A DNA stretch of 64,000 nt from Conexibacter sp. DBS9H8 (GTDB taxonomy: Bacteria > Actinomycetota > Thermoleophilia > Solirubrobacterales > Solirubrobacteraceae). The stretch spans positions 1,984,001 to 2,048,000 of the forward strand of contig NZ_CP097128.1 of assembly GCF_023330685.1 (NCBI RefSeq), in the 5' to 3' direction. Positions within the stretch are counted from its first letter, which is position 1. Every line of letters starts with the position of its first letter. The notes beneath the pieces were generated by a model. That model worked only from the letters and a program-made list of their open reading frames with translations, was not told where the DNA came from and made no database searches. Shown one piece after another: positions 1 through 64,000 of the stretch. The translations under genes and the position numbers were made by a program.

Positions 1-2
1 GC

Positions 3-200
3 TTGCTCGCCGTCCCGAAAAGTTGGGTCTACGGCGCGGCGCGAACCGGACAGCTGCCTGCGGTTCGGCTCGGCAGGTACGTCCGCTTCCGCGAGGCCAC
101 CATCGTCGAGTGGTTGGAAAAAGGGTCGAGCCCGACGGTTGCAGCCGCGGGCCCGACGGTGACATCCGGCTCGCAGGCAGGCGGTCGAGATGAAGCCTAA
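3..200 (+). CDS. Excisionase-type helix-turn-helix protein (5' end outside window)
   Basis: The reading frame is open from the first base, so the true start lies upstream. The visible part matches the MerR-like excisionase fold (HTH_17/AlpA type): a helix-turn-helix around VPKSWVYGAARTG, then the LPAVRLGRYVRF wing and an IVEWLEKG helix. Such proteins bind DNA and direct excision or control early genes of integrative elements. The tail after residue 41 is Ser/Gly/Ala-rich and probably disordered. The stop overlaps the next gene by 11 nt. The assignment to the family is solid; whether it acts as Xis for the integrase 10 kb downstream is inference. Confidence 0.75.
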   Translation: MLAVPKSWVYGAARTGQLPAVRLGRYVRFREATIVEWLEKGSSPTVAAAGPTVTSGSQAGGRDEA

Positions 201-417
201 CGGACGGAGCGGCCTCCGGGGCCGCGCGATCTTGCGAAACCCGGACTCTGGCGACGCGCTCGAGGGCGCCGTCGAGGTTGGGGGCGGGCTTCTCACCGTC
301 TACCGCCCGGTCCGCGTCGTCGGAGCAGACCGTTACCCGCTCGGCCTCGAGGCGCTGACCTGGCCGAGCCGCCGCGTTCGGTCGATCCTGTGGCAGTCGC
401 TTGAGGAGCGGACGTGA
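190..417 (+). CDS. Small hypothetical protein of the element
   Basis: This 75-residue protein of unrecognised family has a basic start, a central beta-rich stretch (EVGGGLLTVYRPVRVVG) and a C-terminal segment with aromatic and arginine residues. The ATG lies inside the 3' end of the excisionase-like gene, and the stop overlaps the GTG start of the ATPase gene by 4 nt (GTGA), so the three genes look translationally coupled. Similar short proteins often sit between xis and the replication gene in actinobacterial integrative elements, but no function can be read from this sequence. Confidence 0.55.
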   Translation: MKPNGRSGLRGRAILRNPDSGDALEGAVEVGGGLLTVYRPVRVVGADRYPLGLEALTWPSRRVRSILWQSLEERT

Positions 418-1811
418 CAGTCGAGGCTTCGGAGCGGACCTGCGCCGGCTGTGGCGCCACGATCAAGCTGGGCGTCGCGTGCGCGCGCTGCGCCGCCCAC
501 CTGGGGCGCCACGGGTGCTACCCGTCGCGTGGGGAGGCCGTGCTTGAACCGGTAGCCAGCGTCGAGCCAGACGGTAAGCCGATGCTCGCGGCGGTCGAGG
601 CGGAGCCCTGCTGGCTCGACGGCACGCCGATGGACCCGGCAGCCGAGCGCCCTGAACCTGTTCCGAGGCTGCCGGGCTGGCCGTTTCTGCCCGACGCCGG
701 CGCAGCGGTGCTGATCGTCGGGCCAAGTGGCGGGGGGAGATCCTCGCTCGTCCAAAGCTGCCTGTATGACCAAGCCGCCAAGGGGTTGCCGGCGTTGTAT
801 TTGGGCTTCGAGGTCGGTGAAGCCGAGTTTCAGGCGCGTGCGGCGGCGCTCGCCGGCATCCGCGGCGACCGCATCGACGGGGAGCTGCGAGAACGGCTTG
901 CGGTGATTCGTTACGCCGACCTAGGGGACGTGCTGGCTCGCGCGATGGCGGACCCGCGGGCATGGCGAGAAGGCATCGCCGCACGTGGCTATCGGGTGGT
1001 CGCAATCGACCCGCTGTCGGCCGTCGAGAGCGCGCTCGGCCTCGACTTTCAGTCTGGCGGCACGGACTTTCTCCGATTCTTCGACTCGCTCGTCCAGCCC
1101 TTGACGGCCGCGGGCGTCACGTGCGTTCTGCTCGACAACGTCGGCCACTCGCTCGAGGCCAAGTCGCGGGCCCGTGGGTCAAGCGCCAAGCTGGACCGAG
1201 CCGACCTGGCCTTTTCCTGCTCGACGGTGGCGTCTCCCGCTGGGCTCCGAATCAAGGCGGTCAAGGTCCGATCGACGCGGGCTGGCATCCGGCGCGACGA
1301 CGCTTGGATCTTCACCCGCGACGACCAGAAGGTCCGCGCCGAGGCCGGCGCCAGTGACGGAGGTGGCGAGGTCATCGGGTTCCGTCCGACGGGAGTCATG
1401 GAGCGGGTGAGCCGGCGCTTGGAGGAGGCCGACGGGGCACTGAGCAAGCGCACCGTGCGGTCTCTCGTCTCCGGGCGAGCGAGCGTCGTGGACCTTGCCG
1501 TGCACTGCCTCGTCAGTGACGGATTCGCGGCACGAGTGAGTGACGGATACGTGTCCCGACGACCCTTCCGTGAGGGTGACCGTGTCCCGGCCGATTCTGA
1601 GGACCGTGTCCGCGTGTCCGGGCGTGTCCCAGGCGTGTCCCGCGATGTGTCCCAAATCGCGCAGGGGGGTGTGTCCGGTGTGTCCCACCCTTTAAGAGGG
1701 GGGGACACACGGACACGCCCCCTCCCGTGCGGACGTTCGTGTGAGTGTGTTGACGGTGGGGAGGACCCCGTCGGCGGTGTGTGTCAGCGCTGCTTCGGAG
1801 CGATTCAGTGA
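414..1811 (+). CDS. RecA/RepA-like AAA ATPase, probable replication protein
   Basis: A 465-residue protein. Near the N-terminus there is a four-cysteine zinc-ribbon-like cluster (CAGC, then CARC). A RecA-fold ATPase follows, with Walker A GPSGGGRSS at about residue 101 and Walker B VVAIDPLSAVES at about 195, then a LLDNVGHS motif like those of RepA/AAA_25 helicases of plasmids and phages. A winged-helix-like segment comes after about residue 345. The final hundred residues are low complexity and their DNA is rich in GTGTCC repeats (1551-1716); a second cysteine group closes the protein. The likely role is origin binding and unwinding for the excised element, which is inference. The GTG start overlaps the previous stop (GTGA). 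Confidence 0.75.
   Translation: MTVEASERTCAGCGATIKLGVACARCAAHLGRHGCYPSRGEAVLEPVASVEPDGKPMLAAVEAEPCWLDGTPMDPAAERPEPVPRLPGWPFLPDAGAAVLIVGPSGGGRSSLVQSCLYDQAAKGLPALYLGFEVGEAEFQARAAALAGIRGDRIDGELRERLAVIRYADLGDVLARAMADPRAWREGIAARGYRVVAIDPLSAVESALGLDFQSGGTDFLRFFDSLVQPLTAAGVTCVLLDNVGHSLEAKSRARGSSAKLDRADLAFSCSTVASPAGLRIKAVKVRSTRAGIRRDDAWIFTRDDQKVRAEAGASDGGGEVIGFRPTGVMERVSRRLEEADGALSKRTVRSLVSGRASVVDLAVHCLVSDGFAARVSDGYVSRRPFREGDRVPADSEDRVRVSGRVPGVSRDVSQIAQGGVSGVSHPLRGGDTRTRPLPCGRSCECVDGGEDPVGGVCQRCFGAIQ
1551..1716. repeat. GTGTCC iteron-like array with terminal inverted copies
   Basis: The hexamer GTGTCC occurs nine times in direct orientation, starting at 1551, 1582, 1606, 1614, 1624, 1635, 1647, 1671 and 1680, and twice inverted (GGACAC) at 1703 and 1711. 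The last part, 1671-1716, is an imperfect 46-bp palindrome centred on TTTAAG. The array lies within the 3' end of the ATPase gene and encodes repeated Val-Ser residues. Spacings of 8-12 bp among the central copies fit an iteron or operator array read by one DNA face. Function is not proven. Confidence 0.6.
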
Positions 1812-1984
1812 AGCCGCCTCTCGCATCGCTCCCTCACCGGTCGGGCGACTCGCCGGTCCGGAATGTGCTCGGCGGCTGGCTCGGCCTCGAGGTCCCGCAG
1901 CCGCCACGCCAGCGGAACCGGAGCAAGGCTGCCTATCGGAAGACGAGCCGCCGGCGGCCACGGGCGGAGGTGAAGTCGTCGTGA
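1808..1984 (+). CDS. Small basic hypothetical protein
   Basis: The predicted protein has 58 residues, is rich in Pro, Arg and Lys, and has no recognised domain. Its GTG start overlaps the ATPase stop by 4 nt, and its own stop overlaps the next GTG start by 4 nt. This double overlap is the main support for it being translated; the composition alone would not justify the call. It may be a nucleic-acid-binding accessory protein, but that is a guess from charge only. Confidence 0.45.
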   Translation: MKPPLASLPHRSGDSPVRNVLGGWLGLEVPQPPRQRNRSKAAYRKTSRRRPRAEVKSS

Positions 1985-2262
1985 GCACCGACGGATGGCG
2001 GACACAGCGGACGGGCGCCGAGGTTGAGGCGCGCTGCTCACGGGCGGTCGAAGCCGGGTTCGCTGCGCAGGCGCACCGGCGCGAGAGTGAGGAACGCCGC
2101 CGGCGCCAGCTGGAGGCCGAGGAACGCTTCCGACTGCTCGAGGACGTGCTGGAGGACTACCGCCAGGCGCTCGGCCCGTTGGGCAACGGCCGGCGCAAAG
2201 ACCTTCAGCAGGTGCGACTGCTACTTGATCGCATTCACGCTCGCGGCCAGGTGTCGCGGTGA
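1981..2262 (+). CDS. Hypothetical coiled-coil protein
   Basis: A 93-residue protein. The GTG at 1981 is chosen because it overlaps the preceding stop (GTGA) and because the sequence before it is low complexity. From about residue 30 it has a continuous charged helix (RRESEERRRRQLEAEERF) followed by a second helix ending in a leucine-rich stretch, suggesting a helical hairpin or coiled coil. No family is recognised. It closes the block of coupled genes that begins with the excisionase-like protein. Confidence 0.55.
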   Translation: MSTDGWRTQRTGAEVEARCSRAVEAGFAAQAHRRESEERRRRQLEAEERFRLLEDVLEDYRQALGPLGNGRRKDLQQVRLLLDRIHARGQVSR

Positions 2263-2358
2263 AAATTGTGCGGACCGTTTACGGCCCGTTGGCACAACCG
2301 GTACTGTTCACAGCAGGTCGTGAGGCTCCGGGCAGCGAGAATCTCGGATGCCAGACCC

Positions 2359-2373
2359 GGACACACAGTGTCC
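2359..2373. promoter_or_regulatory. GGACAC-ACA-GTGTCC palindrome
   Basis: This perfect 6-bp inverted repeat with a 3-bp centre is built from the same hexamer as the array at 1551-1716. It lies in the non-coding stretch 2263-2495 upstream of the ribbon-helix-helix gene. It could be a binding site for the same protein that recognises the array (inference). Confidence 0.4.
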
Positions 2374-2407
2374 AGATTCGCCGTGCTCGAGAGAGTTCCG
2401 GCGATTC

Positions 2408-2465
2408 GTCACCCACGCATCGGCGCACCTGCCGTGGATGCACGTCGCACCGGTGCGTGGGTGAC
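2408..2465. promoter_or_regulatory. 16-bp inverted repeat upstream of the ribbon-helix-helix gene
   Basis: The arms at 2408-2423 and 2450-2465 match at 15 of 16 positions when one is reverse-complemented, with 26 bp between them. The right arm ends 30 bp before the GTG start at 2496. It could be an operator for the downstream regulator or an RNA hairpin in its leader. There is no T tract, so it is not a standard terminator. Confidence 0.45.
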
Positions 2466-2495
2466 ACACACCTTCGTCAAGACCGGGAGGTCGCA

Positions 2496-2681
2496 GTGAG
2501 TGAAGTACGAACGCGGCCGGTCGCCAGCCGGCTACCAGAGACTGACTTCGCCCGGCTTCGCCAAGCGGCAGAGCGCCACGCCTCGACGCCAAGTGCGATC
2601 GTCGCCAAGATCATCCGCGAGCGGCTCGACGGAGTGGACGCCAGCGATCAGATCGACGTGCGAGTGCCAGCGACACGGTGA
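2496..2681 (+). CDS. Ribbon-helix-helix (CopG/Arc-like) protein
   Basis: This 61-residue protein has the layout of a ribbon-helix-helix regulator: a short basic N-terminal strand (TRPVASRLPETDF), a helix (ARLRQAAERH), a turn (ASTPSAIV) and a second helix (AKIIRERLDG). The GTG at 2496 is preferred because GGGAGG lies 5 nt before it at 2485-2490. The same frame stays open back to 2259, but that upstream part does not look like protein. Such proteins usually repress their own promoter and plasmid or phage genes as dimers. Two inverted repeats just upstream are candidate operators. Confidence 0.7.
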   Translation: MSEVRTRPVASRLPETDFARLRQAAERHASTPSAIVAKIIRERLDGVDASDQIDVRVPATR

Positions 2682-2992
2682 CCTGAGACCGGGTGACGCT
2701 GACAGGTTGTGAGCGACCGACTGAGGCTACAGACCGTCACGGCGGTAGCGGAGGTCAGACGGTCGCTCGGAGTGGCTGAGAATGGCTGCTGTGAGACGAC
2801 AGACCGGGCGGGGCAGGGCTTAAGTGTCGTGAACACATGACGCCGCCCCCCGTCATTTTTTTTCTCCGCGAGCCCTTAAGCGCCGTGGAGTGGGCACGGC
2901 CACGCGGGGAGAGGGCACGGCTGCGCGGTGGAGAGGCATCCGGGAGTGGGGTGGAGAGCCACCTCGCGCAATGACGAACCGAAGGGAGGGCC
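2682..2992. other. Non-coding stretch with repeats and a terminator
   Basis: No convincing gene is present. The stretch contains the direct repeat CTTAAG-N-G-N-CGTG at 2819-2831 and 2875-2887, a terminator-like hairpin at 2837-2863, and two adjacent copies of a roughly 21-bp unit beginning GGGCACGGC at 2892-2912 and 2913-2934. It separates the replication/regulation genes from the structural genes and probably carries the promoter for the latter. Confidence 0.5.
2837..2863 (+). terminator. Rho-independent terminator-like hairpin
   Basis: A 6-bp stem (ATGACG at 2837-2842 with CGTCAT at 2851-2856) and C-rich loop are followed by eight T residues ending at 2863. It lies after the ribbon-helix-helix gene and before the structural genes. 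The stem is short but the T run is striking in such GC-rich DNA. Confidence 0.55.
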
Positions 2993-3244
2993 ATGGACTC
3001 ATGGCTTGAAGGTCTGCTCGGTCAGGCGCTCGGCGAACCGAGTTCGCTTGGGCCGGGATGGCGCGCTGAGCGCCGCGCGGACGGGTCGGTCATCCACCGA
3101 CCGGTCCTCGACGGCTTCGGGGCTGACCGCCAGGCGCTCGAGGACGTGCGGCTGGCCGAGTTGGCGCGCGCCGCGGCGTCGGTCAAGCCTCGACGGCGGT
3201 TGTTCGGTGGCGCGGCGGACCCGGATCGCTGCCCGATGCCGTAG
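2993..3244 (+). CDS. Hypothetical element protein
   Basis: A protein of 83 residues from an ATG preceded by a good ribosome-binding site (GAAGGGAGG about 5 nt upstream). The N-terminal segment WLEGLLGQALGEP is amphipathic; the middle is polar; a helix ALEDVRLAELARAAASV precedes a basic end. No family is recognised. It is the first gene after the terminator-like hairpin, so probably the first of the capsid transcription unit. It could be a small head-region or regulatory protein, but the sequence does not tell. Confidence 0.55.
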   Translation: MDSWLEGLLGQALGEPSSLGPGWRAERRADGSVIHRPVLDGFGADRQALEDVRLAELARAAASVKPRRRLFGGAADPDRCPMP

Positions 3245-3318
3245 GACCGGCCTCGGAGTGGGGTCGGATGTTGAAACGATCGTCGGCGGTCTGGCCGGCG
3301 GAGAGGAGAGCTGGACTT

Positions 3319-3489
3319 ATGCAGGATGGGTTGAACTTGGAGCAGGTCTTCGGATTGTTGGAGGCGGCCTCGACGCGCTTGGCTGACCCCGAGGGGCTCT
3401 CAGAGGGCGAGCGTGAACGCTTGGCGGAGGCCGTCGGCGGATGTTTGGTCGCCCTGGCGCTCCTCGATGCCGGGGAGCGGGTCCAGTGA
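3319..3489 (+). CDS. Small helical hypothetical protein
   Basis: The ATG at 3319 is chosen for the purine-rich GGAGAGGAGAG just upstream; an earlier in-frame start at 3268 adds an unlikely segment. The 56-residue product is almost entirely helical and acidic, with a hydrophobic segment CLVALALLDAG near the end. Its stop overlaps the GTG of the next gene by 4 nt. No family is recognised. Confidence 0.5.
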   Translation: MQDGLNLEQVFGLLEAASTRLADPEGLSEGERERLAEAVGGCLVALALLDAGERVQ

Positions 3490-4019
3490 GCGCCCAGGCG
3501 CCGCCCGTGGCCTACCGGCGCTTGCGGGCGTGCTGGATGGGCTTGCCTCCGGGGCGGCCGCTCAGCCTTGAGGCGGTTGAGCGCCACATCATCGAGGCCT
3601 GCGGGCTCCCTGCGGGCGACCACGCCACCGCGTCGGCGTTTCGCTGCGAGCTTGAGGGTGTCGGTGCGGTGCGAGTGGTCCGTGACCCGAGCGGGGCGCG
3701 GCGCTACGTGCGCGGTGAGACCTTCCCGGACTTCGAGGGGGAGCCCCAGCCGGGCAGTCAGCGTTACAACGCGCTGCTCGCCGACCGGCAGGCCGAGGAG
3801 GCCGCGCGGCGGGAGCGGCTGGAGGCGCTGAACCGGGCCAACGCGGAGCGCTTGAACGCGCCCGTCCGTGAGCTTGAGGAGCGGGCGTTGGCCCGTCAGA
3901 TCCGCGCCGTCGTCGAGGAGCTGCTCGTCGAGCGCGGGCTTATCGCAGGACCGGCTTCTGCTGGCACGTCAACGGAGGGTCCGGCCAGTGGACCCCACTA
4001 CGGAGGAGAGGCAGCATGA
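3486..4019 (+). CDS. Hypothetical protein with coiled coil, upstream of the capsid gene
   Basis: A product of 177 residues whose GTG start overlaps the preceding stop and whose stop overlaps the capsid ATG by 4 nt. The first 80 residues look like a compact domain (helix, then strands around GAVRVVRDPSGARRYVRG), possibly a winged helix. From about 95 to 155 there is a long charged coiled coil (DRQAEEAARRERLEALNR and so on). Its position directly before the major capsid gene suits a scaffold or head-assembly factor, but this is from context only. Confidence 0.55.
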   Translation: MSAQAPPVAYRRLRACWMGLPPGRPLSLEAVERHIIEACGLPAGDHATASAFRCELEGVGAVRVVRDPSGARRYVRGETFPDFEGEPQPGSQRYNALLADRQAEEAARRERLEALNRANAERLNAPVRELEERALARQIRAVVEELLVERGLIAGPASAGTSTEGPASGPHYGGEAA

Positions 4020-5683
4020 CCACATTCCAGCCCCATACCTATCAGGTCGAGGCGGCCGAGCGGGTCCGCGCGGAGGCCGCAGCCTTCGATGAGGCCCGAG
4101 CTGAGCTTCAGCGCGAAGCGATCCGGACGGGCGCTGACCGTCGCCGGGAGATCGCCGAGCTTGAGGCCAGCGCCGCGGACCTGCGCCGCCGCGCCGACTC
4201 GCTCGAGGACACCTCGGACCGGCGGCTGCTGAGCGCCCGCGGGGCGGCTGAGCTTGAGAGCGTCGCCGATGACGCCGAGTTGGTCCGCCACAAGCTGGCC
4301 GAGGTCGGCCGCGCGAGCCTCGGCCGCGCCAGTCGGGCGGTGATCGCCGCCGGCGGCGCCCGCCTGGCAGACGAGGCCTTCGAGCGGTTCGTCCGGGACG
4401 CGAGCCGCGCGGCCCGTGTCGATCGTGTGGCCCGCGAGTTGGGCGAGATCGAGGACCGCCACCGCCAGACCGCCGCCCAGGTGGTCCACGAGCCAGGCCC
4501 CTACGGCGTCGAGAGCCCGCATAGCTGGCTGATGGACCTGGCCACGACCTCCGGGCCCGGCGGGGGCGACCCGGCCGCGCAGGAGCGCCTGCTGCGTCAC
4601 GGACGCGACGTGGCCGAGGAGGTCCGCAAGGGCTCGCCCTATGGCCGTGAGGCTGAGCGGATCGTGCGCGCCCGGTCGCGGGGGGCAACCGAGGAGGAGA
4701 CCCGCAGGAAGGCCGAGGCCGAGCTGCGAACGCTGACGACGGGCGGCGGTGGCTCGTTGGCCTCGCCGGGTGCCAGTTACGGCGGCGCGTTCGTGCCACC
4801 GAGCTTCCTGCTGGACCGCTGGGCGCGTTATCGGTCGCCGTTCGCCAGCTTCGTGTCACAGCTCGATGACAGCGTGCCGCTGCCCGAGTGGGGCGAGAGT
4901 GTCATCATCCCGCAGGTCACCGCCTCGACGGATGTGGCCCTCCAGGTCGAAGCGGGCCCGGTCGCTGAGACCGACCCGAGCACAACCTACTTGAGCTATC
5001 CGGTGGGTAACTTCAGCGGCCAGCTCACCGTGTCACAGCAGCTGCTCGACCGGATCGGGCCGACTGTCAGTGCCGATGACGTGCTGTGGCGACAGCTCAA
5101 CCGCCAGTTGGCAGCCGCGGTCGATGCCGCAGCGATCAATCAGGCACTCGCCGGCGCGCAGGTGGTGACGAACTCGGGCACGTTCGCGCTGACACTCTCA
5201 GACGGCGTGGGCGGCCTGCTGGGCGACATTCGCTCAGCCAAGCGCCTCTTGACGAACACGCCGGGGGTGCGGCTGCGCGGCACGCACCTGTTCGCTCCGG
5301 ACGACCTGATCGACTTCATCGCCGCATGGGCGGACGGTCAGGGCCGGCCGATCTTCTCGCCGTCCTTTGATGACAACCGGCTGCCGATCCGCTCTGATGG
5401 TGACGGGCGCGCGGAGGGTTACTCGGGGTACGTGCTGGGCGGGTTGGCGTTGTTTGGTGACTCCAACATGCCCGAGTCGAGCGGCAACGCACAGATCCTT
5501 GTGTGCCGCCCTGACACGATCTTGCAGCTTCAGTCACCGCCGACCCCATACGTGCTCCCGCAGACGGGTGCCGGTTCCCTCGAGGCGACCGTCGGGTTGC
5601 GGCAGTACTGCGCGACGGTGCCACGGTATCCGGCGGGTGTCAGTGTCATCAGCGGGTCGGCGTATGCGAGCTCGCAGTTCTGA
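4016..5683 (+). CDS. HK97-type phage major capsid protein with long N-terminal extension
   Basis: Predicted length 555 residues. From about residue 245 the sequence is typical of the HK97-fold capsid family: a FVPPSFLLDRW entry, an E-loop-like region, the WGESVIIPQVT strand, the YLSYPVGNFSGQLTVSQQLLDR stretch in two parts, and a C-terminal VGLRQYCATVPRYPAGVSV ending. The first 240 residues are highly charged helices and coiled coil, longer than the usual roughly 100-residue delta/scaffold domain and probably acting as built-in scaffold. No prohead protease gene is seen to remove it. The ATG overlaps the previous stop (ATGA). Confidence 0.8.
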   Translation: MTTFQPHTYQVEAAERVRAEAAAFDEARAELQREAIRTGADRRREIAELEASAADLRRRADSLEDTSDRRLLSARGAAELESVADDAELVRHKLAEVGRASLGRASRAVIAAGGARLADEAFERFVRDASRAARVDRVARELGEIEDRHRQTAAQVVHEPGPYGVESPHSWLMDLATTSGPGGGDPAAQERLLRHGRDVAEEVRKGSPYGREAERIVRARSRGATEEETRRKAEAELRTLTTGGGGSLASPGASYGGAFVPPSFLLDRWARYRSPFASFVSQLDDSVPLPEWGESVIIPQVTASTDVALQVEAGPVAETDPSTTYLSYPVGNFSGQLTVSQQLLDRIGPTVSADDVLWRQLNRQLAAAVDAAAINQALAGAQVVTNSGTFALTLSDGVGGLLGDIRSAKRLLTNTPGVRLRGTHLFAPDDLIDFIAAWADGQGRPIFSPSFDDNRLPIRSDGDGRAEGYSGYVLGGLALFGDSNMPESSGNAQILVCRPDTILQLQSPPTPYVLPQTGAGSLEATVGLRQYCATVPRYPAGVSVISGSAYASSQF

Positions 5684-5740
5684 CCGGGCGCCGGGGTGGC
5701 GTTGTGTCACCCCGGCCTCCCGGCGGGTGGTGAGTGACCG

Positions 5741-7648
5741 ATGAGCAGCACTGTCACCCCGCAGTCCTTCGCCCAGAGCCTGCTCTCGCAGCTGAACCTG
5801 CCGACGACGACCCAGAACCTGAAGATAATCGTCGGGTGGGAGAAGGCGGAGGGAGGCGCGGGCCCGCAGTTCGGTGTGCCCAACAACGTCGCCGCCTACA
5901 ACCCGCTGAACAGCACCCAGCCGATGCCGGGGTCAGTCAGCACGCCCGGTCCCGGTGTGCAGGCCTATGTCAACTGGGCACAGGGCCTCCAGGCGACGAT
6001 TCAGACGCTCGGGAACGGCAACTACGCGGCGATCCTGTCGATGCTCCAGGGCGGTAACGCGCCCTCGAGCGTGGCCGCGCAGGTGATCGACTCCAGCGTG
6101 TGGGGGACCAAGGATCTGACGGCCGCTCTGATCGACGGCGCTGCGGTCACGCCGAACGATCCCGGTCAGATCATCACCGGCACCCTCGGCGGTGGCATCT
6201 TCGGTCTCGGCGGCACGGGCACGGCGGCGAACCAGACGAGCCCGTCCATCTGGGTGGTGGGGAACTCCCAGAACCCGGACATGGACTACTGGACGTGCCT
6301 GAACGAGAAGGCTCAGCAGGCTCAGTGGTATCTCATCTCCGACGGCGAGACCCTGTACGCCGCCGATGGCATCAAGCTGATGGGGCAGACCCCGACGGCG
6401 GTGATCGTGCTCTATGACCCGCACGTCATCTCAGCGAACCTGACCTATGACAACTGCCTGGCGCTGGACACGCCTGTCCCGACGCCGACGGGTTGGACCA
6501 CGATGGGGGAGATCAAGCTCGGCGATCAGGTCTACGGTTCCCACGGGGCACCGACGCGCGTTATCGGGGTCTCGGCTGTCCATCACGGCCATGCCTGCTA
6601 CCGGGTGAGCTTCAGCGACCAGACCAGTGTGATCGCCGACGACGGGCATCTCTGGGAGACGATCAGCGCCTCCGGGCGGGCCGTGGTCACCACCGAGCAG
6701 ATCCGTCGCTCGCTCTCAGACGTGCACCGCGTGGGGGCCGTCACGGTCGAGGCCGTCGAGCAGGTCGCCTCGGTCCCGGTTCGCTGCATCCAGGTGGACG
6801 CCCCCGACAGCCTCTATCTCGTCGGCGAGGGGATGGTCCCGACCCACAACACGGCCTTTCAGAGCACACACACGACGCTCAAGCGCGAGGGTGTCGTGCG
6901 GCGCGCCACGCTGGCGCGGGTGACGAGCCCGACCGAGTGCGAGATCGAGATCATCTGCCCGATCGACACCTTCCGCGCCGGGGACACGGTGCAGCTGCTC
7001 CAGTTCGGGCAGGCCGCCGATGGCGTCTGGCTCGTCGGCGAAGCGCGCCGATCGGCCTTTCAGATTTACACGACCCTCACGCTGGTGCAGGCGATGCAGC
7101 CGCTCAACGCGAACACCGGACTGAATCTCGGGCCCGGTTATGAGCCGGGGAACATCGCCGCCAAACCGGGCTCCAACACGGTCCTCGCCGCGATCATCGC
7201 CGAGGCCAACGCGATCAGCAACGCCAAGATCCCCTACGTGTGGGGAGGCGGTCACGCCAACGCCGGCACGCCGAGCGGGTCACCGCTCCAAGGCTTTGAC
7301 TGCTCAGGCGCGGTCGGCGCGGTGCTGTACGCCGCAGGAATCTGGCCGCCACCGAACTACAAGGGGACCAGTGTGCCGATTGCCAACCAGATCGTCACCG
7401 ACCTGCTCAACGCGGGCGGCATCCTCGCGCCCGGACCGGGGACCGGGAAGTATCAGGTCACCATCTATGACCGGCCCACCCACATCTACCTCAACATCGA
7501 CGGCGAGTTCTGGCAGTTCGGCGGCCCCGAGGGAGTTCCCGGTGGATGGTGGCCTTCAGGGACGGCGCTGCCAGACTTCCGGGTGACGCACATCCTGCCG
7601 TCGGTCCTCGGCCAGGTCGCCACCCCCGTCACAGGAGTCGTCGGCTGA
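5741..7648 (+). CDS. Tail hub/wall-hydrolase protein interrupted by a mini-intein
   Basis: The 635-residue precursor has four visible parts. Residues 1-130 look like a lysozyme-type glycosidase (KIIVGWEKAEGG, NPLNST and a helical tail). Residues about 170-238 and 371-440 together resemble a phage baseplate-hub segment. Residues 239-370 are an intein. Residues about 460-620 form an NlpC/P60 (C40-like) peptidase with the nucleophile in FDCSG (Cys521) and a His in THIYL (His581). After splicing the mature protein would have about 503 residues and act as a tail-associated enzyme that opens the cell wall during DNA entry. The gap from the capsid gene is 57 nt, with only a weak GGTGGTGAG before the ATG. 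The peptidase and intein are clear; the lysozyme and hub calls are less sure. Confidence 0.75.
   Translation: MSSTVTPQSFAQSLLSQLNLPTTTQNLKIIVGWEKAEGGAGPQFGVPNNVAAYNPLNSTQPMPGSVSTPGPGVQAYVNWAQGLQATIQTLGNGNYAAILSMLQGGNAPSSVAAQVIDSSVWGTKDLTAALIDGAAVTPNDPGQIITGTLGGGIFGLGGTGTAANQTSPSIWVVGNSQNPDMDYWTCLNEKAQQAQWYLISDGETLYAADGIKLMGQTPTAVIVLYDPHVISANLTYDNCLALDTPVPTPTGWTTMGEIKLGDQVYGSHGAPTRVIGVSAVHHGHACYRVSFSDQTSVIADDGHLWETISASGRAVVTTEQIRRSLSDVHRVGAVTVEAVEQVASVPVRCIQVDAPDSLYLVGEGMVPTHNTAFQSTHTTLKREGVVRRATLARVTSPTECEIEIICPIDTFRAGDTVQLLQFGQAADGVWLVGEARRSAFQIYTTLTLVQAMQPLNANTGLNLGPGYEPGNIAAKPGSNTVLAAIIAEANAISNAKIPYVWGGGHANAGTPSGSPLQGFDCSGAVGAVLYAAGIWPPPNYKGTSVPIANQIVTDLLNAGGILAPGPGTGKYQVTIYDRPTHIYLNIDGEFWQFGGPEGVPGGWWPSGTALPDFRVTHILPSVLGQVATPVTGVVG
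6455..6850 (+). other. Mini-intein (Hint domain), 132 residues, in frame
   Basis: The insertion runs from Cys239 (CLALDTPVPTPTGW, block A) to Asn370 of the precursor. A block B-like segment has its histidine at intein residue 65 (DDGHLWE). The C-terminal blocks read VRCIQVDAPDSLYLVGEG and then MVPTHN, ending in the required His-Asn. The +1 extein residue is Thr371. All residues expected for splicing are present. Only about 30 residues separate the two halves of the Hint fold, so there is no homing endonuclease. The ending closely resembles inteins of actinobacterial phage terminases (family knowledge). Confidence 0.88.
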
Positions 7649-7893
7649 TGCTTACCCAAACAGACCTCGCCGAGTATCTGATCCTCGGCCCTCCCGGCGC
7701 TGTCGCCGAGCTGCGCCGGCGCGTGACCGCAAGCTGGGAGCACGATGAGGGCGCAGCAGTCGTCCCGTGGGGCGCTGACCGCGCCTCCTGGCTGATGCTC
7801 GCCGAACTCTGCCATGACCTCGGCTGCGTCCCGGTGCCCGTTCACAGCGGCGCCCACGCCGCCGCGGTCGCCCACGCCTACCGCCGGGATTGA
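7648..7893 (+). CDS. Small hypothetical protein after the tail hub gene
   Basis: The 81-residue product starts at an ATG that overlaps the tail-hub stop by one base (TGATG), so it is coupled to it. The sequence is a mixed alpha/beta domain (DLAEYLILGPPGAVAELRRR, then VVPWGADRASW and ending HAAAVAHAYRRD). No family is recognised. It is the last gene before the hairpin at 7936-7971 and probably closes the structural transcription unit. Confidence 0.55.
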   Translation: MLTQTDLAEYLILGPPGAVAELRRRVTASWEHDEGAAVVPWGADRASWLMLAELCHDLGCVPVPVHSGAHAAAVAHAYRRD

Positions 7894-7935
7894 CTCAGCC
7901 CCAGCCGGCGGATAGGCTCGCGCCCACTACAAAGC

Positions 7936-7971
7936 GGCGCCGCCCCGAGATTGGACCCTCGAGACGGCGCC
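7936..7971 (+). terminator. Long GC hairpin at the end of the structural unit
   Basis: The arms 7936-7949 and 7958-7971 pair at 12 of 14 positions around an 8-nt loop. It lies 42 bp after the stop at 7893 and 100 bp before the next start. There is no T tract, so it may be a T-less terminator, an mRNA-stability element or part of the next promoter region. A weak -35-like TTGACC follows at 7987. Confidence 0.4.
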
Positions 7972-8074
7972 TAACGCCACGGAGACTTGACCTCCGGGCG
8001 CGATGCCAGACTAGCCCCACGGCCGTCTGAGCGGCTCGCCTCCGGTGTTCGGGCCTCCGAAAAGGAGAACCGAC

Positions 8075-8557
8075 ATGGCTGAGACCACCATCACCGTTGC
8101 CGACGAATCTGCCCGCCGAGTGCTTGAGTCCGCACTCTGGGACCGGGCCGCGACGGCGTTTGACGACCTAGAAATGAGGGACGCCCCGACCGCCTCGGAC
8201 ATCTGGGAGCGGGTGCTGGACTTCGACGACGCCGAGCGGGCCGCCGAGGAGCCCCAGGTGCGCCACCGGGCCCAGGTGATCGCCGAGTCACTCGCCGCCA
8301 TCGACGCGATCCGCGCCACGACCCTCGGGGGCGCCGTCGAGCTCCCGCTCAGCGGCGAGGAGTTGGCACTGGGCGTTGCTCGCGCCCTGGACCCACTGCT
8401 GACATGGGTCGGCGAGGCGGTCTTTCCCCGCAGGCGGTCCCTACCTCGAGTTGACCAGCTGGAGCTCATCCTCGCCGCCGTGGCGCTACTTGAGGGCCTC
8501 CCGCCAGTGCCCGAGCCCTTCAAGGCCGAGGCCGAGGTCGAGGCGGTGGCGCGATGA
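8075..8557 (+). CDS. Hypothetical protein, first of a tandem paralogous pair
   Basis: A protein of 160 residues starting at an ATG with a good ribosome-binding site (AAAAGGAG about 7 nt upstream). It is mostly helical and acidic. It resembles the next protein throughout: TITVADESARRVLESALWDR here against TVVLADEPTRAVLAAALWGR there, and VELPLSGEELA against VTLPMAGEELA. The pair therefore arose by duplication inside the element. No known family is recognised. Its stop overlaps the next ATG (ATGA). Confidence 0.6.
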   Translation: MAETTITVADESARRVLESALWDRAATAFDDLEMRDAPTASDIWERVLDFDDAERAAEEPQVRHRAQVIAESLAAIDAIRATTLGGAVELPLSGEELALGVARALDPLLTWVGEAVFPRRRSLPRVDQLELILAAVALLEGLPPVPEPFKAEAEVEAVAR

Positions 8558-9066
8558 GCCTCGAGCAGACCACCACGGTCGTCCTCGCCGACGAGCCGAC
8601 CCGCGCGGTCCTCGCGGCCGCGTTGTGGGGCCGGATCACCGACGCCTGCGACGACGCATCCTGCGGCCAGCACGCGGCACCGGGCGAGGTCTTCGACGCG
8701 CTCGCCGGCTGCGATGAGGCCCAGCGGGCCGCAGTCGAGCCGGGAGCCCGCATCCGCGCTGAGCGGGTCGCCGCATCCCTGGCCGCCCTCGACCTGATCG
8801 CCGGCGCCCCGGTCGGCGCGACGGTGACCCTCCCGATGGCCGGCGAGGAACTCGCCCACTGCACCGAGTCCGTCCGCCAGGCCGCTGAGAGCCGCGTCGA
8901 GGCCGAGGGCTTCCTCGACCTGCCCGGTGACCGTCGCGGCGCGATCCTCGGCCTCTATGACGCCGCTGTGGCGCTGCTGGGGGACCTCCCGGCGCTCCCG
9001 GCCGAGCGTGGCAGCGATCAGTTCGCCCAGGCGCGCGGGCGCTGGGCTACGGCGGTGACCCGATGA
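8554..9066 (+). CDS. Hypothetical protein, second of the tandem paralogous pair
   Basis: A 170-residue protein related to the preceding gene product over its whole length, with the same order of segments: an N-terminal VLADEPTRAVLAAALWGR helix, a SLAALDLI helix and the conserved PMAGEELA motif. It differs by a Cys-containing loop (DDASCGQH). It starts at an ATG overlapping the previous stop and ends overlapping the next ATG, so four genes from 8075 to 9646 form one coupled chain. Function is unknown; coupling suggests the two may be made in equal amounts and could form a heteromer. Confidence 0.6.
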   Translation: MSLEQTTTVVLADEPTRAVLAAALWGRITDACDDASCGQHAAPGEVFDALAGCDEAQRAAVEPGARIRAERVAASLAALDLIAGAPVGATVTLPMAGEELAHCTESVRQAAESRVEAEGFLDLPGDRRGAILGLYDAAVALLGDLPALPAERGSDQFAQARGRWATAVTR

Positions 9067-9482
9067 GCAGCCAGGGCGAGCGGGACCTCCTCGAGGCCGG
9101 TCAGAAGACGCTGGAGCACCTCGCCGACCTCTCCGGTGGCGACCCGCTGAAGCTGAGCGGGATCGTTGAGCGGATGGTCGCCGAGGGTGACGCCCCGGCG
9201 CTCACGGCCGCGATCTACGTCGCCCTCCACGGTCCTCACGACAGCGCCCACCATGACGGCCGCCAGGGCGGCTCCAGCGCCACCGCGGCGCTCGGGGTCG
9301 CCGCGGGACTCTCCGGGCACAGCTCAGACCTCTACCGGGCAGCCCGACTCTCCAGCGACGTGCACGCCGCGCAGCGCAGCCTCGAGACCGGCGACCCGAC
9401 CTACGCGGCCCGGCGGGCCAAGAACGTCGTCGTCGGACGGGCCCTGGGGAAGGCCGGCGTGTGGCGGAAGCTGTGGCGATGA
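9063..9482 (+). CDS. Hypothetical element protein
   Basis: Predicted product 139 residues, ATG overlapping the previous stop. Residues 1-60 are helical (DLLEAGQKTLEHLADLSGG), a Gly/His/Ser-rich linker follows (DSAHHDGRQGGSS), and the rest is helical and increasingly basic, ending GKAGVWRKLWR. No transmembrane segment is clear, although AATAALGVAAGLSG-like residues at about 73-85 are mildly hydrophobic. No family is recognised. Confidence 0.55.
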   Translation: MSSQGERDLLEAGQKTLEHLADLSGGDPLKLSGIVERMVAEGDAPALTAAIYVALHGPHDSAHHDGRQGGSSATAALGVAAGLSGHSSDLYRAARLSSDVHAAQRSLETGDPTYAARRAKNVVVGRALGKAGVWRKLWR

Positions 9483-9646
9483 CTGAGCCGCAAACTCCGG
9501 GAATCTGTGGGGGCGCTGCTGCTGTATTCCGCCGCGGGCTGCGGTACGTTCCTCCCAGCCCCAGCGTGTGCCCACTGCGCAGCGCACGACAACTGAGTGG
9601 TCAGAGGCCCAAGGGCACTCGTTCATGGCATAGCGCGGACGAATAA
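9479..9646 (+). CDS. Possible small coupled protein
   Basis: A 55-codon reading frame whose ATG overlaps the previous stop (ATGA). The product has two cysteines and many Arg, Pro and Ser residues, and does not look like a folded domain. The overlap continues the coupling seen in the three genes before it, which is the only support. It may equally be an untranslated tail. Confidence 0.3.
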   Translation: MTEPQTPGICGGAAAVFRRGLRYVPPSPSVCPLRSARQLSGQRPKGTRSWHSADE

Positions 9647-9656
9647 GTCAACGCTA

Positions 9657-9675
9657 ATTCTCCAGAAGGGAGAAT
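9657..9675 (+). promoter_or_regulatory. Hairpin that includes the ribosome-binding site of the next gene
   Basis: ATTCTCC at 9657-9663 is the perfect reverse complement of GGAGAAT at 9669-9675, with a 5-nt loop. The right arm contains the GGAG Shine-Dalgarno sequence 7 nt before the ATG at 9680. When folded, the ribosome site would be closed; as DNA, the same palindrome could be an operator. Confidence 0.45.
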
Positions 9676-9679
9676 AACT

Positions 9680-9955
9680 ATGTCCTACGACGACGCCGAG
9701 CCCAAGGTCCGCGTGCAGCGGTTCTTCGTGCAAAAGCCCGAGCCGACCGAGTTCCGCATGTACCGGGCCAGGGTCGTGTTCAGCGAAGACCCCGAGGCGC
9801 AGGCGCCGAGGCCGGAACTGGGTCACGAGTTCGCTCTCATGAAGATGGAGCGGGAGTGGAAGGGCCTGCTCAGGAAGTACGCGACGCACCGCCACGAGCT
9901 GCTCTCCCTCGTCGCGGAGACCATCCAGGGCCACGGGGAATCAGCCACGCAGTAG
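9680..9955 (+). CDS. Hypothetical protein upstream of the integrase
   Basis: This 91-residue protein has a charged N-terminus, a beta-like stretch (FRMYRARVVFSEDPE), and a helical second half (EFALMKMEREWKGLLRKYATHRHELLSL, in two helices). No family is recognised. Its ribosome-binding site is inside the hairpin at 9657-9675, suggesting controlled expression. Base composition is slightly less GC-rich than the neighbours. Its location next to the integrase would suit a regulator of integration or excision, but this is only context. Confidence 0.6.
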   Translation: MSYDDAEPKVRVQRFFVQKPEPTEFRMYRARVVFSEDPEAQAPRPELGHEFALMKMEREWKGLLRKYATHRHELLSLVAETIQGHGESATQ

Positions 9956-10020
9956 GCAGCGAGGCGCGGTCGCTCGCCGAGGGCGACCGCCCCAGGTGCT
10001 AGGACACGTCAAGCAAAGAA

Positions 10021-10054
10021 GCCCCGGAGCGTCGGCGTGAACGCGCTCCGGGGC
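10021..10054 (+). promoter_or_regulatory. 11-bp GC hairpin in the integrase leader
   Basis: GCCCCGGAGCG at 10021-10031 pairs perfectly with CGCTCCGGGGC at 10044-10054 around a 12-nt loop. It is followed within 15 nt by AGGAGG and a 14-codon ORF leading into the integrase. It could be an attenuator or a stop for transcription from upstream. No T tract follows. Confidence 0.45.
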
Positions 10055-10079
10055 CTGAACACAGGAGGTAGGGACTCCC

Positions 10080-10124
10080 ATGCACGATCAGGAACCTAGC
10101 GGACCCCTCGGCGGTGATCGGTGA
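10080..10124 (+). CDS. 14-residue leader peptide of the integrase
   Basis: The reading frame ATG...TGA encodes MHDQEPSGPLGGDR. A strong AGGAGG at 10063-10068 precedes it by 11 nt. Its stop overlaps the GTG start of the integrase (GTGA at 10121-10124), and the integrase has no ribosome-binding site of its own. Integrase translation is therefore probably coupled to this leader. The peptide itself need not have a function. Confidence 0.5.
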   Translation: MHDQEPSGPLGGDR

Positions 10125-11368
10125 ACCGGCCGACCGGGCATATCGAGGTCCGCCAGCTCAAGGGCGGCGACACGTTCTACGCGAAGCTCAAGCTCGCCGA
10201 CGGGTCCCAGGCGCGCCGGTCGCTCGGCAAAGTGTGGGCCAAGCGCTCAGCGCCACCGGCGGGTTACCTGACCCACCGCCAGGCCGAGGCCAAGCTCGCC
10301 GAGATCCTCGCCGGCAAGGACCCCAGCGTCGAGGTCAACCGCGACCCGAACGCCGCGACCTTCCGTCAGGCCTGCGACGAGTTCATGCGCCACCGCCGCG
10401 ACGACAGGCAGCGCAAGACCTCGACTCTGCGGGACTACGAGTCGGTGATCGAGTACCGGCTCGTCCCGCGCTTCGGTGCCGACACGCAGCTGCGGAAGAT
10501 CACCACCGAGCAGATCGACGCCTTCCGGGATGACCTGCTCGCCGGCGTCAGCCACCGCACCGCGCAGAAGACGCTCGCCGTACTCGCGGGCATCCTCGAG
10601 CGGGCCAAGCGCCGGCGGTGGATCGACTCCAATCCCTGCGACATCGCCGAGAAGGTCACCTTGCGGCGCTCAGACGAGATCAACGTCCTGACCGCTGACG
10701 AGGTGCTGCTCGTGTCCGCCGCGGCTCCCCAGCTCTACTGTGCGGCCATCCAGACGGCCGCGTTCACCGGGCTACGGATGGGGGAGCTGCTGGCGCTGCG
10801 CTGGCGCCACGTCAACATCACCGACCGCATCCTGCACGTCCAGCGCAGCCACGTGCGAGGCGAGGAGACCTCCCCGAAGTCCCACAAGCGCCGGGCGGTC
10901 CCACTCAGCGATCAGGCCATCCGTGCTCTCGACGCCGCCAGTCGGCGGGAGTTCTTCACCGGACCCGACGATTACGTCTTCACCGAGACCGGAGGGCCCC
11001 TCTCGGAGGTCAAGCTGCGCGACACCTTCTACGCCGCGCTCGGCGCCACGCTGCCGGACAAGCGACCCGGCAAGGGCCATCGCCGGCGAGCCGACGGCGC
11101 GGGGACGATGACCTTCCACGACCTGCGCCACACCTTCGGGACCCTGGCGGCAGGGAACGGCGTCGAGTTGGTCCGCTTGCAGCGGTGGATGGGCCACGCG
11201 GACATTCAGACGACGATGCGTTACGCCCACTACACGCCCGCTCACGACGATGCGGCGCGGCTCACGGCGGCGTTCTCCAGGGGCTCAGGATTTGGCACCC
11301 AATTTGGCACCGAACTGAGCGAATCTCAGCGCATTTCGGGTGCCACGGCAGGCCTGAGAAGCCCGTAA
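10121..11368 (+). CDS. Tyrosine site-specific integrase
   Basis: A 415-residue tyrosine recombinase. An N-terminal arm-binding domain (GDTFYAKLKLADG) is followed by a SAM-like core-binding domain at about 75-165 and the catalytic domain from about 180. Catalytic residues are visible: Arg in TGLRMGELLALRW, the HDLRHTF box, the GHADIQTTMRYAHY segment with the second His and the nucleophilic Tyr. It would join attP to a tRNA-Leu target; a 3'-half tRNA-Leu(CAA) follows 28 bp after the stop. The GTG start is chosen because it overlaps the leader ORF; length is normal for phage and ICE integrases. Confidence 0.95.
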   Translation: MNRPTGHIEVRQLKGGDTFYAKLKLADGSQARRSLGKVWAKRSAPPAGYLTHRQAEAKLAEILAGKDPSVEVNRDPNAATFRQACDEFMRHRRDDRQRKTSTLRDYESVIEYRLVPRFGADTQLRKITTEQIDAFRDDLLAGVSHRTAQKTLAVLAGILERAKRRRWIDSNPCDIAEKVTLRRSDEINVLTADEVLLVSAAAPQLYCAAIQTAAFTGLRMGELLALRWRHVNITDRILHVQRSHVRGEETSPKSHKRRAVPLSDQAIRALDAASRREFFTGPDDYVFTETGGPLSEVKLRDTFYAALGATLPDKRPGKGHRRRADGAGTMTFHDLRHTFGTLAAGNGVELVRLQRWMGHADIQTTMRYAHYTPAHDDAARLTAAFSRGSGFGTQFGTELSESQRISGATAGLRSP

Positions 11369-11396
11369 ACACTGGGGATAAGGCACTTCCTCTGGT

Positions 11397-11448
11397 CTCA
11401 AAATCCGCTGCCCGCAAGGGCGTGCGAGTTCGAATCTCGCCCGCGGTA
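11397..11448 (+). other. 3' half of tRNA-Leu(CAA), right attachment site
   Basis: The sequence reads as an anticodon loop CTCAAAA, the 3' anticodon stem, a long leucine-type variable arm, a perfect T arm (GCGAG/CTCGC around TTCGAAT, 11424-11440) and the 3' acceptor strand ending in A at 11448, followed by five T. The 5' half of a tRNA is missing upstream: the bases before the loop do not pair with TCCGC. This is the duplicated target end left when an element inserts in a tRNA gene. An intact tRNA-Leu(CAA) is expected at the left end outside the window. Confidence 0.8.
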
Positions 11449-11743
11449 TTTTTGGTCCTCAATCCGAGCTGGGATGGGGGCGAGGTCCGATCGGGTCGGG
11501 TCGGGACACCAGGGCGGGGCGGCGGCGGGATCCCGATCGGCACACGCCGTGCCCGCATACGGGGGACGGAGTTCGGGCGGGGAGGTCACAGATTCGTCGA
11601 TCTGACGAAAAATCGCACTGGCTCCCGCTTTCGAGGCCCGCCGCCAGCCGGCATCGTCCCGGCTGCCCGGCCTCGCGCAGCGTCGGTTGCGGTCTCGGCG
11701 CCGGCACCGGCTGCCTCGCGCCGCCCCCGGTACCGTTCTTCTT

Positions 11744-13303
11744 ATGTTGTTCTCTCGGCGGTGGCGACTGGGCCTCGCAGCGACGGTGAGCGCCGCTCTC
11801 CTCAGTGCCTGTGGGGCCGCCGGTCACGGAGGGGCCACCGCCTCGGCGAGTGTGTCCGGCGCGCACGCCTCGGCCTCGGCCCATCCGAACGCCGACGGGT
11901 CCGCCCGCTCGGCCGCCTCAGTCGGCACAGCCCGCCCGCCGCGGATCCCCTCCGGCAACTGGCCGACCTTCGACTTCAACGCCCAGCGCTCCGGAGTCGG
12001 ACCGGCGGACACGGGCATCACCGCTGGCGATCTCGGGCGGCTGCGACGGATCACCGTCCACCTCGATGGCACCGTCGACGCCTCAGTGATCGAGATCGCC
12101 CACGCGATGGTGGAGGGTCGTCGTCAGGACGTCATCGTTCTCACCACCAGCTACGGCCGGACCGAGGCGCTCAACGCGGCCACCGGCCGACGGCTGTGGG
12201 AGTTCACCCCGCGGTCGGTCGCCCGTCTGCAGGGCACGCCGCAGATCACGACCGCCACCCCGGTCCTCGCCCCCAGCGGTGAGGCTGTCTACGCCGCGAG
12301 CCCGGACGGTTATGTCCACAAGCTCAGCCTCGCCACCGGCCATCAGATCTGGGCCGCGGCGATCACCCGGTTCCCCAGCCACGAGAAGAGCGCCGGGGCG
12401 CTCAACCTCGACCGGGGCCAGGTCGTCGCGGTGATGGACGGCTACGACGGAGACATTCCCCCCTACGTCGGCCACGCCGTGCTGATCAGCGAACGGACCG
12501 GGCGGGTCACCCACGTCTTCAACGCCCTCTGTTCGCAGCGGACCACGATCATCGCCGCCCCGGCGACCTGTCATCACTCAGACGCCGGTATCTGGGGCCG
12601 GCCGGGCTCGGTGGTCGAACCCGGCAGCGGACGGATCCTGGTGGCCACCGGCAACGGGGACTTCAACGGGCACACCGACTGGGGGGACAGTGTCCTCGAG
12701 CTCTCTCCCGCCCTCCGGCTCCTGCACAACTGGACGCCGACGGACCAGTATCAGCTCAACGTCGACGATCAGGACCTCGGCAGCACCGAGCCGGCGCTCC
12801 TGCCCGCGCGCGGCAGCCGCCATTACGTCGTGCAGGGCGGCAAGAGCGGGATCCTCAGCCTGCTCAACCTGTCCGCGCTCGACGGCACCTCCGGGCCGGC
12901 TGGGCCGCGCACCGGCGGGCAGGTGCAGCAGATCGACGCGCCCGGTCCGACTGACGTGTTCAGCCAGCCGGCCGTGTGGGGTTCACTCGTGTTCGTCGCC
13001 GACGGAGCCGGCACCGCCGCCTACCGTTACGGAGCCGACGCGCGGCTGCGCCTCCTCTGGCAGAACACGACGCCGGGCACGAGCCCGATCGTCGCCGGCG
13101 GACTGCTCTACGTCTACGACGAGAACGGGGGCGCGCTGAACGTGTATGACCCGAGCACCGGCCACCGGGACATCAGTCTCGGGGCCGGGCCGGGGCACTG
13201 GAACTCCCCGACGGTGATCGGTGGACGGATCTTCCTGCCTGTCGGTGACGCGAACGCCCACCAGGCCAGCGGCACGCTGTACATCTGGCAACTGCCGCGC
13301 TGA
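11744..13303 (+). CDS. Secreted lipoprotein with PQQ-like beta-propeller
   Basis: A product of 519 residues. It begins with a signal peptide and a lipobox LLSACG, so it is probably lipid-anchored outside the membrane. A Ser/Ala-rich linker follows to about residue 65. The remainder has repeated propeller blades of the PQQ/WD-like type (EALNAATGRRLWEF, HKLSLATGHQIWAA, LNVYDPSTGHRDISL). Family members bind PQQ or serve as protein scaffolds; no catalytic function can be assigned. The start at 11744 is supported by TACCGT at 11731-11736, seven nt before the ATG with no Shine-Dalgarno, indicating a leaderless message. Confidence 0.8.
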   Translation: MLFSRRWRLGLAATVSAALLSACGAAGHGGATASASVSGAHASASAHPNADGSARSAASVGTARPPRIPSGNWPTFDFNAQRSGVGPADTGITAGDLGRLRRITVHLDGTVDASVIEIAHAMVEGRRQDVIVLTTSYGRTEALNAATGRRLWEFTPRSVARLQGTPQITTATPVLAPSGEAVYAASPDGYVHKLSLATGHQIWAAAITRFPSHEKSAGALNLDRGQVVAVMDGYDGDIPPYVGHAVLISERTGRVTHVFNALCSQRTTIIAAPATCHHSDAGIWGRPGSVVEPGSGRILVATGNGDFNGHTDWGDSVLELSPALRLLHNWTPTDQYQLNVDDQDLGSTEPALLPARGSRHYVVQGGKSGILSLLNLSALDGTSGPAGPRTGGQVQQIDAPGPTDVFSQPAVWGSLVFVADGAGTAAYRYGADARLRLLWQNTTPGTSPIVAGGLLYVYDENGGALNVYDPSTGHRDISLGAGPGHWNSPTVIGGRIFLPVGDANAHQASGTLYIWQLPR

Positions 13304-13319
13304 CCGGCGGGCGGGCGGC

Positions 13320-13865
13320 TCAGGCCGCGGACACTCGGGCGAGCGGATGCTCGGGCGGCAGTTCGCTGACGTGGCGGTCGACTTCGACATTCCAGGCCTG
13401 CCCGAAGCCGCGCATCGCCATGAGGATCAGCAACGCCTGGACCGGCGCGATCGCAAAGACGAGGACGCCGAGAAGGTCCGGGCTCAAACCCGGACCGCCG
13501 AACAGGGACTGAGCGGCGGCGTACCCGACGTGGCTGCGGTCAAACCAGCTTGTCCCCGACCCGCCGAACCCGGCGATCAGCGAGATGATCAGCATGAGGA
13601 TCGCGAGCGCGGCCGCGATCGGCAACAGGCCGCGGGCCCAGCGCGCCACGTAGAAGGCGATCGCGAGGTAGATGAGGCACCAGAGGAAGTTCACCGGCTC
13701 CAGGCCCTGGAGCTTGCTCCAACCACCCACCGTGACGACGAGGATGAGGAACACCGAGATGAGCAGCAGGGCCACGATGATCGCCTTGGTCGCCCGTGAA
13801 GACGCCTTCTCCCGGTTCGGGTAGGTGACGACATGCCCGGGAGGAAGATGTCGACCGTTGACCAT
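13320..13865 (-). CDS. Integral membrane protein, function unknown
   Basis: A 181-residue protein with four hydrophobic segments: IIVALLLISVFLILVVTVG, LWCLIYLAIAFYVARW, LPIAAALAILMLIISLIAG and LLGVLVFAIAPVQALLILMA. The C-terminal 25 residues are polar and probably cytoplasmic. The start at 13865 is chosen because TATGGT lies at 13873-13878 (complement), seven nt upstream; an ATG at 13877 would lie inside that box. It converges with the lipoprotein gene, leaving 16 nt. No family is recognised. Confidence 0.65.
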   Translation of the reverse strand: MVNGRHLPPGHVVTYPNREKASSRATKAIIVALLLISVFLILVVTVGGWSKLQGLEPVNFLWCLIYLAIAFYVARWARGLLPIAAALAILMLIISLIAGFGGSGTSWFDRSHVGYAAAQSLFGGPGLSPDLLGVLVFAIAPVQALLILMAMRGFGQAWNVEVDRHVSELPPEHPLARVSAA

Positions 13866-13938
13866 GGCGGGCACCATACAATCGGTTCCGGCGCGCGCGC
13901 GGCAGTTCCCCAGGCCCGTCGCGGGCGTCGGCGTCAGC

Positions 13939-14910
13939 TCAGGCGGGCGTGGCGGAATTGGTAGACGCGCCGGCTTTAGGTGCCGGTGGGCTTCCCGTGG
14001 GGGTTCGAGTCCCTCCGCCCGTATCGAGCGCGTCCTGCGCGGTCGCTTCGGCGGCCTCGGTCGCCGCCCAGCTGCCGAGCAGGCGCAGCGCCTCATCGCT
14101 GCGGGACCCCGGCGAGGCGGTGTATGCCGACAGCGTGATCGCACCCGCGTCAGCCTCAAACTGCAGCCGCTCGAACTCCAGGGTCATCTCCCCGACGACG
14201 GGATGGCGGACCGTCTTCGATCCGTTGCAGTGTAAGCGCACGTTGTGCTTGGCCCAGTGGGCGGCAAACGCCTCGCTCTGGATACAGAGCTCCCCGACGA
14301 GGTCGGTGAGGACCCGGTCGTGCGGGTTGCGCCCAGCCTCGACCCGCAGCATCGCGACGACGTCCTCGGCTGCCTGCTCCCAGTTGGGGTAGAAGTCGCC
14401 CGCTCCCGGATCGAGAAAGACGAACCGGGCGGTGTTCGGCCGCTGGCCGGCGAGCCGGGGCTGATCGAAGATCGGCGCATACAGCGCCCGGCCGATCGCG
14501 TTGGCAGCGAGCAGGTCGAAGCGGTGATCGCGCACGATCGCCGGGGTGCCGAGCATCGAGTCGATGATCCGTTGCACGTTGGGGCGCAACGGACGTGGCG
14601 CGGGAGGTCGGCGCGTTCGGGTCATCGGACGGCTCGCGCGGGCGAGGTCGTGGAGGTGGGTGCGTTCGGCCTCGTCGAGCTGGAGAGCCCGGGCGACCGC
14701 CTCGAGCACCGCCTCGGACACCCCGCCGATGTGTCCGCGTTCGAGTCGCGTGTAGTAGTCGACACTCACGCCGGCGAGCAGCGCCACCTCTTCGCGGCGC
14801 AGCCCCGGGACTCGTCGCAGGTCGCCGTAGACGGGAAGGCCCGCCTCCGGGGGCGTGATCCTCGCCCGACGTGAGGTGAGAAACTCGCGGATCTCACTGC
14901 GCGGGTCCAT
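13939..14910 (-). CDS. XRE-family regulator with MmyB-like ligand domain
   Basis: The predicted protein has 323 residues. Residues 1-75 are an XRE helix-turn-helix (GLRREEVALLAGVSVDYYTR, then LERGHIGGVS). Residues about 100-265 match the MmyB-like ligand-binding domain (ANAIGRALYAPIFDQPR, then NTARFVFLDPGAGDFYPNW, then RHPVVGEMTLEFERLQF). Such regulators often control an adjacent oxidoreductase or detoxification gene; here a cupin-MFS operon diverges from it. TACGCT at 14917-14922 (complement) is six nt before the ATG. The last 30 or so residues are translated through the antisense of tRNA-Leu(TAG), so the natural C-terminus has either been replaced or overlaps the tRNA. Confidence 0.85.
   Translation of the reverse strand: MDPRSEIREFLTSRRARITPPEAGLPVYGDLRRVPGLRREEVALLAGVSVDYYTRLERGHIGGVSEAVLEAVARALQLDEAERTHLHDLARASRPMTRTRRPPAPRPLRPNVQRIIDSMLGTPAIVRDHRFDLLAANAIGRALYAPIFDQPRLAGQRPNTARFVFLDPGAGDFYPNWEQAAEDVVAMLRVEAGRNPHDRVLTDLVGELCIQSEAFAAHWAKHNVRLHCNGSKTVRHPVVGEMTLEFERLQFEADAGAITLSAYTASPGSRSDEALRLLGSWAATEAAEATAQDALDTGGGTRTPTGSPPAPKAGASTNSATPA
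13943..14023 (+). tRNA. tRNA-Leu (anticodon TAG)
   Basis: The acceptor GCGGGCG pairs with CGCCCGT, with a G-U first pair also implied for the other leucine remnant. The anticodon stem CCGGC/GCCGG closes the loop TTTAGGT. A long leucine variable arm and a TTCGAGT T loop are present. The molecule is 81 nt without CCA. No clear -10 box is visible just upstream. Confidence 0.95.
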
Positions 14911-14937
14911 CCGTGCAGCGTAGAGGCTGGCCCCCCA

Positions 14938-14987
14938 GGGACAGGGGGGCACTGTGAGTACCCGGAACGGCAGGGACTCCCTGTCCC
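14938..14987. promoter_or_regulatory. Candidate operator between the XRE regulator and cupin genes
   Basis: GGGACAGGG at 14938-14946 is repeated in inverted orientation as CCCTGTCCC at 14979-14987. The second lies partly within a perfect palindrome CAGGGA-C-TCCCTG at 14971-14983. The cluster is in the divergent intergenic region, just behind the regulator's -10 box, and fits an auto-regulatory site. Confidence 0.5.
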
Positions 14988-15105
14988 AGACGGTACCTGC
15001 TTAGGTTCCCCTGACGGACGTTCAGGCTGGACCGGACCGGCCCACGACCGTCCGCGGACCGTCCTCCGCTCCTTCGACCCCTCCAACCGAGAGCCCGCCC
15101 AGACC

Positions 15106-15537
15106 ATGCAGATCACGCGCAACCGCACCGACTCCTCGATCGGACCCGCCGACTGGTTCACCGGGACCGTGCTGATCGACACGATCACCACCCAGACCGC
15201 GCCGAGCCGGGTCGCGGCGGCGAACGTCCATTTCATGCCAGGGGCACGGACCCACTGGCACAGCCACCCGGTTGGTCAGACGATCTGGGTGACGGAGGGC
15301 GTCGGGCTCTGCCAGCGCCGCGGCGGACCCGTCGAGGTCATCTGGCCGGGGGACCGGGTCGTCTTCGCGCCTGGCGAGGATCACTGGCACGGGGCCTGCT
15401 CGACCCGGTTCATGGTTCACGTCGCCATCCACGAGGCCGACGACAGCGGGTCGACGGTGAGTTGGGGAGCAGCGGTGAGTGACGTCGAATACGGCTCCGC
15501 GCCGCGGTTGGAGGACAGCTCCCCGAGGTCGAGCTGA
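15106..15537 (+). CDS. Cupin-domain protein
   Basis: A single-domain cupin of 143 residues. The metal-binding motifs are intact: THWHSHPVGQTIWVTEG supplies two His and a Gln/Glu-type ligand, and the second motif FAPGEDHWHGA supplies another His. This form is common in small cupins next to carboxymuconolactone decarboxylases or quinone-type oxidoreductases. Substrate cannot be read. It lies one base from the MFS gene and diverges from an XRE/MmyB regulator, so the three probably make a substrate-responsive unit for efflux or degradation of a small compound (inference). Confidence 0.8.
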   Translation: MQITRNRTDSSIGPADWFTGTVLIDTITTQTAPSRVAAANVHFMPGARTHWHSHPVGQTIWVTEGVGLCQRRGGPVEVIWPGDRVVFAPGEDHWHGACSTRFMVHVAIHEADDSGSTVSWGAAVSDVEYGSAPRLEDSSPRSS

Positions 15538-15538
15538 G

Positions 15539-17047
15539 ATGCGCCGGCTGACCAGCCTCAGCCCCCTGGGCTGGGAGGGTCCGCTCGCGGGCAGCTACTG
15601 GTCGGCGGTGACGATGGTGATCGCCGCCCTCACCCCGTTCCTCGTGCTGTCTGCGGCGGTCGACCCGCTCCAGGCGGCGATCTCCCACGCCGTCCATCTC
15701 ACCGGCGCGGGGCTGGAGATGAACGCGGGAATGGCCGACGCCGCCTACTGCTTCGGGACGATCCTCGCCGTCCAGCTCACCTCCCGTCTGCCCGGCCGCC
15801 GCCTGCTCGCGCTGTATGCACTGGTGTTCACGCTCGCCTCCGTCCTCACAGCGCTGTCGGCCTCGCCCGTGCCGTTCTTCATCGGACGGATCCTGCAGGG
15901 GATGGCGACGAGCCTGATGCTGATCACCGCTGCCCCGGCCCTCATCCTCGCCTTCCCGCTCGCCCGGATGCGAGCGACCGCGATGGTGATGAACATGGGC
16001 ATCTTCGGGGCGGTCGCCGTCGGCCCGGTGATCGGCGGCGCCTTCGTCAGTCTCGGTGATTGGCGGCTGCTGTTCTGGATCGCGGCGGCGGTCGGTGCGG
16101 TCTGCTTCACGCTGACGCTCCTCACCTTCCGGGATCAGCCGCCGATGGACCGTGAGCTCGAGTTCGACTTCGAGTCGCTCGGGCTCGCCTCCGTCGGCTG
16201 TGTCGCCGCGTTCTTCGGCGGATCGAGCCTGGCCAACCATGCCTTCGTGTCGACGATCGTGCTCGTCCCGATGGCGTTGGGGCTCGCCTGTCTGATCGGG
16301 CTGATCGTCCACCAGGCATCGGTTGCCGACCCGCTGATGCCGATCCGCCAACTCGGGCACACGGTGCCGATCGCCGCGATCGCGCTGGCGATGTTCGCCG
16401 GTGCCGGTTCGGTCGCGCTCGTCGGTCTGCTCGAGCTGACCGTCGTTGCCCACCACGTCTCCTCCGCCGTGTTCTGGCCGGAGTTCGGGGGCGCGGTGCT
16501 GACGGCGATGCTGTTCGGTGGCCTGTTCTTCACACGCTGGGTGCCGGCGCTCGCCTTTGCCGGACTTGTCGTGCTCGTGGGCACCGGAGCCCTGCTTGCC
16601 GGCAGCACGGGTGGTGACACGACGCTGATCGTGATCGGGACCGCTGGGCTCGGGCTCGGGGTCGGCGCCTCGGTCGCCCCGGGCCTGTTCGTCGCGGGCT
16701 TCTCACTCCCCTCACTGCAGCTGCCGCGGATCTTCGCGCTCGTCGAGATGCTTCGGGGGGTGGCGGCCTTCCTCACCGCCCCGATCCTCATCCACGTCGC
16801 TGAGACCGTCGGGGCGACCCCGGCGGCCGGCATCCGGACCGGCACCTGGATCGCCGCCGGGCTGCTTGGTGTCGGGGCGCTGCTCGTCCTGTTCCTCGTT
16901 CTCGCCGGCGGGTTCCGCCTCATCACCCCCGAGCTGGAGGCCTGGCAGGCCGGCGGTCCGCCCGCGATCGAATCCCCGCCGTTGCTGGCCCGCCTCCGGC
17001 GCGGACGGCGTGCCGGAGACCCGGTCGCCGCTGGCGTCGGCGACTGA
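15539..17047 (+). CDS. MFS transporter, probably 14 transmembrane segments
   Basis: A 502-residue major facilitator protein whose ATG comes 1 nt after the cupin stop. Around fourteen hydrophobic segments can be counted. The motif A region reads LPGRRLLALYALVF and a motif C-like segment GAVAVGPVIGGAFVSLGDWR is typical of DHA2-type drug:proton antiporters (EmrB/QacA group). The C-terminus is a short polar tail. Export of a toxic or signalling compound sensed by the neighbouring regulator is likely; substrate unknown. Confidence 0.85.
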   Translation: MRRLTSLSPLGWEGPLAGSYWSAVTMVIAALTPFLVLSAAVDPLQAAISHAVHLTGAGLEMNAGMADAAYCFGTILAVQLTSRLPGRRLLALYALVFTLASVLTALSASPVPFFIGRILQGMATSLMLITAAPALILAFPLARMRATAMVMNMGIFGAVAVGPVIGGAFVSLGDWRLLFWIAAAVGAVCFTLTLLTFRDQPPMDRELEFDFESLGLASVGCVAAFFGGSSLANHAFVSTIVLVPMALGLACLIGLIVHQASVADPLMPIRQLGHTVPIAAIALAMFAGAGSVALVGLLELTVVAHHVSSAVFWPEFGGAVLTAMLFGGLFFTRWVPALAFAGLVVLVGTGALLAGSTGGDTTLIVIGTAGLGLGVGASVAPGLFVAGFSLPSLQLPRIFALVEMLRGVAAFLTAPILIHVAETVGATPAAGIRTGTWIAAGLLGVGALLVLFLVLAGGFRLITPELEAWQAGGPPAIESPPLLARLRRGRRAGDPVAAGVGD

Positions 17048-17075
17048 CGCCGCCGCCCTGATTGGGTCCCTGGGC

Positions 17076-17141
17076 GAGGATCGGTGTGCCGGAGCCTCCG
17101 CCTGAGCCGAGGATCGGTGTGCCGGAGCCTCCGCCTGAGCC
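17076..17141. repeat. Two perfect 33-bp tandem copies between convergent genes
   Basis: The unit begins GAGGATCGGTGTGCCGGAGC and occurs at 17076-17108 and 17109-17141, with four more matching bases after. Each unit contains the small palindrome CGGAG-C-CTCCG. The copies lie between the MFS stop and the stop of the convergent oxidoreductase gene, so they may form hairpins that end transcription from both sides. Confidence 0.8.
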
Positions 17142-17160
17142 GAGGCTTACCGCCTCAGCC

Positions 17161-20100
17161 TCACCCCTCGGAATGCGAGCTGAGATGGATCTCCCGTTCC
17201 CGGGGTCGGGCCGTGTCGGTTCCGATCGCCGCCAGCGCCGCTCGGCCGGCGCTCCGGAAACGCTCGACGTTGTCGAGCTTGATCTGCTCGTAACCGCGCA
17301 CCATGTCGGGTAGTTCGGCGAGGGAGACGAGCGCCTCATAGTCGGCCGATGAGGCAAGCGCGAGGGCTCGGCTGACCAGCTGGCTGTACTCGCCCGGCAG
17401 ACGCCGTTCCACCTGTCGGACCTCCGCACGGGCGAAGATGTCGAGCGGCGTTCCGCGCAGGCGTCGCAAGCGCACGAGGGAGCGAAACAGCGGCGTGGCG
17501 ACGCCGGCGGGGATCGCCAGCTTGCGCTCCATCCCGAGGCTGCGCAGCAGCGGCGGGTGCAGCAGCACCTTCGCCTGTGCGTCCGGACCGAACAGCGCCT
17601 CGCGCTTGTGCTGCTCGAGCTGGCTGAGATGCAGCCGAGCCACCTCATACTCGTCCTTGTAGGCGATGAGCTTGTAGAGGTTGCGGGCATAGGCCTCGGT
17701 GAGACGGGTGCCGTGCCCCGGGAACGCGCGGTCCTCGATCTGCGCGACCCGCACCACCTCATCGAGGTACCGGCTTGCCGTCTGCGAGTCCTGGAAGGCG
17801 GTGAGCTCATCCAGACGCAGCGCCGTTGTCGTGGCCGCCGTGCCGGTCAGGCCGTGGGCGGTCGCCGCAGCCAGCGCGGCGGCGCTCGCGGTCAGGGGAG
17901 GGGTCTCAATCGAGGTCTCGGCGATGACCGCCTGCACCGCATCAGGATTCGACGCCCAGGTGCGACCCCAGCGGAAGGCGGCGAGGGTCGTGGTGACGGC
18001 CGCCCCATTGAGCTCGATCGCCCGCTCGAGGGCTTCCTCGCTCACGGGAATGCACCCGTGTTGGAAGGCGGCGCCCAACAGCATCACGTTGGCGGGCATG
18101 TGGTCGCCGAACAGGCGTTCAGAGAGTCCCTCGGCGTCGATGGTGAGCAGCTCGTCCCGCCGGGTGGCCGCCTCCACGCGGCGGACGGCGATGCTCCGCT
18201 CGGGGAAGCCGACGTGGGTGTCGATGACCATCTGCGAGGTGGGGACCTCGGCGAGGTTGAGCACGGCGATGGTCAGGCTCGGCTCACACGCCTTCAACGT
18301 GTCAACGCTGGTGGCCCCAAGCAGATCGAGTCCGAGGAGGACGTCGATGCTCGAGGTCGACGCCTTGATCTGCCCGGGGATCGCTCGGTCGGAGATGCGG
18401 ATGTCGGAGATGACCGGACCGCCCTTCTGGGCGAGGCCGATCTGTTCGAGGCCCTCGGCGTGACGACCGTCGAGGTGGGCGGCCATCTGCAGGATGGCCG
18501 ATGCGGTGACCACCCCGGTGCCCCCGATCCCGGGCATGCGGATGAGCACCTCGTTGGGGACGCGCAGGGTCGGAGTCGGGGAGGGCGGCGGCTCGGGGAA
18601 GTGCTGTTGGTGGGCTGCCGTCGCGGCGGCCGGTTCGATCAGCAGGAAGGACGGGCAGTCGCCCTTGAGGCAGGTCATGTCCGAGTTGCACGAGGGCTGA
18701 TGGATCTGGGTCTTGCGCCCGAACTCCGTGTGCACCGGAAGGACCGAGAGACACGACGACTGCTCGCCGCAGTCGCCACAGCCCTCGCACACACGCTCGT
18801 TGATCCACACCCGCTGGGTCGCGGCGGGCAGCTTTCCGCGCTTGCGCAGCCGCCGCTTCTCGGTGGCGCAGCGGTCGTCGTGAATGAGGACGGTGACGCC
18901 TGGCGTGGCGGCGAGTTCGCGGTGAACGTCGGGGAGGTCGTCGCGGTGGCGGACGCTGGCGATCGGGTCGAGGGTGACGTGCTCGTAGGTTTCGGGCTCA
19001 GGCGTGGTGATGATGACCCGGCTGACCCCCTCGAGGGCCATCCAGCGGGTGAGCTGGGGGATCGGCAGGCGGCCCTCGGGGTTCTGGCCGCCGGTCATCG
19101 CGACCGCGTCGTTGTAGAGCAACTTGAAGGTCATGTGCGCCTTGGCGGCCGTTGCCGCGCGGATCGCCAGCGACCCCGAGTGGTGGAAGGTCCCGTCCCC
19201 GATGTTCTGGAAGAAATGGTCCTCCGTGGTGAATGGCGCGAGGCCGAGCCACTGCATCCCCTCTCCACCCATCTGGGTCATACCGAGGATGTGGCCGCGC
19301 CGGCCTGGTTCGTCGAGGACGACCATCGTGTGACAGCCGATGCCGGCGCCGACGAGCTGGTCCTCGTCGGCGCGGGTGGACACGTTGTGCGGGCAGCCCG
19401 AGCAGAAGTAGGGGGTGCGGCTCGCGAGCGCCTCGACCCCCGCGAGGGCGGCGTGGCGTCCGTGCACGCGTTCGCGCTGGTCGGCCACGCTGCGGTGAGT
19501 CTCCAGGTCGTCGAGGAGCCGCGGCAGCGCCCGGGTGATGTCGTCGGCCGACACCGAGCTGCGGTAGGGCAGCAGCTCGCTGCCGTCCTCGAGGGTCTTG
19601 CCGATCACCGGTGGTGTGTGCGGCTGCCCGTAGAGGCCGTCGCGGATGAGGGTCTCGAGGAACGGACGCTTGTCCTCGACCACGAGGATCCGCTCGGCGT
19701 CACCGACGAGCTCCCGAACCGTCTCCGCGTCCAGGGGCCAGGGCATCCCGAGCTTGACCAAGCGGATCCCGAGGCTGGTGAGCTCCTCGTCGATCCCGAG
19801 GTCCCACAGGGCGCGGACGACCGCCTCATACGCCATCCCGGCGGCGACGATCGCCAGACGGGGGCGGGCCACCTCGTTGATGGCGAGATTCAGCTTCGCC
19901 GCCCGCGCGTACTCGCTCGCGCGGCCAAGGCGGGTGGTGATCTGGTCGAGTTCGGCGTCGAGGTTCGTCGGCGGCAGCAACTTCGGGGCGCGGTGGCCCT
20001 CCCGTGGCGGGAACTCCGGGATCAGGTCAAGGTGCCCGGTGATGTCGACCGTGCTCGACGCGTCGGCGATGTCAGCCACGATCTTCAGGCCCGCCCACAG

Positions 20101-20694
20101 GCCGGAGTGGCGTGAGAGGGCGACCGCGTGCAGGCCGAAGGAGATGATCTCCCCGACGCTCGAGGGGACGAGCAGCGGGACGGCGAGGCTCATGCAGAGC
20201 GGCTCGCTGCTGCTCGGCACGGTCGAGGACTTGCTCGTCGGATCATCACCGATGATCGCGACCGCCCCGCCCAGCGGTGTCGTGCCCGACAGGTTGGCGT
20301 GCCGGATCGCGTCGGCCGCGCGATCGAGTCCCGGGGCCTTGCCGAACCAGAAGCCGGTGACCGCGTCCATTGTCTTGGTCCCCTCGGGCAGGTCGTCGAG
20401 CAGCTGGGTACCGGCGACGGCCGTCGCTGCGAGCTCCTCGTTCAATCCGGGCTGGAAGAGCGTGTTGGCCGCCTCGAGGCGTGACCGGTTGCGGCTCAGC
20501 TCACGATCGAGCCCGCCGAGTGGCGAGCCCTGGTAGCCGCTGATGAACGCCGAGGTGTTCAGGCCTGCTCGCCGGTCAAGGCGGCGCAGGTCAAGCAGCA
20601 CGCGGACGAGGGCATGGATCCCGTTGAGCAGGATCGTTCCCTCCTCCGCGGTGTACTTGTCATCGAGCGTGACGGCGGATCTCACGAGGGTCAT
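17161..20694 (-). CDS. Indolepyruvate:ferredoxin oxidoreductase, fused alpha-beta form
   Basis: The 1177-residue product is of the long single-chain type. It oxidatively decarboxylates aryl (and possibly branched) 2-oxo acids to acyl-CoA, passing electrons to ferredoxin, using thiamine diphosphate. The N-terminal pyrimidine-binding domain has ISGYQGSPLGGLD. The TPP-binding region carries GCPHNVSTR and GIGCHTMVV and MGGEGMQWLG. A reduced iron-sulfur region has CEGCGDCGEQSSC. The gamma-type domain begins near MPGIGGTGVVTASAILQMA. The gene diverges from an Lrp-family regulator, which suits control by an amino acid. Length and domain order are normal for the fused family. Confidence 0.9.
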   Translation of the reverse strand: MTLVRSAVTLDDKYTAEEGTILLNGIHALVRVLLDLRRLDRRAGLNTSAFISGYQGSPLGGLDRELSRNRSRLEAANTLFQPGLNEELAATAVAGTQLLDDLPEGTKTMDAVTGFWFGKAPGLDRAADAIRHANLSGTTPLGGAVAIIGDDPTSKSSTVPSSSEPLCMSLAVPLLVPSSVGEIISFGLHAVALSRHSGLWAGLKIVADIADASSTVDITGHLDLIPEFPPREGHRAPKLLPPTNLDAELDQITTRLGRASEYARAAKLNLAINEVARPRLAIVAAGMAYEAVVRALWDLGIDEELTSLGIRLVKLGMPWPLDAETVRELVGDAERILVVEDKRPFLETLIRDGLYGQPHTPPVIGKTLEDGSELLPYRSSVSADDITRALPRLLDDLETHRSVADQRERVHGRHAALAGVEALASRTPYFCSGCPHNVSTRADEDQLVGAGIGCHTMVVLDEPGRRGHILGMTQMGGEGMQWLGLAPFTTEDHFFQNIGDGTFHHSGSLAIRAATAAKAHMTFKLLYNDAVAMTGGQNPEGRLPIPQLTRWMALEGVSRVIITTPEPETYEHVTLDPIASVRHRDDLPDVHRELAATPGVTVLIHDDRCATEKRRLRKRGKLPAATQRVWINERVCEGCGDCGEQSSCLSVLPVHTEFGRKTQIHQPSCNSDMTCLKGDCPSFLLIEPAAATAAHQQHFPEPPPSPTPTLRVPNEVLIRMPGIGGTGVVTASAILQMAAHLDGRHAEGLEQIGLAQKGGPVISDIRISDRAIPGQIKASTSSIDVLLGLDLLGATSVDTLKACEPSLTIAVLNLAEVPTSQMVIDTHVGFPERSIAVRRVEAATRRDELLTIDAEGLSERLFGDHMPANVMLLGAAFQHGCIPVSEEALERAIELNGAAVTTTLAAFRWGRTWASNPDAVQAVIAETSIETPPLTASAAALAAATAHGLTGTAATTTALRLDELTAFQDSQTASRYLDEVVRVAQIEDRAFPGHGTRLTEAYARNLYKLIAYKDEYEVARLHLSQLEQHKREALFGPDAQAKVLLHPPLLRSLGMERKLAIPAGVATPLFRSLVRLRRLRGTPLDIFARAEVRQVERRLPGEYSQLVSRALALASSADYEALVSLAELPDMVRGYEQIKLDNVERFRSAGRAALAAIGTDTARPREREIHLSSHSEG

Positions 20695-20719
20695 CCCGCG
20701 ATCACACCGCCTTCTGACC

Positions 20720-20735
20720 TGTGACGCAAGTCACA
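20720..20735. promoter_or_regulatory. TGTGAC-N4-GTCACA palindrome in the divergent promoter region
   Basis: A perfect 6-bp inverted repeat lies 26 bp upstream of the oxidoreductase start and about 100 bp upstream of the Lrp start. Spacing and symmetry fit a dimeric regulator site. Lrp or a Crp-type protein could bind; which one cannot be decided here. Confidence 0.45.
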
Positions 20736-20836
20736 CGCGGGCTTTGTGTAGTTAAACGCGGACTTCTTGCGTGTCGTCGGCCGCTGACGCACGGCAATTG
20801 CGCCAGGGGCCCGCGCGAGCTGATATAGGTCGTCTC

Positions 20837-21289
20837 ATGGCCGACCCGGTGAACCTCGACGCGATCGACCGGCGGATCCTCGCCCTGCTGGAGCAGGACG
20901 CGCGGCGCACCGTCGCGGACATCTCCGCCCACGTCGCCCTCTCACCCGCCCCGGTGAAGCGCCGGATCGACCGGCTCGAGCGGGAGGGCGTCATCCGCGG
21001 CTACACGACGATCATCGACCACGGCAAGCTCGGCTCCTCGATCCAGGCCTGGGTCGAGATCCGGCTCGCCGGGGAGGCCGATGCGGATGAGGTGATCGGC
21101 CAGTTCCACCGCATCCCGGAGATCGACGCGACCTACACCGTCGCTGGGGACACGGACGCGATCGTGATGATCCGCGTCGATGACGCCGGCCATCTCAAGC
21201 AGGCGGTCAACTCGCTGCGGCGGATCCGGGACGTGCGCGGCACCAAGACGCTGATGGTGCTCGAGGCGTGGTCGCGGGCGCGGAGCTGA
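20837..21289 (+). CDS. Lrp/AsnC-family transcriptional regulator
   Basis: A 150-residue protein. The N-terminal helix-turn-helix reads LDAIDRRILALLEQDARR, then VADISAHVALSPAPVKRRI. The C-terminal RAM (effector-binding) domain holds VEIRLAGEADADEV and the AGDTDAIVMIRV strand. Both domains and the length are typical. The ATG at 20837 follows a TATA-rich -10-like segment (20824-20829) by 7 nt, without a Shine-Dalgarno. It diverges from the indolepyruvate:ferredoxin oxidoreductase gene and probably regulates it in response to aromatic or branched amino acids. Confidence 0.9.
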   Translation: MADPVNLDAIDRRILALLEQDARRTVADISAHVALSPAPVKRRIDRLEREGVIRGYTTIIDHGKLGSSIQAWVEIRLAGEADADEVIGQFHRIPEIDATYTVAGDTDAIVMIRVDDAGHLKQAVNSLRRIRDVRGTKTLMVLEAWSRARS

Positions 21290-21348
21290 GGGAGGGCGTG
21301 TCATCGGGGCCGGCGTGGGCGCGGGTGGCCGCACCCGGGGGGGCACGT

Positions 21349-22581
21349 TCACGTGACCAGAGGCGCTTCTGTGAGGCGGGCGCGTTGGCGCAGCAGCCGT
21401 CCGGCGATGCTCAGGCTGACGGCCGCGGAGGCGAGGTAGATGTCGACGTAGCTGACGTGGGCGATGAGCGCGGAGCCGATGGCCTGCGTGAGGGCCTGGG
21501 GGCCGAACAGGGCAAAGGTCAAGGCGGCGGAGACCCGGCCTTGGAGCTCGCTCGGGGTGACCGCCATCGCGAGGTTGAGGGTCGCGAGGAAGACGTAGGG
21601 GAGCGCGAACCCGAGCACGATCGAGCCGACGATCGCGGCGAGCAGCGAGTGGTCGGCGCGCAGCAGGTTCGCGGCCGCGAAGTTGATCAGCCCGATCACG
21701 GCCAGTCGCGACTCGTCGAGGCGATCGATGATCCGGCCTGCCGTCAATGAGGCGATGATCGATCCGCCACCGAGCAGTGCGCTGAACACGCCAAGGAAGG
21801 CAGGCGCCTGCCCGACGCCGTGGACGAGGCTGTACTGGGCGGCGACACCGATGCCCGACAGGGCCATCGCCGCCGCCGCCGTCACGGTGGCCCGGAGGCT
21901 CGGTGTCGCCAGGATGTGGCGGACACCGGCGAGGAGGGCAGGACCAAGCCGCTCGGGGGCGTGCCGGGGTGGGCTGTCCTCGGTGTGCAGGCGAGTGACG
22001 GCCCAGGCGGCGAACAGAAAGGTGGCCGTATCCAGGGCGGCGACGGCGCCGCCGCCGATGAGGACGAACAGACCCGCCCCGGCCAGCGGAGCGATCAGCC
22101 GACCGGCTTCCTGGATCGTCAGTCGCCACCCGTTGGCCTTCTGGCGCAGCTGCGGGCTGAACATCTCGACAAAGAGCGCATCCTCGGCGGGATCCATCAG
22201 CGTCGCCTCAATCCCGTAGAGGCCCATCACTGCGAACAGGAGCCACAGCTGAGCGCGCGAGGCCACCCACAGCAACGCCGCGATGGTGGTGGCGGCGAGC
22301 ACGTTCATCCACACGAGCAGCCGCCGGCGTGGGAGACGGTCTGCGATCAACCCCGCGACGGGCGCGCCCATCGTCCCGGCGTAGATGCACGCCGACACTA
22401 GGCCGGCCTGAGCGCTGCTGCCGGTCAGGGCCTTGACCCACACCCCGGCCACCAGTGACATCGCGCTGTTGCCCACCAGGGACGCGGCCAACCCTGCGAA
22501 GTACCAGCGCGCGTTGGCCGCCTCGACCGCCGCGGACCGTGCCGGCCGCGCAGGCACTGGCCTTCGGGCTGCGCCTCGCAT
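21349..22581 (-). CDS. MFS transporter (EntS/DHA3-like)
   Basis: A 410-residue transporter with about twelve hydrophobic segments. Motif A is visible as GLIADRLPRRRLLVWMNV after the second segment, and SELQGRVSAALTF occupies the equivalent place in the second half. The middle loop (LHTEDSPPRHAPERLG) is typical of DHA3/EntS-like members that export siderophores, macrolides or other small molecules. TACAGT at 22589-22594 (complement) is seven nt before the ATG at 22581; the alternative GTG three codons upstream would overlap that box. Confidence 0.85.
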   Translation of the reverse strand: MRGAARRPVPARPARSAAVEAANARWYFAGLAASLVGNSAMSLVAGVWVKALTGSSAQAGLVSACIYAGTMGAPVAGLIADRLPRRRLLVWMNVLAATTIAALLWVASRAQLWLLFAVMGLYGIEATLMDPAEDALFVEMFSPQLRQKANGWRLTIQEAGRLIAPLAGAGLFVLIGGGAVAALDTATFLFAAWAVTRLHTEDSPPRHAPERLGPALLAGVRHILATPSLRATVTAAAAMALSGIGVAAQYSLVHGVGQAPAFLGVFSALLGGGSIIASLTAGRIIDRLDESRLAVIGLINFAAANLLRADHSLLAAIVGSIVLGFALPYVFLATLNLAMAVTPSELQGRVSAALTFALFGPQALTQAIGSALIAHVSYVDIYLASAAVSLSIAGRLLRQRARLTEAPLVT

Positions 22582-22769
22582 CGGAGGCACTGTACGGCTA
22601 CCCTGTGTAGAGGAGGAACATATCTAAGTCAATGTGACTGAGATAAGCCACATCATGGGCGGGAGATCAATCGGATCGCGCTCGTCCCCGCGAGCGGGTC
22701 GCCCAGCTCAGGCGACGGATCGCACGAGAGGTCTGGGTACCGGTGGCGGCCGTGATCGAGCGGCGTCGA

Positions 22770-23348
22770 TCAGGATGTGGCGACGGGGATGTGCGCGCCT
22801 TCAGGCTGTGCCTCCTCATCGCTGAGGCGGTAGATCGCGACAGGATGCTCGCTCGGTTCGGTCGCGACGGAGCGGACGCCGATCAACGCAAAGCCGTTGT
22901 GTTCGAGCACCCGCCGGGAGGCGACATTGGCGGCGGCCGGATCCACGATCAGGCCACAGCCCGGGTGGTGGTGGCGGACCACCTCCACGAGCGCGGCGAT
23001 CAGCTCCCTTCCCAAGCCGCGACCGATCGCCGCCGGCTCGCCGATCGCATAATCGATCCCGCAATCGCCGGCGTGCGCGCCGAGCGCCGCGGCTTCCGCC
23101 GGGTACGCGTCATAGGGGTACCACTGGCACCACCCGATCGGTGGCGCCTCCAGCTCGGGGTCGCCGCATTCGAGGATCAGGAGCGTCTCGGTCGCGCTCG
23201 CCGCGGGCGCCGCGACTCGCGCCGCGAGCTGGTTCAGTTCGGCCTCCGCCGTCGTGTCCGCCAACCACCAACGGGCGACGTGCGGCCGGCTCAACCAGCC
23301 GGCGACAGACGGCAGGTCATCGGGGAGGAGGGGACGCAACTCGATCAC
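22770..23348 (-). CDS. GNAT acetyltransferase, AAC(6')-like
   Basis: This 192-residue protein has a GNAT fold with the acetyl-CoA loop IGRGLGRELIAALVE and the LEHNGFALIGVR C-terminal strand. The opening (LRPLLPDDLPSVAGWL, then VARWW) resembles aminoglycoside 6'-N-acetyltransferases and related GNAT_8 proteins, but housekeeping members share it, so drug resistance should not be assumed. The GTG start follows TAGCCT (complement 23356-23361) by seven nt. Confidence 0.8.
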   Translation of the reverse strand: MIELRPLLPDDLPSVAGWLSRPHVARWWLADTTAEAELNQLAARVAAPAASATETLLILECGDPELEAPPIGWCQWYPYDAYPAEAAALGAHAGDCGIDYAIGEPAAIGRGLGRELIAALVEVVRHHHPGCGLIVDPAAANVASRRVLEHNGFALIGVRSVATEPSEHPVAIYRLSDEEAQPEGAHIPVATS

Positions 23349-23555
23349 GCAGCTGAGGCTATCTCCGAGGATCCCACGGAAGGTCTCGCATACGGCGTCG
23401 GCGACGACGCCGTATGTCTCATTGCGCCCCCCGCGTCATGTCGACGACCGAGCCACTCCAGCCGGTGGTTGACCTGTGAGGCAGCCATCCTCGGCCACGC
23501 TGGGCCGGTTTCGGGTGTCCCTGCGCACGCCAACGACGCCTTGCCCCGTGAAGCC

Positions 23556-23581
23556 GAAAGGCCCGCGCTCGCGGGCCTTTC
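23556..23581 (-). terminator. Bidirectional hairpin terminator behind tRNA-Trp
   Basis: A perfect 8-bp GC stem GGCCCGCG/CGCGGGCC with a 2-nt loop is flanked by AAA on one side and TTT on the other. It lies 8 bp past the 3' end of tRNA-Trp, in the right place to end its transcript. Confidence 0.7.
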
Positions 23582-23588
23582 GTTCCTA

Positions 23589-23661
23589 CAGGGGAGACAG
23601 GACTCGAACCTGCAACCCCCGGTTTTGGAGACCGGTGCACTACCAATTGTGCTACTCCCCT
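23589..23661 (-). tRNA. tRNA-Trp (anticodon CCA)
   Basis: On the minus strand the acceptor AGGGGAG pairs with CTCCCCT, discriminator G, as in bacterial tRNA-Trp. The anticodon stem CCGGT/ACCGG closes the loop CTCCAAA. The T loop is TTCGAGT. TACAAT lies 12 nt upstream (complement 23674-23679). The molecule is 73 nt without CCA. Confidence 0.95.
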
Positions 23662-23736
23662 TCGGAGCGGACCATTGTAGGCGGCCGAGGGATCGGGTTC
23701 CGCCGCTGGGCGGACAGGCTAAGATGTTGGAGTCCT

Positions 23737-23807
23737 GCGGGCGAAGTGTTGTGGTGGCACAGAACCCTTCCAAGGTTCGAGGGCGGGTTCAATTCCCGTC
23801 GCCCGCT
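23737..23807 (+). tRNA. tRNA-Gly (anticodon TCC)
   Basis: The acceptor GCGGGCG pairs with CGCCCGC, discriminator T. The anticodon stem GAACC/GGTTC closes the loop CTTCCAA. TAAGAT at 23720-23725 is a good -10 box. The 3' end overlaps the 3' end of the convergent HNH gene by 19 nt. The T loop reads TTCAATT, and the D arm is slightly irregular but pairs. Confidence 0.92.
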
Positions 23808-24304
23808 CTCCGGAAGTCGGTTCGGCATTTGGCCTCGCTCGGGCTCGGCTCGGATTCCATCAACAGGGCCCGCAGGAAGCCGAACTGCTGCGCGGTGCGG
23901 CGGCGATGGCAGTTCGCGCAGCGAACCTCACATTTGTCGATCTCCTCCAGCACGTCCGTCCACGGTCGGTCCCGCATGCCCGCGCCGATGTCAAAGGCCT
24001 TGTCGCGTTGGTGGTCGAACTCGAGGACGCGCGGGTCTGACTCGCCGCAGTCGACGCAGGGGTGGGATGCGAAGTAGGCGATGAGTAGGCTCATCCGTTC
24101 TCGCACGACCCGTGCCCGGCGGGCCGCCGCGTTGTCGATGTAGCGCTGGCGGTTCCTCGTGTAGTGCTCATGCTTGTAGTCCGCGCGGCACGGCCGGCAG
24201 TACGTGTCCCGCTGGCCGATCGCCCGTCGCCGCCAGTTGAAGCTGCTCGGCGGCTTCAGCCTGTGACAGCGCGCGCAGCGGATCAGGTCATCTCGTGGTT
24301 CCAT
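23789..24304 (-). CDS. HNH endonuclease-like protein with zinc-binding cysteines, SOS-box controlled
   Basis: A 171-residue protein with two metal-binding regions. The N-terminal one is CARCHRLKPPSSF and later CRPC. The C-terminal one is an HNH-type fold: CVDCGESDPRVLEFDH, then CEVRCANCHRRR. The protein between is very basic, which suits DNA binding. AGGAGGG precedes the ATG by 5 nt. A LexA-like palindrome lies at 24317-24336, so expression is probably induced by DNA damage. The last codons overlap tRNA-Gly(TCC) in antisense. It may be a stand-alone homing or recombination nuclease; the closest role is unknown. Confidence 0.75.
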   Translation of the reverse strand: MEPRDDLIRCARCHRLKPPSSFNWRRRAIGQRDTYCRPCRADYKHEHYTRNRQRYIDNAAARRARVVRERMSLLIAYFASHPCVDCGESDPRVLEFDHQRDKAFDIGAGMRDRPWTDVLEEIDKCEVRCANCHRRRTAQQFGFLRALLMESEPSPSEAKCRTDFRRAGDGN

Positions 24305-24316
24305 GCTCTCCCTCCT

Positions 24317-24336
24317 GTGCGAACAGATGTTCGCAC
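24317..24336. promoter_or_regulatory. LexA/SOS box upstream of the HNH gene
   Basis: The 20-bp sequence is GTGCGAACA, two central bases, then TGTTCGCAC, a perfect palindrome in its arms. Its core CGAAC-N4-GTTCG equals the Gram-positive and actinobacterial LexA consensus. It ends 13 nt upstream of the HNH start and lies between the promoter region and the Shine-Dalgarno sequence. Confidence 0.75.
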
Positions 24337-24368
24337 TACGGGCGGACGGAACCGGCCGAGCGATCCCG

Positions 24369-25664
24369 TCAGCCGGGGGCGGCGAGCACGACGACGCAGT
24401 TCTGGCCGCCGAAGCCGAAGGCGTTGACCGCCGCGGTCCGCACCGTCCGCTCGCGGGCCTTCAGCGGCACGTAGTCGAGGTCGCAGTCCGGGTCCGGGGT
24501 CTCGAGATTGATCGTCGGCGGGATCACCTGATCGCGCATGGCCAGCAGCGCGACCATCGCCGACAGCGCCCCGGCCGCCCCGATCATGTGGCCGGTCATC
24601 GACTTGGGCGCGGTGACCGCGAGGTCCCCCGCGGCCGGTCCGAAGGCGGTGTGGATCACCTTCGTCTCGACCGCATCGTTGATCTTCGTCCCCGTCCCGT
24701 GGGCGACGACGAGGTGGACGTCCTCGGGGGCCATCTCGGCTTGGGCGAGGGCGAGGGTGACCGCCCGGGCCGCATCGGCGCCCGAGGGCTGGGGGTGGCT
24801 GATGTGAAAGGCGTCGGCGGTGAGCGCCCCGCCGCGGATCGAGCCGTACACCCGCGCCCCGCGGGCAGCGGCGAAGGCGGCCGACTCGACGACCATCACG
24901 ACCGCCCCCTCCCCGAACACGAACCCGTCCCGGTCGGCGTCAAAGGGCCGCGAGGCGCCCGCCGGCTCACCGTTGCGGATCGACAGGGGACCCATGTTCG
25001 CCAGCCCGGCGAACATCACCGGGGAGATGCCCGCATCGGTCCCCCCGGCAAGGACGACGTCCGCCTCACCCGCGAGGATCAACCGCCGTGCCTCCAACAG
25101 CGCGGCGTTCCCGCTTGCGCACGCGAGGGCGGAGGCCGACACCGGCCCGTGCAGGCCGAGGTCGATCGCCACCTCACAGGCCGGCATGTTCGTGATCATC
25201 GACGGGACGTAGTAGGGGCTGATCCCGCGCGCTCCGTGTTCGGCGAGGGCGTCACTGGCCGCGTTCGTCTCCGCCGACCCGCCCACCGCCGCGTTGATCA
25301 CCACTCCGACCCGCTCGGGGTCAACGCTGGCGCCCTCATCGTCGCCGACCCCGCCGCGCACCCCGCTGGACAGGCCGGCGTCTGAGAACGCCTCCCGGGC
25401 GGCCGCGACGGCGAACTGGCTGTAGCGGGCCGAGCGCCGGAACCGCTTGGTGCCCATCACCGCCTCCCCGTCAAAACCCGACACCTCCGCGGCGATCTGG
25501 ACCGGCAGGCCGAAGGGGTCAAAGAGGGTGATCGGACCGACCCCGGACTCCCCGGCGACAAGCGCATGCCAGCTCGAGGCGACGTCGAGGCCGACCGGCG
25601 TGACCGCGCCGAGCCCGGTGATCACCGGGGCCGCGCTGGAGGGGTGGCTGACCGTCGGGGTCAC
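24369..25664 (-). CDS. fabF: Beta-ketoacyl-ACP synthase II (KAS II)
   Basis: The 431-residue product has the thiolase-fold condensing enzyme pattern: ITGLGAVTPVGLDVASSWHAL at the start (split here by length), the nucleophile in SALACASGNAAL, the first His in VAHGTGTKINDA and the second in KSMTGHMIGAAGALS. It elongates acyl-ACP in fatty acid or related lipid synthesis. It overlaps the upstream acyl-CoA ligase by 4 nt (ATGA), an unusual partner, so it may work in a specialised lipid or polyketide path and not be the housekeeping copy. The Cys-His-His triad is complete. Confidence 0.85.
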   Translation of the reverse strand: MTPTVSHPSSAAPVITGLGAVTPVGLDVASSWHALVAGESGVGPITLFDPFGLPVQIAAEVSGFDGEAVMGTKRFRRSARYSQFAVAAAREAFSDAGLSSGVRGGVGDDEGASVDPERVGVVINAAVGGSAETNAASDALAEHGARGISPYYVPSMITNMPACEVAIDLGLHGPVSASALACASGNAALLEARRLILAGEADVVLAGGTDAGISPVMFAGLANMGPLSIRNGEPAGASRPFDADRDGFVFGEGAVVMVVESAAFAAARGARVYGSIRGGALTADAFHISHPQPSGADAARAVTLALAQAEMAPEDVHLVVAHGTGTKINDAVETKVIHTAFGPAAGDLAVTAPKSMTGHMIGAAGALSAMVALLAMRDQVIPPTINLETPDPDCDLDYVPLKARERTVRTAAVNAFGFGGQNCVVVLAAPG

Positions 25665-27313
25665 GGGCGGCTCAACCGGCCCTCGGCGGCGTCGGCGATC
25701 ACGTCGGCGCGGAGCCGGTAGTGGAGCTTCTTGCCTGTCGCGGTCATCGGCAAAGCGTCGAGGAACCGGTAGGCGCGCGGCCGCTTGTAGGGGGCGAGCA
25801 TCGCGTGACCGTGGCAGTGGGACTCGAGGGCGGCCGCGTCCACATTCGCATCGCGGCGCACGACGTAGGCGACGACGAGCTCACCCCAGCGCTCGTCCGC
25901 AAGGCCGACGACGGCCGCGTCCGCCACCCCCGGATGCTCGCAGAGCACCGCCTCCACCTGGGTCGGGTGGACGTTCTCCCCGCCGGAGATGATCATGTCA
26001 CCCTTGCGCCCGACGATCGTCACGTAGCCGTCGGCATCCCACGTCGCGAGGTCACCGATGTAGAGCCAGCCGTCGCGGAAGCGGGCGGCCTGCTCCTCGG
26101 GCTGGTTGACGTAGGCGTACCCCGATTTGGGAGAGCGGACGATCACCTCCCCGACCTCGCTCCCGTCACGGGCGGCGAGCTCGTCGGGGGCGGCGAGTCG
26201 GTCGCCGAACACCGACACGACGGCGACGTCATCGTCGGTGCAGGCCCGTCCCGCCGACCCGGCGTGGGCGGGCAGGTCGGCGGGGCGCAGGAACGTGTTC
26301 CAGAACGCCTCGGTGGTGCCGTAGCCGTTGAAGATGTTCGGGGTGAGCAGGGCCTGATAGCGCAGGCACGCCTCCCGGTCCAGCGGCGCGCCCATCGTGA
26401 CGATCCCGCGCAGAGAGCTGAGATCACGCGGTCGTGCCTGCTGCTCGGCCGACAGCAGCGCGAGGTTCGTCGGCGCGCCGATGAGGAACGTGAGCGCATG
26501 CTCGGCGACCCAGTCGAGCACGGTCGCGGCGTCAAAGGCCGGCAGCGCAACCGCCTCGGCCCCGACGTAGAAGACCGGGTTGGGGCCGCCCGAGTAGAGC
26601 CCGCCGCGGTGAAACCACGGGGTCATGTTGAGCGTCCGGTCCTCGGGCGAGAGCGGGAAGTGCATGATCACGTCATGGGCCGACAGCACATCGACGATCG
26701 CCGGCAGCGACACGCCCTTGGGCAGCCCGGTCGTCCCCGACGTGTAGAGGCGCGTCGTCTCCGCGTAGATGTCGGCGGGCAGCTCCCCCGCCCACGGGCT
26801 GTCGGCGAGCAGATCAGGGAACGGCTCGGCGCGGGTACCGGCTCCCGGGCCGGTACCCGCGAAGACGACGCCCGTCAGGCCCGGGGTGTGGCGGGCGCGA
26901 GCGAGCCCCTCCTCCACGGTCGTCGCGAGGGCGGCGTCGTAGAGGACGGCGGCGGGTGCGCTGTCGTCGATGATGTGGGCGATCTCGCCGCTGGCGAGAC
27001 GAAAGTTGATCGGCGCGGCGATCGCCCCGATCCGCTGAGCCGCCAGCCAGCTGAGGGCGAACTCCGGACCGTTGAACAGGTCGAGGCAGACGACGTCCCC
27101 GGCACCGACGCCCCGCTCGGCGAGGCCGGCGGCCAGACGGCCGACGTCCTCCCACAGTTCGGCGTAGGTCCAGCGCCGACCGCTGGCGGGATCGTGCAGG
27201 GCAGGCCGGTTGGCGTAGCGGGTCGCGTTGCGTCGGACCCCCGCGAGATAGGTGAAGTGCTGCTCGAAGACCTGCCGGAACGCGGCCGGGTCATAGCGGT
27301 GGGGGGCGCTCAC
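25661..27313 (-). CDS. AMP-forming acyl-CoA ligase
   Basis: A 550-residue member of the ANL superfamily that adenylates a carboxylic acid and transfers it to CoA. The phosphate-binding loop is YTSGTTGLPKG; other landmarks are NGYGTTEAFW, DGWLYIGDLATWDADGYV and GRKGDMIISGGENVHP, with the catalytic lysine near ATGKKLHYRL. The GTG start at 27313 is preferred over an upstream frame extension because TAGCAT lies at 27325-27330 (complement). It overlaps fabF, so the ligase and condensing enzyme are made together. Substrate is unknown. Confidence 0.85.
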   Translation of the reverse strand: MSAPHRYDPAAFRQVFEQHFTYLAGVRRNATRYANRPALHDPASGRRWTYAELWEDVGRLAAGLAERGVGAGDVVCLDLFNGPEFALSWLAAQRIGAIAAPINFRLASGEIAHIIDDSAPAAVLYDAALATTVEEGLARARHTPGLTGVVFAGTGPGAGTRAEPFPDLLADSPWAGELPADIYAETTRLYTSGTTGLPKGVSLPAIVDVLSAHDVIMHFPLSPEDRTLNMTPWFHRGGLYSGGPNPVFYVGAEAVALPAFDAATVLDWVAEHALTFLIGAPTNLALLSAEQQARPRDLSSLRGIVTMGAPLDREACLRYQALLTPNIFNGYGTTEAFWNTFLRPADLPAHAGSAGRACTDDDVAVVSVFGDRLAAPDELAARDGSEVGEVIVRSPKSGYAYVNQPEEQAARFRDGWLYIGDLATWDADGYVTIVGRKGDMIISGGENVHPTQVEAVLCEHPGVADAAVVGLADERWGELVVAYVVRRDANVDAAALESHCHGHAMLAPYKRPRAYRFLDALPMTATGKKLHYRLRADVIADAAEGRLSRP

Positions 27314-27407
27314 AACGTCCGGTGATGCTAGGACCCCGGCCGGTCTGATGCCCCACCCGGCGATTTTATGGAAGGGTGGGGGGGTCAACCACGGTGAGGG
27401 AGGGACG

Positions 27408-28565
27408 ATGGCGATCGACGGGAGTGAGCTCGATGGGGTGCTGGCCGGGGCGGTAGAGCGCGGTGCGGTCCACGGGGTCGCCGGGCTGATCGTGCACCGC
27501 GACGGGGTCCTCTACGACGGCCGCGCCGGGGCCGCCCGGGCCGACACGCTCTACCGCAACGCGTCGATGACCAAGGCGGTCGCGACCACGGCGGCGCTCG
27601 CCCTTCTGGAGGGCGGCCGCCTCGATCTCGACAGCCCGGTGAGCGCGATCCTGCCCGCCTGGGCGCAGCTGCAGGTCCTCGACGGCTTCGACGGGGACCG
27701 TCCGCGGCTGCGCCCGCCCGCCCGCCCGGCGACCATCGCCGAGCTGATGACCCACACCTCCGGGGCCGCCTACCCGTTCTTCTCCCCGGAGCTGTTCCGC
27801 TACTGCACGTTGACCGGCCTCTCCCCGGTCATCGACGGGCGTCGCGCCTCCCTGATGGCCCCGCTCGTCAGCGATCCGGGGGAGCGCTGGGTGTACGGGA
27901 CGAGCACCGACTGGCTCGGGCTTGTCGTGGAGGCGGTCGTGGGGGAGAGCCTGTCCGCCCACCTCGCCCGCACCATCTATGAGCCCCTCGGGATGGTCGA
28001 CTCGACCTTCGCACCCGACGCCGGTCAGGCCGCACGGCTGATGGGGATGATGGCCCGCCAGCCTGACGGAACCCTTGCCCCGACCGGCCTGGGCCTCCCC
28101 GCCGCCCCCGAGTGGGATGCCGCCGGGCACGGCTCCTACGGCACGATCGCCGACTACGGCCGGTTCCTCCGGCTGTGGCTGCGCGGCGGGGAGCTCGACG
28201 GCGTCCGCCTCCTGTCTGAGGACACGGTCGCCCTCGCCCTCACCGACCAGCTCCACGGTGCGCCGCTGCCCGAGCAGATGACCTCGATGGTGCCCGCCCT
28301 CACCCGGGATGTGCCGAGCCTCCCCTTTCCGCAGGGCTGGGGGTACGGCTTCCATCTCACCGGGGTCGACCTGCCGGGGATGCGCCGGGCCGGCAGCGGT
28401 GACTGGGCGGGGATCTTCAACTGCTACTTCTGGCTCGACCGGGCGAGCGGGGTTGCCGGGGTGCTGATGACCCAGGTGCTGCCGTTCTTCGACACGCCGG
28501 TCGTCCACACGTTCGCCGCCTTTGAGGCGGCCGCCTACGCGGCGGTCAGCGCCGCGGGGATCTGA
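27408..28565 (+). CDS. Serine hydrolase of the beta-lactamase / esterase (class C) family
   Basis: A 385-residue protein with the class C fold. The catalytic Ser-X-X-Lys is SMTK (around residue 53) and the second motif is YGTS (around 165), followed by GHGSYGTIADYGRF. No signal peptide is present, so it is probably a cytoplasmic esterase (EstB-like) and not a beta-lactamase. GAGGGAGG precedes the ATG. It diverges from the acyl-CoA ligase and KAS gene, so it may cleave or transfer an acyl group in the same pathway (inference). Confidence 0.8.
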   Translation: MAIDGSELDGVLAGAVERGAVHGVAGLIVHRDGVLYDGRAGAARADTLYRNASMTKAVATTAALALLEGGRLDLDSPVSAILPAWAQLQVLDGFDGDRPRLRPPARPATIAELMTHTSGAAYPFFSPELFRYCTLTGLSPVIDGRRASLMAPLVSDPGERWVYGTSTDWLGLVVEAVVGESLSAHLARTIYEPLGMVDSTFAPDAGQAARLMGMMARQPDGTLAPTGLGLPAAPEWDAAGHGSYGTIADYGRFLRLWLRGGELDGVRLLSEDTVALALTDQLHGAPLPEQMTSMVPALTRDVPSLPFPQGWGYGFHLTGVDLPGMRRAGSGDWAGIFNCYFWLDRASGVAGVLMTQVLPFFDTPVVHTFAAFEAAAYAAVSAAGI

Positions 28566-28691
28566 GGGCGCTGACCGGATCGGCCGGCGGGCACGACCCG
28601 GTCCGGGGCGGGCGACGGGGCCTGGCGCCGTTCGCCGGACGGGTCGGCCGGGTCCACCCGCCCGAGAGGGCTATCATCGGCCCCCTGCCCA

Positions 28692-28765
28692 CGGGGAGTG
28701 GCGCAGTCTGGTAGCGCACCCGGCTGGGGGCCGGGCGGTCGCAGGTTCAAATCCTGTCTCCCCGA
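28692..28765 (+). tRNA. tRNA-Pro (anticodon GGG)
   Basis: The acceptor CGGGGAG pairs with CTCCCCG, discriminator A, as in bacterial proline tRNAs. The anticodon stem CCCGG/CCGGG closes the loop CTGGGGG. The T arm is GCAGG/CCTGT around TTCAAAT. TATCAT at 28672-28677 is a good -10 box. A hairpin terminator follows at 28782. Confidence 0.95.
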
Positions 28766-28781
28766 TAGCGCTGAAGCTACT

Positions 28782-28817
28782 GCAAATGAGGCGGTTCTTG
28801 CGAGCCGCCTCATTTGC
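28782..28817 (+). terminator. Hairpin terminator of tRNA-Pro
   Basis: Thirteen base pairs are perfect between 28782-28794 and 28805-28817 with a 10-nt loop. The T tract that follows is short (GTTCTC). Its position 17 nt after the tRNA supports a terminator. Confidence 0.65.
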
Positions 28818-29397
28818 GTTCTCTGGAGCATTGTGTTCCGATTTTGTTCTGGTTATCGGGGCTGCCGGGCCAGCCCCGCAAGCAGTACGGCGCCGGCGCG
28901 GACGAGGGGTAGGCCTGGTGCGTGACCGGCCCGGACGATGCAGCCGGCGCTTGTCGCGACATCTCGGTTGTCGCCTCCTTGGCTCCGGTGTGGAGCTCCT
29001 CCCGAGCTCGTCGATGTGCTCGCGGTGATCGAAGGCTCAGCTGATGGTCCCAAGGCGCCGGGTGCAAGCATGATCGGCGCCATCGCGTCCCAGAGCGACC
29101 GGCGGGTGTGGACGAGCACGGGCAGCTGAGCGGCTTTCACCTCGGGCGGGCGGGCCGGCGGTGTCTGCCGTCGCTGGACAGGTATCGGGATGTGTGCCCG
29201 GGCGAGCCACGATTCCTCGAACACCTGCTCTTGACATGTGCGTCCATCTCAGATGGGGCAGATGACGTCCACTGAGGGCGAGCGGGTCCGTCACCGACGG
29301 TGGGCGCTGTCCTCAGCTGCGTTGGGGGAGGTGGTCGTGGACTCTTGTCAGTTCTGCTCCGATCAGGCCAGTCAGCGATCGAATGACGGTGAGGTGA
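28818..29397. other. Stretch without a convincing gene
   Basis: Open frames exist on both strands, but none has a recognisable domain, a good ribosome site or a normal protein composition. A 13-bp palindrome (CCATCT-C-AGATGG) lies at 29244-29256, just after a TTGACA at 29231. The sequence may be decayed coding DNA or a regulatory region for a gene now lost. Confidence 0.4.
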
Positions 29398-29850
29398 CTA
29401 TGGCGTGCGCTTGACGAGGTCTGCAACGAACCGAATCGTGCCGCACTTCGTGCCGGGAAAGCTCACCACGCCGGTGGACTGGGCCGGCTTGATCACTGCG
29501 GAGACGGTCATCCGCACCTTCCGGCTGGTGTGGGTGCCCGTATAGATCCTGGCCACCCCGCGATATGACAGCTTGCCCTGGCGGACACGCGTCGAATTGA
29601 CAACCGCAGGATTGGGATACTTTGGAGAACCGGAATAGCTCGTTGAGCCCAGGCAGAAGTTGTTGACCTGGATCAGTGCGGTGTTGGTGTTCCGATGGAA
29701 GGCGATGATCACGTTGTCGGTCGGCTTCTTCGGATAACGATGTTGCATGTAGATGTTGCTGTGCGGGGGGAAACCATCCGCCAGGGCAACGGCGGGAGCC
29801 CCCAGCGCGACGGCAACGACGACCCCGAGAACGGCACGGTTGGGCATCAT
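29398..29850 (-). CDS. Secreted hypothetical protein
   Basis: Predicted length 150 residues, with a clear signal peptide (hydrophobic VLGVVVAVALGAPAVALA ending in an Ala-X-Ala cleavage site). The mature protein is basic, beta-rich and tyrosine- and threonine-rich, with two cysteines (FCLGS and TKCGT) that could form a disulphide. No family is recognised. GGAG lies just before tandem ATG codons. Base composition is lower in GC than the neighbours, and it sits beside a gene-poor stretch, so recent acquisition is possible. Confidence 0.65.
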   Translation of the reverse strand: MMPNRAVLGVVVAVALGAPAVALADGFPPHSNIYMQHRYPKKPTDNVIIAFHRNTNTALIQVNNFCLGSTSYSGSPKYPNPAVVNSTRVRQGKLSYRGVARIYTGTHTSRKVRMTVSAVIKPAQSTGVVSFPGTKCGTIRFVADLVKRTP

Positions 29851-30049
29851 GCACTCCGGTGATTAGGAATGTGGTCAAAGCGCCGCGGGCGACCGTGTCT
29901 CGGGCGATCACCCCGACATCCGGGACAACACCGACAGGCGGCGCAGGTTACGCGCACACGCGCTGAACGCTGAACGGGGCTGACGCTGCTTGACTGGCTG
30001 GGCAGGCCTGCAGGACACCAGGATCAAGCTGTTGTCCGCCCCCGCTCGC

Positions 30050-31117
30050 CTAGCGCGCCTGGACGCTGAAGAAGTCCCGGTTGTAGGGGGTGAGGAACTG
30101 TCCGGGAACCCCCTGCTGGCCGGGGACGAACGGAACCGGGGTGACCGCGGCGGGATTGTGCCCGCGCGAGTAGAGATCGAAGGCGACCCACTCCGGGTTG
30201 ATGTCGAGCTGGATGGCGCGGACGACGTGGGCGCCAAGCAGGGTCTGAGCGAGCCCGAGCGGGGTGAGCGACATTCCGCCCGCCCAGACGAGGTGGCCGT
30301 CGGCGGTGATCCCGAGCGCCGATCGGGCGGGCGCGTTGACGCCGCCGAGGGTCGCCCCCCAGCACTGAATGCAGGACACCGACGGGTTGATGTGCCCGCC
30401 GTTGATGAGCAGGGTGAGGTTCTGGCGGACCGACACGACCTTCTCACCCCGGGCGGGTATCCCCTCGTCCCACGCGCCGATGTCGGTTGTCCCGTTCGCG
30501 TAGGTGACGATCGAGGCGAGGCCGCGGCGCAGCGGTACCGCGGTCCGCCCGTAGGAGAAGAACCCACCGGCGCCGGTGTTGAGCATGAACCCGCCGTTGA
30601 AGGCGGCCATCAGCGAGGGTCGTTGGGCGGGAGCGACCTCGGGTCCCCAACGCCAACCGGTCGGGCCGGCGTCGACGGTGCCCGAGTGCAGCTCGAGGGT
30701 GAGGTACTTCTGGTTGAGGGAGACGAGGATCGCGCCCGCGGCGGTCCGGGACACCCAGATCGGATACTGGCCATGCCAGTGGACCGTCGGCGTGAAACGG
30801 GTCGGACCGCTCGGGGGGGAGTGCAGCAGTTCCGGGTAGGCGGGCGTGTCCGGGTGACGCGGTGGCGCCGGTCGCGATGCCGACGGGCCCAGGTGTCCGC
30901 CCGCCCCCGTGATGCTGTGCGACCGGCCTATCCCCGCGGTGGCACCCGGGCGCCCGGCGGCGGTGCTCGTCGCACAGCCGCTGACCGCGGCGGCCACGGC
31001 GATCAGCGCGACGGCGAGGACGGCCGAGGCCCAGGCGCGGCGCCGGCACGACGCAGCGAGGCGAGTTGAGGGCCGGGGCACTGGGGGAGAGGGGAGCGGT
31101 ATGCGCACGCGTCTCAT
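30050..31117 (-). CDS. Phosphodiester glycosidase (NAGPA)-like lipoprotein
   Basis: A 355-residue protein. A signal segment with lipobox-like VSGCAT follows a basic N-terminus, so the protein is probably lipid-anchored outside the cell. A Pro/Ser-rich linker leads to a domain of the phosphodiester glycosidase family (the bacterial relatives of mammalian uncovering enzyme): AAFNGGFMLNTGAGGF, LTLLINGGHIN, RSALGITADGHLVWAG and RAIQLDINPEWVAF. Family members split sugar-phosphodiesters of glycans or wall polymers. The start at 31117 is the first ATG before the membrane segment; an ATG at 31174 would overlap the GAF remnant and is possible. Confidence 0.7.
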   Translation of the reverse strand: MRRVRIPLPSPPVPRPSTRLAASCRRRAWASAVLAVALIAVAAAVSGCATSTAAGRPGATAGIGRSHSITGAGGHLGPSASRPAPPRHPDTPAYPELLHSPPSGPTRFTPTVHWHGQYPIWVSRTAAGAILVSLNQKYLTLELHSGTVDAGPTGWRWGPEVAPAQRPSLMAAFNGGFMLNTGAGGFFSYGRTAVPLRRGLASIVTYANGTTDIGAWDEGIPARGEKVVSVRQNLTLLINGGHINPSVSCIQCWGATLGGVNAPARSALGITADGHLVWAGGMSLTPLGLAQTLLGAHVVRAIQLDINPEWVAFDLYSRGHNPAAVTPVPFVPGQQGVPGQFLTPYNRDFFSVQAR

Positions 31118-31166
31118 GATGTCAATGGTGACCGAAGGCGCAACGAGACGGCGGCGCCGCACCGAC

Positions 31167-31657
31167 TCAGGCACCGCTGACCCGGGGCAGTGCCGTCACC
31201 CCATCCGCGCGGTCAGCGACGCGCTGGAGGTGGTCGGCCAGCAGCACGCCCAATGTCTCCACCAGCTCGACGTCCTCCTCACCGACGTCGGGCCGGGGCC
31301 GCTCGGACAGGCAGCAGAGCGTTCCGAACGGGGTGCCGTCGGGGGCGGTGACCGGAACGCCGACGTAGGCGCCGATCCCGCCGCCGGCGACCGCGGGCAG
31401 GTCAGCGATCGACGGTTCGGCTCGCGTGTCGGGGATTCGGCGGGGGACCCGTCCCATCACCATCTGGCGACAGATGGTGTCGACGAGCGGAACCCGCATC
31501 CCGGCCTCGAGACCGAGTGCGGCGGCGTTCCCGGCACCTCTTCAATGTGCCGGTAGCCGTCGATGAAACGGCCGAGGTGGGCGACCTCCATCCCCAGCAG
31601 GCGGCGGGCGACCTCGAGGGTCGCGGAGATGATCTCATCCGGGTGGGGCTCGGGCAT
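31167..31657 (-). pseudogene. GAF-domain protein gene, broken by a frameshift
   Basis: Two frames on the minus strand together give one GAF domain. The first runs from ATG at 31657 through DEIISATLEVARRLLGMEV, then AHLGRFIDGYRHIEEVPG. The second continues with AALGLEAGMRVPLVDTICRQ, then IGAYVGVPVTAPDGTPFG and TLCCLSERPRPDVGEEDVE. The switch occurs at about 31527-31535, where GGAACGCC would need one extra base to give the expected PGDAAALG. Such GAF proteins bind small ligands or nucleotides in signalling. A single-base deletion in the chromosome or an assembly error explains it. Confidence 0.75.
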
Positions 31658-31728
31658 CAGCTCACGTGACCCTCGATCGTCACACGCGGATCTCACGACG
31701 GTCCGGCCGCCCGCGGGCGGCCACCCGC

Positions 31729-32442
31729 TCAGAGCGCCAGCTCCTCGGGAGGATCCCCTCGCAGCAGCCACCCCTGCTCGACCCGCTGGACGAGCCCGCG
31801 CTGGGAGAGTTCGGCCAGGGCGGTGGTGATCGTCGGCCGCCGGGAGGCGACGAGCTCAGACAGCACGGTGTGAGTGAGCCGCAGCGGCAGCAGCAGCCCG
31901 TCGGGGCGCATCCGACCCCACTTGGCCGCCATCTGCCAGAGCATCAGATGCAAGCGCGTGTCAACGCGGGTCTGGGCAGCGATCGCCAGGTGCATCACGA
32001 GCTCCCGATTGCGCTCGAGCACGCGCTCGATCAGCTCGCCCGCGAGTTCGGGGTAGTCGCCGATCTGGGTGACGAAGCGGCCGTCGAGAACGGCGAGGCG
32101 CAGCGGGGTGAGACATCGCCACTGGGTGGCCCGGGCGTTCTCTGATCCGTCCGGGGTCGTCGACCACGGCTTGATCAGGTCCCCCGGGCCGAGGAGGACG
32201 ACCCCCCGCCGCTGGTCGAGCTCGAAGGCGCGCAGGCAGATGCCGTCGAGGACAAGCAGGCCGAGGTCCCCGGGAGCGCTGCTGCGCGGGGCCTGCCAGA
32301 CGCCCGGGGGGACGGTGAGCAGCGGAACCTGACACGCAGCGATCGCCGCGTCCCTCTGTCCGAGCGGGACGCGCTCGGCAAGGTCGGGATCCTCGACGAG
32401 CAGCCGAACCGTGGCGACCTGCGCCACCCCTGAGGCGTTCAC
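31729..32442 (-). CDS. Crp/Fnr-family transcriptional regulator
   Basis: The 237-residue protein has an N-terminal cyclic-nucleotide-binding-like domain (LLVLDGICLRAFELDQRR, then LLGPGDLIKPW) and a C-terminal winged helix (LTHTVLSELVASRRPTITTA, then LAELSQRGLVQRVEQGWLLR). The effector is unknown; the glycine-rich phosphate loop of true cAMP binders is not obvious. GTG at 32442 is chosen because TATTAG (complement 32451-32456) lies eight nt before it; a GTG two codons upstream would be only 2 nt from it. The 3' end comes 71 bp before the broken GAF gene. Confidence 0.8.
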   Translation of the reverse strand: MNASGVAQVATVRLLVEDPDLAERVPLGQRDAAIAACQVPLLTVPPGVWQAPRSSAPGDLGLLVLDGICLRAFELDQRRGVVLLGPGDLIKPWSTTPDGSENARATQWRCLTPLRLAVLDGRFVTQIGDYPELAGELIERVLERNRELVMHLAIAAQTRVDTRLHLMLWQMAAKWGRMRPDGLLLPLRLTHTVLSELVASRRPTITTALAELSQRGLVQRVEQGWLLRGDPPEELAL

Positions 32443-32495
32443 GATCACCCCTAATAGTGTGTCAGGTCGCTGTCGGCCGGTGTGACAGATGGCTG

Positions 32496-33608
32496 TCAGG
32501 ATCTGCGCCCGACCGAACCGAGCACTCGCGCCGAGTCCGATCCCAGCGCGGCTTCAGCGAGGTCGAGCAGGGCGAGCACGAACTCGTGCGGTGACTCCAG
32601 CGGCCCCATGTGGCCGATCCCGGGCAGCTCGATCAAGCGGTGCAGACGGGGAAGCCCGGCGGCGATCCGTTCGGCGTGAACGGGCGGGGTGAGCCGGTCG
32701 AGGCGACCTGACATCACGAGCGTCGGCACGGTGATTCGTGTGACGGCATCAAGCAGGTTCATCTCGGTCATCGCGAGCCCGGCGCTGGCGCGGACCCGCG
32801 GCGGACAGCCGACGAGCATTCGCTCGTAGAAGGCGATCTCCGCCTCCGAGGCGTGGGGACCAAACGCGACGTATCGGATCGCCGCGCGCGACAGCGCCGT
32901 CGACAGCGCCGGTGCCGGCAGCGGGTTGCCCATGAACGCCCATCGCGCGAGCGGCTCGGCGATCCGTTCGGGGAGGACGTGAGGAAGTACCGTGGTCGCG
33001 CGGATCAGGCCGGTGAGTCCGGTGTTCATCAGTGCTGCCCCGGCCACGCGGGCGGCCACGTCATGGTCGCGGGCCCAGGCGGCGATCGACATCGCGCCCA
33101 GCGAATGTCCGGCGACGATCACGTCGCGCCGACCGTCGCAGGTGTGGCTGAGAACCGCCTCGAGGTCCTCGCCGTAGCGGGCGAGCTGCCAGTCACCACG
33201 AGCCGCGGGCGCGGACCGGCCCTGTCCACGCAGGTCATAGGCGACGACCCGCCACCCGAGCTCGGTCAGCTCCCGGGTCATCGAGTCGAAGTAGCAGAGG
33301 GTCTCGGTCCACCCGGGCCCGAGCACGAGCGTCGGTGCCCGCTCGGCGCCGAACACCTCAACGTGGATCACCGTTCCGTCCCGTGAGCCCGCCGACACGG
33401 CGCGGCCCCGCAGTGGTGCGGACAACCGCTGGTACTCGGGGTCCCGGCTGAGCCGGCGGCGGTGGCTGAACTCGGTGAGACCGGCACCGACCCCGGCTCC
33501 TGTCCCGAGGAGCGCCGTTCCGAGCGCGGCCGCCGACCGCCGCCGCCGGCCGGCCGTCGGTGCGGCAGCGGTGACGGGGTGACCGTCCGCGGCTGGAGCT
33601 TGCTCCAT
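32496..33608 (-). CDS. Alpha/beta hydrolase
   Basis: A product of 370 residues. The N-terminal 60 residues contain a short hydrophobic Gly/Ala-rich stretch (AALGTALLGTGAGVGAGL) that may anchor it in the membrane. The hydrolase fold follows: the oxyanion region GPGWTETLCYFD, nucleophile elbow VAGHSLGAMS, acid in MSGRLDRLTPP and the catalytic His in PGIGHMGPLESP. Substrate is unknown; possible roles include esterase and haloperoxidase-like activity. TAGCCT (complement 33617-33622) lies eight nt before the ATG. Confidence 0.8.
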   Translation of the reverse strand: MEQAPAADGHPVTAAAPTAGRRRRSAAALGTALLGTGAGVGAGLTEFSHRRRLSRDPEYQRLSAPLRGRAVSAGSRDGTVIHVEVFGAERAPTLVLGPGWTETLCYFDSMTRELTELGWRVVAYDLRGQGRSAPAARGDWQLARYGEDLEAVLSHTCDGRRDVIVAGHSLGAMSIAAWARDHDVAARVAGAALMNTGLTGLIRATTVLPHVLPERIAEPLARWAFMGNPLPAPALSTALSRAAIRYVAFGPHASEAEIAFYERMLVGCPPRVRASAGLAMTEMNLLDAVTRITVPTLVMSGRLDRLTPPVHAERIAAGLPRLHRLIELPGIGHMGPLESPHEFVLALLDLAEAALGSDSARVLGSVGRRS

Positions 33609-33735
33609 GCCCGATCAGGCTACATGCTTGTGACATAACTCGTGGCGTGGTGGGCCAGAGCCCGGAAAGGTTGGCGCGCACACGCTTCACCGCGAGGTGA
33701 CAAGTGGGCTCCGCTCCGCGGTTTATGCTGAGACT

Positions 33736-35787
33736 GTGACGGCTACCGAGAATCCCCCGAGCATCGAGAAACTGTCGATCGACGCGGTGCGCGTCCTCAC
33801 CATGGACGCAGTCCAGCGTGCCAATCAGGGACACCCCGGCGCTCCGATGGGCCTTGCCCCGGTCGCCTACACCCTGTTCACGCGGCTGCTGAAGCACAAC
33901 CCGCGCAATCCGAGCTGGATCGACCGCGACCGGTTCATCCTCTCCGCAGGCCACGCGTCGATGCTCCTCTACGCGACGCTGTACCTCAGCGGGTACCCGA
34001 TCACCCTCGACGACCTCGAGCGGTTCCGCGAGCTCGGGGCGCCGACGGCCGGTCACCCCGAGCATTGGGAGGTTCCCGGGATCGAGGCGACGACGGGGCC
34101 GCTCGGCCAGGGCCTGTCGATGGCGGTCGGGCTCGCCGTTGCCGAGCGCTGGCTCGCCGAGCGGTTCAACACCCCCGAGCACACCGTCGTCGACCACCAC
34201 ACGTGGGTGATCGCCTCCGACGGCGACATCCAGGAGGGGGTGACCTCCGAGGCGAGCTCCCTCGCCGGCCGCCTCGGCCTTGGCAAGCTGATCGTCTTCT
34301 ACGACGACAACAAGATCCAGCTCGCCAGCCCCACCGCCCTCGTCTTCTCCGAAGACGTGTCCGCTCGTTATGAGGCATACGGCTGGCAGGTGCTGGAGGT
34401 CGGCGCCTCCAGCGACCCTCACAAGGACCTCGACCCCGATGAGATCGAGTCGGCGGCACGGGCCGCCCTCGCAGAGGCGGACCGCCCGACGCTCATCCGC
34501 GTGCACTCTCACATCGGCTTCGGCAGCCCGCACAAGCAGGATTCGACCAAGGCGCACGGTTCGGCCCTCGGAGAGGACGAGGTGCGGCTCACCAAGGAGG
34601 TCTACGGCTGGGATCCGGACAAGCACTTCTTCGTCCCTCCGGCCGTTCTCGAGCACTGGGGCGAGACCGTCGAGCGCGGGGCCGCGGCCGAGGACGATTG
34701 GGAGGACCGCTTCCGCGCGTTCTCCGCCGCCGATGCCGACGCCGCCGCCGAACTGCGGCGGATCGTCACCGGTGAGGGTCTGCCGGCGGGCTGGGTGGAG
34801 GAGCTGCCCCGCTTCTCGCCTGACGATCCGGCGATCGCCACCCGGGCCGCGTCCGGCAAGGTGATCCAGTGGGCGGCTGCGCGGGTGCCCGAGCTCGTCG
34901 GCGGCTCTGCCGACCTCGCGAGCTCGAACAACACCGACATCGATGACGGGGGCGACCTGCTCCCCGGGCAGTACGGTGGCCGCAACCTGCACTTCGGGGT
35001 GCGCGAGCATGCGATGGGCGCGATCGTCAACGGTCTCACCCTTCACGGTCTCCGCGCCTTCGGAGGCACCTTTCTCACCTTCAGCGACTACATGCGTGGC
35101 GCCGTCCGGCTCGGGGCGTTGATGAAGCTCCCCGCCGTCTGGGTGTGGACCCACGACTCGATCGGTCTCGGCTCGGACGGGCCGACCCACCAGCCGGTCG
35201 AACACCTCGCCGCCCTGCGGGCCATGCCGAACCTCACCGTCGTGCGTCCCGCCGACGCGAATGAGACCGCTCTCGCCTGGCGCTTCGCCCTCGCCCACGA
35301 CGATCGCCCGACCGCGCTCATCCTCAGCCGTCAGAACCTCCCGATCCTCGATCCCGAGCAGATCCCGTCCGACGCGATCGACCGTGGCGCCTACGTCCTC
35401 TCCGATCCGGCCGACGGGGTCGACCCCGAGCTGATCTTGATCGGCACCGGCTCAGAGGTATCGCTGTGCGTTGAGGCCGCCGCGACTCTCACCGCGGAGG
35501 GGGTGAAGGTCCGGGTCGTCAGCGCCCCGTGCCTCGACACCTTCGCCGAGGCCGATCCGGCTTACCGCGAGGCCGTGCTGCCCCGTCGCGTTCGGGCTCG
35601 AGTGGCTGTCGAGGCGGCCGTTCAGCTCGGCTGGGATCGCTGGTTCGGTCCGGACGGAGCGTTTGTGGGTATGCACAGTTTTGGTGCCTCCGGCAGCGCC
35701 GAGGACGTGTATCGCCACTTTGGGATCACCGCCGAGCGGGTGGCCGCAGTCGGCCGCGACGCGATCGCTGCTTCCGCCGACGCATAG
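33736..35787 (+). CDS. tkt: Transketolase
   Basis: A 683-residue thiamine-diphosphate enzyme that moves two-carbon units among sugar phosphates in the non-oxidative pentose phosphate path. Landmarks are ANQGHPGAPMGLAPVAYTLF, TTGPLGQGLSMAVGLAVAE, the ThDP motif SDGDIQEGVTSEA, the pyrimidine domain REHAMGAIVNGLTLHGLRAF and THDSIGLGSDGPTHQPVE. GTG at 33736 is chosen because TATGCT at 33724-33729 lies six nt before it; an ATG is not available in a better place. It is the first gene of a seven-gene sugar-phosphate operon and ends 20 nt before the next. Confidence 0.95.
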   Translation: MTATENPPSIEKLSIDAVRVLTMDAVQRANQGHPGAPMGLAPVAYTLFTRLLKHNPRNPSWIDRDRFILSAGHASMLLYATLYLSGYPITLDDLERFRELGAPTAGHPEHWEVPGIEATTGPLGQGLSMAVGLAVAERWLAERFNTPEHTVVDHHTWVIASDGDIQEGVTSEASSLAGRLGLGKLIVFYDDNKIQLASPTALVFSEDVSARYEAYGWQVLEVGASSDPHKDLDPDEIESAARAALAEADRPTLIRVHSHIGFGSPHKQDSTKAHGSALGEDEVRLTKEVYGWDPDKHFFVPPAVLEHWGETVERGAAAEDDWEDRFRAFSAADADAAAELRRIVTGEGLPAGWVEELPRFSPDDPAIATRAASGKVIQWAAARVPELVGGSADLASSNNTDIDDGGDLLPGQYGGRNLHFGVREHAMGAIVNGLTLHGLRAFGGTFLTFSDYMRGAVRLGALMKLPAVWVWTHDSIGLGSDGPTHQPVEHLAALRAMPNLTVVRPADANETALAWRFALAHDDRPTALILSRQNLPILDPEQIPSDAIDRGAYVLSDPADGVDPELILIGTGSEVSLCVEAAATLTAEGVKVRVVSAPCLDTFAEADPAYREAVLPRRVRARVAVEAAVQLGWDRWFGPDGAFVGMHSFGASGSAEDVYRHFGITAERVAAVGRDAIAASADA

Positions 35788-35807
35788 ACGAACGAAAGGA
35801 ACGCCAG

Positions 35808-38522
35808 ATGAGCACTCTCACCGAGGTCAACCCGAATCTGAAGGCGCTGACCGACGCGGGGGTGAGCGTCTGGCTTGATCAGCTCGGGCGCAGCCTCGTC
35901 TCGGGGGGGGAGCTGAAGCGGCTGATCGCCCAGGAGAGCCTCCGCGGCGTCACCTCCAACCCGTCGATCTTCGAGAAGTCGATCCTCGGTAGCTCCGACT
36001 ACGACGCCGAGATCGAGTCGCTCGCCCGCGCGGGCGCGAGCGCCAAGGAGATCTACGACCACCTGACGATCGCCGACGTGCAGGGGGCCGCAGACATCCT
36101 CGCCCCGGTCCACAACGAGACGGGCGGGCGGGACGGGTTCGTCTCGCTCGAGGTCGCCCCCGATCTCGCACGCGACGGAGAGCAGACGATCACGGCCGCC
36201 CGCCACTACTGGAAGGCGGTCGATCGCCCGAACCTGATGATCAAGATTCCCGGAACGCCGGAGGGGCTCAGTGCCATCGAGACGGCGATCAGCGAGGGGA
36301 TCAATGTCAACGTGACGCTCCTGTTCGCGGTCGAGGCCTATGAGGCGGTGATTGAGGCGTACCTCGCCGGCCTCGAGCGTCGCCACGCCGACGGCAAGCC
36401 GCTCGCCGTCCACAGCGTCGCATCGTTCTTCGTCTCCCGGGTCGACACGATGGTCGACAAGCAACTCGGTGAGGCTCACCCGGACCTGCACGGCACCGCT
36501 GCCCTCGCCAACGCTCGCGCCGCCTACCGGCTGTTCAAGGAGCGGTTCTCGGGTGAGCGCTGGGAGCGTCTCGCCGCCGCCGGCGCGGTCGTCCAACGCC
36601 CGCTGTGGGCCTCGACCGGCGTCAAGAACCCCGCCTACTCCGACACCCTCTATGTCGATCAGCTCGTCGGTCCCGACACGGTCAACACGATGCCGCTGGC
36701 GACCCTCAACGCCGTCGCCGACCATGGCCACGCCATCCCCAACAGCGCCGAGGATGACCCGACCGCGGTGCTTGACGCGCTCGCGAGCGCGGGCATCGAC
36801 ATGAAGGCCGTCACCGAGCAACTGCTCGCGGATGGCATCACCCAGTTCGAGGAGGCGATGGACGGCCTGCTGGCCGGCATCGATTCGGCCCGTCAGGCGG
36901 CGATCACCGGACGTCCTGCGACGATTGAGGCCTCCCTGCCTGACGAGCTTGTCGAGGTCGTGGCCGCTCAGGTGAACAAGGCGGTCAGCGAACAGGTCGC
37001 CCAGCGGATCTGGAAGCGGGACCCGTCCCTGTGGGGCGGACCGGACGTCCCCGAGATCGAGAACCGACTCGGATGGCTGACGGTCTGTGACCGGATGCTC
37101 GAACAGCTCGCCGACCTGAAGGCGCTCGCGCGCGAGCTCACCGACGCCGGCTACACCGACGCGATCCTGCTCGGCATGGGCGGTTCCTCCCTCGGCCCCG
37201 AGGTCATCCGTCGCTCCTACGGCACCTGTGAAGGTGGGTTGCGCCTGCAGGTGCTCGACTCCACCCACCCGGATGCGATCACCGCGATCAGCGCCGAGGT
37301 CGACCTCGCCCGGACGATCTTCATCGTCTCCTCCAAGTCCGGAGGCACGATCGAAACCCTCAGCCACTACCGGCACTTCCGCGCCTCCGCCGGTCCCGAG
37401 CAGTTCATCGTCGTCACCGACCCCGGCTCACCGCTCGCCGACCTCGCGGAGACCGACGGACTGCGCCGGACGTTCCTCAACCCGCCGGACATCGGTGGGC
37501 GCTACAGCGTTCTCTCCTACTTCGGCCTCGTCCCCGCCGCGATCGCCGGCGTCCCGATTGAGGAGCTGATCAAGACCGCCCAGGCGGGAGAGCAGGCGGC
37601 CTCTCAGGTCAACGGGTCCGCGGACAACCCCGGCCTGTGGCTGGGAGCGACGGTCGGCGCACTCGCCAACCACGGCCGCGACAAGCTCACCTTCATCGTC
37701 TCAGACCCGATCGCCTCCTTCGGCCTCTGGGTCGAGCAGCTCGTCGCCGAGTCGACGGGCAAGCAGGGCAAGGGCATCCTTCCCGTCGCCGATGAGCCGC
37801 TCGGAGATCCGGCCGCCTACGGGGACGACCGCGTCTTCGTCTACCTGCGTGACGCGGACGCTCCCTCCGAGGAGCTCGACGCCCGCGTCAAGGCGCTCGC
37901 CGCCGCCGGTCAGCCGACGATCACCCTCGCCACCCACGGGGCCGACGATCTCGGTCGGCTCTTCTTCATCGCCGAGTTCGCCGTGGCCGTCGCCGGCTGG
38001 GCGCTGCAGATCAACCCGTTCGACCAGCCGAACGTGCAGGAGGCCAAGGACAACACCGCCAAGGTGCTCGACTCCGGTTCGGTCCCCGCCATCGACGCCG
38101 CCGACGACGAGCGGCTCGTCGCGCTGCTGCGCGAGACCCCGCCCCACTACGTCGCGATCCTCGCCTATCTCGCCTTCGACGCGGACGTCGACGCCGCGGT
38201 CCTCGAGCTGCGTGAGACGATCCGGGCCAAGACGCAGATGGCGACGACCTTCGGCTACGGGCCACGCTTCCAGCACTCCACCGGGCAGGAGCACAAGGGC
38301 GGTGCTCCGGTCGGACGTTTCCTCCAGCTCACCGACACGCCGTCTGCGTCCGTGGCGATCCCGGGGGAGCCCTACGACTTCGGGACGCTGATCGCCTCCC
38401 AGGCCGCCGGGGACCTGGAGACCCTGCACGCGCACAACCTCGCCGCGGAGCGGGTCGTGCTCGACGCTCCGGCGGCCGAGGCGATCCGGGCGCTGAGCGC
38501 CCGGATCGGACGGCTCCTCTAG
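35808..38522 (+). CDS. Bifunctional transaldolase / glucose-6-phosphate isomerase
   Basis: The 904-residue protein is two enzymes in one chain. Residues 1-365 are a TalB/TalC-family transaldolase (GVTSNPSIFEKSIL, Schiff-base Lys146 in LMIKIPGTPEGLSAI, WASTGVKNPAYSDTLYVD). Residues about 375-904 are a phosphoglucose isomerase with GMGGSSLGPEV, SKSGGTIET, and later NPFDQPNVQ. Fusions of this kind are known in actinobacteria and cyanobacteria. Channelling fructose-6-phosphate between the two sites is a plausible advantage. GAAAGGA precedes the ATG at 35808. It lies 15 nt before zwf. Confidence 0.93.
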   Translation: MSTLTEVNPNLKALTDAGVSVWLDQLGRSLVSGGELKRLIAQESLRGVTSNPSIFEKSILGSSDYDAEIESLARAGASAKEIYDHLTIADVQGAADILAPVHNETGGRDGFVSLEVAPDLARDGEQTITAARHYWKAVDRPNLMIKIPGTPEGLSAIETAISEGINVNVTLLFAVEAYEAVIEAYLAGLERRHADGKPLAVHSVASFFVSRVDTMVDKQLGEAHPDLHGTAALANARAAYRLFKERFSGERWERLAAAGAVVQRPLWASTGVKNPAYSDTLYVDQLVGPDTVNTMPLATLNAVADHGHAIPNSAEDDPTAVLDALASAGIDMKAVTEQLLADGITQFEEAMDGLLAGIDSARQAAITGRPATIEASLPDELVEVVAAQVNKAVSEQVAQRIWKRDPSLWGGPDVPEIENRLGWLTVCDRMLEQLADLKALARELTDAGYTDAILLGMGGSSLGPEVIRRSYGTCEGGLRLQVLDSTHPDAITAISAEVDLARTIFIVSSKSGGTIETLSHYRHFRASAGPEQFIVVTDPGSPLADLAETDGLRRTFLNPPDIGGRYSVLSYFGLVPAAIAGVPIEELIKTAQAGEQAASQVNGSADNPGLWLGATVGALANHGRDKLTFIVSDPIASFGLWVEQLVAESTGKQGKGILPVADEPLGDPAAYGDDRVFVYLRDADAPSEELDARVKALAAAGQPTITLATHGADDLGRLFFIAEFAVAVAGWALQINPFDQPNVQEAKDNTAKVLDSGSVPAIDAADDERLVALLRETPPHYVAILAYLAFDADVDAAVLELRETIRAKTQMATTFGYGPRFQHSTGQEHKGGAPVGRFLQLTDTPSASVAIPGEPYDFGTLIASQAAGDLETLHAHNLAAERVVLDAPAAEAIRALSARIGRLL

Positions 38523-38537
38523 GGTGCCGGCGCACCG

Positions 38538-40076
<1,539 letters not shown>

Positions 40077-40101
40077 CCGCGCGGCCGAGGCGGATCGCGA
40101 G

Positions 40102-41196
40102 ATGGCCGAGCAGAGCACCTGGGAGCAGCAGGACACCACGCCCGAGCGGGTCGAGGCGGCCCTGCGTCGGCTGCTGCACGAGCGTCACCGCGCCGACGCG
40201 TCTCTCGTCCCCGCCCGGGTTCTCAACCTCGTCGTCATCGCCGACCGTGAGTGGCGCGGGGAGATCATCAACCGCCTCGAGCGGGTCGGGCGCTACCACG
40301 CCTCCCGCACGATCCTCTGCTCGGTCGCCGACGGCGCGCGCGGGCTCGACGCGCGGGTCATCCTCTCGGCCGCGACTGAGGGCGCGGGGGTGAGCATCTC
40401 CCGCGAGTGGGTCGAGCTTCGGCTCGGCACCGATGCCCTCGCGAACCTCGCCACGATCCTCGACCCGCTGCTCGTCCCCGAGCTGCAGACCGTTCTGTGG
40501 TCGCCCCACAGCCGGGATGAGGCGGTCGAGTCCCTCCTCGGCATGGTCGACGTGCTGCTCATCGACACCGACGATCCGGCGAACTTCGACGGTCCCGGGG
40601 CGGCGCTCGCCCGCTCCTGGGAGTTGCAGGACCGCACCTACATCGTCGACCTCGCCTGGCTGCGCACCACCCCGTGGCGGGAGCGACTTGCGGCCGCCTT
40701 CGACGACCCGAGCCGACGGGACGAGCTGCCCGCGCTCTCCAGCGTCGTCGTCCGCCACAACCCCAACTCGCTCACGTCCGCGCTGCTGCTGAGCGGCTGG
40801 CTCGCCTCCCGCCTCGCCTGGATCCCCGAGCCGCTCGTCGTGACCGCCGGCGGTGCCTACCGGGGCACCGCCGCGGCTCAGCGCGGCGGGGGCGCCCACG
40901 ACGTCGCCTTCAGCGGCGTGGTCGGCTTTGACTTCGAGCCCGTGGATCAGCCGACCCCCGGGATCGCCGCGGTCAGCGTCGGGACCGACTACGGGTTCAG
41001 TCTCGCGCTCAGTCGTGATCGCGGCGGTCTGCTCGTCCGTGAACGCCGTCCCGCGCCGGCCCCGACCCGTCTGTGGCGGACGTTCGGCGCCTCCCGCGGG
41101 GAGGCCGGGATCCTCGGTGAGGGGGTCCGTCAGGCGCTGCTGCGAGATTCCACCTACCGTCCCGCCCTTGCGTCCGCCAGGAGGTTCCAACCATGA
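40102..41196 (+). CDS. opcA: OpcA, glucose-6-phosphate dehydrogenase assembly protein
   Basis: This 364-residue member of the OpcA family found in actinobacteria and cyanobacteria aids formation and redox control of active glucose-6-phosphate dehydrogenase. Recognisable features are the helical N-terminus (TTPERVEAALRRLLHE), the central RVLNLVVIADREW and ASRTILCSVADG strands, and the LLIDTDDPANFDGP region. It follows zwf by 25 nt and overlaps pgl by 4 nt, the usual neighbours. No catalytic site is expected. Confidence 0.92.
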   Translation: MAEQSTWEQQDTTPERVEAALRRLLHERHRADASLVPARVLNLVVIADREWRGEIINRLERVGRYHASRTILCSVADGARGLDARVILSAATEGAGVSISREWVELRLGTDALANLATILDPLLVPELQTVLWSPHSRDEAVESLLGMVDVLLIDTDDPANFDGPGAALARSWELQDRTYIVDLAWLRTTPWRERLAAAFDDPSRRDELPALSSVVVRHNPNSLTSALLLSGWLASRLAWIPEPLVVTAGGAYRGTAAAQRGGGAHDVAFSGVVGFDFEPVDQPTPGIAAVSVGTDYGFSLALSRDRGGLLVRERRPAPAPTRLWRTFGASRGEAGILGEGVRQALLRDSTYRPALASARRFQP

Positions 41197-41867
41197 GTGC
41201 CGACATCCGCATCGTCGACGACCCCCGCGCCGAGTGCGCGGCGATCGTCGGTGCCGCCCTCGGGGACGGTCCGGTCGTCCTCACCGGCGGGTCGACGGTG
41301 CCCGCCTACGCGAAGGTCGCCGCGGAGGTCTGGAAGGGCGCCCAGCTGTGGTTCTCAGACGAGCGCTGCGTCCCGACCAGTGACGAGCGCTCGAACTACG
41401 GTGCCCTCGAGGCGGCTGTCGGCGGGCACATCTCCGGGGCAACGGTTGAACGGGTCCGTGGCGAAGACGGGCATGCCGCCGCGGCCGAGGACTACGAGCG
41501 CCGGCTTGTCGCCGCGGGCATCCCCGAGCGCGGCTTCTCCCTGTTCGTAATCGGGCTCGGGCCCGACGCGCACATCTGCTCGATGTTTCCCGGTCAGGCC
41601 GCCGTGGGCGAGCGTCAGCGCCTGTGCGTCGGGGTGCCCGAGGCGGGCCGCGAACCGTTCGTTCCTCGGGTGACCCTGACGTTGCCGGCGGTCGCCCTCG
41701 CCCGTCACGTCCTCGTGATGGCGGCCGGTGGGGCCAAGGCCGACGCGCTCGCGCGTGCCTTCGCAGAGGACGCACCCGTCACCGAGGACGTGCCCGGGTC
41801 GCTGTTGGGGGACTTCGCCCAGCGCCTCACGGTGCTGACGGATGAGGCCGGGGCGGCCCGGCTGTGA
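41193..41867 (+). CDS. pgl: 6-phosphogluconolactonase
   Basis: A 224-residue hydrolase of the Pgl/DevB family, slightly short of the usual 240-260. It opens 6-phosphogluconolactone to 6-phosphogluconate. Family motifs are VVLTGGSTVPAYAKV, WKGAQLWFSDERCVPTSDERSN, and GLGPDAHICSMFPG; the last differs from the common GMGxDGHxASLFPG but keeps the His. The ATG overlaps opcA and its end overlaps the kinase gene by 4 nt (GTGA). No 6-phosphogluconate dehydrogenase gene is present nearby. Confidence 0.9.
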   Translation: MSADIRIVDDPRAECAAIVGAALGDGPVVLTGGSTVPAYAKVAAEVWKGAQLWFSDERCVPTSDERSNYGALEAAVGGHISGATVERVRGEDGHAAAAEDYERRLVAAGIPERGFSLFVIGLGPDAHICSMFPGQAAVGERQRLCVGVPEAGREPFVPRVTLTLPAVALARHVLVMAAGGAKADALARAFAEDAPVTEDVPGSLLGDFAQRLTVLTDEAGAARL

Positions 41868-42886
41868 GCACGTTCATCGGCATCGACCTGGGCGGCACGA
41901 AGGTCGCCGCCGCCGTTCTCCGCGCGGGGGCGCCCGCCACCGGCGGGGAGGGCGGGACGCTGTCGCCCGCGATCCAGTATCCGACGGTGCTCGACTCCGC
42001 CGACGCGCTCCTGGACCAGCTCGGCAGCCTGATCGAGGAGGCGCGAGACGGCGCCGGCGCCGGCGAGCTCGACGCCGTCGGGATCGGCGTCCCCTCGGTC
42101 GTTGATTTCGCCTCCGGCCGGGTCGTCCACTCCGTCAACATCCCACTTGAGGACGTGCCGCTCCGGACGGTGCTCGGCGCCCGCCTCGGGGTCCCGGTGT
42201 TCGTCGACAACGACGCGACGGTCGCCGCGCTTGCCGAGGCCCACGACGAGCAGCTCCGCCTCGTCGCCCGCGATCTCGTGATGCTGACGATCGGTACCGG
42301 GGTCGGGGGTGGCCTCGTCCTCGGGGGCCGGATCTACCGCGGGGCGACCGGCGGCGCGGCGGAGATCGGGCACACGCTGATCTCGCTCCCGGTCGCTCCT
42401 GCCGGTGACGCGGTGACCGGCTTTCCCGCCGACCTCCCTGATGATTTCCCGTCCGCCGGGACGGTGATGCCCCACCCCGGATCCCTGGAGGCGCTCGGCT
42501 CCGGCCATGCCCTCGACCATCTCGCGCGCGCCGCCGGGCTCGGTGCGCACGGCGCGGACGTCACCGCGGCGGCGCGCGCGGGCGCCGAACCCGCGCTCGC
42601 TCTCATCCGCCGCTGGGCCCACGCGATCGGGATCGGGATCGCGAACGCGATCAACATCTTCGACCCCCAGGAGGTCGTGGTCGGTGGCGGGGCGGCTGCC
42701 GCCGCCGACCTCTTCCTCGAGCCGGCGCTCGCGTTCGCCGCCGGCTACGTGCACCCGGGCCTGCGCGGGCACGCGACCGTGCGGGTCGCCCGCTTCGGAG
42801 CGGAGGCGGGGGTGATGGGGGCGGCGCTGCTCGCCGCCCACGAATATCGGGACGCTCCGCCTGCCAACCCCGCCGGCGGTGCCTGA
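41864..42886 (+). CDS. ROK-family sugar kinase, probable glucokinase
   Basis: The 340-residue kinase has the ROK ATP-binding start GIDLGGTKVAAAVLRAG, the VPSVVDFASGRVVHSVNIPL segment in two parts, the catalytic region VFVDNDATVAALAEAHDE and the GTGVGGGLVLGGRIYRG ATP loop, followed by GATGGAAEIGHTLI. The zinc motif of repressor-type ROK proteins (CxCGxxGCxE) is absent and no helix-turn-helix precedes it, so it is probably an enzyme. Supplying glucose-6-phosphate to zwf fits its place in the operon. Confidence 0.82.
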   Translation: MSTFIGIDLGGTKVAAAVLRAGAPATGGEGGTLSPAIQYPTVLDSADALLDQLGSLIEEARDGAGAGELDAVGIGVPSVVDFASGRVVHSVNIPLEDVPLRTVLGARLGVPVFVDNDATVAALAEAHDEQLRLVARDLVMLTIGTGVGGGLVLGGRIYRGATGGAAEIGHTLISLPVAPAGDAVTGFPADLPDDFPSAGTVMPHPGSLEALGSGHALDHLARAAGLGAHGADVTAAARAGAEPALALIRRWAHAIGIGIANAINIFDPQEVVVGGGAAAAADLFLEPALAFAAGYVHPGLRGHATVRVARFGAEAGVMGAALLAAHEYRDAPPANPAGGA

Positions 42887-43574
42887 GCTCGGGGTGGGCC
42901 TCGCGCCGGCGGTGGGGGGTTCGCCGCGGTGGCGGACGATCACGGTCGTCCGCCACGGCGAGACCGAGTGGTCACAGAACGGCCGTCACACCTCACGGAC
43001 TGAGCTCGCGCTCCTCGAACTGGGCCGCGAGCGGGCCGCCGGTCTCGCCGCCGGGCTCGGTGGCACCCCCTACGGGCTCGTGCTGATCAGCCCCCGCCGC
43101 CGGGCCGCCGAGACGGCCGCGCTCGCCGGCTTCGGCGCGGTCGGCGAGGTCTGCCCGGAGCTGGCCGAGTGGGACTACGGAGACTATGAGGGGCTGACGA
43201 CTGCGGAGATCCGGGCAGAGGATCCGAGCTGGGACCTGTGGAGAGACGGGTGTCCCGGTGGGGAGAGCCCGGCGGCCGTCGGCGCCCGTGCCGACGCGAT
43301 CATCGCCCGGGCGCTCGCCGCCCCCGGGAACGTGCTGTGCTTTGCCCACGGTCACCTGCTGCGGGTGCTTGCCGCCCGCTGGCTCGAAGCTCCGGTCGCC
43401 TTCGGCCGTCACCTCGCGCTCGGCCCGGCCCGTCCCGGCGTGCTCGGGTACGAGCGGGACAACCGGGTGCTGGCGAGCTGGAACTGCCCGCCTGGGGCTG
43501 CCGAACCCGAGCTCGGACCGGTGTCGCCCGCCCGTGACCGGGCCGCGGATGACGGTGGGGCTCCATCCAGCTGA
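42879..43574 (+). CDS. Histidine phosphatase family protein
   Basis: The predicted 231-residue protein belongs to the phosphoglycerate-mutase-like histidine phosphatases. The phosphorylated His is in VVRHGETEWS, the second His in CFAHGHLLRVLAARW, and ISPRRRAAETA gives a further active-site Arg. GTG at 42879 overlaps the kinase stop by 8 nt. It is the last gene of the operon; it may dephosphorylate a sugar phosphate or tune glycolytic intermediates, but the family is too broad to say. The tail after residue 200 is disordered. Confidence 0.82.
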   Translation: MPELGVGLAPAVGGSPRWRTITVVRHGETEWSQNGRHTSRTELALLELGRERAAGLAAGLGGTPYGLVLISPRRRAAETAALAGFGAVGEVCPELAEWDYGDYEGLTTAEIRAEDPSWDLWRDGCPGGESPAAVGARADAIIARALAAPGNVLCFAHGHLLRVLAARWLEAPVAFGRHLALGPARPGVLGYERDNRVLASWNCPPGAAEPELGPVSPARDRAADDGGAPSS

Positions 43575-43654
43575 GCCGACGCTGCTTCGGGCCACGCAAG
43601 CGCGGACGGGGCCCCACGGAGGCGGAGACAGGCCTGCTAGCCTCAGCGCACCGC

Positions 43655-43738
43655 GCGGCTGTGGCGGAATTGGTAGACGCGCAGGCTTCAGGTGCCTGTG
43701 TTCTTTGGGACGTGGAGGTTCGAGTCCTCTCAGCCGCA
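43655..43738 (+). tRNA. tRNA-Leu (anticodon CAG)
   Basis: The acceptor GCGGCTG pairs with CAGCCGC, discriminator A. The anticodon stem CAGGC/GCCTG closes the loop TTCAGGT. A long variable arm and TTCGAGT T loop are present; length is 84 nt. TAGCCT at 43638-43643 is a good -10 box. Confidence 0.95.
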
Positions 43739-43890
43739 TCACAGGACCGACGCCGGGGGGGCGGCGGTTCCCCGCCGGACCGCCGATCGGCGGCCGGCGG
43801 CGCGGTTCGGCGCGGAATCGGGGAGACTCACGACGGTCGGCGTATCTGCTGACCTGCCCTGTCCCCCGAGCGCGAAGGAGCCCCCGCGGC

Positions 43891-45501
43891 ATGTCCACCT
43901 ACGACTTCATCATCGTCGGCGCCGGATCCGCCGGCTGTGTGCTCGCCAACCGCCTCTCAGCCGACCCGGCCCGCCGCGTACTGCTGCTGGAGGCCGGGGG
44001 TCGGGACCGCTCTCCGAACATCAAGATCCCGGCGGCGTTCGCCAACCAGTTTCACACCAAGCTCGACTGGGACTTCACCACAGAGCCCGAGCCTCACGTC
44101 GACGGCCGCTCGTTGTATGTGCCGCGCGGCAAGAGCCTCGGCGGGTCAAGCTCGATGAACGCGATGCTGTACGTTCGCGGCCGCCCGATCGACTACGACG
44201 GCTGGGCCGCCCAGGGGGCGACCGGCTGGGATTATGCGGGCGTGCTCCCGTATTTCATCCGCGCGGAGGACAACAGCCGGGGGGCAAGCGAGTGGCACGG
44301 GGCCGGCGGACCGCTGCGGGTCCGTGAGCAGCGCTCGCCCCGCCCGCTGTGTGCGCGGCTGCTCGCCGCCAGTGAGGCGGCCGGAATCCCCCGGATCGCC
44401 GACTACAACGGTCCCGAGCAGGACGGGGTCTCGATGTTTCAGGTCACCCAGAGTGACGGTCGGCGCTACAGCGCCGCGGACGCCTATCTGCGCCCGGTGA
44501 TGGGCCGGCCCAACCTCGAGGTGCGTACCCGGGCGACGGTGTTGGGGCTCACGCTCACCGGTGAGCGTGTGACCGGCGTCCGGATCGCCCAGGGCCGGGG
44601 GGAGGAGGTGCTGACCGCGGGGGAGGTGATCCTCGCCGCTGGCGCGATCGGTTCGCCGCAGCTGCTGCAGCTGTCGGGAATCGGTGACCCGGAGATGCTT
44701 CGTGGGGTCGGCGTCGCCCCCCGTCACGCGCTTCCGGGCGTGGGGGAGAACCTGCAGGACCACCCGTTCGTCACGAACATCTACCACGTCTCGGACACCC
44801 GGACGCTGCTGGGGGCCGACAAGCCCAAGGCGCTGGCGGAGTGGCTGCTGCGCCGCAGCGGACCGCTCACCTCGACGGTCGCGGAGGTGGTCGCGTTCGT
44901 CCGCACCCGCCCGGGCTTGCCGGCCGCTGACATCCAGTACCACATGGGCGCCGCCTACTACGAGGACCACGGCGCCGAAACCTACGACGACCACGCGATG
45001 GTGATCGCTCCGGTCCTCGTCGCCCCCAAGGCCCGGGGACGTGTGTGGTTGGCCTCCGCCGACCCGACCGCCAAGCCGCGGATCCTCACCAACTCACTGT
45101 CGCACTCCGACGACCTCGCCTCGCTCGTGGCGGGCGTCAAGCTCGCACGCCGGATCGCCGCCGCGCCGGCGGCGGCGGAGATCGTCATCGAAGAGCTCAA
45201 GCCCGGTGCCGACGTCGACAGTGACGCCGCCCTCGAGGAAGACATCCGCCGCCGGTTGATGCTCATCTACCACCCCGTCGGCACCTGCCGGATGAGCGAC
45301 ACCGACCCCCGGGCGGTCGTCGACAGCGCCCTGCGTGTCCGCGGGCTCGAGGGGGTGCGGGTCGTTGACGCGTCAGTGATGCCGATCATCCCCGGCGGCA
45401 ACACGCACGCGCCGACCGTGATGGTCGCCGAACGCGGCTCGGACCTGATCCTCGGCGCAACGCCGGTCCGGGCTCAGCCCGCACCGGTCGGCGCCGCGTG
45501 A
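43891..45501 (+). CDS. GMC-family FAD-dependent oxidoreductase (choline dehydrogenase-like)
   Basis: A 536-residue flavoprotein. The FAD-binding start is FIIVGAGSAGCVLANRLS; the GMC signatures are PRGKSLGGSSSMNAMLYVRG and GAIGSPQLLQLSGIG; the catalytic His is in YHPVGTCRMS and the ending is DASVMPIIPGGNTHAPTVMV. It oxidises an alcohol such as choline or an aliphatic or terpenoid alcohol; the substrate is not fixed by sequence. GAAGGAG lies 10 nt before the ATG. The following small membrane protein gene is 16 nt away. Confidence 0.9.
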   Translation: MSTYDFIIVGAGSAGCVLANRLSADPARRVLLLEAGGRDRSPNIKIPAAFANQFHTKLDWDFTTEPEPHVDGRSLYVPRGKSLGGSSSMNAMLYVRGRPIDYDGWAAQGATGWDYAGVLPYFIRAEDNSRGASEWHGAGGPLRVREQRSPRPLCARLLAASEAAGIPRIADYNGPEQDGVSMFQVTQSDGRRYSAADAYLRPVMGRPNLEVRTRATVLGLTLTGERVTGVRIAQGRGEEVLTAGEVILAAGAIGSPQLLQLSGIGDPEMLRGVGVAPRHALPGVGENLQDHPFVTNIYHVSDTRTLLGADKPKALAEWLLRRSGPLTSTVAEVVAFVRTRPGLPAADIQYHMGAAYYEDHGAETYDDHAMVIAPVLVAPKARGRVWLASADPTAKPRILTNSLSHSDDLASLVAGVKLARRIAAAPAAAEIVIEELKPGADVDSDAALEEDIRRRLMLIYHPVGTCRMSDTDPRAVVDSALRVRGLEGVRVVDASVMPIIPGGNTHAPTVMVAERGSDLILGATPVRAQPAPVGAA

Positions 45502-45517
45502 ACGTGCGGAGCGAGGG

Positions 45518-45934
45518 ATGCGGCTGCTGTTGAACCTCATCTGGCTCGTCTTCGCCGGGATCTGGCTCGTCGCTCTCTACGTGGTCGCCGCGCTCATCTG
45601 CTTCGCCCTCATCGTCACGATCCCGTTCGGGGTGGCGGCCCTGAGGATCGGCCTCTACGCGCTGTGGCCGTTCGGTCGCACGGTCGTCCTCTCCGAGCAT
45701 GCGGGGGTGGCGTCGGGGATCGCCAACCTGCTGTGGCTGATCCTGTGCGGCTGGTGGCTCGCCCTCGGGCACCTCATCACCGGCATACTGCTCTGCCTCA
45801 CCGTGATCGGCATTCCGCTCGGGCTCGGCAATTTCAAGCTGATCCCGATCTCGCTGCTGCCGTTCGGACGGCGGATCGTCTCCGTCGCCGAGGCCCGCGC
45901 CCTCGGCGGTGGAGGTGGAGTGTCGGTGCTCTGA
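45518..45934 (+). CDS. YccF-family inner membrane protein
   Basis: A 138-residue protein with a doubled layout of the YccF (DUF307) domain: each half has two hydrophobic segments and a conserved ending (VTIPFGVAALRIGLYALWPFG and VIGIPLGLGNFKLIPISLLPFG, both given in part). Members sit in the cytoplasmic membrane; their role is unknown, though they often accompany ion-channel-like genes. It lies 16 nt after the GMC oxidoreductase and may share its transcript. Confidence 0.85.
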   Translation: MRLLLNLIWLVFAGIWLVALYVVAALICFALIVTIPFGVAALRIGLYALWPFGRTVVLSEHAGVASGIANLLWLILCGWWLALGHLITGILLCLTVIGIPLGLGNFKLIPISLLPFGRRIVSVAEARALGGGGGVSVL

Positions 45935-45986
45935 GCGCCCGGACGGGTCGGTGACCGGCCCCGGGGCCGGCCACCGACGCGAAGGC

Positions 45987-46505
45987 TCAGGCGATCCCGA
46001 ACCGGCCCCGCAGGGTCGCGGAGGCGAACGCCGCTGAACGGATTGCCCGCTTCACCGCCGCCGGAGCGGCCCCGCGCCTCAGGGGGATCGGACGCCGCAG
46101 GGCATAGAGGGTGAACACGTAGTTGTGGGCCCGGCCATTCGGGGGCGGGCACATGGCGCCGTAGCCGACCTTGCCGAAGCTGTTGGTGCCCTGAACGGCC
46201 TCCTTCGGCACGCGGTGGGCGGCGAGGCCCTTGACCCACGGCGGGATGTCGAACAGGGTCCAGTGCGTGAACCCGTGCGCGGTCGTGTCGATCACCGTGA
46301 CTGCGAGCGCGACCGCGTCCCGGGGGACATTGACGAACCGCAGCGGCGGCGAGATCCCCTTCCCGGTGCAGGTGAAGCGACTGGGAATCGTCTGGCCGTT
46401 CCGGAACGCCGGGCTGATCAGGCGCATTGGCGCGGCGGCCGAGGCGGCGGTCGCGAAGGCAAGCGCGAGGATCGTCGCCAACCCCGCGATGGTGAGCTTC
46501 TTCAT
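45987..46505 (-). CDS. Secreted YbhB/YbcL (PEBP) family protein
   Basis: A 172-residue product with a signal peptide (MKKLTIAGLATILALAFATA) and a phosphatidylethanolamine-binding/Raf-kinase-inhibitor fold: PAFRNGQTIPSRFTCTGKG, then HWTLFDIPPWVKGL, then YVFTLYAL. Bacterial members bind small anionic ligands; no enzyme activity is established. The start at 46505 is chosen because it begins the signal peptide and AAAGGACGGAG lies just before it. It converges with the YccF gene. Confidence 0.88.
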   Translation of the reverse strand: MKKLTIAGLATILALAFATAASAAAPMRLISPAFRNGQTIPSRFTCTGKGISPPLRFVNVPRDAVALAVTVIDTTAHGFTHWTLFDIPPWVKGLAAHRVPKEAVQGTNSFGKVGYGAMCPPPNGRAHNYVFTLYALRRPIPLRRGAAPAAVKRAIRSAAFASATLRGRFGIA

Positions 46506-46654
46506 CTCCGTCCTTTGATCTGTGTCTCTCTCTCCGTCCGGTCCGTTGTGAAGGTAACCAGACCAGTCAAGCCCGGTAGTGAGTGCCCCTCGTCCGGCGG
46601 GCCCGACCGTCATCTCACGCGGCCACTGGCGTCCCCGGCCCTACCATCGACGGC

Positions 46655-48007
46655 GTGGATCACCCCCTCTCACCGAGCACGCGGCGATCCCTGCAGGTCG
46701 CGGCCCTCGCCGCCCAACGCGCGAGCCGGACTCCGGCGCTCGTTGCCGGCGTCGCCCGTGCGGGCACCTTGCTGTGGGATACCGCGATCGGGTCAGCCGA
46801 CCTCAGTGACCCGACCGTTCCGCTGGGGGCCGACACCCAGTTCCTGATCGCATCGAACACCAAGACGTTCACCGCGGCGATGGTGATGCAGCTGCGCGAC
46901 GAGGGGCGCCTGCGCCTCGAGGACCCCATCGACTTGCACCTGCCGGACTGCGCGCGGCCGCTGACGGTGCGCGATCTCCTCGCCCACGCGAGCGGCCTGC
47001 AGCGCGAGCCGGTCGGCGACATGTGGGACACGCTCGGTCGCCTCAACCTCGAGGATCCGGTCGCGAACGTCAACGTGGCTGAGGCGGTTCTCGCTCCCCG
47101 CCGGCTCTGGCACTACAGCAACCTTGCCTACATGCTCCTCGGATCGCTGATCGCCCGCCTCGACGGACGGTCCTGGTCAGACAGCCTGACCGAGCGGCTG
47201 CTGGACCCGCTCGGTCTCCGCCGTACGACGACGACGCTGGTCCCGCCGCACGCCGGCCTTTACTACGTCCCCGCGTTCACCGACGTCCCGGTTCCCGAAC
47301 CGCTTGTCTTCACCGGCCCGACCCTTCCGGCCGGGGGGCTGGCGAGCACCCTCGCCGACCTCGTCGCCTGGCACGCCTTCCTGCTCAGCCCCGACGCCGC
47401 GGTTCTCTCTCCGGACTCGGTCGAGGAGATGCTCGCCCCGCAGCTGCCGGTCGACCCGGGCGGACAGGTCGCCTACGGCCTCGGCGTGTTCCTGCACCGC
47501 CGGGACGGGGAGACGTGGTTCGGCCACACGGGGGCTGCGCCCGGCGGGATCAGCGGAGTGTTCTCCCACGCCGGATCAAAGACGACGTCGGTGCTGCTCA
47601 CCAACCAGAGCGCCGCCCGGGACCCGGCGGGAACGGCGCTCGACCTCGGCGTCCGGGTGCTCGCCGAACATCCGCCGCTGCCCGAACCCTGGCAGCCCGG
47701 GACCGAGCGGCCAGCAGAACTGGCGGGTGTCCTCGGCCTGTGGTTCTCCGAGGGCAGTCCCGGGGTCTTCTCCGTTGCGCAGGGACAGCTCGAGTTCCGC
47801 CCCGGCGAGGCGCATCCGGGGGAGGAGCCGACCCGCTTTGCCCGGGAGGGCGAGGACGTCTACCGGAGCGTGCGCGGTCTCGAGCGCGGTGAACGGCTGC
47901 TCATCCACCGGCGGCCCGATGGGAGCGTCTGGCAGCTCAACTGGGCGACCTACCGGTTCACGCGGGAGCCGCTCGGCTTCGCCGAGCCGAACCCGGACGC
48001 GCCCTGA
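46655..48007 (+). CDS. Serine hydrolase of the beta-lactamase family
   Basis: The 450-residue protein has Ser-X-X-Lys in SNTKTFTAAMVMQL, the second motif YSN in WHYSNLAYMLLGSLIA, and a third motif HTGAAPGG. A C-terminal domain of about 100 residues (AGVLGLWFSEGSPGVF onwards) resembles the lipocalin-like domain found in this esterase/peptidase group. No signal peptide is seen. TACCAT at 46642-46647 lies seven nt before the GTG at 46655, which decides the start. The stop is adjacent to that of the convergent ATP-grasp gene. Confidence 0.82.
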   Translation: MDHPLSPSTRRSLQVAALAAQRASRTPALVAGVARAGTLLWDTAIGSADLSDPTVPLGADTQFLIASNTKTFTAAMVMQLRDEGRLRLEDPIDLHLPDCARPLTVRDLLAHASGLQREPVGDMWDTLGRLNLEDPVANVNVAEAVLAPRRLWHYSNLAYMLLGSLIARLDGRSWSDSLTERLLDPLGLRRTTTTLVPPHAGLYYVPAFTDVPVPEPLVFTGPTLPAGGLASTLADLVAWHAFLLSPDAAVLSPDSVEEMLAPQLPVDPGGQVAYGLGVFLHRRDGETWFGHTGAAPGGISGVFSHAGSKTTSVLLTNQSAARDPAGTALDLGVRVLAEHPPLPEPWQPGTERPAELAGVLGLWFSEGSPGVFSVAQGQLEFRPGEAHPGEEPTRFAREGEDVYRSVRGLERGERLLIHRRPDGSVWQLNWATYRFTREPLGFAEPNPDAP

Positions 48008-48862
48008 TCAGCTCGCCCGGATCGCGTCGGCGAAGCGCGCGGACGCTCCCGGTGCAAGCTGCAGATAGAGGCACGGCTCGATCACCTCGAGCTCGAGCAG
48101 TCGCGGCTCCCCGTCGAGCCCCGGGACAAGGTCGATCCGGGCATACAGGGGGGCTCCGAACCGCGTGCTGATCTCCGCGTGCACGGCGGCGGCGAGGGCC
48201 AGTTCGCTCTCGCTGGCGGCTCCGGCGCGGACAAGGTCGTCGGCGAGCATCGCCGCGGCCGGAGCGTGCGCGCCGGACCCGAGCGGCGCGATGCCGGGCG
48301 TGTCGAGCACGAGCCGTTTGGTCAGCACGTGGGAGACGGCGCCGCCGAGGTAGACGATCGCCCGCTCACCCCGTTCGGCGATGAGCGGCAGGTACGGCTG
48401 GATGAGGGCGCAGCGACCGCTCGCCTGGATCTCGGCGATCAGAGCCCGGGCGGCGTCGTGCTCGGCGGGGCCGAACCGTCCGGTGTCGCGGGCCCCGGCG
48501 GACACGTTCGGTTTGATCACCACCTCGCCGGCGAGCGCCGGCAGCGCCTCACCGGGCCCGGCGAAGTGCGTCGGGACCGTCGGTGCGCCAAGCGCGCGCA
48601 GATAGCGCTTGTCGGCGTTGAAGCGGATCAGGTCGGGCCGGTTGCGCAGCCGTTCGGGGCCGACCCGTTCACACCAGGCGAGGAAGCGGTTGACGTCGGC
48701 GGTGTAGTCCCAGACCGAGCGGACGACCACCCGGTCAAATCCGGTCCAGTCGACATCCGGGTCGTCCCAGACACACAGCTCGGCGCCAAGTCGGGTGGCC
48801 GCCTCCGCGTCGTCGCTGCGGCCACGGTCGATTCCCGCGGAGCTGACGAAGCCAACGCGCAT
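48008..48862 (-). CDS. ATP-grasp domain protein
   Basis: A 284-residue protein of the glutathione-synthetase/RimK-like ATP-grasp superfamily. Seen are the pre-ATP-grasp region with FDRVVVRSVWDYTADVN, the lysine region FNADKRYLRALGAPTVPTHF (split), the ATP-binding VVIKPNVSAGARDTGRF, and the metal-binding end RLLELEVIEPCLYLQL. It probably joins a carboxylate to an amine, but substrates are unknown. TACGAT (complement 48870-48875) is seven nt before the ATG. Confidence 0.78.
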   Translation of the reverse strand: MRVGFVSSAGIDRGRSDDAEAATRLGAELCVWDDPDVDWTGFDRVVVRSVWDYTADVNRFLAWCERVGPERLRNRPDLIRFNADKRYLRALGAPTVPTHFAGPGEALPALAGEVVIKPNVSAGARDTGRFGPAEHDAARALIAEIQASGRCALIQPYLPLIAERGERAIVYLGGAVSHVLTKRLVLDTPGIAPLGSGAHAPAAAMLADDLVRAGAASESELALAAAVHAEISTRFGAPLYARIDLVPGLDGEPRLLELEVIEPCLYLQLAPGASARFADAIRAS

Positions 48863-48962
48863 GCGGCCGATCGTAGTCGGGTCGCATCGGCCGTCTGCGC
48901 CTGGGGTCGGCTGTTGAGGCGAACCCGTAGGATCCCCGGTGTCGTCGAAGAGAGGTGTGGAG

Positions 48963-50603
48963 ATGCTACGAGGATTGATGCAGGACGATTACCCGCTCAC
49001 GCTCGGTCACGTGCTCGGCCGGATGCGGACGCTCAACGCCGGTGCGGAGATCGTCACCCTGCGCGAAGCCGACGGGGCACGAACCCGGGCGTCCTTCGGT
49101 GAGGTGGTCGGACGCATCGACCGGCTCGCCGCCGGGCTCGCCGCTCACGGCATCGGTGAGGGTGACCGGGTCGGGACGTTCGCCTGGAACAGCCAGGAGC
49201 ACGTGGAGCTGTACATGGCGATCCCCTGCCTCGGCGCCGTCCTGCACACCCTCAACATCCGGCTCTTCCCCGAGCAGCTCGCCTACGTGATCAACCACGC
49301 CCAGGACCGGATCGTGTTCGTCGACGACTCGCTCGTGCCGCTCCTGGACCGGGTCAGCGACCAGCTCACCACCGTCGAGCTGTTCGTGATCATCGGCGAC
49401 GGTCCCGCCGGAAACCTCCATCCGACGGTCCGCTACGAGGAGTTTCTCGCCGCTGAGCCGATCGATGCGTACCCGGCGGTGGAGGAGCGCAGCGCCGCCG
49501 CGCTCTGCTACACGAGCGGGACGACCGGCAACCCCAAGGGCGTCATGTACTCGCACCGGTCCACCGTTCTGCACGCCTTCAGCACCGGCCTTGCGGAGGC
49601 GCTCGGAGTCACCTCCGCCGACCGCGTCCTGCCGATCGTTCCCCAGTTCCACGCCAACGCCTGGGGACTCGTGCACGGGTCCTGCCTGATCGGCGCCTCC
49701 CTCGTGATGCCCGGACGGTTCCTCCAGGCCGCGCCCCTTGCCGAGCTGATCACCTCCGAGCGGGTGACGCTGTCCGGGGCGGTGCCGACGATCTGGATGG
49801 ACCTGCTGCGCCATCTCGACGCCCACCCGGAGACGGACACCTCCTCCTTGACCAAGGTCGTCTGCGGTGGCGCCGCCGTGCCCCGGGCGTTGATGGAGCC
49901 GCTCGAGCAGCGCCACGGCATCACGCTCGTGCAGGCGTGGGGGATGACCGAGACGAGTCCGCTCGGGTCGGTCGCCCACCCGCCGGCCGGTTCGACGGGG
50001 GAGGAGCGCTGGAGCTACCGGCTCAGCCAGGGGAAGATCGCCCCGCTCGTCGAGGCCCGGATCGTCGCCGACGACGGGACGCCGCTGCCCTGGGACGGAG
50101 CGAGCGCCGGCGAGCTGCAGGTGCGCGGCCCGTGGATCGCCGCCGGCTACTACGAGGATCCGCAGGGATCGGTGGAGAAGTTCGCCGACGGCTGGCTGCG
50201 GACGGGAGATGTCGCGACGATCGACTCGCGTGGGTACATCCGCATCACCGACCGGACCAAGGACATCATCAAATCCGGCGGGGAGTGGATCTCCTCGGTC
50301 GAGCTCGAGAACGAGCTGATGGCTCACCCCGCGGTCCGGGAGGCGGCGGTCATCGCGATGCCGGATGAGCGCTACACCGAGCGCCCACTCGGCTGCGTCG
50401 TCGCCGAGGGCGACCTCAGCGTCGAGGATCTGCGCGCGCACCTCAGCGACCGGGTCGCGAAGTGGTGGATCCCGGACGCGTTCGCCTTCATCGACGAGGT
50501 CCCCAAGACCTCGGTGGGCAAGTTCGACAAGAAGGTGCTGCGTGCCCGGCTCACCGACGGTGAGCTGGAGGTCCAGACCGCCACCGAGGCCGCCCGCGGC
50601 TGA
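48963..50603 (+). CDS. Fatty acyl-CoA ligase (FadD-like)
   Basis: The 546-residue ANL-family ligase has the phosphate loop [17 protein letters not shown], the [15 protein letters not shown]5-type motif, [17 protein letters not shown] and [16 protein letters not shown], and the catalytic lysine in [14 protein letters not shown]. It resembles medium/long-chain fatty acid ligases. AGAGAGGTGTGGAG precedes the ATG at 48963, and TAGGAT lies at 48929-48934. A cytochrome P450 follows 31 nt downstream, so both may act on fatty acids or alkanes. Confidence 0.9.
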
Positions 50604-50634
50604 GAGCCGGCCGCGCCGACGCAGCTCCGATCCG

Positions 50635-52005
50635 GTGACTCCCTCCGAGGCGGTCCTGACCGCGCCGCCTGCCGTGCCGGCCGGCGCCGCGGTCGCGGCG
50701 CTGCCCCCCGGACCCCGGCTGCCTCCGCTGCTCCAGACGGCCGGGTTCGTGCTCGGCGGTCGGCGCTGGCTCGAGTTCTGCCGGCGCCGCTACGGCCCGG
50801 CCGTCTTCATGCGGACCGTCTTCGACGACGGCTTCGTGATGGTGTTCGACCCCGGTCTCGTCCGCGAGCTGTTCCAGGGCCCCCACCTCCAGCTCAACGC
50901 CGGTGAGGCGAACGCGCTACTCGCACCCCTGCTCGGCGCGCGCTCGGTGCTCGTCCTCGACGGTGCCGAACATCTCGCGCACCGGCGCCTGATGCTGCCG
51001 CCCTTTCACGGCCGCCGGCTCGAGGGCTATGAGGACACGATCGCACAGGCGACGGACGCGGAGATCGACCGCTGGCCCGTCCAGAGCCCTTTCCGCCTGC
51101 TGAGCACCCTGCAGTCGGTCACGCTCACCGTTGTCATCCGGGCCGTGTTCGGGACCCTCGACACGGCGACGGAGACGGCGTTGCGCGATCGGATCCGCGC
51201 CATGATCGACCCGGTCACCCAGCCGCGCGGGATGCTCAGCCTGTTCCTCGCGCCGCGGCTCGGGATCGACCGCGGCCGCCGGCGCTTCCTCGCCGCCCAG
51301 GCCGAGCTTGACGAACTCGTCTCCGCGGAGATCGCCCGCCGCCGCGAGCCTGGGTTTGCCTCCACCGATGACGTTCTCTCCGGGCTTGTCGCGGCGCGGG
51401 ACGGGGACGGGCACGGTCTCAGCGACGAGGAGATCCGAGACGAGCTCGTCACCCTGCTCGTCGCCGGTCATGAGACGACCGCAACGGCGCTCGCCTGGAC
51501 CTTCGATCTCGTGTTGCGGCGCCCCGACGTCCTCACCCGGATCCGCGCGCGCGAGGCCGGCTATCTCGACGCCGTCATCAAGGAGGCGCTGCGCTGCCGG
51601 ACGGTCATTCCCGGCGTCGGCCGGGTCGTCCGCGGCGCCCCGTTTGCGCTCGGGCCGTGGCGGATCCCGGAGGGGGTGGAGATCAACCCGTCGATCCGGG
51701 TCATCCACGAGCGCCGGGACCTCTACCCGCACCCGCGGCGTTTCCTTCCCGAGCGTCATCTCGGCCCGGATGCCCCCGACACCTACACGTGGCTGCCCTT
51801 CGGCGGCGGGACCCGCCGCTGTCTCGGGGCGAGCTTTGCCCAGATGGAGATGCGCGTCATCATCGAGCGGGTCCTCGAGCGCTGTGAGCTGACTCCGATC
51901 GCCCGCCGACCCGACCGACCGGTGTTCCGAGCCATCACCCTCGCCCCCAAGCACGGGGTTCGGGTCATCCAGCGGCAGGCTCCGCGACCGCGAGCGCCGC
52001 GGTGA
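50635..52005 (+). CDS. Cytochrome P450
   Basis: A 456-residue P450 without a membrane anchor. The I-helix is LLVAGHETTATALAWTF, the K-helix ExxR is KEALRCR, and the haem loop is FGGGTRRCLGASFAQME with the cysteine ligand. The proline-rich start LPPGPRLPPLLQT resembles the CYP110-type fatty-acid or alkane/terpene hydroxylases. GTG at 50635 is the first start after the acyl-CoA ligase. The 3' end overlaps the convergent GDSL gene by 41 nt. A redox partner is not encoded nearby. Confidence 0.9.
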   Translation: MTPSEAVLTAPPAVPAGAAVAALPPGPRLPPLLQTAGFVLGGRRWLEFCRRRYGPAVFMRTVFDDGFVMVFDPGLVRELFQGPHLQLNAGEANALLAPLLGARSVLVLDGAEHLAHRRLMLPPFHGRRLEGYEDTIAQATDAEIDRWPVQSPFRLLSTLQSVTLTVVIRAVFGTLDTATETALRDRIRAMIDPVTQPRGMLSLFLAPRLGIDRGRRRFLAAQAELDELVSAEIARRREPGFASTDDVLSGLVAARDGDGHGLSDEEIRDELVTLLVAGHETTATALAWTFDLVLRRPDVLTRIRAREAGYLDAVIKEALRCRTVIPGVGRVVRGAPFALGPWRIPEGVEINPSIRVIHERRDLYPHPRRFLPERHLGPDAPDTYTWLPFGGGTRRCLGASFAQMEMRVIIERVLERCELTPIARRPDRPVFRAITLAPKHGVRVIQRQAPRPRAPR

Positions 52006-52693
52006 GCGCCGGTGTGAAGGCGTCGGCGATAAGGCGGTAGCCGGCGTCGTTGGGATGGAAGTTGTCGCCGGCGAGCCGGCCCCGCCAGACGCTCGGATCG
52101 AGGTGATCGGTGCGGATGACCCGGATCGTCCCCCGCCGGGCGGCGCTGTGGAGGAGGGCGTTGACCGTGCTGGCGGCGCGGACGGGGGAGGGGAGTTCAG
52201 CGACGAGCGCCCCCGCGGGGAGAGCCTCCAGCAGCTCGGTGAACGCCTCGATGAGCAGCCGGCGGTGCCGTGGGCTGATCACGTCGTTGGAGCCGATCAG
52301 CACCGTGATCAGGTCGGGCTGGGCGGCCGGTGGGAGTGAGCGCCAGGCCGGAAGCTGCTGGTCGATGACGTCCTCGACCCGGGCGCCGCTCTGGGAGAGG
52401 TTGACGATCGTCAGCGGGACCGGAAGTCGCTCGGCGGCCTGGTTGACCCACCCGTGAAAGGGGCTGCTCGCCCCGATCCCCTGGGTCATCGAGTCGCCGA
52501 GGGCCACCCAGCGTCGCCCGCTCCGGGTGAGCGCGTCGAGGTTCGCCGCCCGCCAGGCGGCCGCGTAGGGCCCGACCTGGGCCTGAACGGCGGCGACACC
52601 GGGGAGGACTGCGCTCAGCATCCGCAGCACCGGTCCACTCGGCCGGCCGGTCCGGTTGGTGAAGGTGAACGCCGCGGCTGCGCCGGTTTCCAT
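51965..52693 (-). CDS. SGNH/GDSL-type esterase or lipase
   Basis: A 242-residue hydrolase. Block I with the nucleophile is VALGDSMTQGIG, block II VNLSQSGARVED, block III VLIGSNDVISP, and block V with the catalytic Asp and His is DNFHPNDAGYRLIA. Such enzymes deacylate lipids or glycans; no signal peptide is apparent, although a hydrophobic stretch occurs at about residues 22-38. Its last 41 nt overlap the end of the P450 gene on the other strand. Confidence 0.88.
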   Translation of the reverse strand: METGAAAAFTFTNRTGRPSGPVLRMLSAVLPGVAAVQAQVGPYAAAWRAANLDALTRSGRRWVALGDSMTQGIGASSPFHGWVNQAAERLPVPLTIVNLSQSGARVEDVIDQQLPAWRSLPPAAQPDLITVLIGSNDVISPRHRRLLIEAFTELLEALPAGALVAELPSPVRAASTVNALLHSAARRGTIRVIRTDHLDPSVWRGRLAGDNFHPNDAGYRLIADAFTPALTAALAVAEPAAG

Positions 52694-52714
52694 CCCGACA
52701 GAGGGTACGGACGC

Positions 52715-53665
52715 TCAGGCCATGCGCGCCCGGGCGACCGCCGTCGGCACGGTCGCAGTGGGGCCGGTCAGGGGCGGGCAGGGCCGGTAGCGCCGACCGT
52801 TGAGGGCGAGGTTGTAGAGCGCCCCGACGATCCCCAGACGCGCGTCGGTGGTGCAGAAGCGCGGGAAGAGCCGGGATTGGTACTCGGCGTCGATGACCGG
52901 CTTGCCGACACGCAGATACGGCTCATACGCGGCGCATTCGCTGTATTGGTTGCACTGTTCGGTGAGGGCGCCGTCGAAGGACGGCTCGAGTGCGGCAGTG
53001 AACTGCGAGCCGTTCTTCTGGAGGACGGCGAGTCCGAGGGAGTGCGCGGTCCCGGCGACCCAGCGGGCGTACCGGATGACGTCCCGCGGGGTGATCGGAA
53101 AACCGGGATCGTTGCCGATCGGGTTGATGTTGTCGGGCTCGACCCCGTCAAAGCCCTTCTGCGCACACATCTCCAGACGCCGGCGCATGATCGGCTCGAG
53201 CACCCTCAGGTTGCGGATGTCGAGCCAGCGTTCCCCCGGCCACCCGTTCGGGTGGCCGAGCACCGCGCGGGGAAAGTCCCGGGCGTCGGGGCGCCAGCGC
53301 TCCCAGGTGCCGACGTCGATGTAACAGATCACCCGGTGCCCGGCCGCGTGCAGGCGCGCAACCTCGGCGGCGGAGGTGTCAAAGCCGTCGACGTCATCGA
53401 TCAGGGCGGGCTCGTGCAGCGGTAGGGTGCCCTGCAGTTGCCAGTAGAAGGTCGGACGGGCCGGTGGGTGCCACCACCGCGTCACCGCGCTGTGCGGCGC
53501 TGCCACGGAGGGAGCCGCCGCGGCGAGGGCGGCCGTGCCGGCGCTCAGGATGAGCAGCCCGGCGAGCGTGACGGCGGCGTCGGCCCGCCGTGCCCGCCGA
53601 CCGCCGCGGCGGGGCCACAGCGTCCCGAACCACGCGCGCGTGAGAGCGTGCCGGAACCGTGGCAT
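52715..53665 (-). CDS. Secreted GH114-like glycoside hydrolase
   Basis: The 316-residue product has a basic N-terminus and a signal/membrane segment (VTLAGLLILSAGTAALAAAA), so it is exported. The catalytic barrel resembles endo-alpha-1,4-polygalactosaminidase (GH114): FYWQLQGTL, VICYIDVGTWERWRPDARDF, GERWLDIRNLRVLEP, and KGFDGVEPDNIN with the likely acidic residues. It would cut galactosamine-containing exopolysaccharide. TACGAT (complement 53673-53678) lies seven nt before the ATG. Confidence 0.83.
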   Translation of the reverse strand: MPRFRHALTRAWFGTLWPRRGGRRARRADAAVTLAGLLILSAGTAALAAAAPSVAAPHSAVTRWWHPPARPTFYWQLQGTLPLHEPALIDDVDGFDTSAAEVARLHAAGHRVICYIDVGTWERWRPDARDFPRAVLGHPNGWPGERWLDIRNLRVLEPIMRRRLEMCAQKGFDGVEPDNINPIGNDPGFPITPRDVIRYARWVAGTAHSLGLAVLQKNGSQFTAALEPSFDGALTEQCNQYSECAAYEPYLRVGKPVIDAEYQSRLFPRFCTTDARLGIVGALYNLALNGRRYRPCPPLTGPTATVPTAVARARMA

Positions 53666-53738
53666 CGGCGGGATCGTAACGGCCGCTGGGACGGGGACCG
53701 GCCGGTCGGTCCGGTAGCCTGGCCGCGGTGGGGTCAGG

Positions 53739-54560
53739 ATGAGCGCAGCCGAACCGGCGGGGGAGCGTGCCGCCGAGAGCCTCGGGGAGGTGCTCGCGAG
53801 TCTCGAGACCGTGACTGACGGGACTTACCGCCTGTCCGCGCCCGACGATTGGGGTCAGGGGAGGACGCTCTACGGGGGTCTCACCGCCGTGCTCTGTCTG
53901 CGCATCGCGCGCAGCACGGTCGCCGGCCTTGGTCCGCTGCGCTCCCTTCAGCTCGCCTTCCTCGGACCGGCCCACGGTGAGCTGACCCTCCGCGCACGGC
54001 CTCTGCGTCGCGGTCGGTCGGTCGGCTTTGTCGCCGTCGACGCCCACGTGAGCGTCGATGCGACCGCGGCGGCGGCGCTGATCATGTGCGGCGAGCCACG
54101 CACGAGCGAACTCGTCCACCGACGCCTCGCACCACCGGCGGTCCCCGCTCCCGAGGAGTGTGCGGTGCTCCCGCTCCCGCTGTCGGGGACCCCCGTGTTC
54201 CTCCGGCACATGGAGGTGCGGTTCGCCGGCGGGGCACCGCCGTTCAGCGGCGGGGTGCCCGAGTCTGTGATGTGGGTTCGTCACCGTGACAGCGTCGGAC
54301 TGAGCGCCGAGGAGGCGATCGTCGCTGTGGCGGACGTGCTGCCCCCGGCCGTCCTGTCGGCCTCAGACCGCCCCCGACCGGGCAGTTCGGTGACCTGGAG
54401 CCTCGACCTGATCGACGCTGGGGCCGACCCCGGCGGCTGGTTCCTGCTGCACAGCTCGAGCGAGGCGGCCGCCGACGGCTACTCCCAGCAGACGATGGCG
54501 TGCTTCTCCACGGACGGGCGGCCGCTCGCCGGCGGGCGCCAGACCGTCGCCGTCTACTGA
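53739..54560 (+). CDS. Acyl-CoA thioesterase family protein (double hot-dog)
   Basis: The 273-residue protein fits the TesB-like thioesterase family: LSAPDDWGQGRTLYGGLTA at the N-terminal hot-dog, RSLQLAFLGPAHGELTLRAR, and in the second half PESVMWVRHRDSVGLS and VTWSLDLIDAG. It releases acyl groups from CoA. TAGCCT at 53714-53719 is the likely -10 box, and GGTCAGG precedes the ATG weakly. The gene lies near acyl-CoA ligase and P450 genes but is a separate unit. Confidence 0.8.
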   Translation: MSAAEPAGERAAESLGEVLASLETVTDGTYRLSAPDDWGQGRTLYGGLTAVLCLRIARSTVAGLGPLRSLQLAFLGPAHGELTLRARPLRRGRSVGFVAVDAHVSVDATAAAALIMCGEPRTSELVHRRLAPPAVPAPEECAVLPLPLSGTPVFLRHMEVRFAGGAPPFSGGVPESVMWVRHRDSVGLSAEEAIVAVADVLPPAVLSASDRPRPGSSVTWSLDLIDAGADPGGWFLLHSSSEAAADGYSQQTMACFSTDGRPLAGGRQTVAVY

Positions 54561-54576
54561 CTCGGCCGTCGCGCGC

Positions 54577-54729
54577 GCCGCTGGTCCGCTGTGTGCCGCC
54601 ACCGGCACCGCTGATGTCATCGATGCGTCGGTGATCGTCGTGACTCGCTCCCTCGGCGGGGTGCCGGTGACCGGGGACGGCGATGACCTCCGCCGGCTCG
54701 ATCCGGGCATCGACATCGTCCCCTGCTGA
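54577..54729 (+). pseudogene. 3' remnant of a VapC/PIN-domain toxin gene
   Basis: The frame ending at TGA 54727-54729 encodes LCAATGTADVIDASVIVVTR, then SLGGVPVTGDGDDLRRLDPG. This is the C-terminal third of PIN-domain VapC toxins, including the conserved Asp-Ala and the TGDGDDL metal-site region. No start, N-terminal part or vapB antitoxin gene is present; the thioesterase gene stops at 54560 directly before it. It is therefore a leftover of a deleted toxin-antitoxin pair. Confidence 0.7.
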
Positions 54730-54777
54730 TCAGCGCTCCGATCCGAAACACCCGCGGACCGAGGCCCAGTGAGCCGC

Positions 54778-55167
54778 TCAGCGGCCCTCCGTTCCGGCGG
54801 CCTCACCCACGAGCCGGGCGAGCAGCCCGGCCATCGCCTCGAGCACCCCGGTCTGGGATCCCAGGTCGTAGTGGCCGTCCCAGGCGCGCGGGTCGGCGTG
54901 GCCGAGGTGGATCTCACCGCTCTGCTCCCAGACGAGCACCCGCAACGGCAGCTCGATCCCGACCCTCGGGTCCGCCTGCATCAGCGGCGTCCCGGCCCGC
55001 GGGCTGCCAAAGCCGATCACATGGGTGCCCGGAAGATCCATGCCGACCTCCGCCGCGGCGCCGTCGTGGTCGAACTCGGCGAACACTGTCAGGCCCTCAC
55101 CGCGGATCGCGTCCCGGAGACGGGTGACGGTGTCGCCGTGGCTGAAGGCGCTCGTGGTCGTGATCAT
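54778..55167 (-). CDS. DUF302 domain protein
   Basis: A 129-residue protein that fits the DUF302 family along most of its length: SHGDTVTRLRDAIRGEGLTV, VFAEFDHDGAAAEVG, HVIGFGSPRAGTPLM and IELPLRVLVWEQSGEIHLGH. The fold is known but function is not; members are often linked to sulfur or redox stress. The ATG at 55167 is chosen because TAGGCT (complement 55176-55181) lies eight nt upstream. An earlier frame extension is unlikely. Confidence 0.85.
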   Translation of the reverse strand: MITTTSAFSHGDTVTRLRDAIRGEGLTVFAEFDHDGAAAEVGMDLPGTHVIGFGSPRAGTPLMQADPRVGIELPLRVLVWEQSGEIHLGHADPRAWDGHYDLGSQTGVLEAMAGLLARLVGEAAGTEGR

Positions 55168-55304
55168 GGACGCGCAGCCTACTGATCGAGCACACCGCGT
55201 CGATGGGGTTGCCAGGCATCGTCCCCGGTTGCCCGCACAGCCGACGGCCCGCCACGAGGACGCGTTCGCGGCGGTCATCCAAGCCCAGCTGCGATCCTCG
55301 CAGT

Positions 55305-56132
55305 ATGGACGACTCCCTCACCGTCAACCTGGCCAACTGGGATGAGCGGGCGGCTGCCCATGCCGCCTCCCCCGACTATGGGGTCGACCGCTTCCTCACC
55401 GACCCGACCTTCATCTCCCAGGTCGTCGCCTTTGACCGCCCGCGCCTCGGCGCGCTCGACGGGCGCACCGGCCTGCACCTGCAGTGCCACATCGGGACCG
55501 ACACGATCTCCCTCAGCCGCCTCGGCGCGCAGATGACCGGACTCGACTTCTCCGGTGCCGCGCTCGAGGAGGCCCGCCGGCTCGCCGACCGGACCGGCGC
55601 GCCGGTCCGGTTCGTCCAATCCGACGTTTACAGCGCCCTCGACGTGCTCGAGCCGGCCTCCTTCGACCTGCTCTACACGGGGATCGGGGCGCTCTGCTGG
55701 CTGCCGAACATCGCCCGCTGGGCCGAGACGGTCGCCGCTCTGCTCGCCCCCGGCGGACGCCTGTTCGTCCGGGACATGCACCCGATGCTCGCGACACTTG
55801 AGGCCCACCCGGACCGGATCAGCCTCGACTTTCCCTACTTCGAAAAGCCCGAGCCGACGATCTTTGACGGGCCCGGCACCTACGTGGCGACCGACGCGCA
55901 GTTCACGAGTACGGTCACGCACGAGTGGAACCACGGGCTCGGGGAGATCGTCTCCGCTCTCCTCGGCGCCGGCATGGTCATCACCGGGCTCGCCGAACAC
56001 GACAGCGTCCCCTGGGAGGCCCTGCCCGGCCACATGAGCGTCGACGCCGACGGGGAGTGGCGCCTCACCGAGCGGCCCTGGCGGCTGGCGGCGAGCTTCA
56101 CCCTCCAGGCACAGCGGCCCTCGTTGGCCTGA
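55305..56132 (+). CDS. SAM-dependent methyltransferase (class I)
   Basis: A 275-residue protein with the Rossmann methyltransferase order: motif I is GLHLQCHIGTDTISLSRLGA, unusual in having QCHIGTDT in place of the common Gly-rich loop but typical of this subfamily; motif II MTGLDFSGAALEEARRLA; motif IV FDLLYTGIGALCWLP; and motif VI LLAPGGRLFVRDMHPM. Substrate is unknown. The ATG at 55305 begins the conserved NWDERA segment. It lies 23 nt before the Nei-type gene and may be cotranscribed. Confidence 0.85.
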   Translation: MDDSLTVNLANWDERAAAHAASPDYGVDRFLTDPTFISQVVAFDRPRLGALDGRTGLHLQCHIGTDTISLSRLGAQMTGLDFSGAALEEARRLADRTGAPVRFVQSDVYSALDVLEPASFDLLYTGIGALCWLPNIARWAETVAALLAPGGRLFVRDMHPMLATLEAHPDRISLDFPYFEKPEPTIFDGPGTYVATDAQFTSTVTHEWNHGLGEIVSALLGAGMVITGLAEHDSVPWEALPGHMSVDADGEWRLTERPWRLAASFTLQAQRPSLA

Positions 56133-56155
56133 GGTGCCGCTGACCGGTCGAACCG

Positions 56156-56962
56156 ATGCCCGAGGGTGACACGATTCTGTGGGCGGCGACCCGGATCCGT
56201 CCGGTGCTCGAGGGCACGGTCCCCGACCGGGTCGAGATGCCGCCCCCGCGGCCGGGGGCGGCGCGCGGCTCCGCGGGGGCACCCCGCTGGCCGGCGATGC
56301 TCGCCGGCCGCCGGGTCGAGTCGGTGACCACCCGCGGCAAGAACCTGTTCCTGCTCTTCAGCGGCGGCCTCGCGCTGCACTCGCACCTGAAGATGACCGG
56401 CGCCTGGGGCGTCTACCTGCGTGGGCAGGAGTGGCATCGCGCCCCCCGCCGGGCCTGGCTCGTGCTTGAGGCCGGCGGGCACAGCGTCGTCCAGTTCGAC
56501 GGCCCGGTGCTCGAGCTGATGACGACCGCGCGTCTGCGCAGTGACCGGCGCCTCGGCCGGCTCGGCCCGGACCTGCTCGCCCCCGGCGGCTTCGACGCCG
56601 AGCGCTTCCTCGCGCGGCTGCGGGCCGCCGACGCCGGGCACAGCCTCGGCGACAGCCTGCTCGACCAGAGCCTGCTCGCCGGGATCGGCAACATCTGGAA
56701 GGCCGAGGGGTGCTGGGAGGCGGGGCTTGACCCGCGCCGCCCGATCCACACCGTCACGGATGCGGAGCTGCACACCCTCACCGAACGGGTGCGGCCGCGG
56801 ATGCTCGACTCGGGCCTGCGCGGCCCCGACCGGGCCCGGCTCGAGGTCTACGGCCGGGCCGGCCGGCCCTGCCGGCGCTGTGGGGCCACGATCCGCTCGG
56901 CCCCCGACGGGGACGGCGCGCGGATCACCTACTGGTGCCCGGGCTGCCAGCGCCCAGCCTGA
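56156..56962 (+). CDS. nei: Fpg/Nei-family DNA glycosylase (endonuclease VIII-like)
   Basis: The 268-residue repair enzyme removes oxidised bases and nicks the strand. After Met it begins PEGD, supplying the catalytic Pro2 and Glu3. The helix-two-turn-helix region includes LLDQSLLAGIGNIWKAE; the C-terminal zinc finger is CRRCGATIR and later CPGC. The Nei-type EGD start, where Fpg has ELP, supports endonuclease VIII (Nei2). The stop is 45 nt from that of the convergent Lhr helicase, its frequent partner in actinobacteria. Confidence 0.93.
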   Translation: MPEGDTILWAATRIRPVLEGTVPDRVEMPPPRPGAARGSAGAPRWPAMLAGRRVESVTTRGKNLFLLFSGGLALHSHLKMTGAWGVYLRGQEWHRAPRRAWLVLEAGGHSVVQFDGPVLELMTTARLRSDRRLGRLGPDLLAPGGFDAERFLARLRAADAGHSLGDSLLDQSLLAGIGNIWKAEGCWEAGLDPRRPIHTVTDAELHTLTERVRPRMLDSGLRGPDRARLEVYGRAGRPCRRCGATIRSAPDGDGARITYWCPGCQRPA

Positions 56963-57007
56963 CGGTGGGGCCGGTGCGTCCGGCGGCCCCGGTCGGCCGC
57001 CGGACGC

Positions 57008-60000
57008 TCACGCGCTCAGGGTCAGCCGTCTCGGCCCCTCCTGGAAGCCGACCTCAAGCAGGGCGCCGTCGAAGGTGCTCGCCAATGCCGGCTCGCCGTT
57101 GACCCGCTCGAGCCCGATCCGGCGGACGAGGCCGCGGCCGTCGCGGACGTGGGCGGCAAGGGCCGCCAACGCCGGGTTGAGGCGCGCGTCGGCGTCGGGG
57201 ACGAAGCTGAGCAGACCCTTGGCGCCCCGTTCGAGGTAGAGGATCGGCTCGCCGCCACACAGCACGACGTAGGCGCCCGCCACGCGGGCGGGAGCGCGGG
57301 GGCGCCCGGCGCACCCGTTGCCCGGGGGGTTGGGCCAGGGCAGCAGGGTGCCGTAGGGCTGGGCGGGGTCGACGGCGGCGAGGACGACCGCGGTCGGGTT
57401 AAGCGGCGGGCGTTGGCGGAGCCGTTCGACCGCGCCGGGAAGGGCGAACTGGGCCCCGCCGAGCCCCTCGATGAAGTAGCCGCGCCGGACGGTGCCGAGC
57501 GTCTCGAGGGTCGTCAGCTCGGGATAGATCGCGCTGAAGCCGCCGGCCAGTCCCTCGGCGAGCACATGCTCGCGGGTGAGCACGCCGTAGCGTTCGAGCA
57601 GCAGTTCGGCGACCGCGCGCCGGCGGGCCGACGGATCCGCCGTGGCGGGCAGCAGCGTCTCCGTCAGCGACCAGCGGCCCTGCACCTCGACGGCGGTCGC
57701 GGCGCGGCGCCGGCTCGCGAACGTGCCGGGCCGGCGGGAAAGACCCGCGCGCGCGGTCGCGGCGCCGGCCCCCGGGCTGCGCCGGCCAGCGCGCAACGGC
57801 ACGAACGCGTCGTTGGTCACCTCCCCGGCCCAGACGAGATCCCACAGGGCGGCCTGCAGGTCGGACGCGCGGGCGTCGGAGCCGACGAGCAGATCGGTGT
57901 AGAAGCACGCCCCGCGCGCGAGGCGCTCCCGCAGCCACCGATGCAGATCGCCGGTGAACTCGGGGCGGCGCGGCATCAGTAGCTCCCCGAACAAGGCGAG
58001 GTCCTCCCGGAAGTAGAGCGCGACCCGGCCGCTCGTCCCCAGCGACCCCGCACCGAACCAGACGATCTCCCCGGCGGCGCAGAGCTGGTCCAGCCAGGCG
58101 GGGGAGTACGCGCCGACCCGTCGAGGCAGCAGGTCCCGCTCCCACACCTCCGGGAGGGCGGCGATCCCCTGCAGGCTGACGAGCACGTCCCGCAGCCGGT
58201 CGATCCCCGCTCCCGCGGGAGCGTGGCGGTCGATCCCCTGCCAGGCGGGTAGGAAGCGGGCGAGGCTGAGCGCATCGACGGGCTCGACCTCCTTGCGCAG
58301 CGCGGCGAGGCTGGCCCGGCGAATCCGCCGGAGCACCTCGGGATGGCACCACTCGCGGCCACTGCCGCCGGGCCGCAGTTCGCCGCGGACAAGCTCGCCG
58401 TCGCGCTCGAGCAGGGTGAGTGCGGGGGTCGCGTCGACCCCGTAGCGCTCGCTCAGCCAGGCGGTCGGGAACGGGCCGTGGGTCGCCCCGAAGCGGCGGG
58501 TGAGGGCGAGCATCGCGTCGGGCACGGCGGTGAGGAACGCGTCGGGCAGCCCGCCCGGGGGAACGACCCCGAGGGCGTCCCGGTACAGGCCGGCGTCGGC
58601 GGCGGCGATCCAGCGCGGCTCGCCGCCGACGCGGACCCGGACGGCGCGACGCTGAGCCTCCAGGCTGGCGAGCAGCGCGGCGGCGTCGACGTCCGGCGCG
58701 CAGCGGGCGGCGACCTCACCGGCGCTGAGATCACCGAGACTGCGGAGCATGTCGTGGCAGGCGTCGGTCCCGGTCACCCGCCGCGGCTCGCTGAGGAACT
58801 GCAGGTCCGCCTCGACCCGGGTGAGCGCGTCAGGGTCAAGCAGGTCCCGCAGCTCCTCCTGGCCGAGCAGTTCGCGCAGGAGATCGCGGTCGAGGGAGAG
58901 CGCGGCGGCGCGGCGCTCCGCGTTGGGAGTGTCCCCCTCATACATGTAGGTGGCGACGTAGTCGAAGAGGAGGGAGGAGGCGAACGGGGACGCACTCGTG
59001 GTCTCAATCTCGACGAGGGAGATTTCCCGGCGACCGAGCTTGCCGAGGACGCTCTTGAGCGCCGGCAGGTCGAACACGTCCTGGAGACATTCGCGGTAGG
59101 TCTCCAGGACGATCGGGAAGTCCTCGTAGCGGCGGGCCACCTCCAGCAGCGACTGGCTCTTGAGCCGCTGCTGCCACAGCGGGGTGCGTTTGCCCGGGCG
59201 GGCCCGGGGAATGAGCAGGGCCCGACCCGCGTTCTCGCGGAAGCGGGCTCCGAACAGGGCGCTCGCCCCGAGCTCGCCGACGATCAGCTCATCCAGCTCG
59301 TCGGGATCGATCACCACGAGCTCGGCGATCCGGCCGGAGTCGAGTTCCTCGGCGTCGGGCAGGTGGATGATGATCCCGTCATCGGACCAGATCGCGTCGG
59401 ACTCCAGGCCGAGCTCGTCCCGCAGCAGGGCGGAAATGGCGAGGGCCCAGGCGGCGTGGACCCGGCCGCCGTAGGGGGAGAGGACGCACACCCGCCAATC
59501 CCCGATCTCGTCGCGGAAGCGTTCGATCACGATCGTCTCGTCTGAGGGGATCACCCGGGTCGCCTCACGCTGCTCCCGCAGGAAGGTGACGAGGTTGACC
59601 GCGGCTCGGTCGTCGAGGTCGTAGCCGGCGGCGAGGTCGGACGGGTCGGCGTCGACGGCCCAGCGTGAGAAGGCCCCGATCGCCGCCCCGAGCTCGGCGG
59701 GGCGGCCGACCGAGTCGCCCTTCCAGAACGGCACCGCCCCGGGCAGGCCGGGGGCGGGCGTGACGATCACCCGGTCCCGGCCGATCTCCTCGATCCGCCA
59801 CGTCGATGCGCCGAGCAGGAAGGTCTGGCCCGGCCGGGCCTCATAGACCATCTCCTCGTCGAGCTCGCCGACCCGGCGTCCGTCCGGGAGGGTGACCGCG
59901 AACAGGCCCCGGTCGGGGATCGTGCCGGCGTTGGTGACCGCGAGCTGTTGGGCACCTCTGCGGGGGCGGATCGTCCCGGTCAGGCGGTCCCAGATGATCC

Positions 60001-61543
60001 GGGGACGAAGCTCGGCAAAGGCCGTCGACGGGTAGCGGCCGTCGAGCATGTCGAGGACGCTCTCGAACACCGGCTCTGTCAGCTCCGCGAAGCTGTAGCT
60101 GGCGGTCACGAGGGCGAACAGGTCGCCGACGGGCACCGGTTCCGCCTCCCCGGCGGCGGCCGCGATCGCGACGATCTGCTGGGCGAGCACGTCCAGGGGG
60201 TTCTTGGGGACGACGGTCGTCTCGATCTCACCCTCACGCATCCGCCGGGCGACGACGGCGCACTCGAGCAGGTCGGCCCGGAACTTCGGGAAGATCCGCC
60301 CGCGACTCACGTCGCCGACGTTGTGTCCGGCCCGGCCGATCCGCTGCAGCCCCGAGGCGACCGACTTGGGCGACTCGACCTGGATGACGAGGTCGACGGC
60401 GCCCATGTCTATTCCCAGCTCGAGGGAGGAGGTGGCCACGAGGCACGGGAGCGCTCCGGACTTCAGCAGCTCCTCCACGACAGTTCGCTCCTCCCGGGCG
60501 AGGGAGCCGTGGTGGGCCCGGGCGATCTCCACGACGGGTGGCGGATCGGTAGAGGTGATCTCAGCCTCGACTCGGACCTCAGACCCGGTTCCGGTCTCGG
60601 TCTCGGCGGCGGCGAGCTCGTTGAGGCGCAGAGCGAGCCGCTCGGCGCCGCGACGGCTGTTGACGAAGATGATCGTCGAACGGTGGGCGCGCACGAGGCT
60701 GAGCAGCTCCGGATACATCGCCGGCCAGATCGAGTTGCGGGTCGGCTCGCCGCCGCCGAGCAGCGGGTCGAGCTCGGCCTGGCCGGGGGTGTCACCGGGG
60801 GCGCTCATCGACTCGACCGGCACGTGGATCTTCAGGTCGAGCGGCTTGCGTCGGCCCGCATCAACGATGGTGCACTGCCGGTTCGGCCCGACGAGGAAGC
60901 GCCCGACCTCCTCGAGCGGGTTCTGGGTGGCCGACAGGCCGATCCGCTGCACCTCCCGGGCCGAGCGGGCGCTGAGCCGCTCGAGCGTGAGCGCGAGGTG
61001 CGCGCCCCGCTTGGTGGCGGCAATCGCGTGCACCTCATCGACGATGCACCAGCGGGTGTCGGCGAACAGGTTCTGGGCGGCCCCGGTGAGCATCAGATAG
61101 AGGGACTCGGGGGTGGTGATGAGGATGTCCGGCGGATCGCGCAGCATCCGTTGGCGCTCCCGGGCCGGCGTGTCCCCGGTGCGGACCGCGACGGTGAGGC
61201 TCGCGCCGATGCCGGCGAGGGGCACCCGAAGGTTGCGGTCGATGTCGTAGGAGAGCGCCTTCAGCGGTGAGACGTAGACGAGCGCGATGCCGCCGGGACG
61301 CTCTCCTGCCGCCGAGCTGGCGCCTTGTCCGGGAGCGGGGGAGGTGGCGTCACGGGAGAGGGCGTCGATCGCCCACAGGAACGCGGCGAGGGTCTTGCCC
61401 GACCCCGTCGGCGCGCTGAGCAGGACATGGCCCCCGGAGGCGATCGCCGGCCAGGCGAGCCGCTGGGCGTCGGTCGGTCCGGCAAAGGCCCGGGCGAACC
61501 ACTCGCGGGTACGGTCACTGAAGCGAGCGAGCGGATCGTCCAT
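57008..61543 (-). CDS. lhr: Lhr-type ATP-dependent DNA helicase
   Basis: A 1511-residue superfamily 2 helicase of the large Lhr class (long form, with a C-terminal extension of about 600 residues). Walker A is APTGSGKTLAAFLWAI near residue 45; Walker B is CIVDEVHAIAATKRG; later motifs include GLSATQNPLEEVGRFLVG, TSSLELGIDMGAVDLVIQ and RIGRAGHNVGDVSRG. It moves 3' to 5' on DNA and unwinds RNA:DNA hybrids; it is linked to repair. TACGCT (complement 61552-61557) lies eight nt before the ATG at 61543. Confidence 0.95.
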   Translation of the reverse strand: MDDPLARFSDRTREWFARAFAGPTDAQRLAWPAIASGGHVLLSAPTGSGKTLAAFLWAIDALSRDATSPAPGQGASSAAGERPGGIALVYVSPLKALSYDIDRNLRVPLAGIGASLTVAVRTGDTPARERQRMLRDPPDILITTPESLYLMLTGAAQNLFADTRWCIVDEVHAIAATKRGAHLALTLERLSARSAREVQRIGLSATQNPLEEVGRFLVGPNRQCTIVDAGRRKPLDLKIHVPVESMSAPGDTPGQAELDPLLGGGEPTRNSIWPAMYPELLSLVRAHRSTIIFVNSRRGAERLALRLNELAAAETETGTGSEVRVEAEITSTDPPPVVEIARAHHGSLAREERTVVEELLKSGALPCLVATSSLELGIDMGAVDLVIQVESPKSVASGLQRIGRAGHNVGDVSRGRIFPKFRADLLECAVVARRMREGEIETTVVPKNPLDVLAQQIVAIAAAAGEAEPVPVGDLFALVTASYSFAELTEPVFESVLDMLDGRYPSTAFAELRPRIIWDRLTGTIRPRRGAQQLAVTNAGTIPDRGLFAVTLPDGRRVGELDEEMVYEARPGQTFLLGASTWRIEEIGRDRVIVTPAPGLPGAVPFWKGDSVGRPAELGAAIGAFSRWAVDADPSDLAAGYDLDDRAAVNLVTFLREQREATRVIPSDETIVIERFRDEIGDWRVCVLSPYGGRVHAAWALAISALLRDELGLESDAIWSDDGIIIHLPDAEELDSGRIAELVVIDPDELDELIVGELGASALFGARFRENAGRALLIPRARPGKRTPLWQQRLKSQSLLEVARRYEDFPIVLETYRECLQDVFDLPALKSVLGKLGRREISLVEIETTSASPFASSLLFDYVATYMYEGDTPNAERRAAALSLDRDLLRELLGQEELRDLLDPDALTRVEADLQFLSEPRRVTGTDACHDMLRSLGDLSAGEVAARCAPDVDAAALLASLEAQRRAVRVRVGGEPRWIAAADAGLYRDALGVVPPGGLPDAFLTAVPDAMLALTRRFGATHGPFPTAWLSERYGVDATPALTLLERDGELVRGELRPGGSGREWCHPEVLRRIRRASLAALRKEVEPVDALSLARFLPAWQGIDRHAPAGAGIDRLRDVLVSLQGIAALPEVWERDLLPRRVGAYSPAWLDQLCAAGEIVWFGAGSLGTSGRVALYFREDLALFGELLMPRRPEFTGDLHRWLRERLARGACFYTDLLVGSDARASDLQAALWDLVWAGEVTNDAFVPLRAGRRSPGAGAATARAGLSRRPGTFASRRRAATAVEVQGRWSLTETLLPATADPSARRRAVAELLLERYGVLTREHVLAEGLAGGFSAIYPELTTLETLGTVRRGYFIEGLGGAQFALPGAVERLRQRPPLNPTAVVLAAVDPAQPYGTLLPWPNPPGNGCAGRPRAPARVAGAYVVLCGGEPILYLERGAKGLLSFVPDADARLNPALAALAAHVRDGRGLVRRIGLERVNGEPALASTFDGALLEVGFQEGPRRLTLSA

Positions 61544-61693
61544 CGGCTGTGAGCGTACCGGCGGCACCCCCGGCCCCCTGGCGCCGGTCGCGCCGCCCGG
61601 TACCTCCGGGGTTGCGCCGCCACCGGGGTTGCGCCATCACAGCCGCCATCACCGGCCCAGAGCCCCTTGCTACCCTCCGTACCTCGCTTCCCT

Positions 61694-61766
61694 GCCGCTA
61701 TCGTCTAGGGGACTAGGACGCCGCCCTCTCACGGCGGTAACCCGGGTTCGAATCCCGGTAGCGGTA
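61694..61766 (+). tRNA. tRNA-Glu (anticodon CTC)
   Basis: The acceptor GCCGCTA pairs with TAGCGGT, with a G-U first pair, discriminator A. The anticodon stem CCGCC/GGCGG closes the loop CTCTCAC. The T loop is TTCGAAT. TACCCT at 61671-61676 is the likely -10 box. Length 73 nt without CCA. Confidence 0.95.
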
Positions 61767-61768
61767 CT

Positions 61769-61810
61769 GCCCCGATCTCCCGGCCTCTACGGGAATCGGG
61801 GCTTTTCTTT
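61769..61810 (+). terminator. Rho-independent terminator of tRNA-Glu
   Basis: GCCCCGAT at 61769-61776 pairs with ATCGGGGC at 61795-61802 and TCCCG with CGGGA inside it, leaving one bulged C and a 7-nt loop. The T-rich run TTTTCTTT follows. It begins 3 nt after the tRNA. Confidence 0.85.
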
Positions 61811-61939
61811 CGGTCCGGTGGACCCGTTCAAGCGCTCCGGCGCGAACATCGTCCCGGCCGGACGGCGGCCCCCGCCGGCACCTATGAGCGCAGCACGGTT
61901 CCCTCGCACCCGTATCCGCTCCCGCTTCATTCCGGCGGC

Positions 61940-62050
61940 GGGGATACTGTGCGGCGCTACACCGACCTCGCCAACCCGACGTCGAACTCCATCTACCAGG
62001 CCATCGGCTACCGCCCCGGCCACGACGCCCAAGAGCGTGCCTTCCGATGA
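61940..62050 (+). pseudogene. 3' remnant of a GNAT acetyltransferase gene
   Basis: The frame ending at TGA 62048-62050 encodes RYTDLANPTSNSIYQAIGYR, the conserved C-terminal strand and helix of many GNAT acetyltransferases, then PGHDAQERAFR. Upstream the frame loses similarity, with no start or acetyl-CoA loop. The rest of the gene has been deleted or replaced next to tRNA-Glu. Confidence 0.65.
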
Positions 62051-62107
62051 ACGCCTGTGGAGCACTCGGCGCGGCGGCCACGTTCGTGGCGCGGCTACGC
62101 TCAGCCC

Positions 62108-63139
62108 GTGGCCGCCACCGATCACCGACTCAGCGACCTGACGGACCTGCGCCTGCTCGTGTCGGTCGCCGAGTGCGGCAGCCTCGGCCAGGCGGCCGCC
62201 CGCCACGGGCTCTCCCAGCCGGCCGTCAGCGCCCGGATGACGAGCCTCGAACGGCGCCTCGGTCTCACCCTGCTGCGGCGGGCCCCGGTTGGAGCCCGGG
62301 TCACGCCGGTCGGGGCGGAGATCGTCCGTGAGGCACGGCGGGTGCTCGCCGCCGCCGACGACCTCGTCGCCTCCGCGGAGCGATACCGGGCAGAGAGCGA
62401 CGCACGGCTACGGGTGGCAGCATCCTTCACCGTCGGCGAGCATCTCCTGCCGCGCTGGATCGGTGTGCTGCGCGCCCGGGACACGCACATCTCGCTCATC
62501 GTCGAGGTGATCAACTCCACCCGAGTGCTGGACGCGGTCGCATCCGCTCGCGTCGACATCGGATTCGTGGAGGGGATCGAGGACGAGGTGGCGGGCATCA
62601 GGTCGGTGACGATCACGACGGACGAACTCGTCGTCGTCGTCGGCCCTGAGCACGCGTGGGCACGGCGGGAGACGCCGGTGAGCCCCGCGGAGCTGGCTGC
62701 GACCGGGCTGATCGTGCGGGAGCGGGGCTCGGGCACGCGGGAGGTGCTCGACAGCGCCTTGGAACGCTGGGGCGGAATCCGCCCCTACCTCGAGCTTGGC
62801 TCCTCGACCGCTCTGCTCAGCGCCGCCCGCGGAGGGGCCGGACCCGCGGTGCTGGGCCGGATCGCCGCCGAGGACGACCTTTCTGCCGGTCACGTCCGGC
62901 TGGTGCCGACCACGGGAGTCGAGCTGCGCCGCACGCTGCGGGCGGTCTGGCCCAGCGACATCGACCTCAGCCCCCTCGCGCGACAGCTTCTCGGCGTGGC
63001 CGAGCTGAGTGCCTCGCGATCGCCGACGGCCGCCGGGCCGCTCGACGAGGCGGCGACGGGCCAGAGCCCGACCGAGCAGGGCGCGACCGGGCGGGGTAGG
63101 ACCGGACGGAGCCCCCAAGCCCTCGTTGGGGGTCCCTAG
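62108..63139 (+). CDS. LysR-family transcriptional regulator
   Basis: The 343-residue protein has the LysR helix-turn-helix (LVSVAECGSLGQAAARHGLS, then QPAVSARMTSLERRLGL) and a two-part effector-binding domain (LRVAASFTVGEHLLPRW, then VDIGFVEGIEDEV, then GLIVRERGSGTREVLD), close to CysL/CbbR-like members. A disordered tail of about 45 residues follows. GTG at 62108 is chosen because TACGCT at 62096-62101 lies six nt upstream. It precedes the iron-sulfur/NrfD gene by 49 nt in the same direction and may regulate it. Confidence 0.9.
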   Translation: MAATDHRLSDLTDLRLLVSVAECGSLGQAAARHGLSQPAVSARMTSLERRLGLTLLRRAPVGARVTPVGAEIVREARRVLAAADDLVASAERYRAESDARLRVAASFTVGEHLLPRWIGVLRARDTHISLIVEVINSTRVLDAVASARVDIGFVEGIEDEVAGIRSVTITTDELVVVVGPEHAWARRETPVSPAELAATGLIVRERGSGTREVLDSALERWGGIRPYLELGSSTALLSAARGGAGPAVLGRIAAEDDLSAGHVRLVPTTGVELRRTLRAVWPSDIDLSPLARQLLGVAELSASRSPTAAGPLDEAATGQSPTEQGATGRGRTGRSPQALVGGP

Positions 63140-63188
63140 GCAACTGAGGTCTACCGCGGCGCCACAAGCGGCTGTAGCTTCGTTCGGT

Positions 63189-64000
63189 ATGACCCCGGAA
63201 ACCGCTTCGCCACGTTGGGTAAAGGTGCTCGACCAGACCCGCTGCATGGGCTGCCACGCCTGCACCACGGCCTGCAAGAGCGAGAACGAGGTTCCCCTGG
63301 GTGTGACGCGCACCTACGTCAAGTCGGTGGAGGTCGGCACCTTTCCCCAGGTGCGCCGCAACTTCCAGGTCACGCGCTGTAACCAGTGCAGCGACGCGCC
63401 ATGCGTGGCGGCCTGTCCGACCAAGGCGATGCACAAGCGGCCCGACGGGATCGTGGACTTCGACAAGTCGATCTGCATCGGCTGCAAGGCCTGCATCGCC
63501 GCCTGCCCGTATGACGCGATCTTCATCAACCCTGAGGATCACTCGGCGGAGAAGTGCAACTTCTGCGCGCACCGTCTCGACATCGGCCTCGAGCCCGCGT
63601 GTGTGACGGTCTGCCCGACGGAGGCGATCCTCGTGGGCGACCTCAACGACCCCACCTCCAAGGTTGCCCAGATCGTGCAGCGTGAGCCGGTCGCGGTACG
63701 CCGCCCGGAGAAGGAGACCCGACCCGGGCTCTACTACAAGGGCGCGCACCAGGCGACCCTCGACCCGCTCGCCGCACGGCGTCCCGACGGCGGTCTGTTC
63801 GCCTGGGCGACCCAGGGCGATACCTCCGACCCCCAGCACGTCACCTCCGGCCACCCGAGCCACCACAACTCCTCCGCGGCGGCGCTGCTCTCCTACGACG
63901 TGCCCCATCACGCCCCCTGGGGCTGGCGAGTGAGCCTGTACACCTGGACCAAGGGCATCGCGGCGGGAGCGATCGCGGTCGCGATCATGATCGCCTACCT
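63189..64000 (+). CDS. Four-cluster ferredoxin subunit fused to NrfD-like membrane subunit (3' end outside window)
   Basis: At least 270 residues are encoded and the frame is open at the window end. Residues 15-160 are a NrfC/DmsB-like electron-transfer module with four [4Fe-4S] binding groups: CMGCHACTTACK, CNQCSDAPCVAACP, CIGCKACIAACP, and CNFCAHRL with CVTVCP. From about residue 245 the sequence HAPWGWRVSLYTWTKGIAAG leads into a membrane helix, the usual start of NrfD/PsrC quinone-linked subunits. The fused chain would pass electrons between a molybdopterin or cytochrome partner and the quinone pool. TAGCTT at 63175-63180 lies eight nt before the ATG. Confidence 0.82.
   Translation, partial: MTPETASPRWVKVLDQTRCMGCHACTTACKSENEVPLGVTRTYVKSVEVGTFPQVRRNFQVTRCNQCSDAPCVAACPTKAMHKRPDGIVDFDKSICIGCKACIAACPYDAIFINPEDHSAEKCNFCAHRLDIGLEPACVTVCPTEAILVGDLNDPTSKVAQIVQREPVAVRRPEKETRPGLYYKGAHQATLDPLAARRPDGGLFAWATQGDTSDPQHVTSGHPSHHNSSAAALLSYDVPHHAPWGWRVSLYTWTKGIAAGAIAVAIMIAY

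What the first reader, a model, noticed from the sequence alone, without database searches (positions are those of the whole stretch)
6455..6850. Endonuclease-free mini-intein in a phage tail hub/hydrolase protein
The sequence shows Cys1, a block B histidine, a terminal His-Asn and Thr+1, all within 132 residues. This is near the smallest size for a working intein. Most phage inteins sit in terminases or polymerases at active-site motifs; this one splits a structural tail protein between LTYDN and TAFQS. Its C-terminal blocks strongly resemble those of actinophage terminase inteins, which suggests transfer from such a gene.
Basis: partly seen in the sequence, partly recalled or inferred. Interest (0 to 1): 0.75.

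Follow-up and report, generated by a model that had tools for sequence, protein, structure and literature searches.

The report
Cys1-bearing class 3 mini-intein in tail hub
A small self-removing protein segment (an intein) sits in a phage tail-hub gene of a small integrated element in an actinobacterium; it belongs to a known alternative-chemistry group of inteins but carries an extra cysteine that the group is usually said to lack.

Summary
The intein is real and the coordinates are exact: 6455-6850 encodes 132 residues in frame inside a 635-residue ORF. Its closest solved relatives are the class 3 DnaB1 mini-inteins of mycobacteria (E 1e-32 to 1e-34), and its AlphaFold model (pLDDT 97) matches them best (TM about 0.9).

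The insertion is shown by intein-free hub genes: four viral contigs and a prophage-like region of Paraconexibacter run FDN|T.F or VDN|TSF straight through. A sixth relative has a 360-residue intein with LAGLIDADG-like motifs at the same site, also with Cys1 plus WCT. So empty, endonuclease-bearing and mini states of one site exist. The fold of an intein-free relative supports "tail hub plus NlpC/P60 hydrolase", but the window's hub lacks the first half of that protein and lies in a 13.3-kb tRNA-Leu-integrated element; no terminase, portal or other tail gene was recognised among the ORFs scanned.

Most likely mechanism: class 3 splicing begun by Cys111, with Cys1 dispensable or a second route. 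Splicing is inferred, not shown. A terminase donor is neither singled out nor excluded.

The parts
5741..7648 (+). Precursor gene: truncated tail-hub protein with intein and C-terminal NlpC/P60 hydrolase domain (635 aa)
   Evidence: NlpC/P60 residues 498-577 (Pfam 0.00087, 19.7 bits, below its cut-off of 23; RipA-type model 4.1e-7, also below its cut-off)
5741..6454 (+). N-extein, 238 aa: a domain shared with other proteins of the host's class (about 1-156) and the front of the second hub domain (about 174-238)
6455..6850 (+). 132-aa mini-intein of the class 3 lineage
6452..6457 (+). N-terminal splice junction Asn(-1)|Cys1
   Evidence: sequence
6596..6598 (+). Cys48, equivalent of the Cys48 that forms a disulfide with the catalytic Cys118 in M. 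smegmatis DnaB1 (PMC6195587)
   Evidence: alignment column nearly invariant; paper passages
6638..6655 (+). Block B: Asp62 (B:7), His65 (B:10), Trp67 (B:12, W of WCT)
   Evidence: same numbers as Asp62, His65 and Trp67 of Msm DnaB1
6785..6787 (+). Cys111 (F:4, C of WCT), predicted initiating nucleophile
6842..6853 (+). Thr130 (G:5, T of WCT), His131, Asn132 | Thr+1
6851..7648 (+). C-extein, 265 aa: rest of the second hub domain and NlpC/P60 domain
4016..5683 (+). Major capsid protein gene of the same element
   Evidence: phrog_2263 1.5e-18
10121..11368 (+). Tyrosine integrase of the same element
   Evidence: PF00589 4.3e-24
11397..11449 (+). Likely attR: 53-bp exact copy of the 3' end of a tRNA-Leu(caa) gene; the other copy begins at window coordinate -1882 (G000:C1:1982118)

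Best explanation
The 132 residues are a mini-intein of the class 3 (WCT) lineage that homed into a conserved loop of phage tail-hub genes as a full-length intein with an endonuclease and later lost the endonuclease. After translation it folds as a Hint domain; Cys111, activated by His65 and Thr130, attacks the Asn238-Cys1 bond to give the class 3 branched thioester; the N-extein passes to Thr+1; Asn132 cyclises with help from His131; the exteins rejoin as LTYDN-TAFQS. Cys1 is probably not needed but could give a second, class 1 way to start. Shown here: kinship, predicted fold, intact residues, precise insertion, same-site empty and long-intein relatives. Inferred: that it splices, which Cys starts the reaction, and the order of events in evolution.
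For: Nearest solved sequences are class 3 DnaB1 inteins; model pLDDT 97.2, pTM 0.89, best PDB folds 6rix, 6bs8, 6riy at TM 0.86-0.92, gp41-1 next at 0.77-0.80. W67, C111 and the end Asn invariant, T130 and H131 nearly so, in the 16 rows of A1, window included; W67, C111 and T130 invariant in the 15 rows of A4, window included. His65 and Trp67 have the same numbers as in the Msm DnaB1, Mle DnaB and Bvi IcmO inteins, which were shown to need Cys F:4 (passages of PMC5222942). Block B is DxxH, lacking the Thr that primes residue 1 in class 1 inteins (passages of PMC6195587). Intein-free relatives read through the site: L320 (same contig as L174), L322, L323, L324 and G356; L321/L125 has a 360-aa intein there.
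Against: Published definitions require or select for no nucleophile at position 1 (PMC7891396, passages and section; PMC5050341, passages); this intein has Cys1, so class membership is not clean. The hub lacks its N-terminal half (no match at E up to 1) and no terminase, portal or other tail gene was recognised among the element ORFs scanned (and one left-end ORF), so selection for splicing may be relaxed. FastTree does not put the two hub inteins next to each other. The endonuclease of L321 rests on motifs that I read and a Pfam match under its cut-off (Hom_end 0.0028). No expression or protein data.
Confidence: 0.72

Rival explanations
1. A class 1 intein in mechanism: Cys1 makes the first thioester by N-S shift and the WCT residues are inherited but no longer start the reaction.
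For: Cys1 present. The only other intein found at this site also has Cys1, and a scan anchored on the site plus xLALDTP with any first residue found only that one viral contig, so Cys1 may be tied to the site. Ten viral contigs have Cys1 with this N-terminal motif, and all ten keep W, C and T in the sequences printed.
Against: DxxH instead of TxxH in block B; full WCT kept; nearest kin are class 3. Engineering WCT into class 1 gp41-1 with C1A gave mostly cleavage, not splicing (passages of PMC7664689), so the two active sites are not freely exchangeable.
Confidence: 0.18
2. A dead or dying intein: the hub gene is a truncated leftover in a defective element, and the intein no longer splices or its splicing no longer matters.
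For: Hub N-terminal half missing; no other tail, portal or terminase gene recognised among the ORFs scanned. A class 3 intein pseudogene in a prophage remnant has been described (PMC3196547, passages).
Against: Reading frame open over 635 codons with all catalytic residues present, GC3 of the intein like that of the exteins (0.886 against 0.895 and 0.861), full-length integrase ORF and exact 53-bp repeats, related capsid genes in two other genomes of the same genus.
Confidence: 0.2
3. Not an intein but another Hint domain (bacterial intein-like or hedgehog type) used for processing of the hub.
For: Hint fold family shared; the fold search also lists BIL and hedgehog chains, far lower.
Against: Has a +1 nucleophile and His-Asn end; best matches are true class 3 inteins by sequence and fold; a precise empty site exists.
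Confidence: 0.02

Closest known systems
M. smegmatis / M. chimaera / M. leprae DnaB1 class 3 mini-inteins (PDB 6bs8, 6rix, 6riy for the first two)
   Same: Predicted fold, W-C-T triplet, DxxH block B, Cys48 (Msm), no endonuclease, size (139-145 aa against 132), 47-50% identity in the fold alignment
   Different: Position 1 is Ala and +1 is Ser in Msm (passages), site is in a replicative helicase; the window intein has Cys1, Asn at -1, Thr+1, in a tail hub
360-aa intein in the hub gene of viral contig IMGVR_UViG_3300049456_000051 (L125/L321)
   Same: Same insertion site FDN|C...THN|T, Cys1 plus WCT, same hub family; 60% identity over 108 splicing columns
   Different: Keeps a LAGLIDADG-like region (LGYWLGDG, LQGLMDSDG, my reading; Pfam Hom_end 0.0028, under its cut-off); its hub has the front half that the window lacks
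Class 3 terminase large-subunit inteins of phages
   Same: Class 3 lineage, similar block F/G sequences (VPVRCI..., IPTHN)
   Different: Placed in the terminase ATPase domain in mycobacteriophages (PMC5050341, passages); position 1 mostly not Cys in my rows
Ser1-plus-WCT inteins (Catera Gp206, Nocardioides TOPRIM, Tfu2914; Tori and Perler 2011)
   Same: Mixture of class 1 and class 3 marks
   Different: Ser1, not Cys1; this item is recalled, the paper is not held

Membership tests
Intein | In-frame insertion absent from homologous host proteins, at an exact site | tested here: met
   Five intein-free hubs (L320, L322, L323, L324, G356) and two occupied ones
Intein | Hint fold | tested here: met
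   AlphaFold model and Foldseek
Intein | C-terminal His-Asn and Cys/Ser/Thr at +1 | tested here: met
   HN|T
Intein | Excises and ligates the exteins | not testable with these tools
   needs expression or mass spectrometry
Class 3 intein | Trp B:12, Cys F:4, Thr G:5 | tested here: met
   W67, C111, T130
Class 3 intein | Falls among class 3 inteins by kinship | tested here: met
   Best sequence and fold matches are class 3; the 15 other rows of A1 have W and C and lack Cys1. My trees held no class 1 outgroup
Class 3 intein | No nucleophile at position 1 (as worded in PMC5050341; no Cys there used as a filter in PMC7891396) | tested here: not met
   Cys1, codon TGC
Class 3 intein | Block F branched intermediate formed by Cys F:4 | not testable with these tools
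   needs biochemistry
Class 1 intein | Cys/Ser/Thr at position 1 | tested here: met
Class 1 intein | TxxH in block B | tested here: not met
   D62-D-G-H65
Mini-intein | No endonuclease domain | tested here: met
   132 aa; short linker only
Phage tail hub | Hub fold of baseplate/tail-tip proteins | tested here: inconclusive
   Intein-free relative L320 matches hubs by fold (pLDDT 65), but the window protein has only the later part and was not itself modelled

The most novel reading that the evidence does not exclude
A two-nucleophile intein: a class 3 lineage that regained Cys1, so that splicing can start from Cys1 or from Cys111, a living bridge between the two mechanisms; Cys1 has been regained several times among phage class 3 inteins (hub; after WK in two terminase-like genes; a GpA-like terminase in six contigs; after KKNAK in another).
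Probability: 0.2. Interest if true: 0.7.

Novelty: new variant of a known kind. Interest (0 to 1): 0.42.

Why it matters
Class 3 inteins are usually described as having lost the first-residue nucleophile, and a survey of 1701 of them selected for no Cys there (PMC7891396, section read). Natural inteins with both Cys1 and the full WCT set allow a direct mutational test of whether the two chemistries can coexist and interchange, a point argued over in PMC7664689 (passages). The hub site also offers empty, endonuclease-bearing and endonuclease-free alleles in one gene family outside the usual terminase and polymerase motifs, so the homing cycle can be followed at a structural-protein loop.

Tried and rejected
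Pfam, NCBIfam and a genome search with PF14890 were weak or empty for the intein; phmmer against PDB and PHROGs settled it. A terminase donor was considered: no clear nearest relative, one terminase-like row among the top five, so left open. Trees of the splicing domain were largely unresolved: FastTree on 204 rows x 108 columns, IQ-TREE quick on 151 rows with 9 of 148 inner branches starred. FastTree did not put the two hub inteins together (their common ancestor spans 27 rows); held together in IQ-TREE the tree was 40.6 log units better than the free search (p-AU 0.749), which does not prove a clade. Cys1 needed 7 changes for 9 Cys1 rows on that poor tree, so recurrent gain is only suggested. 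The intein-free hub L320 finds only its C-terminal hydrolase part in 21 annotated phage records, and a 256-aa hub stretch of G356 finds none. A scan with the G356 hub found no relative in viral contigs. More distant hubs G433, G384 and G338 (G338 is cut by the contig end) show no such intein but were not counted, because the site region does not align. The G401 match gave no hub in my ORF BLAST and was dropped. In one search the L326 row came from a wrong reading frame and was dropped; the same gene was read from L063. L325 does not align at the site and was not counted. The paper on Ser1-plus-WCT inteins is not held. Papers on phage inteins: passages of PMC6892783, PMC3322345 and PMC3556154 name polymerase, terminase, PhoH and ribonucleotide reductase hosts, no tail protein.

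Full report
What is there. The ORF 5741-7648 on the + strand encodes 635 residues; 6455-6850 is an in-frame 132-residue stretch, CLALDTPVPTPTGWTTMG...ADDGHLWET...VPVRCIQVD...GMVPTHN, followed by TAFQS. phmmer against solved structures finds mycobacterial DnaB1 inteins with E 1.5e-34, 9.2e-34 and 1e-32, over residues 2 to 131 or 132, and only two further distinct chains, both gp41-1 forms, down to E 1. PHROGs gives 5.3e-17 to a terminase family, which I take to hold intein-bearing members. Pfam and NCBIfam are weak. A search of its own genome finds no second copy (next match E 0.217).

Class. In alignment A1 (16 rows, window included) Trp67, Cys111, His65 and Asn132 are invariant and Thr130 and His131 nearly so; only the window row starts with Cys. 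In A4 (15 short inteins, window included) Trp67, Cys111 and Thr130 are invariant. Passages of PMC5222942 give His65, Trp67 and Cys118/124/122 for three class 3 mini-inteins whose splicing was blocked by Cys F:4 to Ala; the window's His65 and Trp67 have the same numbers. Passages of PMC6195587 describe the DxxH block B and the redox pair Cys48-Cys118 of Msm DnaB1; the window has Asp62, His65, Cys48 and Cys111. So it is of class 3 lineage with an added Cys1.

How odd is Cys1? Among 106 distinct rows from loci fetched up to then, chiefly by homology to the hub protein or to A1, position 1 was Ala 72, Pro 15, Gly 7, Cys 3, Asp 3, Ser 2, and one each of Leu, His, Gln, Glu; the three Cys rows are the window, the same-site intein L125, and one distant intein (L052). 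A DNA pattern for C-L-A-L-D-T-P-x-P-T found 10 viral contigs; all 10 read in frame into inteins that keep W, C and T and end THN|S or THN|T: one hub (L175, the contig of L125), two terminase-like after WK (L176, L181), six GpA-like terminase after QSGK (L177, L178, L180, L182, L183, L184), one after KKNAK (L179) (protein names here are my reading of the flanks). In genome contigs the Cys1 pattern found none (the window's own genome may be left out there). So Cys1 plus WCT is a minority state found at several sites. PMC7891396 chose its 1701 class 3 inteins as having no N-terminal Cys (section read), so such cases would not be in it. I found no description of Cys1-plus-WCT inteins in the passages read after searches; Ser1-plus-WCT inteins are recalled from Tori and Perler 2011, not held here.

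The insertion. G356, whose contig matches Paraconexibacter antarcticus NZ_CP098502.1, has an intein-free 702-aa homologue in a prophage-like region. Queried with the window's two flanks joined, it aligns through the junction: VDNTSF against YDN|TAF (31% over 249 columns, E 1e-25); unjoined, the two flanks match either side. A viral contig, L125/L321, encodes a 1042-aa hub with a 360-aa intein at the same place, TFDN|CLALDTPIPTPDGW...MIPTHN|TQFQYR. Its close relative L174/L320 (78% and 83% identical on the two sides) lacks exactly those 360 residues. Three more intein-free viral hubs, L322, L323 and L324, read FDN|T[SA]F. Of the eight hub rows, two are occupied, four empty, one (L325) not alignable at the site, and one (L326) came from a wrong frame and was replaced by the G356 ORF. 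Three more distant hubs (G433, G384, G338) lack the intein but do not align at the site and are not counted. A last scan anchored on the site with any first residue gave only the L125 contig. Among the 40 rows shown of 362 annotated phage records that match the L321 N-part, the listed features are helicases, terminases, exonucleases, HNH or hypothetical proteins, none named as a tail protein. Three paper searches for inteins in tail, minor tail or baseplate proteins (listings, and passages of three papers) showed me no tail-hub intein; a portal protein is among the hosts in PMC5050341.

Structure. The 132 residues model with pLDDT 97.2 and pTM 0.89; the best PDB folds are 6rix, 6bs8 and 6riy, then gp41-1. 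The intein-free hub L320 models moderately (pLDDT 65, pTM 0.47) but Foldseek lists contractile and phage hub proteins (diffocin, eCIS, P1, Mu gp44, MuSo2 43-kDa protein) and NlpC/P60 peptidases, with low TM by query length (about 0.25 for hubs) and about 0.5 by target length for Mu gp44 and the MuSo2 protein. The insertion point, Asn474|Thr475 of L320, opens a low-confidence stretch 474-498 between strands 469-471 and 503-509, which suggests a loop rather than an active site.

The host gene and its element. The window hub corresponds to the rear part of the viral hubs: nothing like L320 residues 1-245 occurs in the window or in the 16-kb stretch L335 on its left at E up to 1. Its first about 130 residues resemble a domain at the end of other proteins in the host's class (40-53% identity). 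A 53-bp exact repeat of the end of a tRNA-Leu(caa) gene begins at window coordinate -1882 and at 11397, so the element is about 13.3 kb. It holds an AAA ATPase gene (414-1811), a capsid gene (4016-5683), the hub and a tyrosine integrase (10121-11368); no terminase, portal or tape measure was recognised among the proteins scanned in those calls and one left-end ORF, but not every small ORF of the element was scanned. Related capsid genes occur in 3 other genomes of 146 in the family, two of them in the same genus.

Mechanism and verdict. I hold that it splices by the class 3 path, started by Cys111, with Cys1 either idle or a second start. The evidence for lineage, fold and insertion is direct; splicing and the choice of nucleophile are inference. 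The terminase-donor idea is open: over 108 splicing columns the closest rows are 62, 61, 61, 60 and 60% identical and include a terminase-like row, the same-site hub intein and others, and the trees are unresolved. The window intein is best seen as the endonuclease-free stage of a hub-site intein of which a long stage and empty sites survive in phages.

Noticed in passing
window -1882 to 11449 (G000:C1:1982118-1995449): A 13.3-kb element integrated at tRNA-Leu(caa) with 53-bp repeats, carrying AAA ATPase, capsid, half-hub/hydrolase and integrase but no packaging gene recognised among the ORFs scanned: looks like a capsid-encoding satellite or reduced prophage. Relatives with 41-42% identical capsids occur twice in G139 of the same genus (L332, L333).
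   Followed up: partly
L027, L029, L031, L032, L065, L087, L091: Class 3 inteins with Ala1 in a gene that reads GK|A...|SSLGRLGL in several genomes of the host's class; dCTP deaminase by PHROG for L065 only. L027 and L065 are the same place.
   Followed up: no
L071 608-2836: Intein in a PhoH-like gene of a same-genus genome, position 1 Ala.
   Followed up: no
L061 9719-13840: One viral ORF that matches the intein N-terminal blocks at two places (residues 95-187 and 578-670), so it may carry two class 3-like inteins.
   Followed up: no
L177, L178, L180, L182, L183, L184: Six viral contigs with a 404-aa Cys1-plus-WCT intein in a GpA-like terminase (my reading) at QSGK|...|SSLL; a larger group for testing the two-nucleophile idea.
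   Followed up: partly
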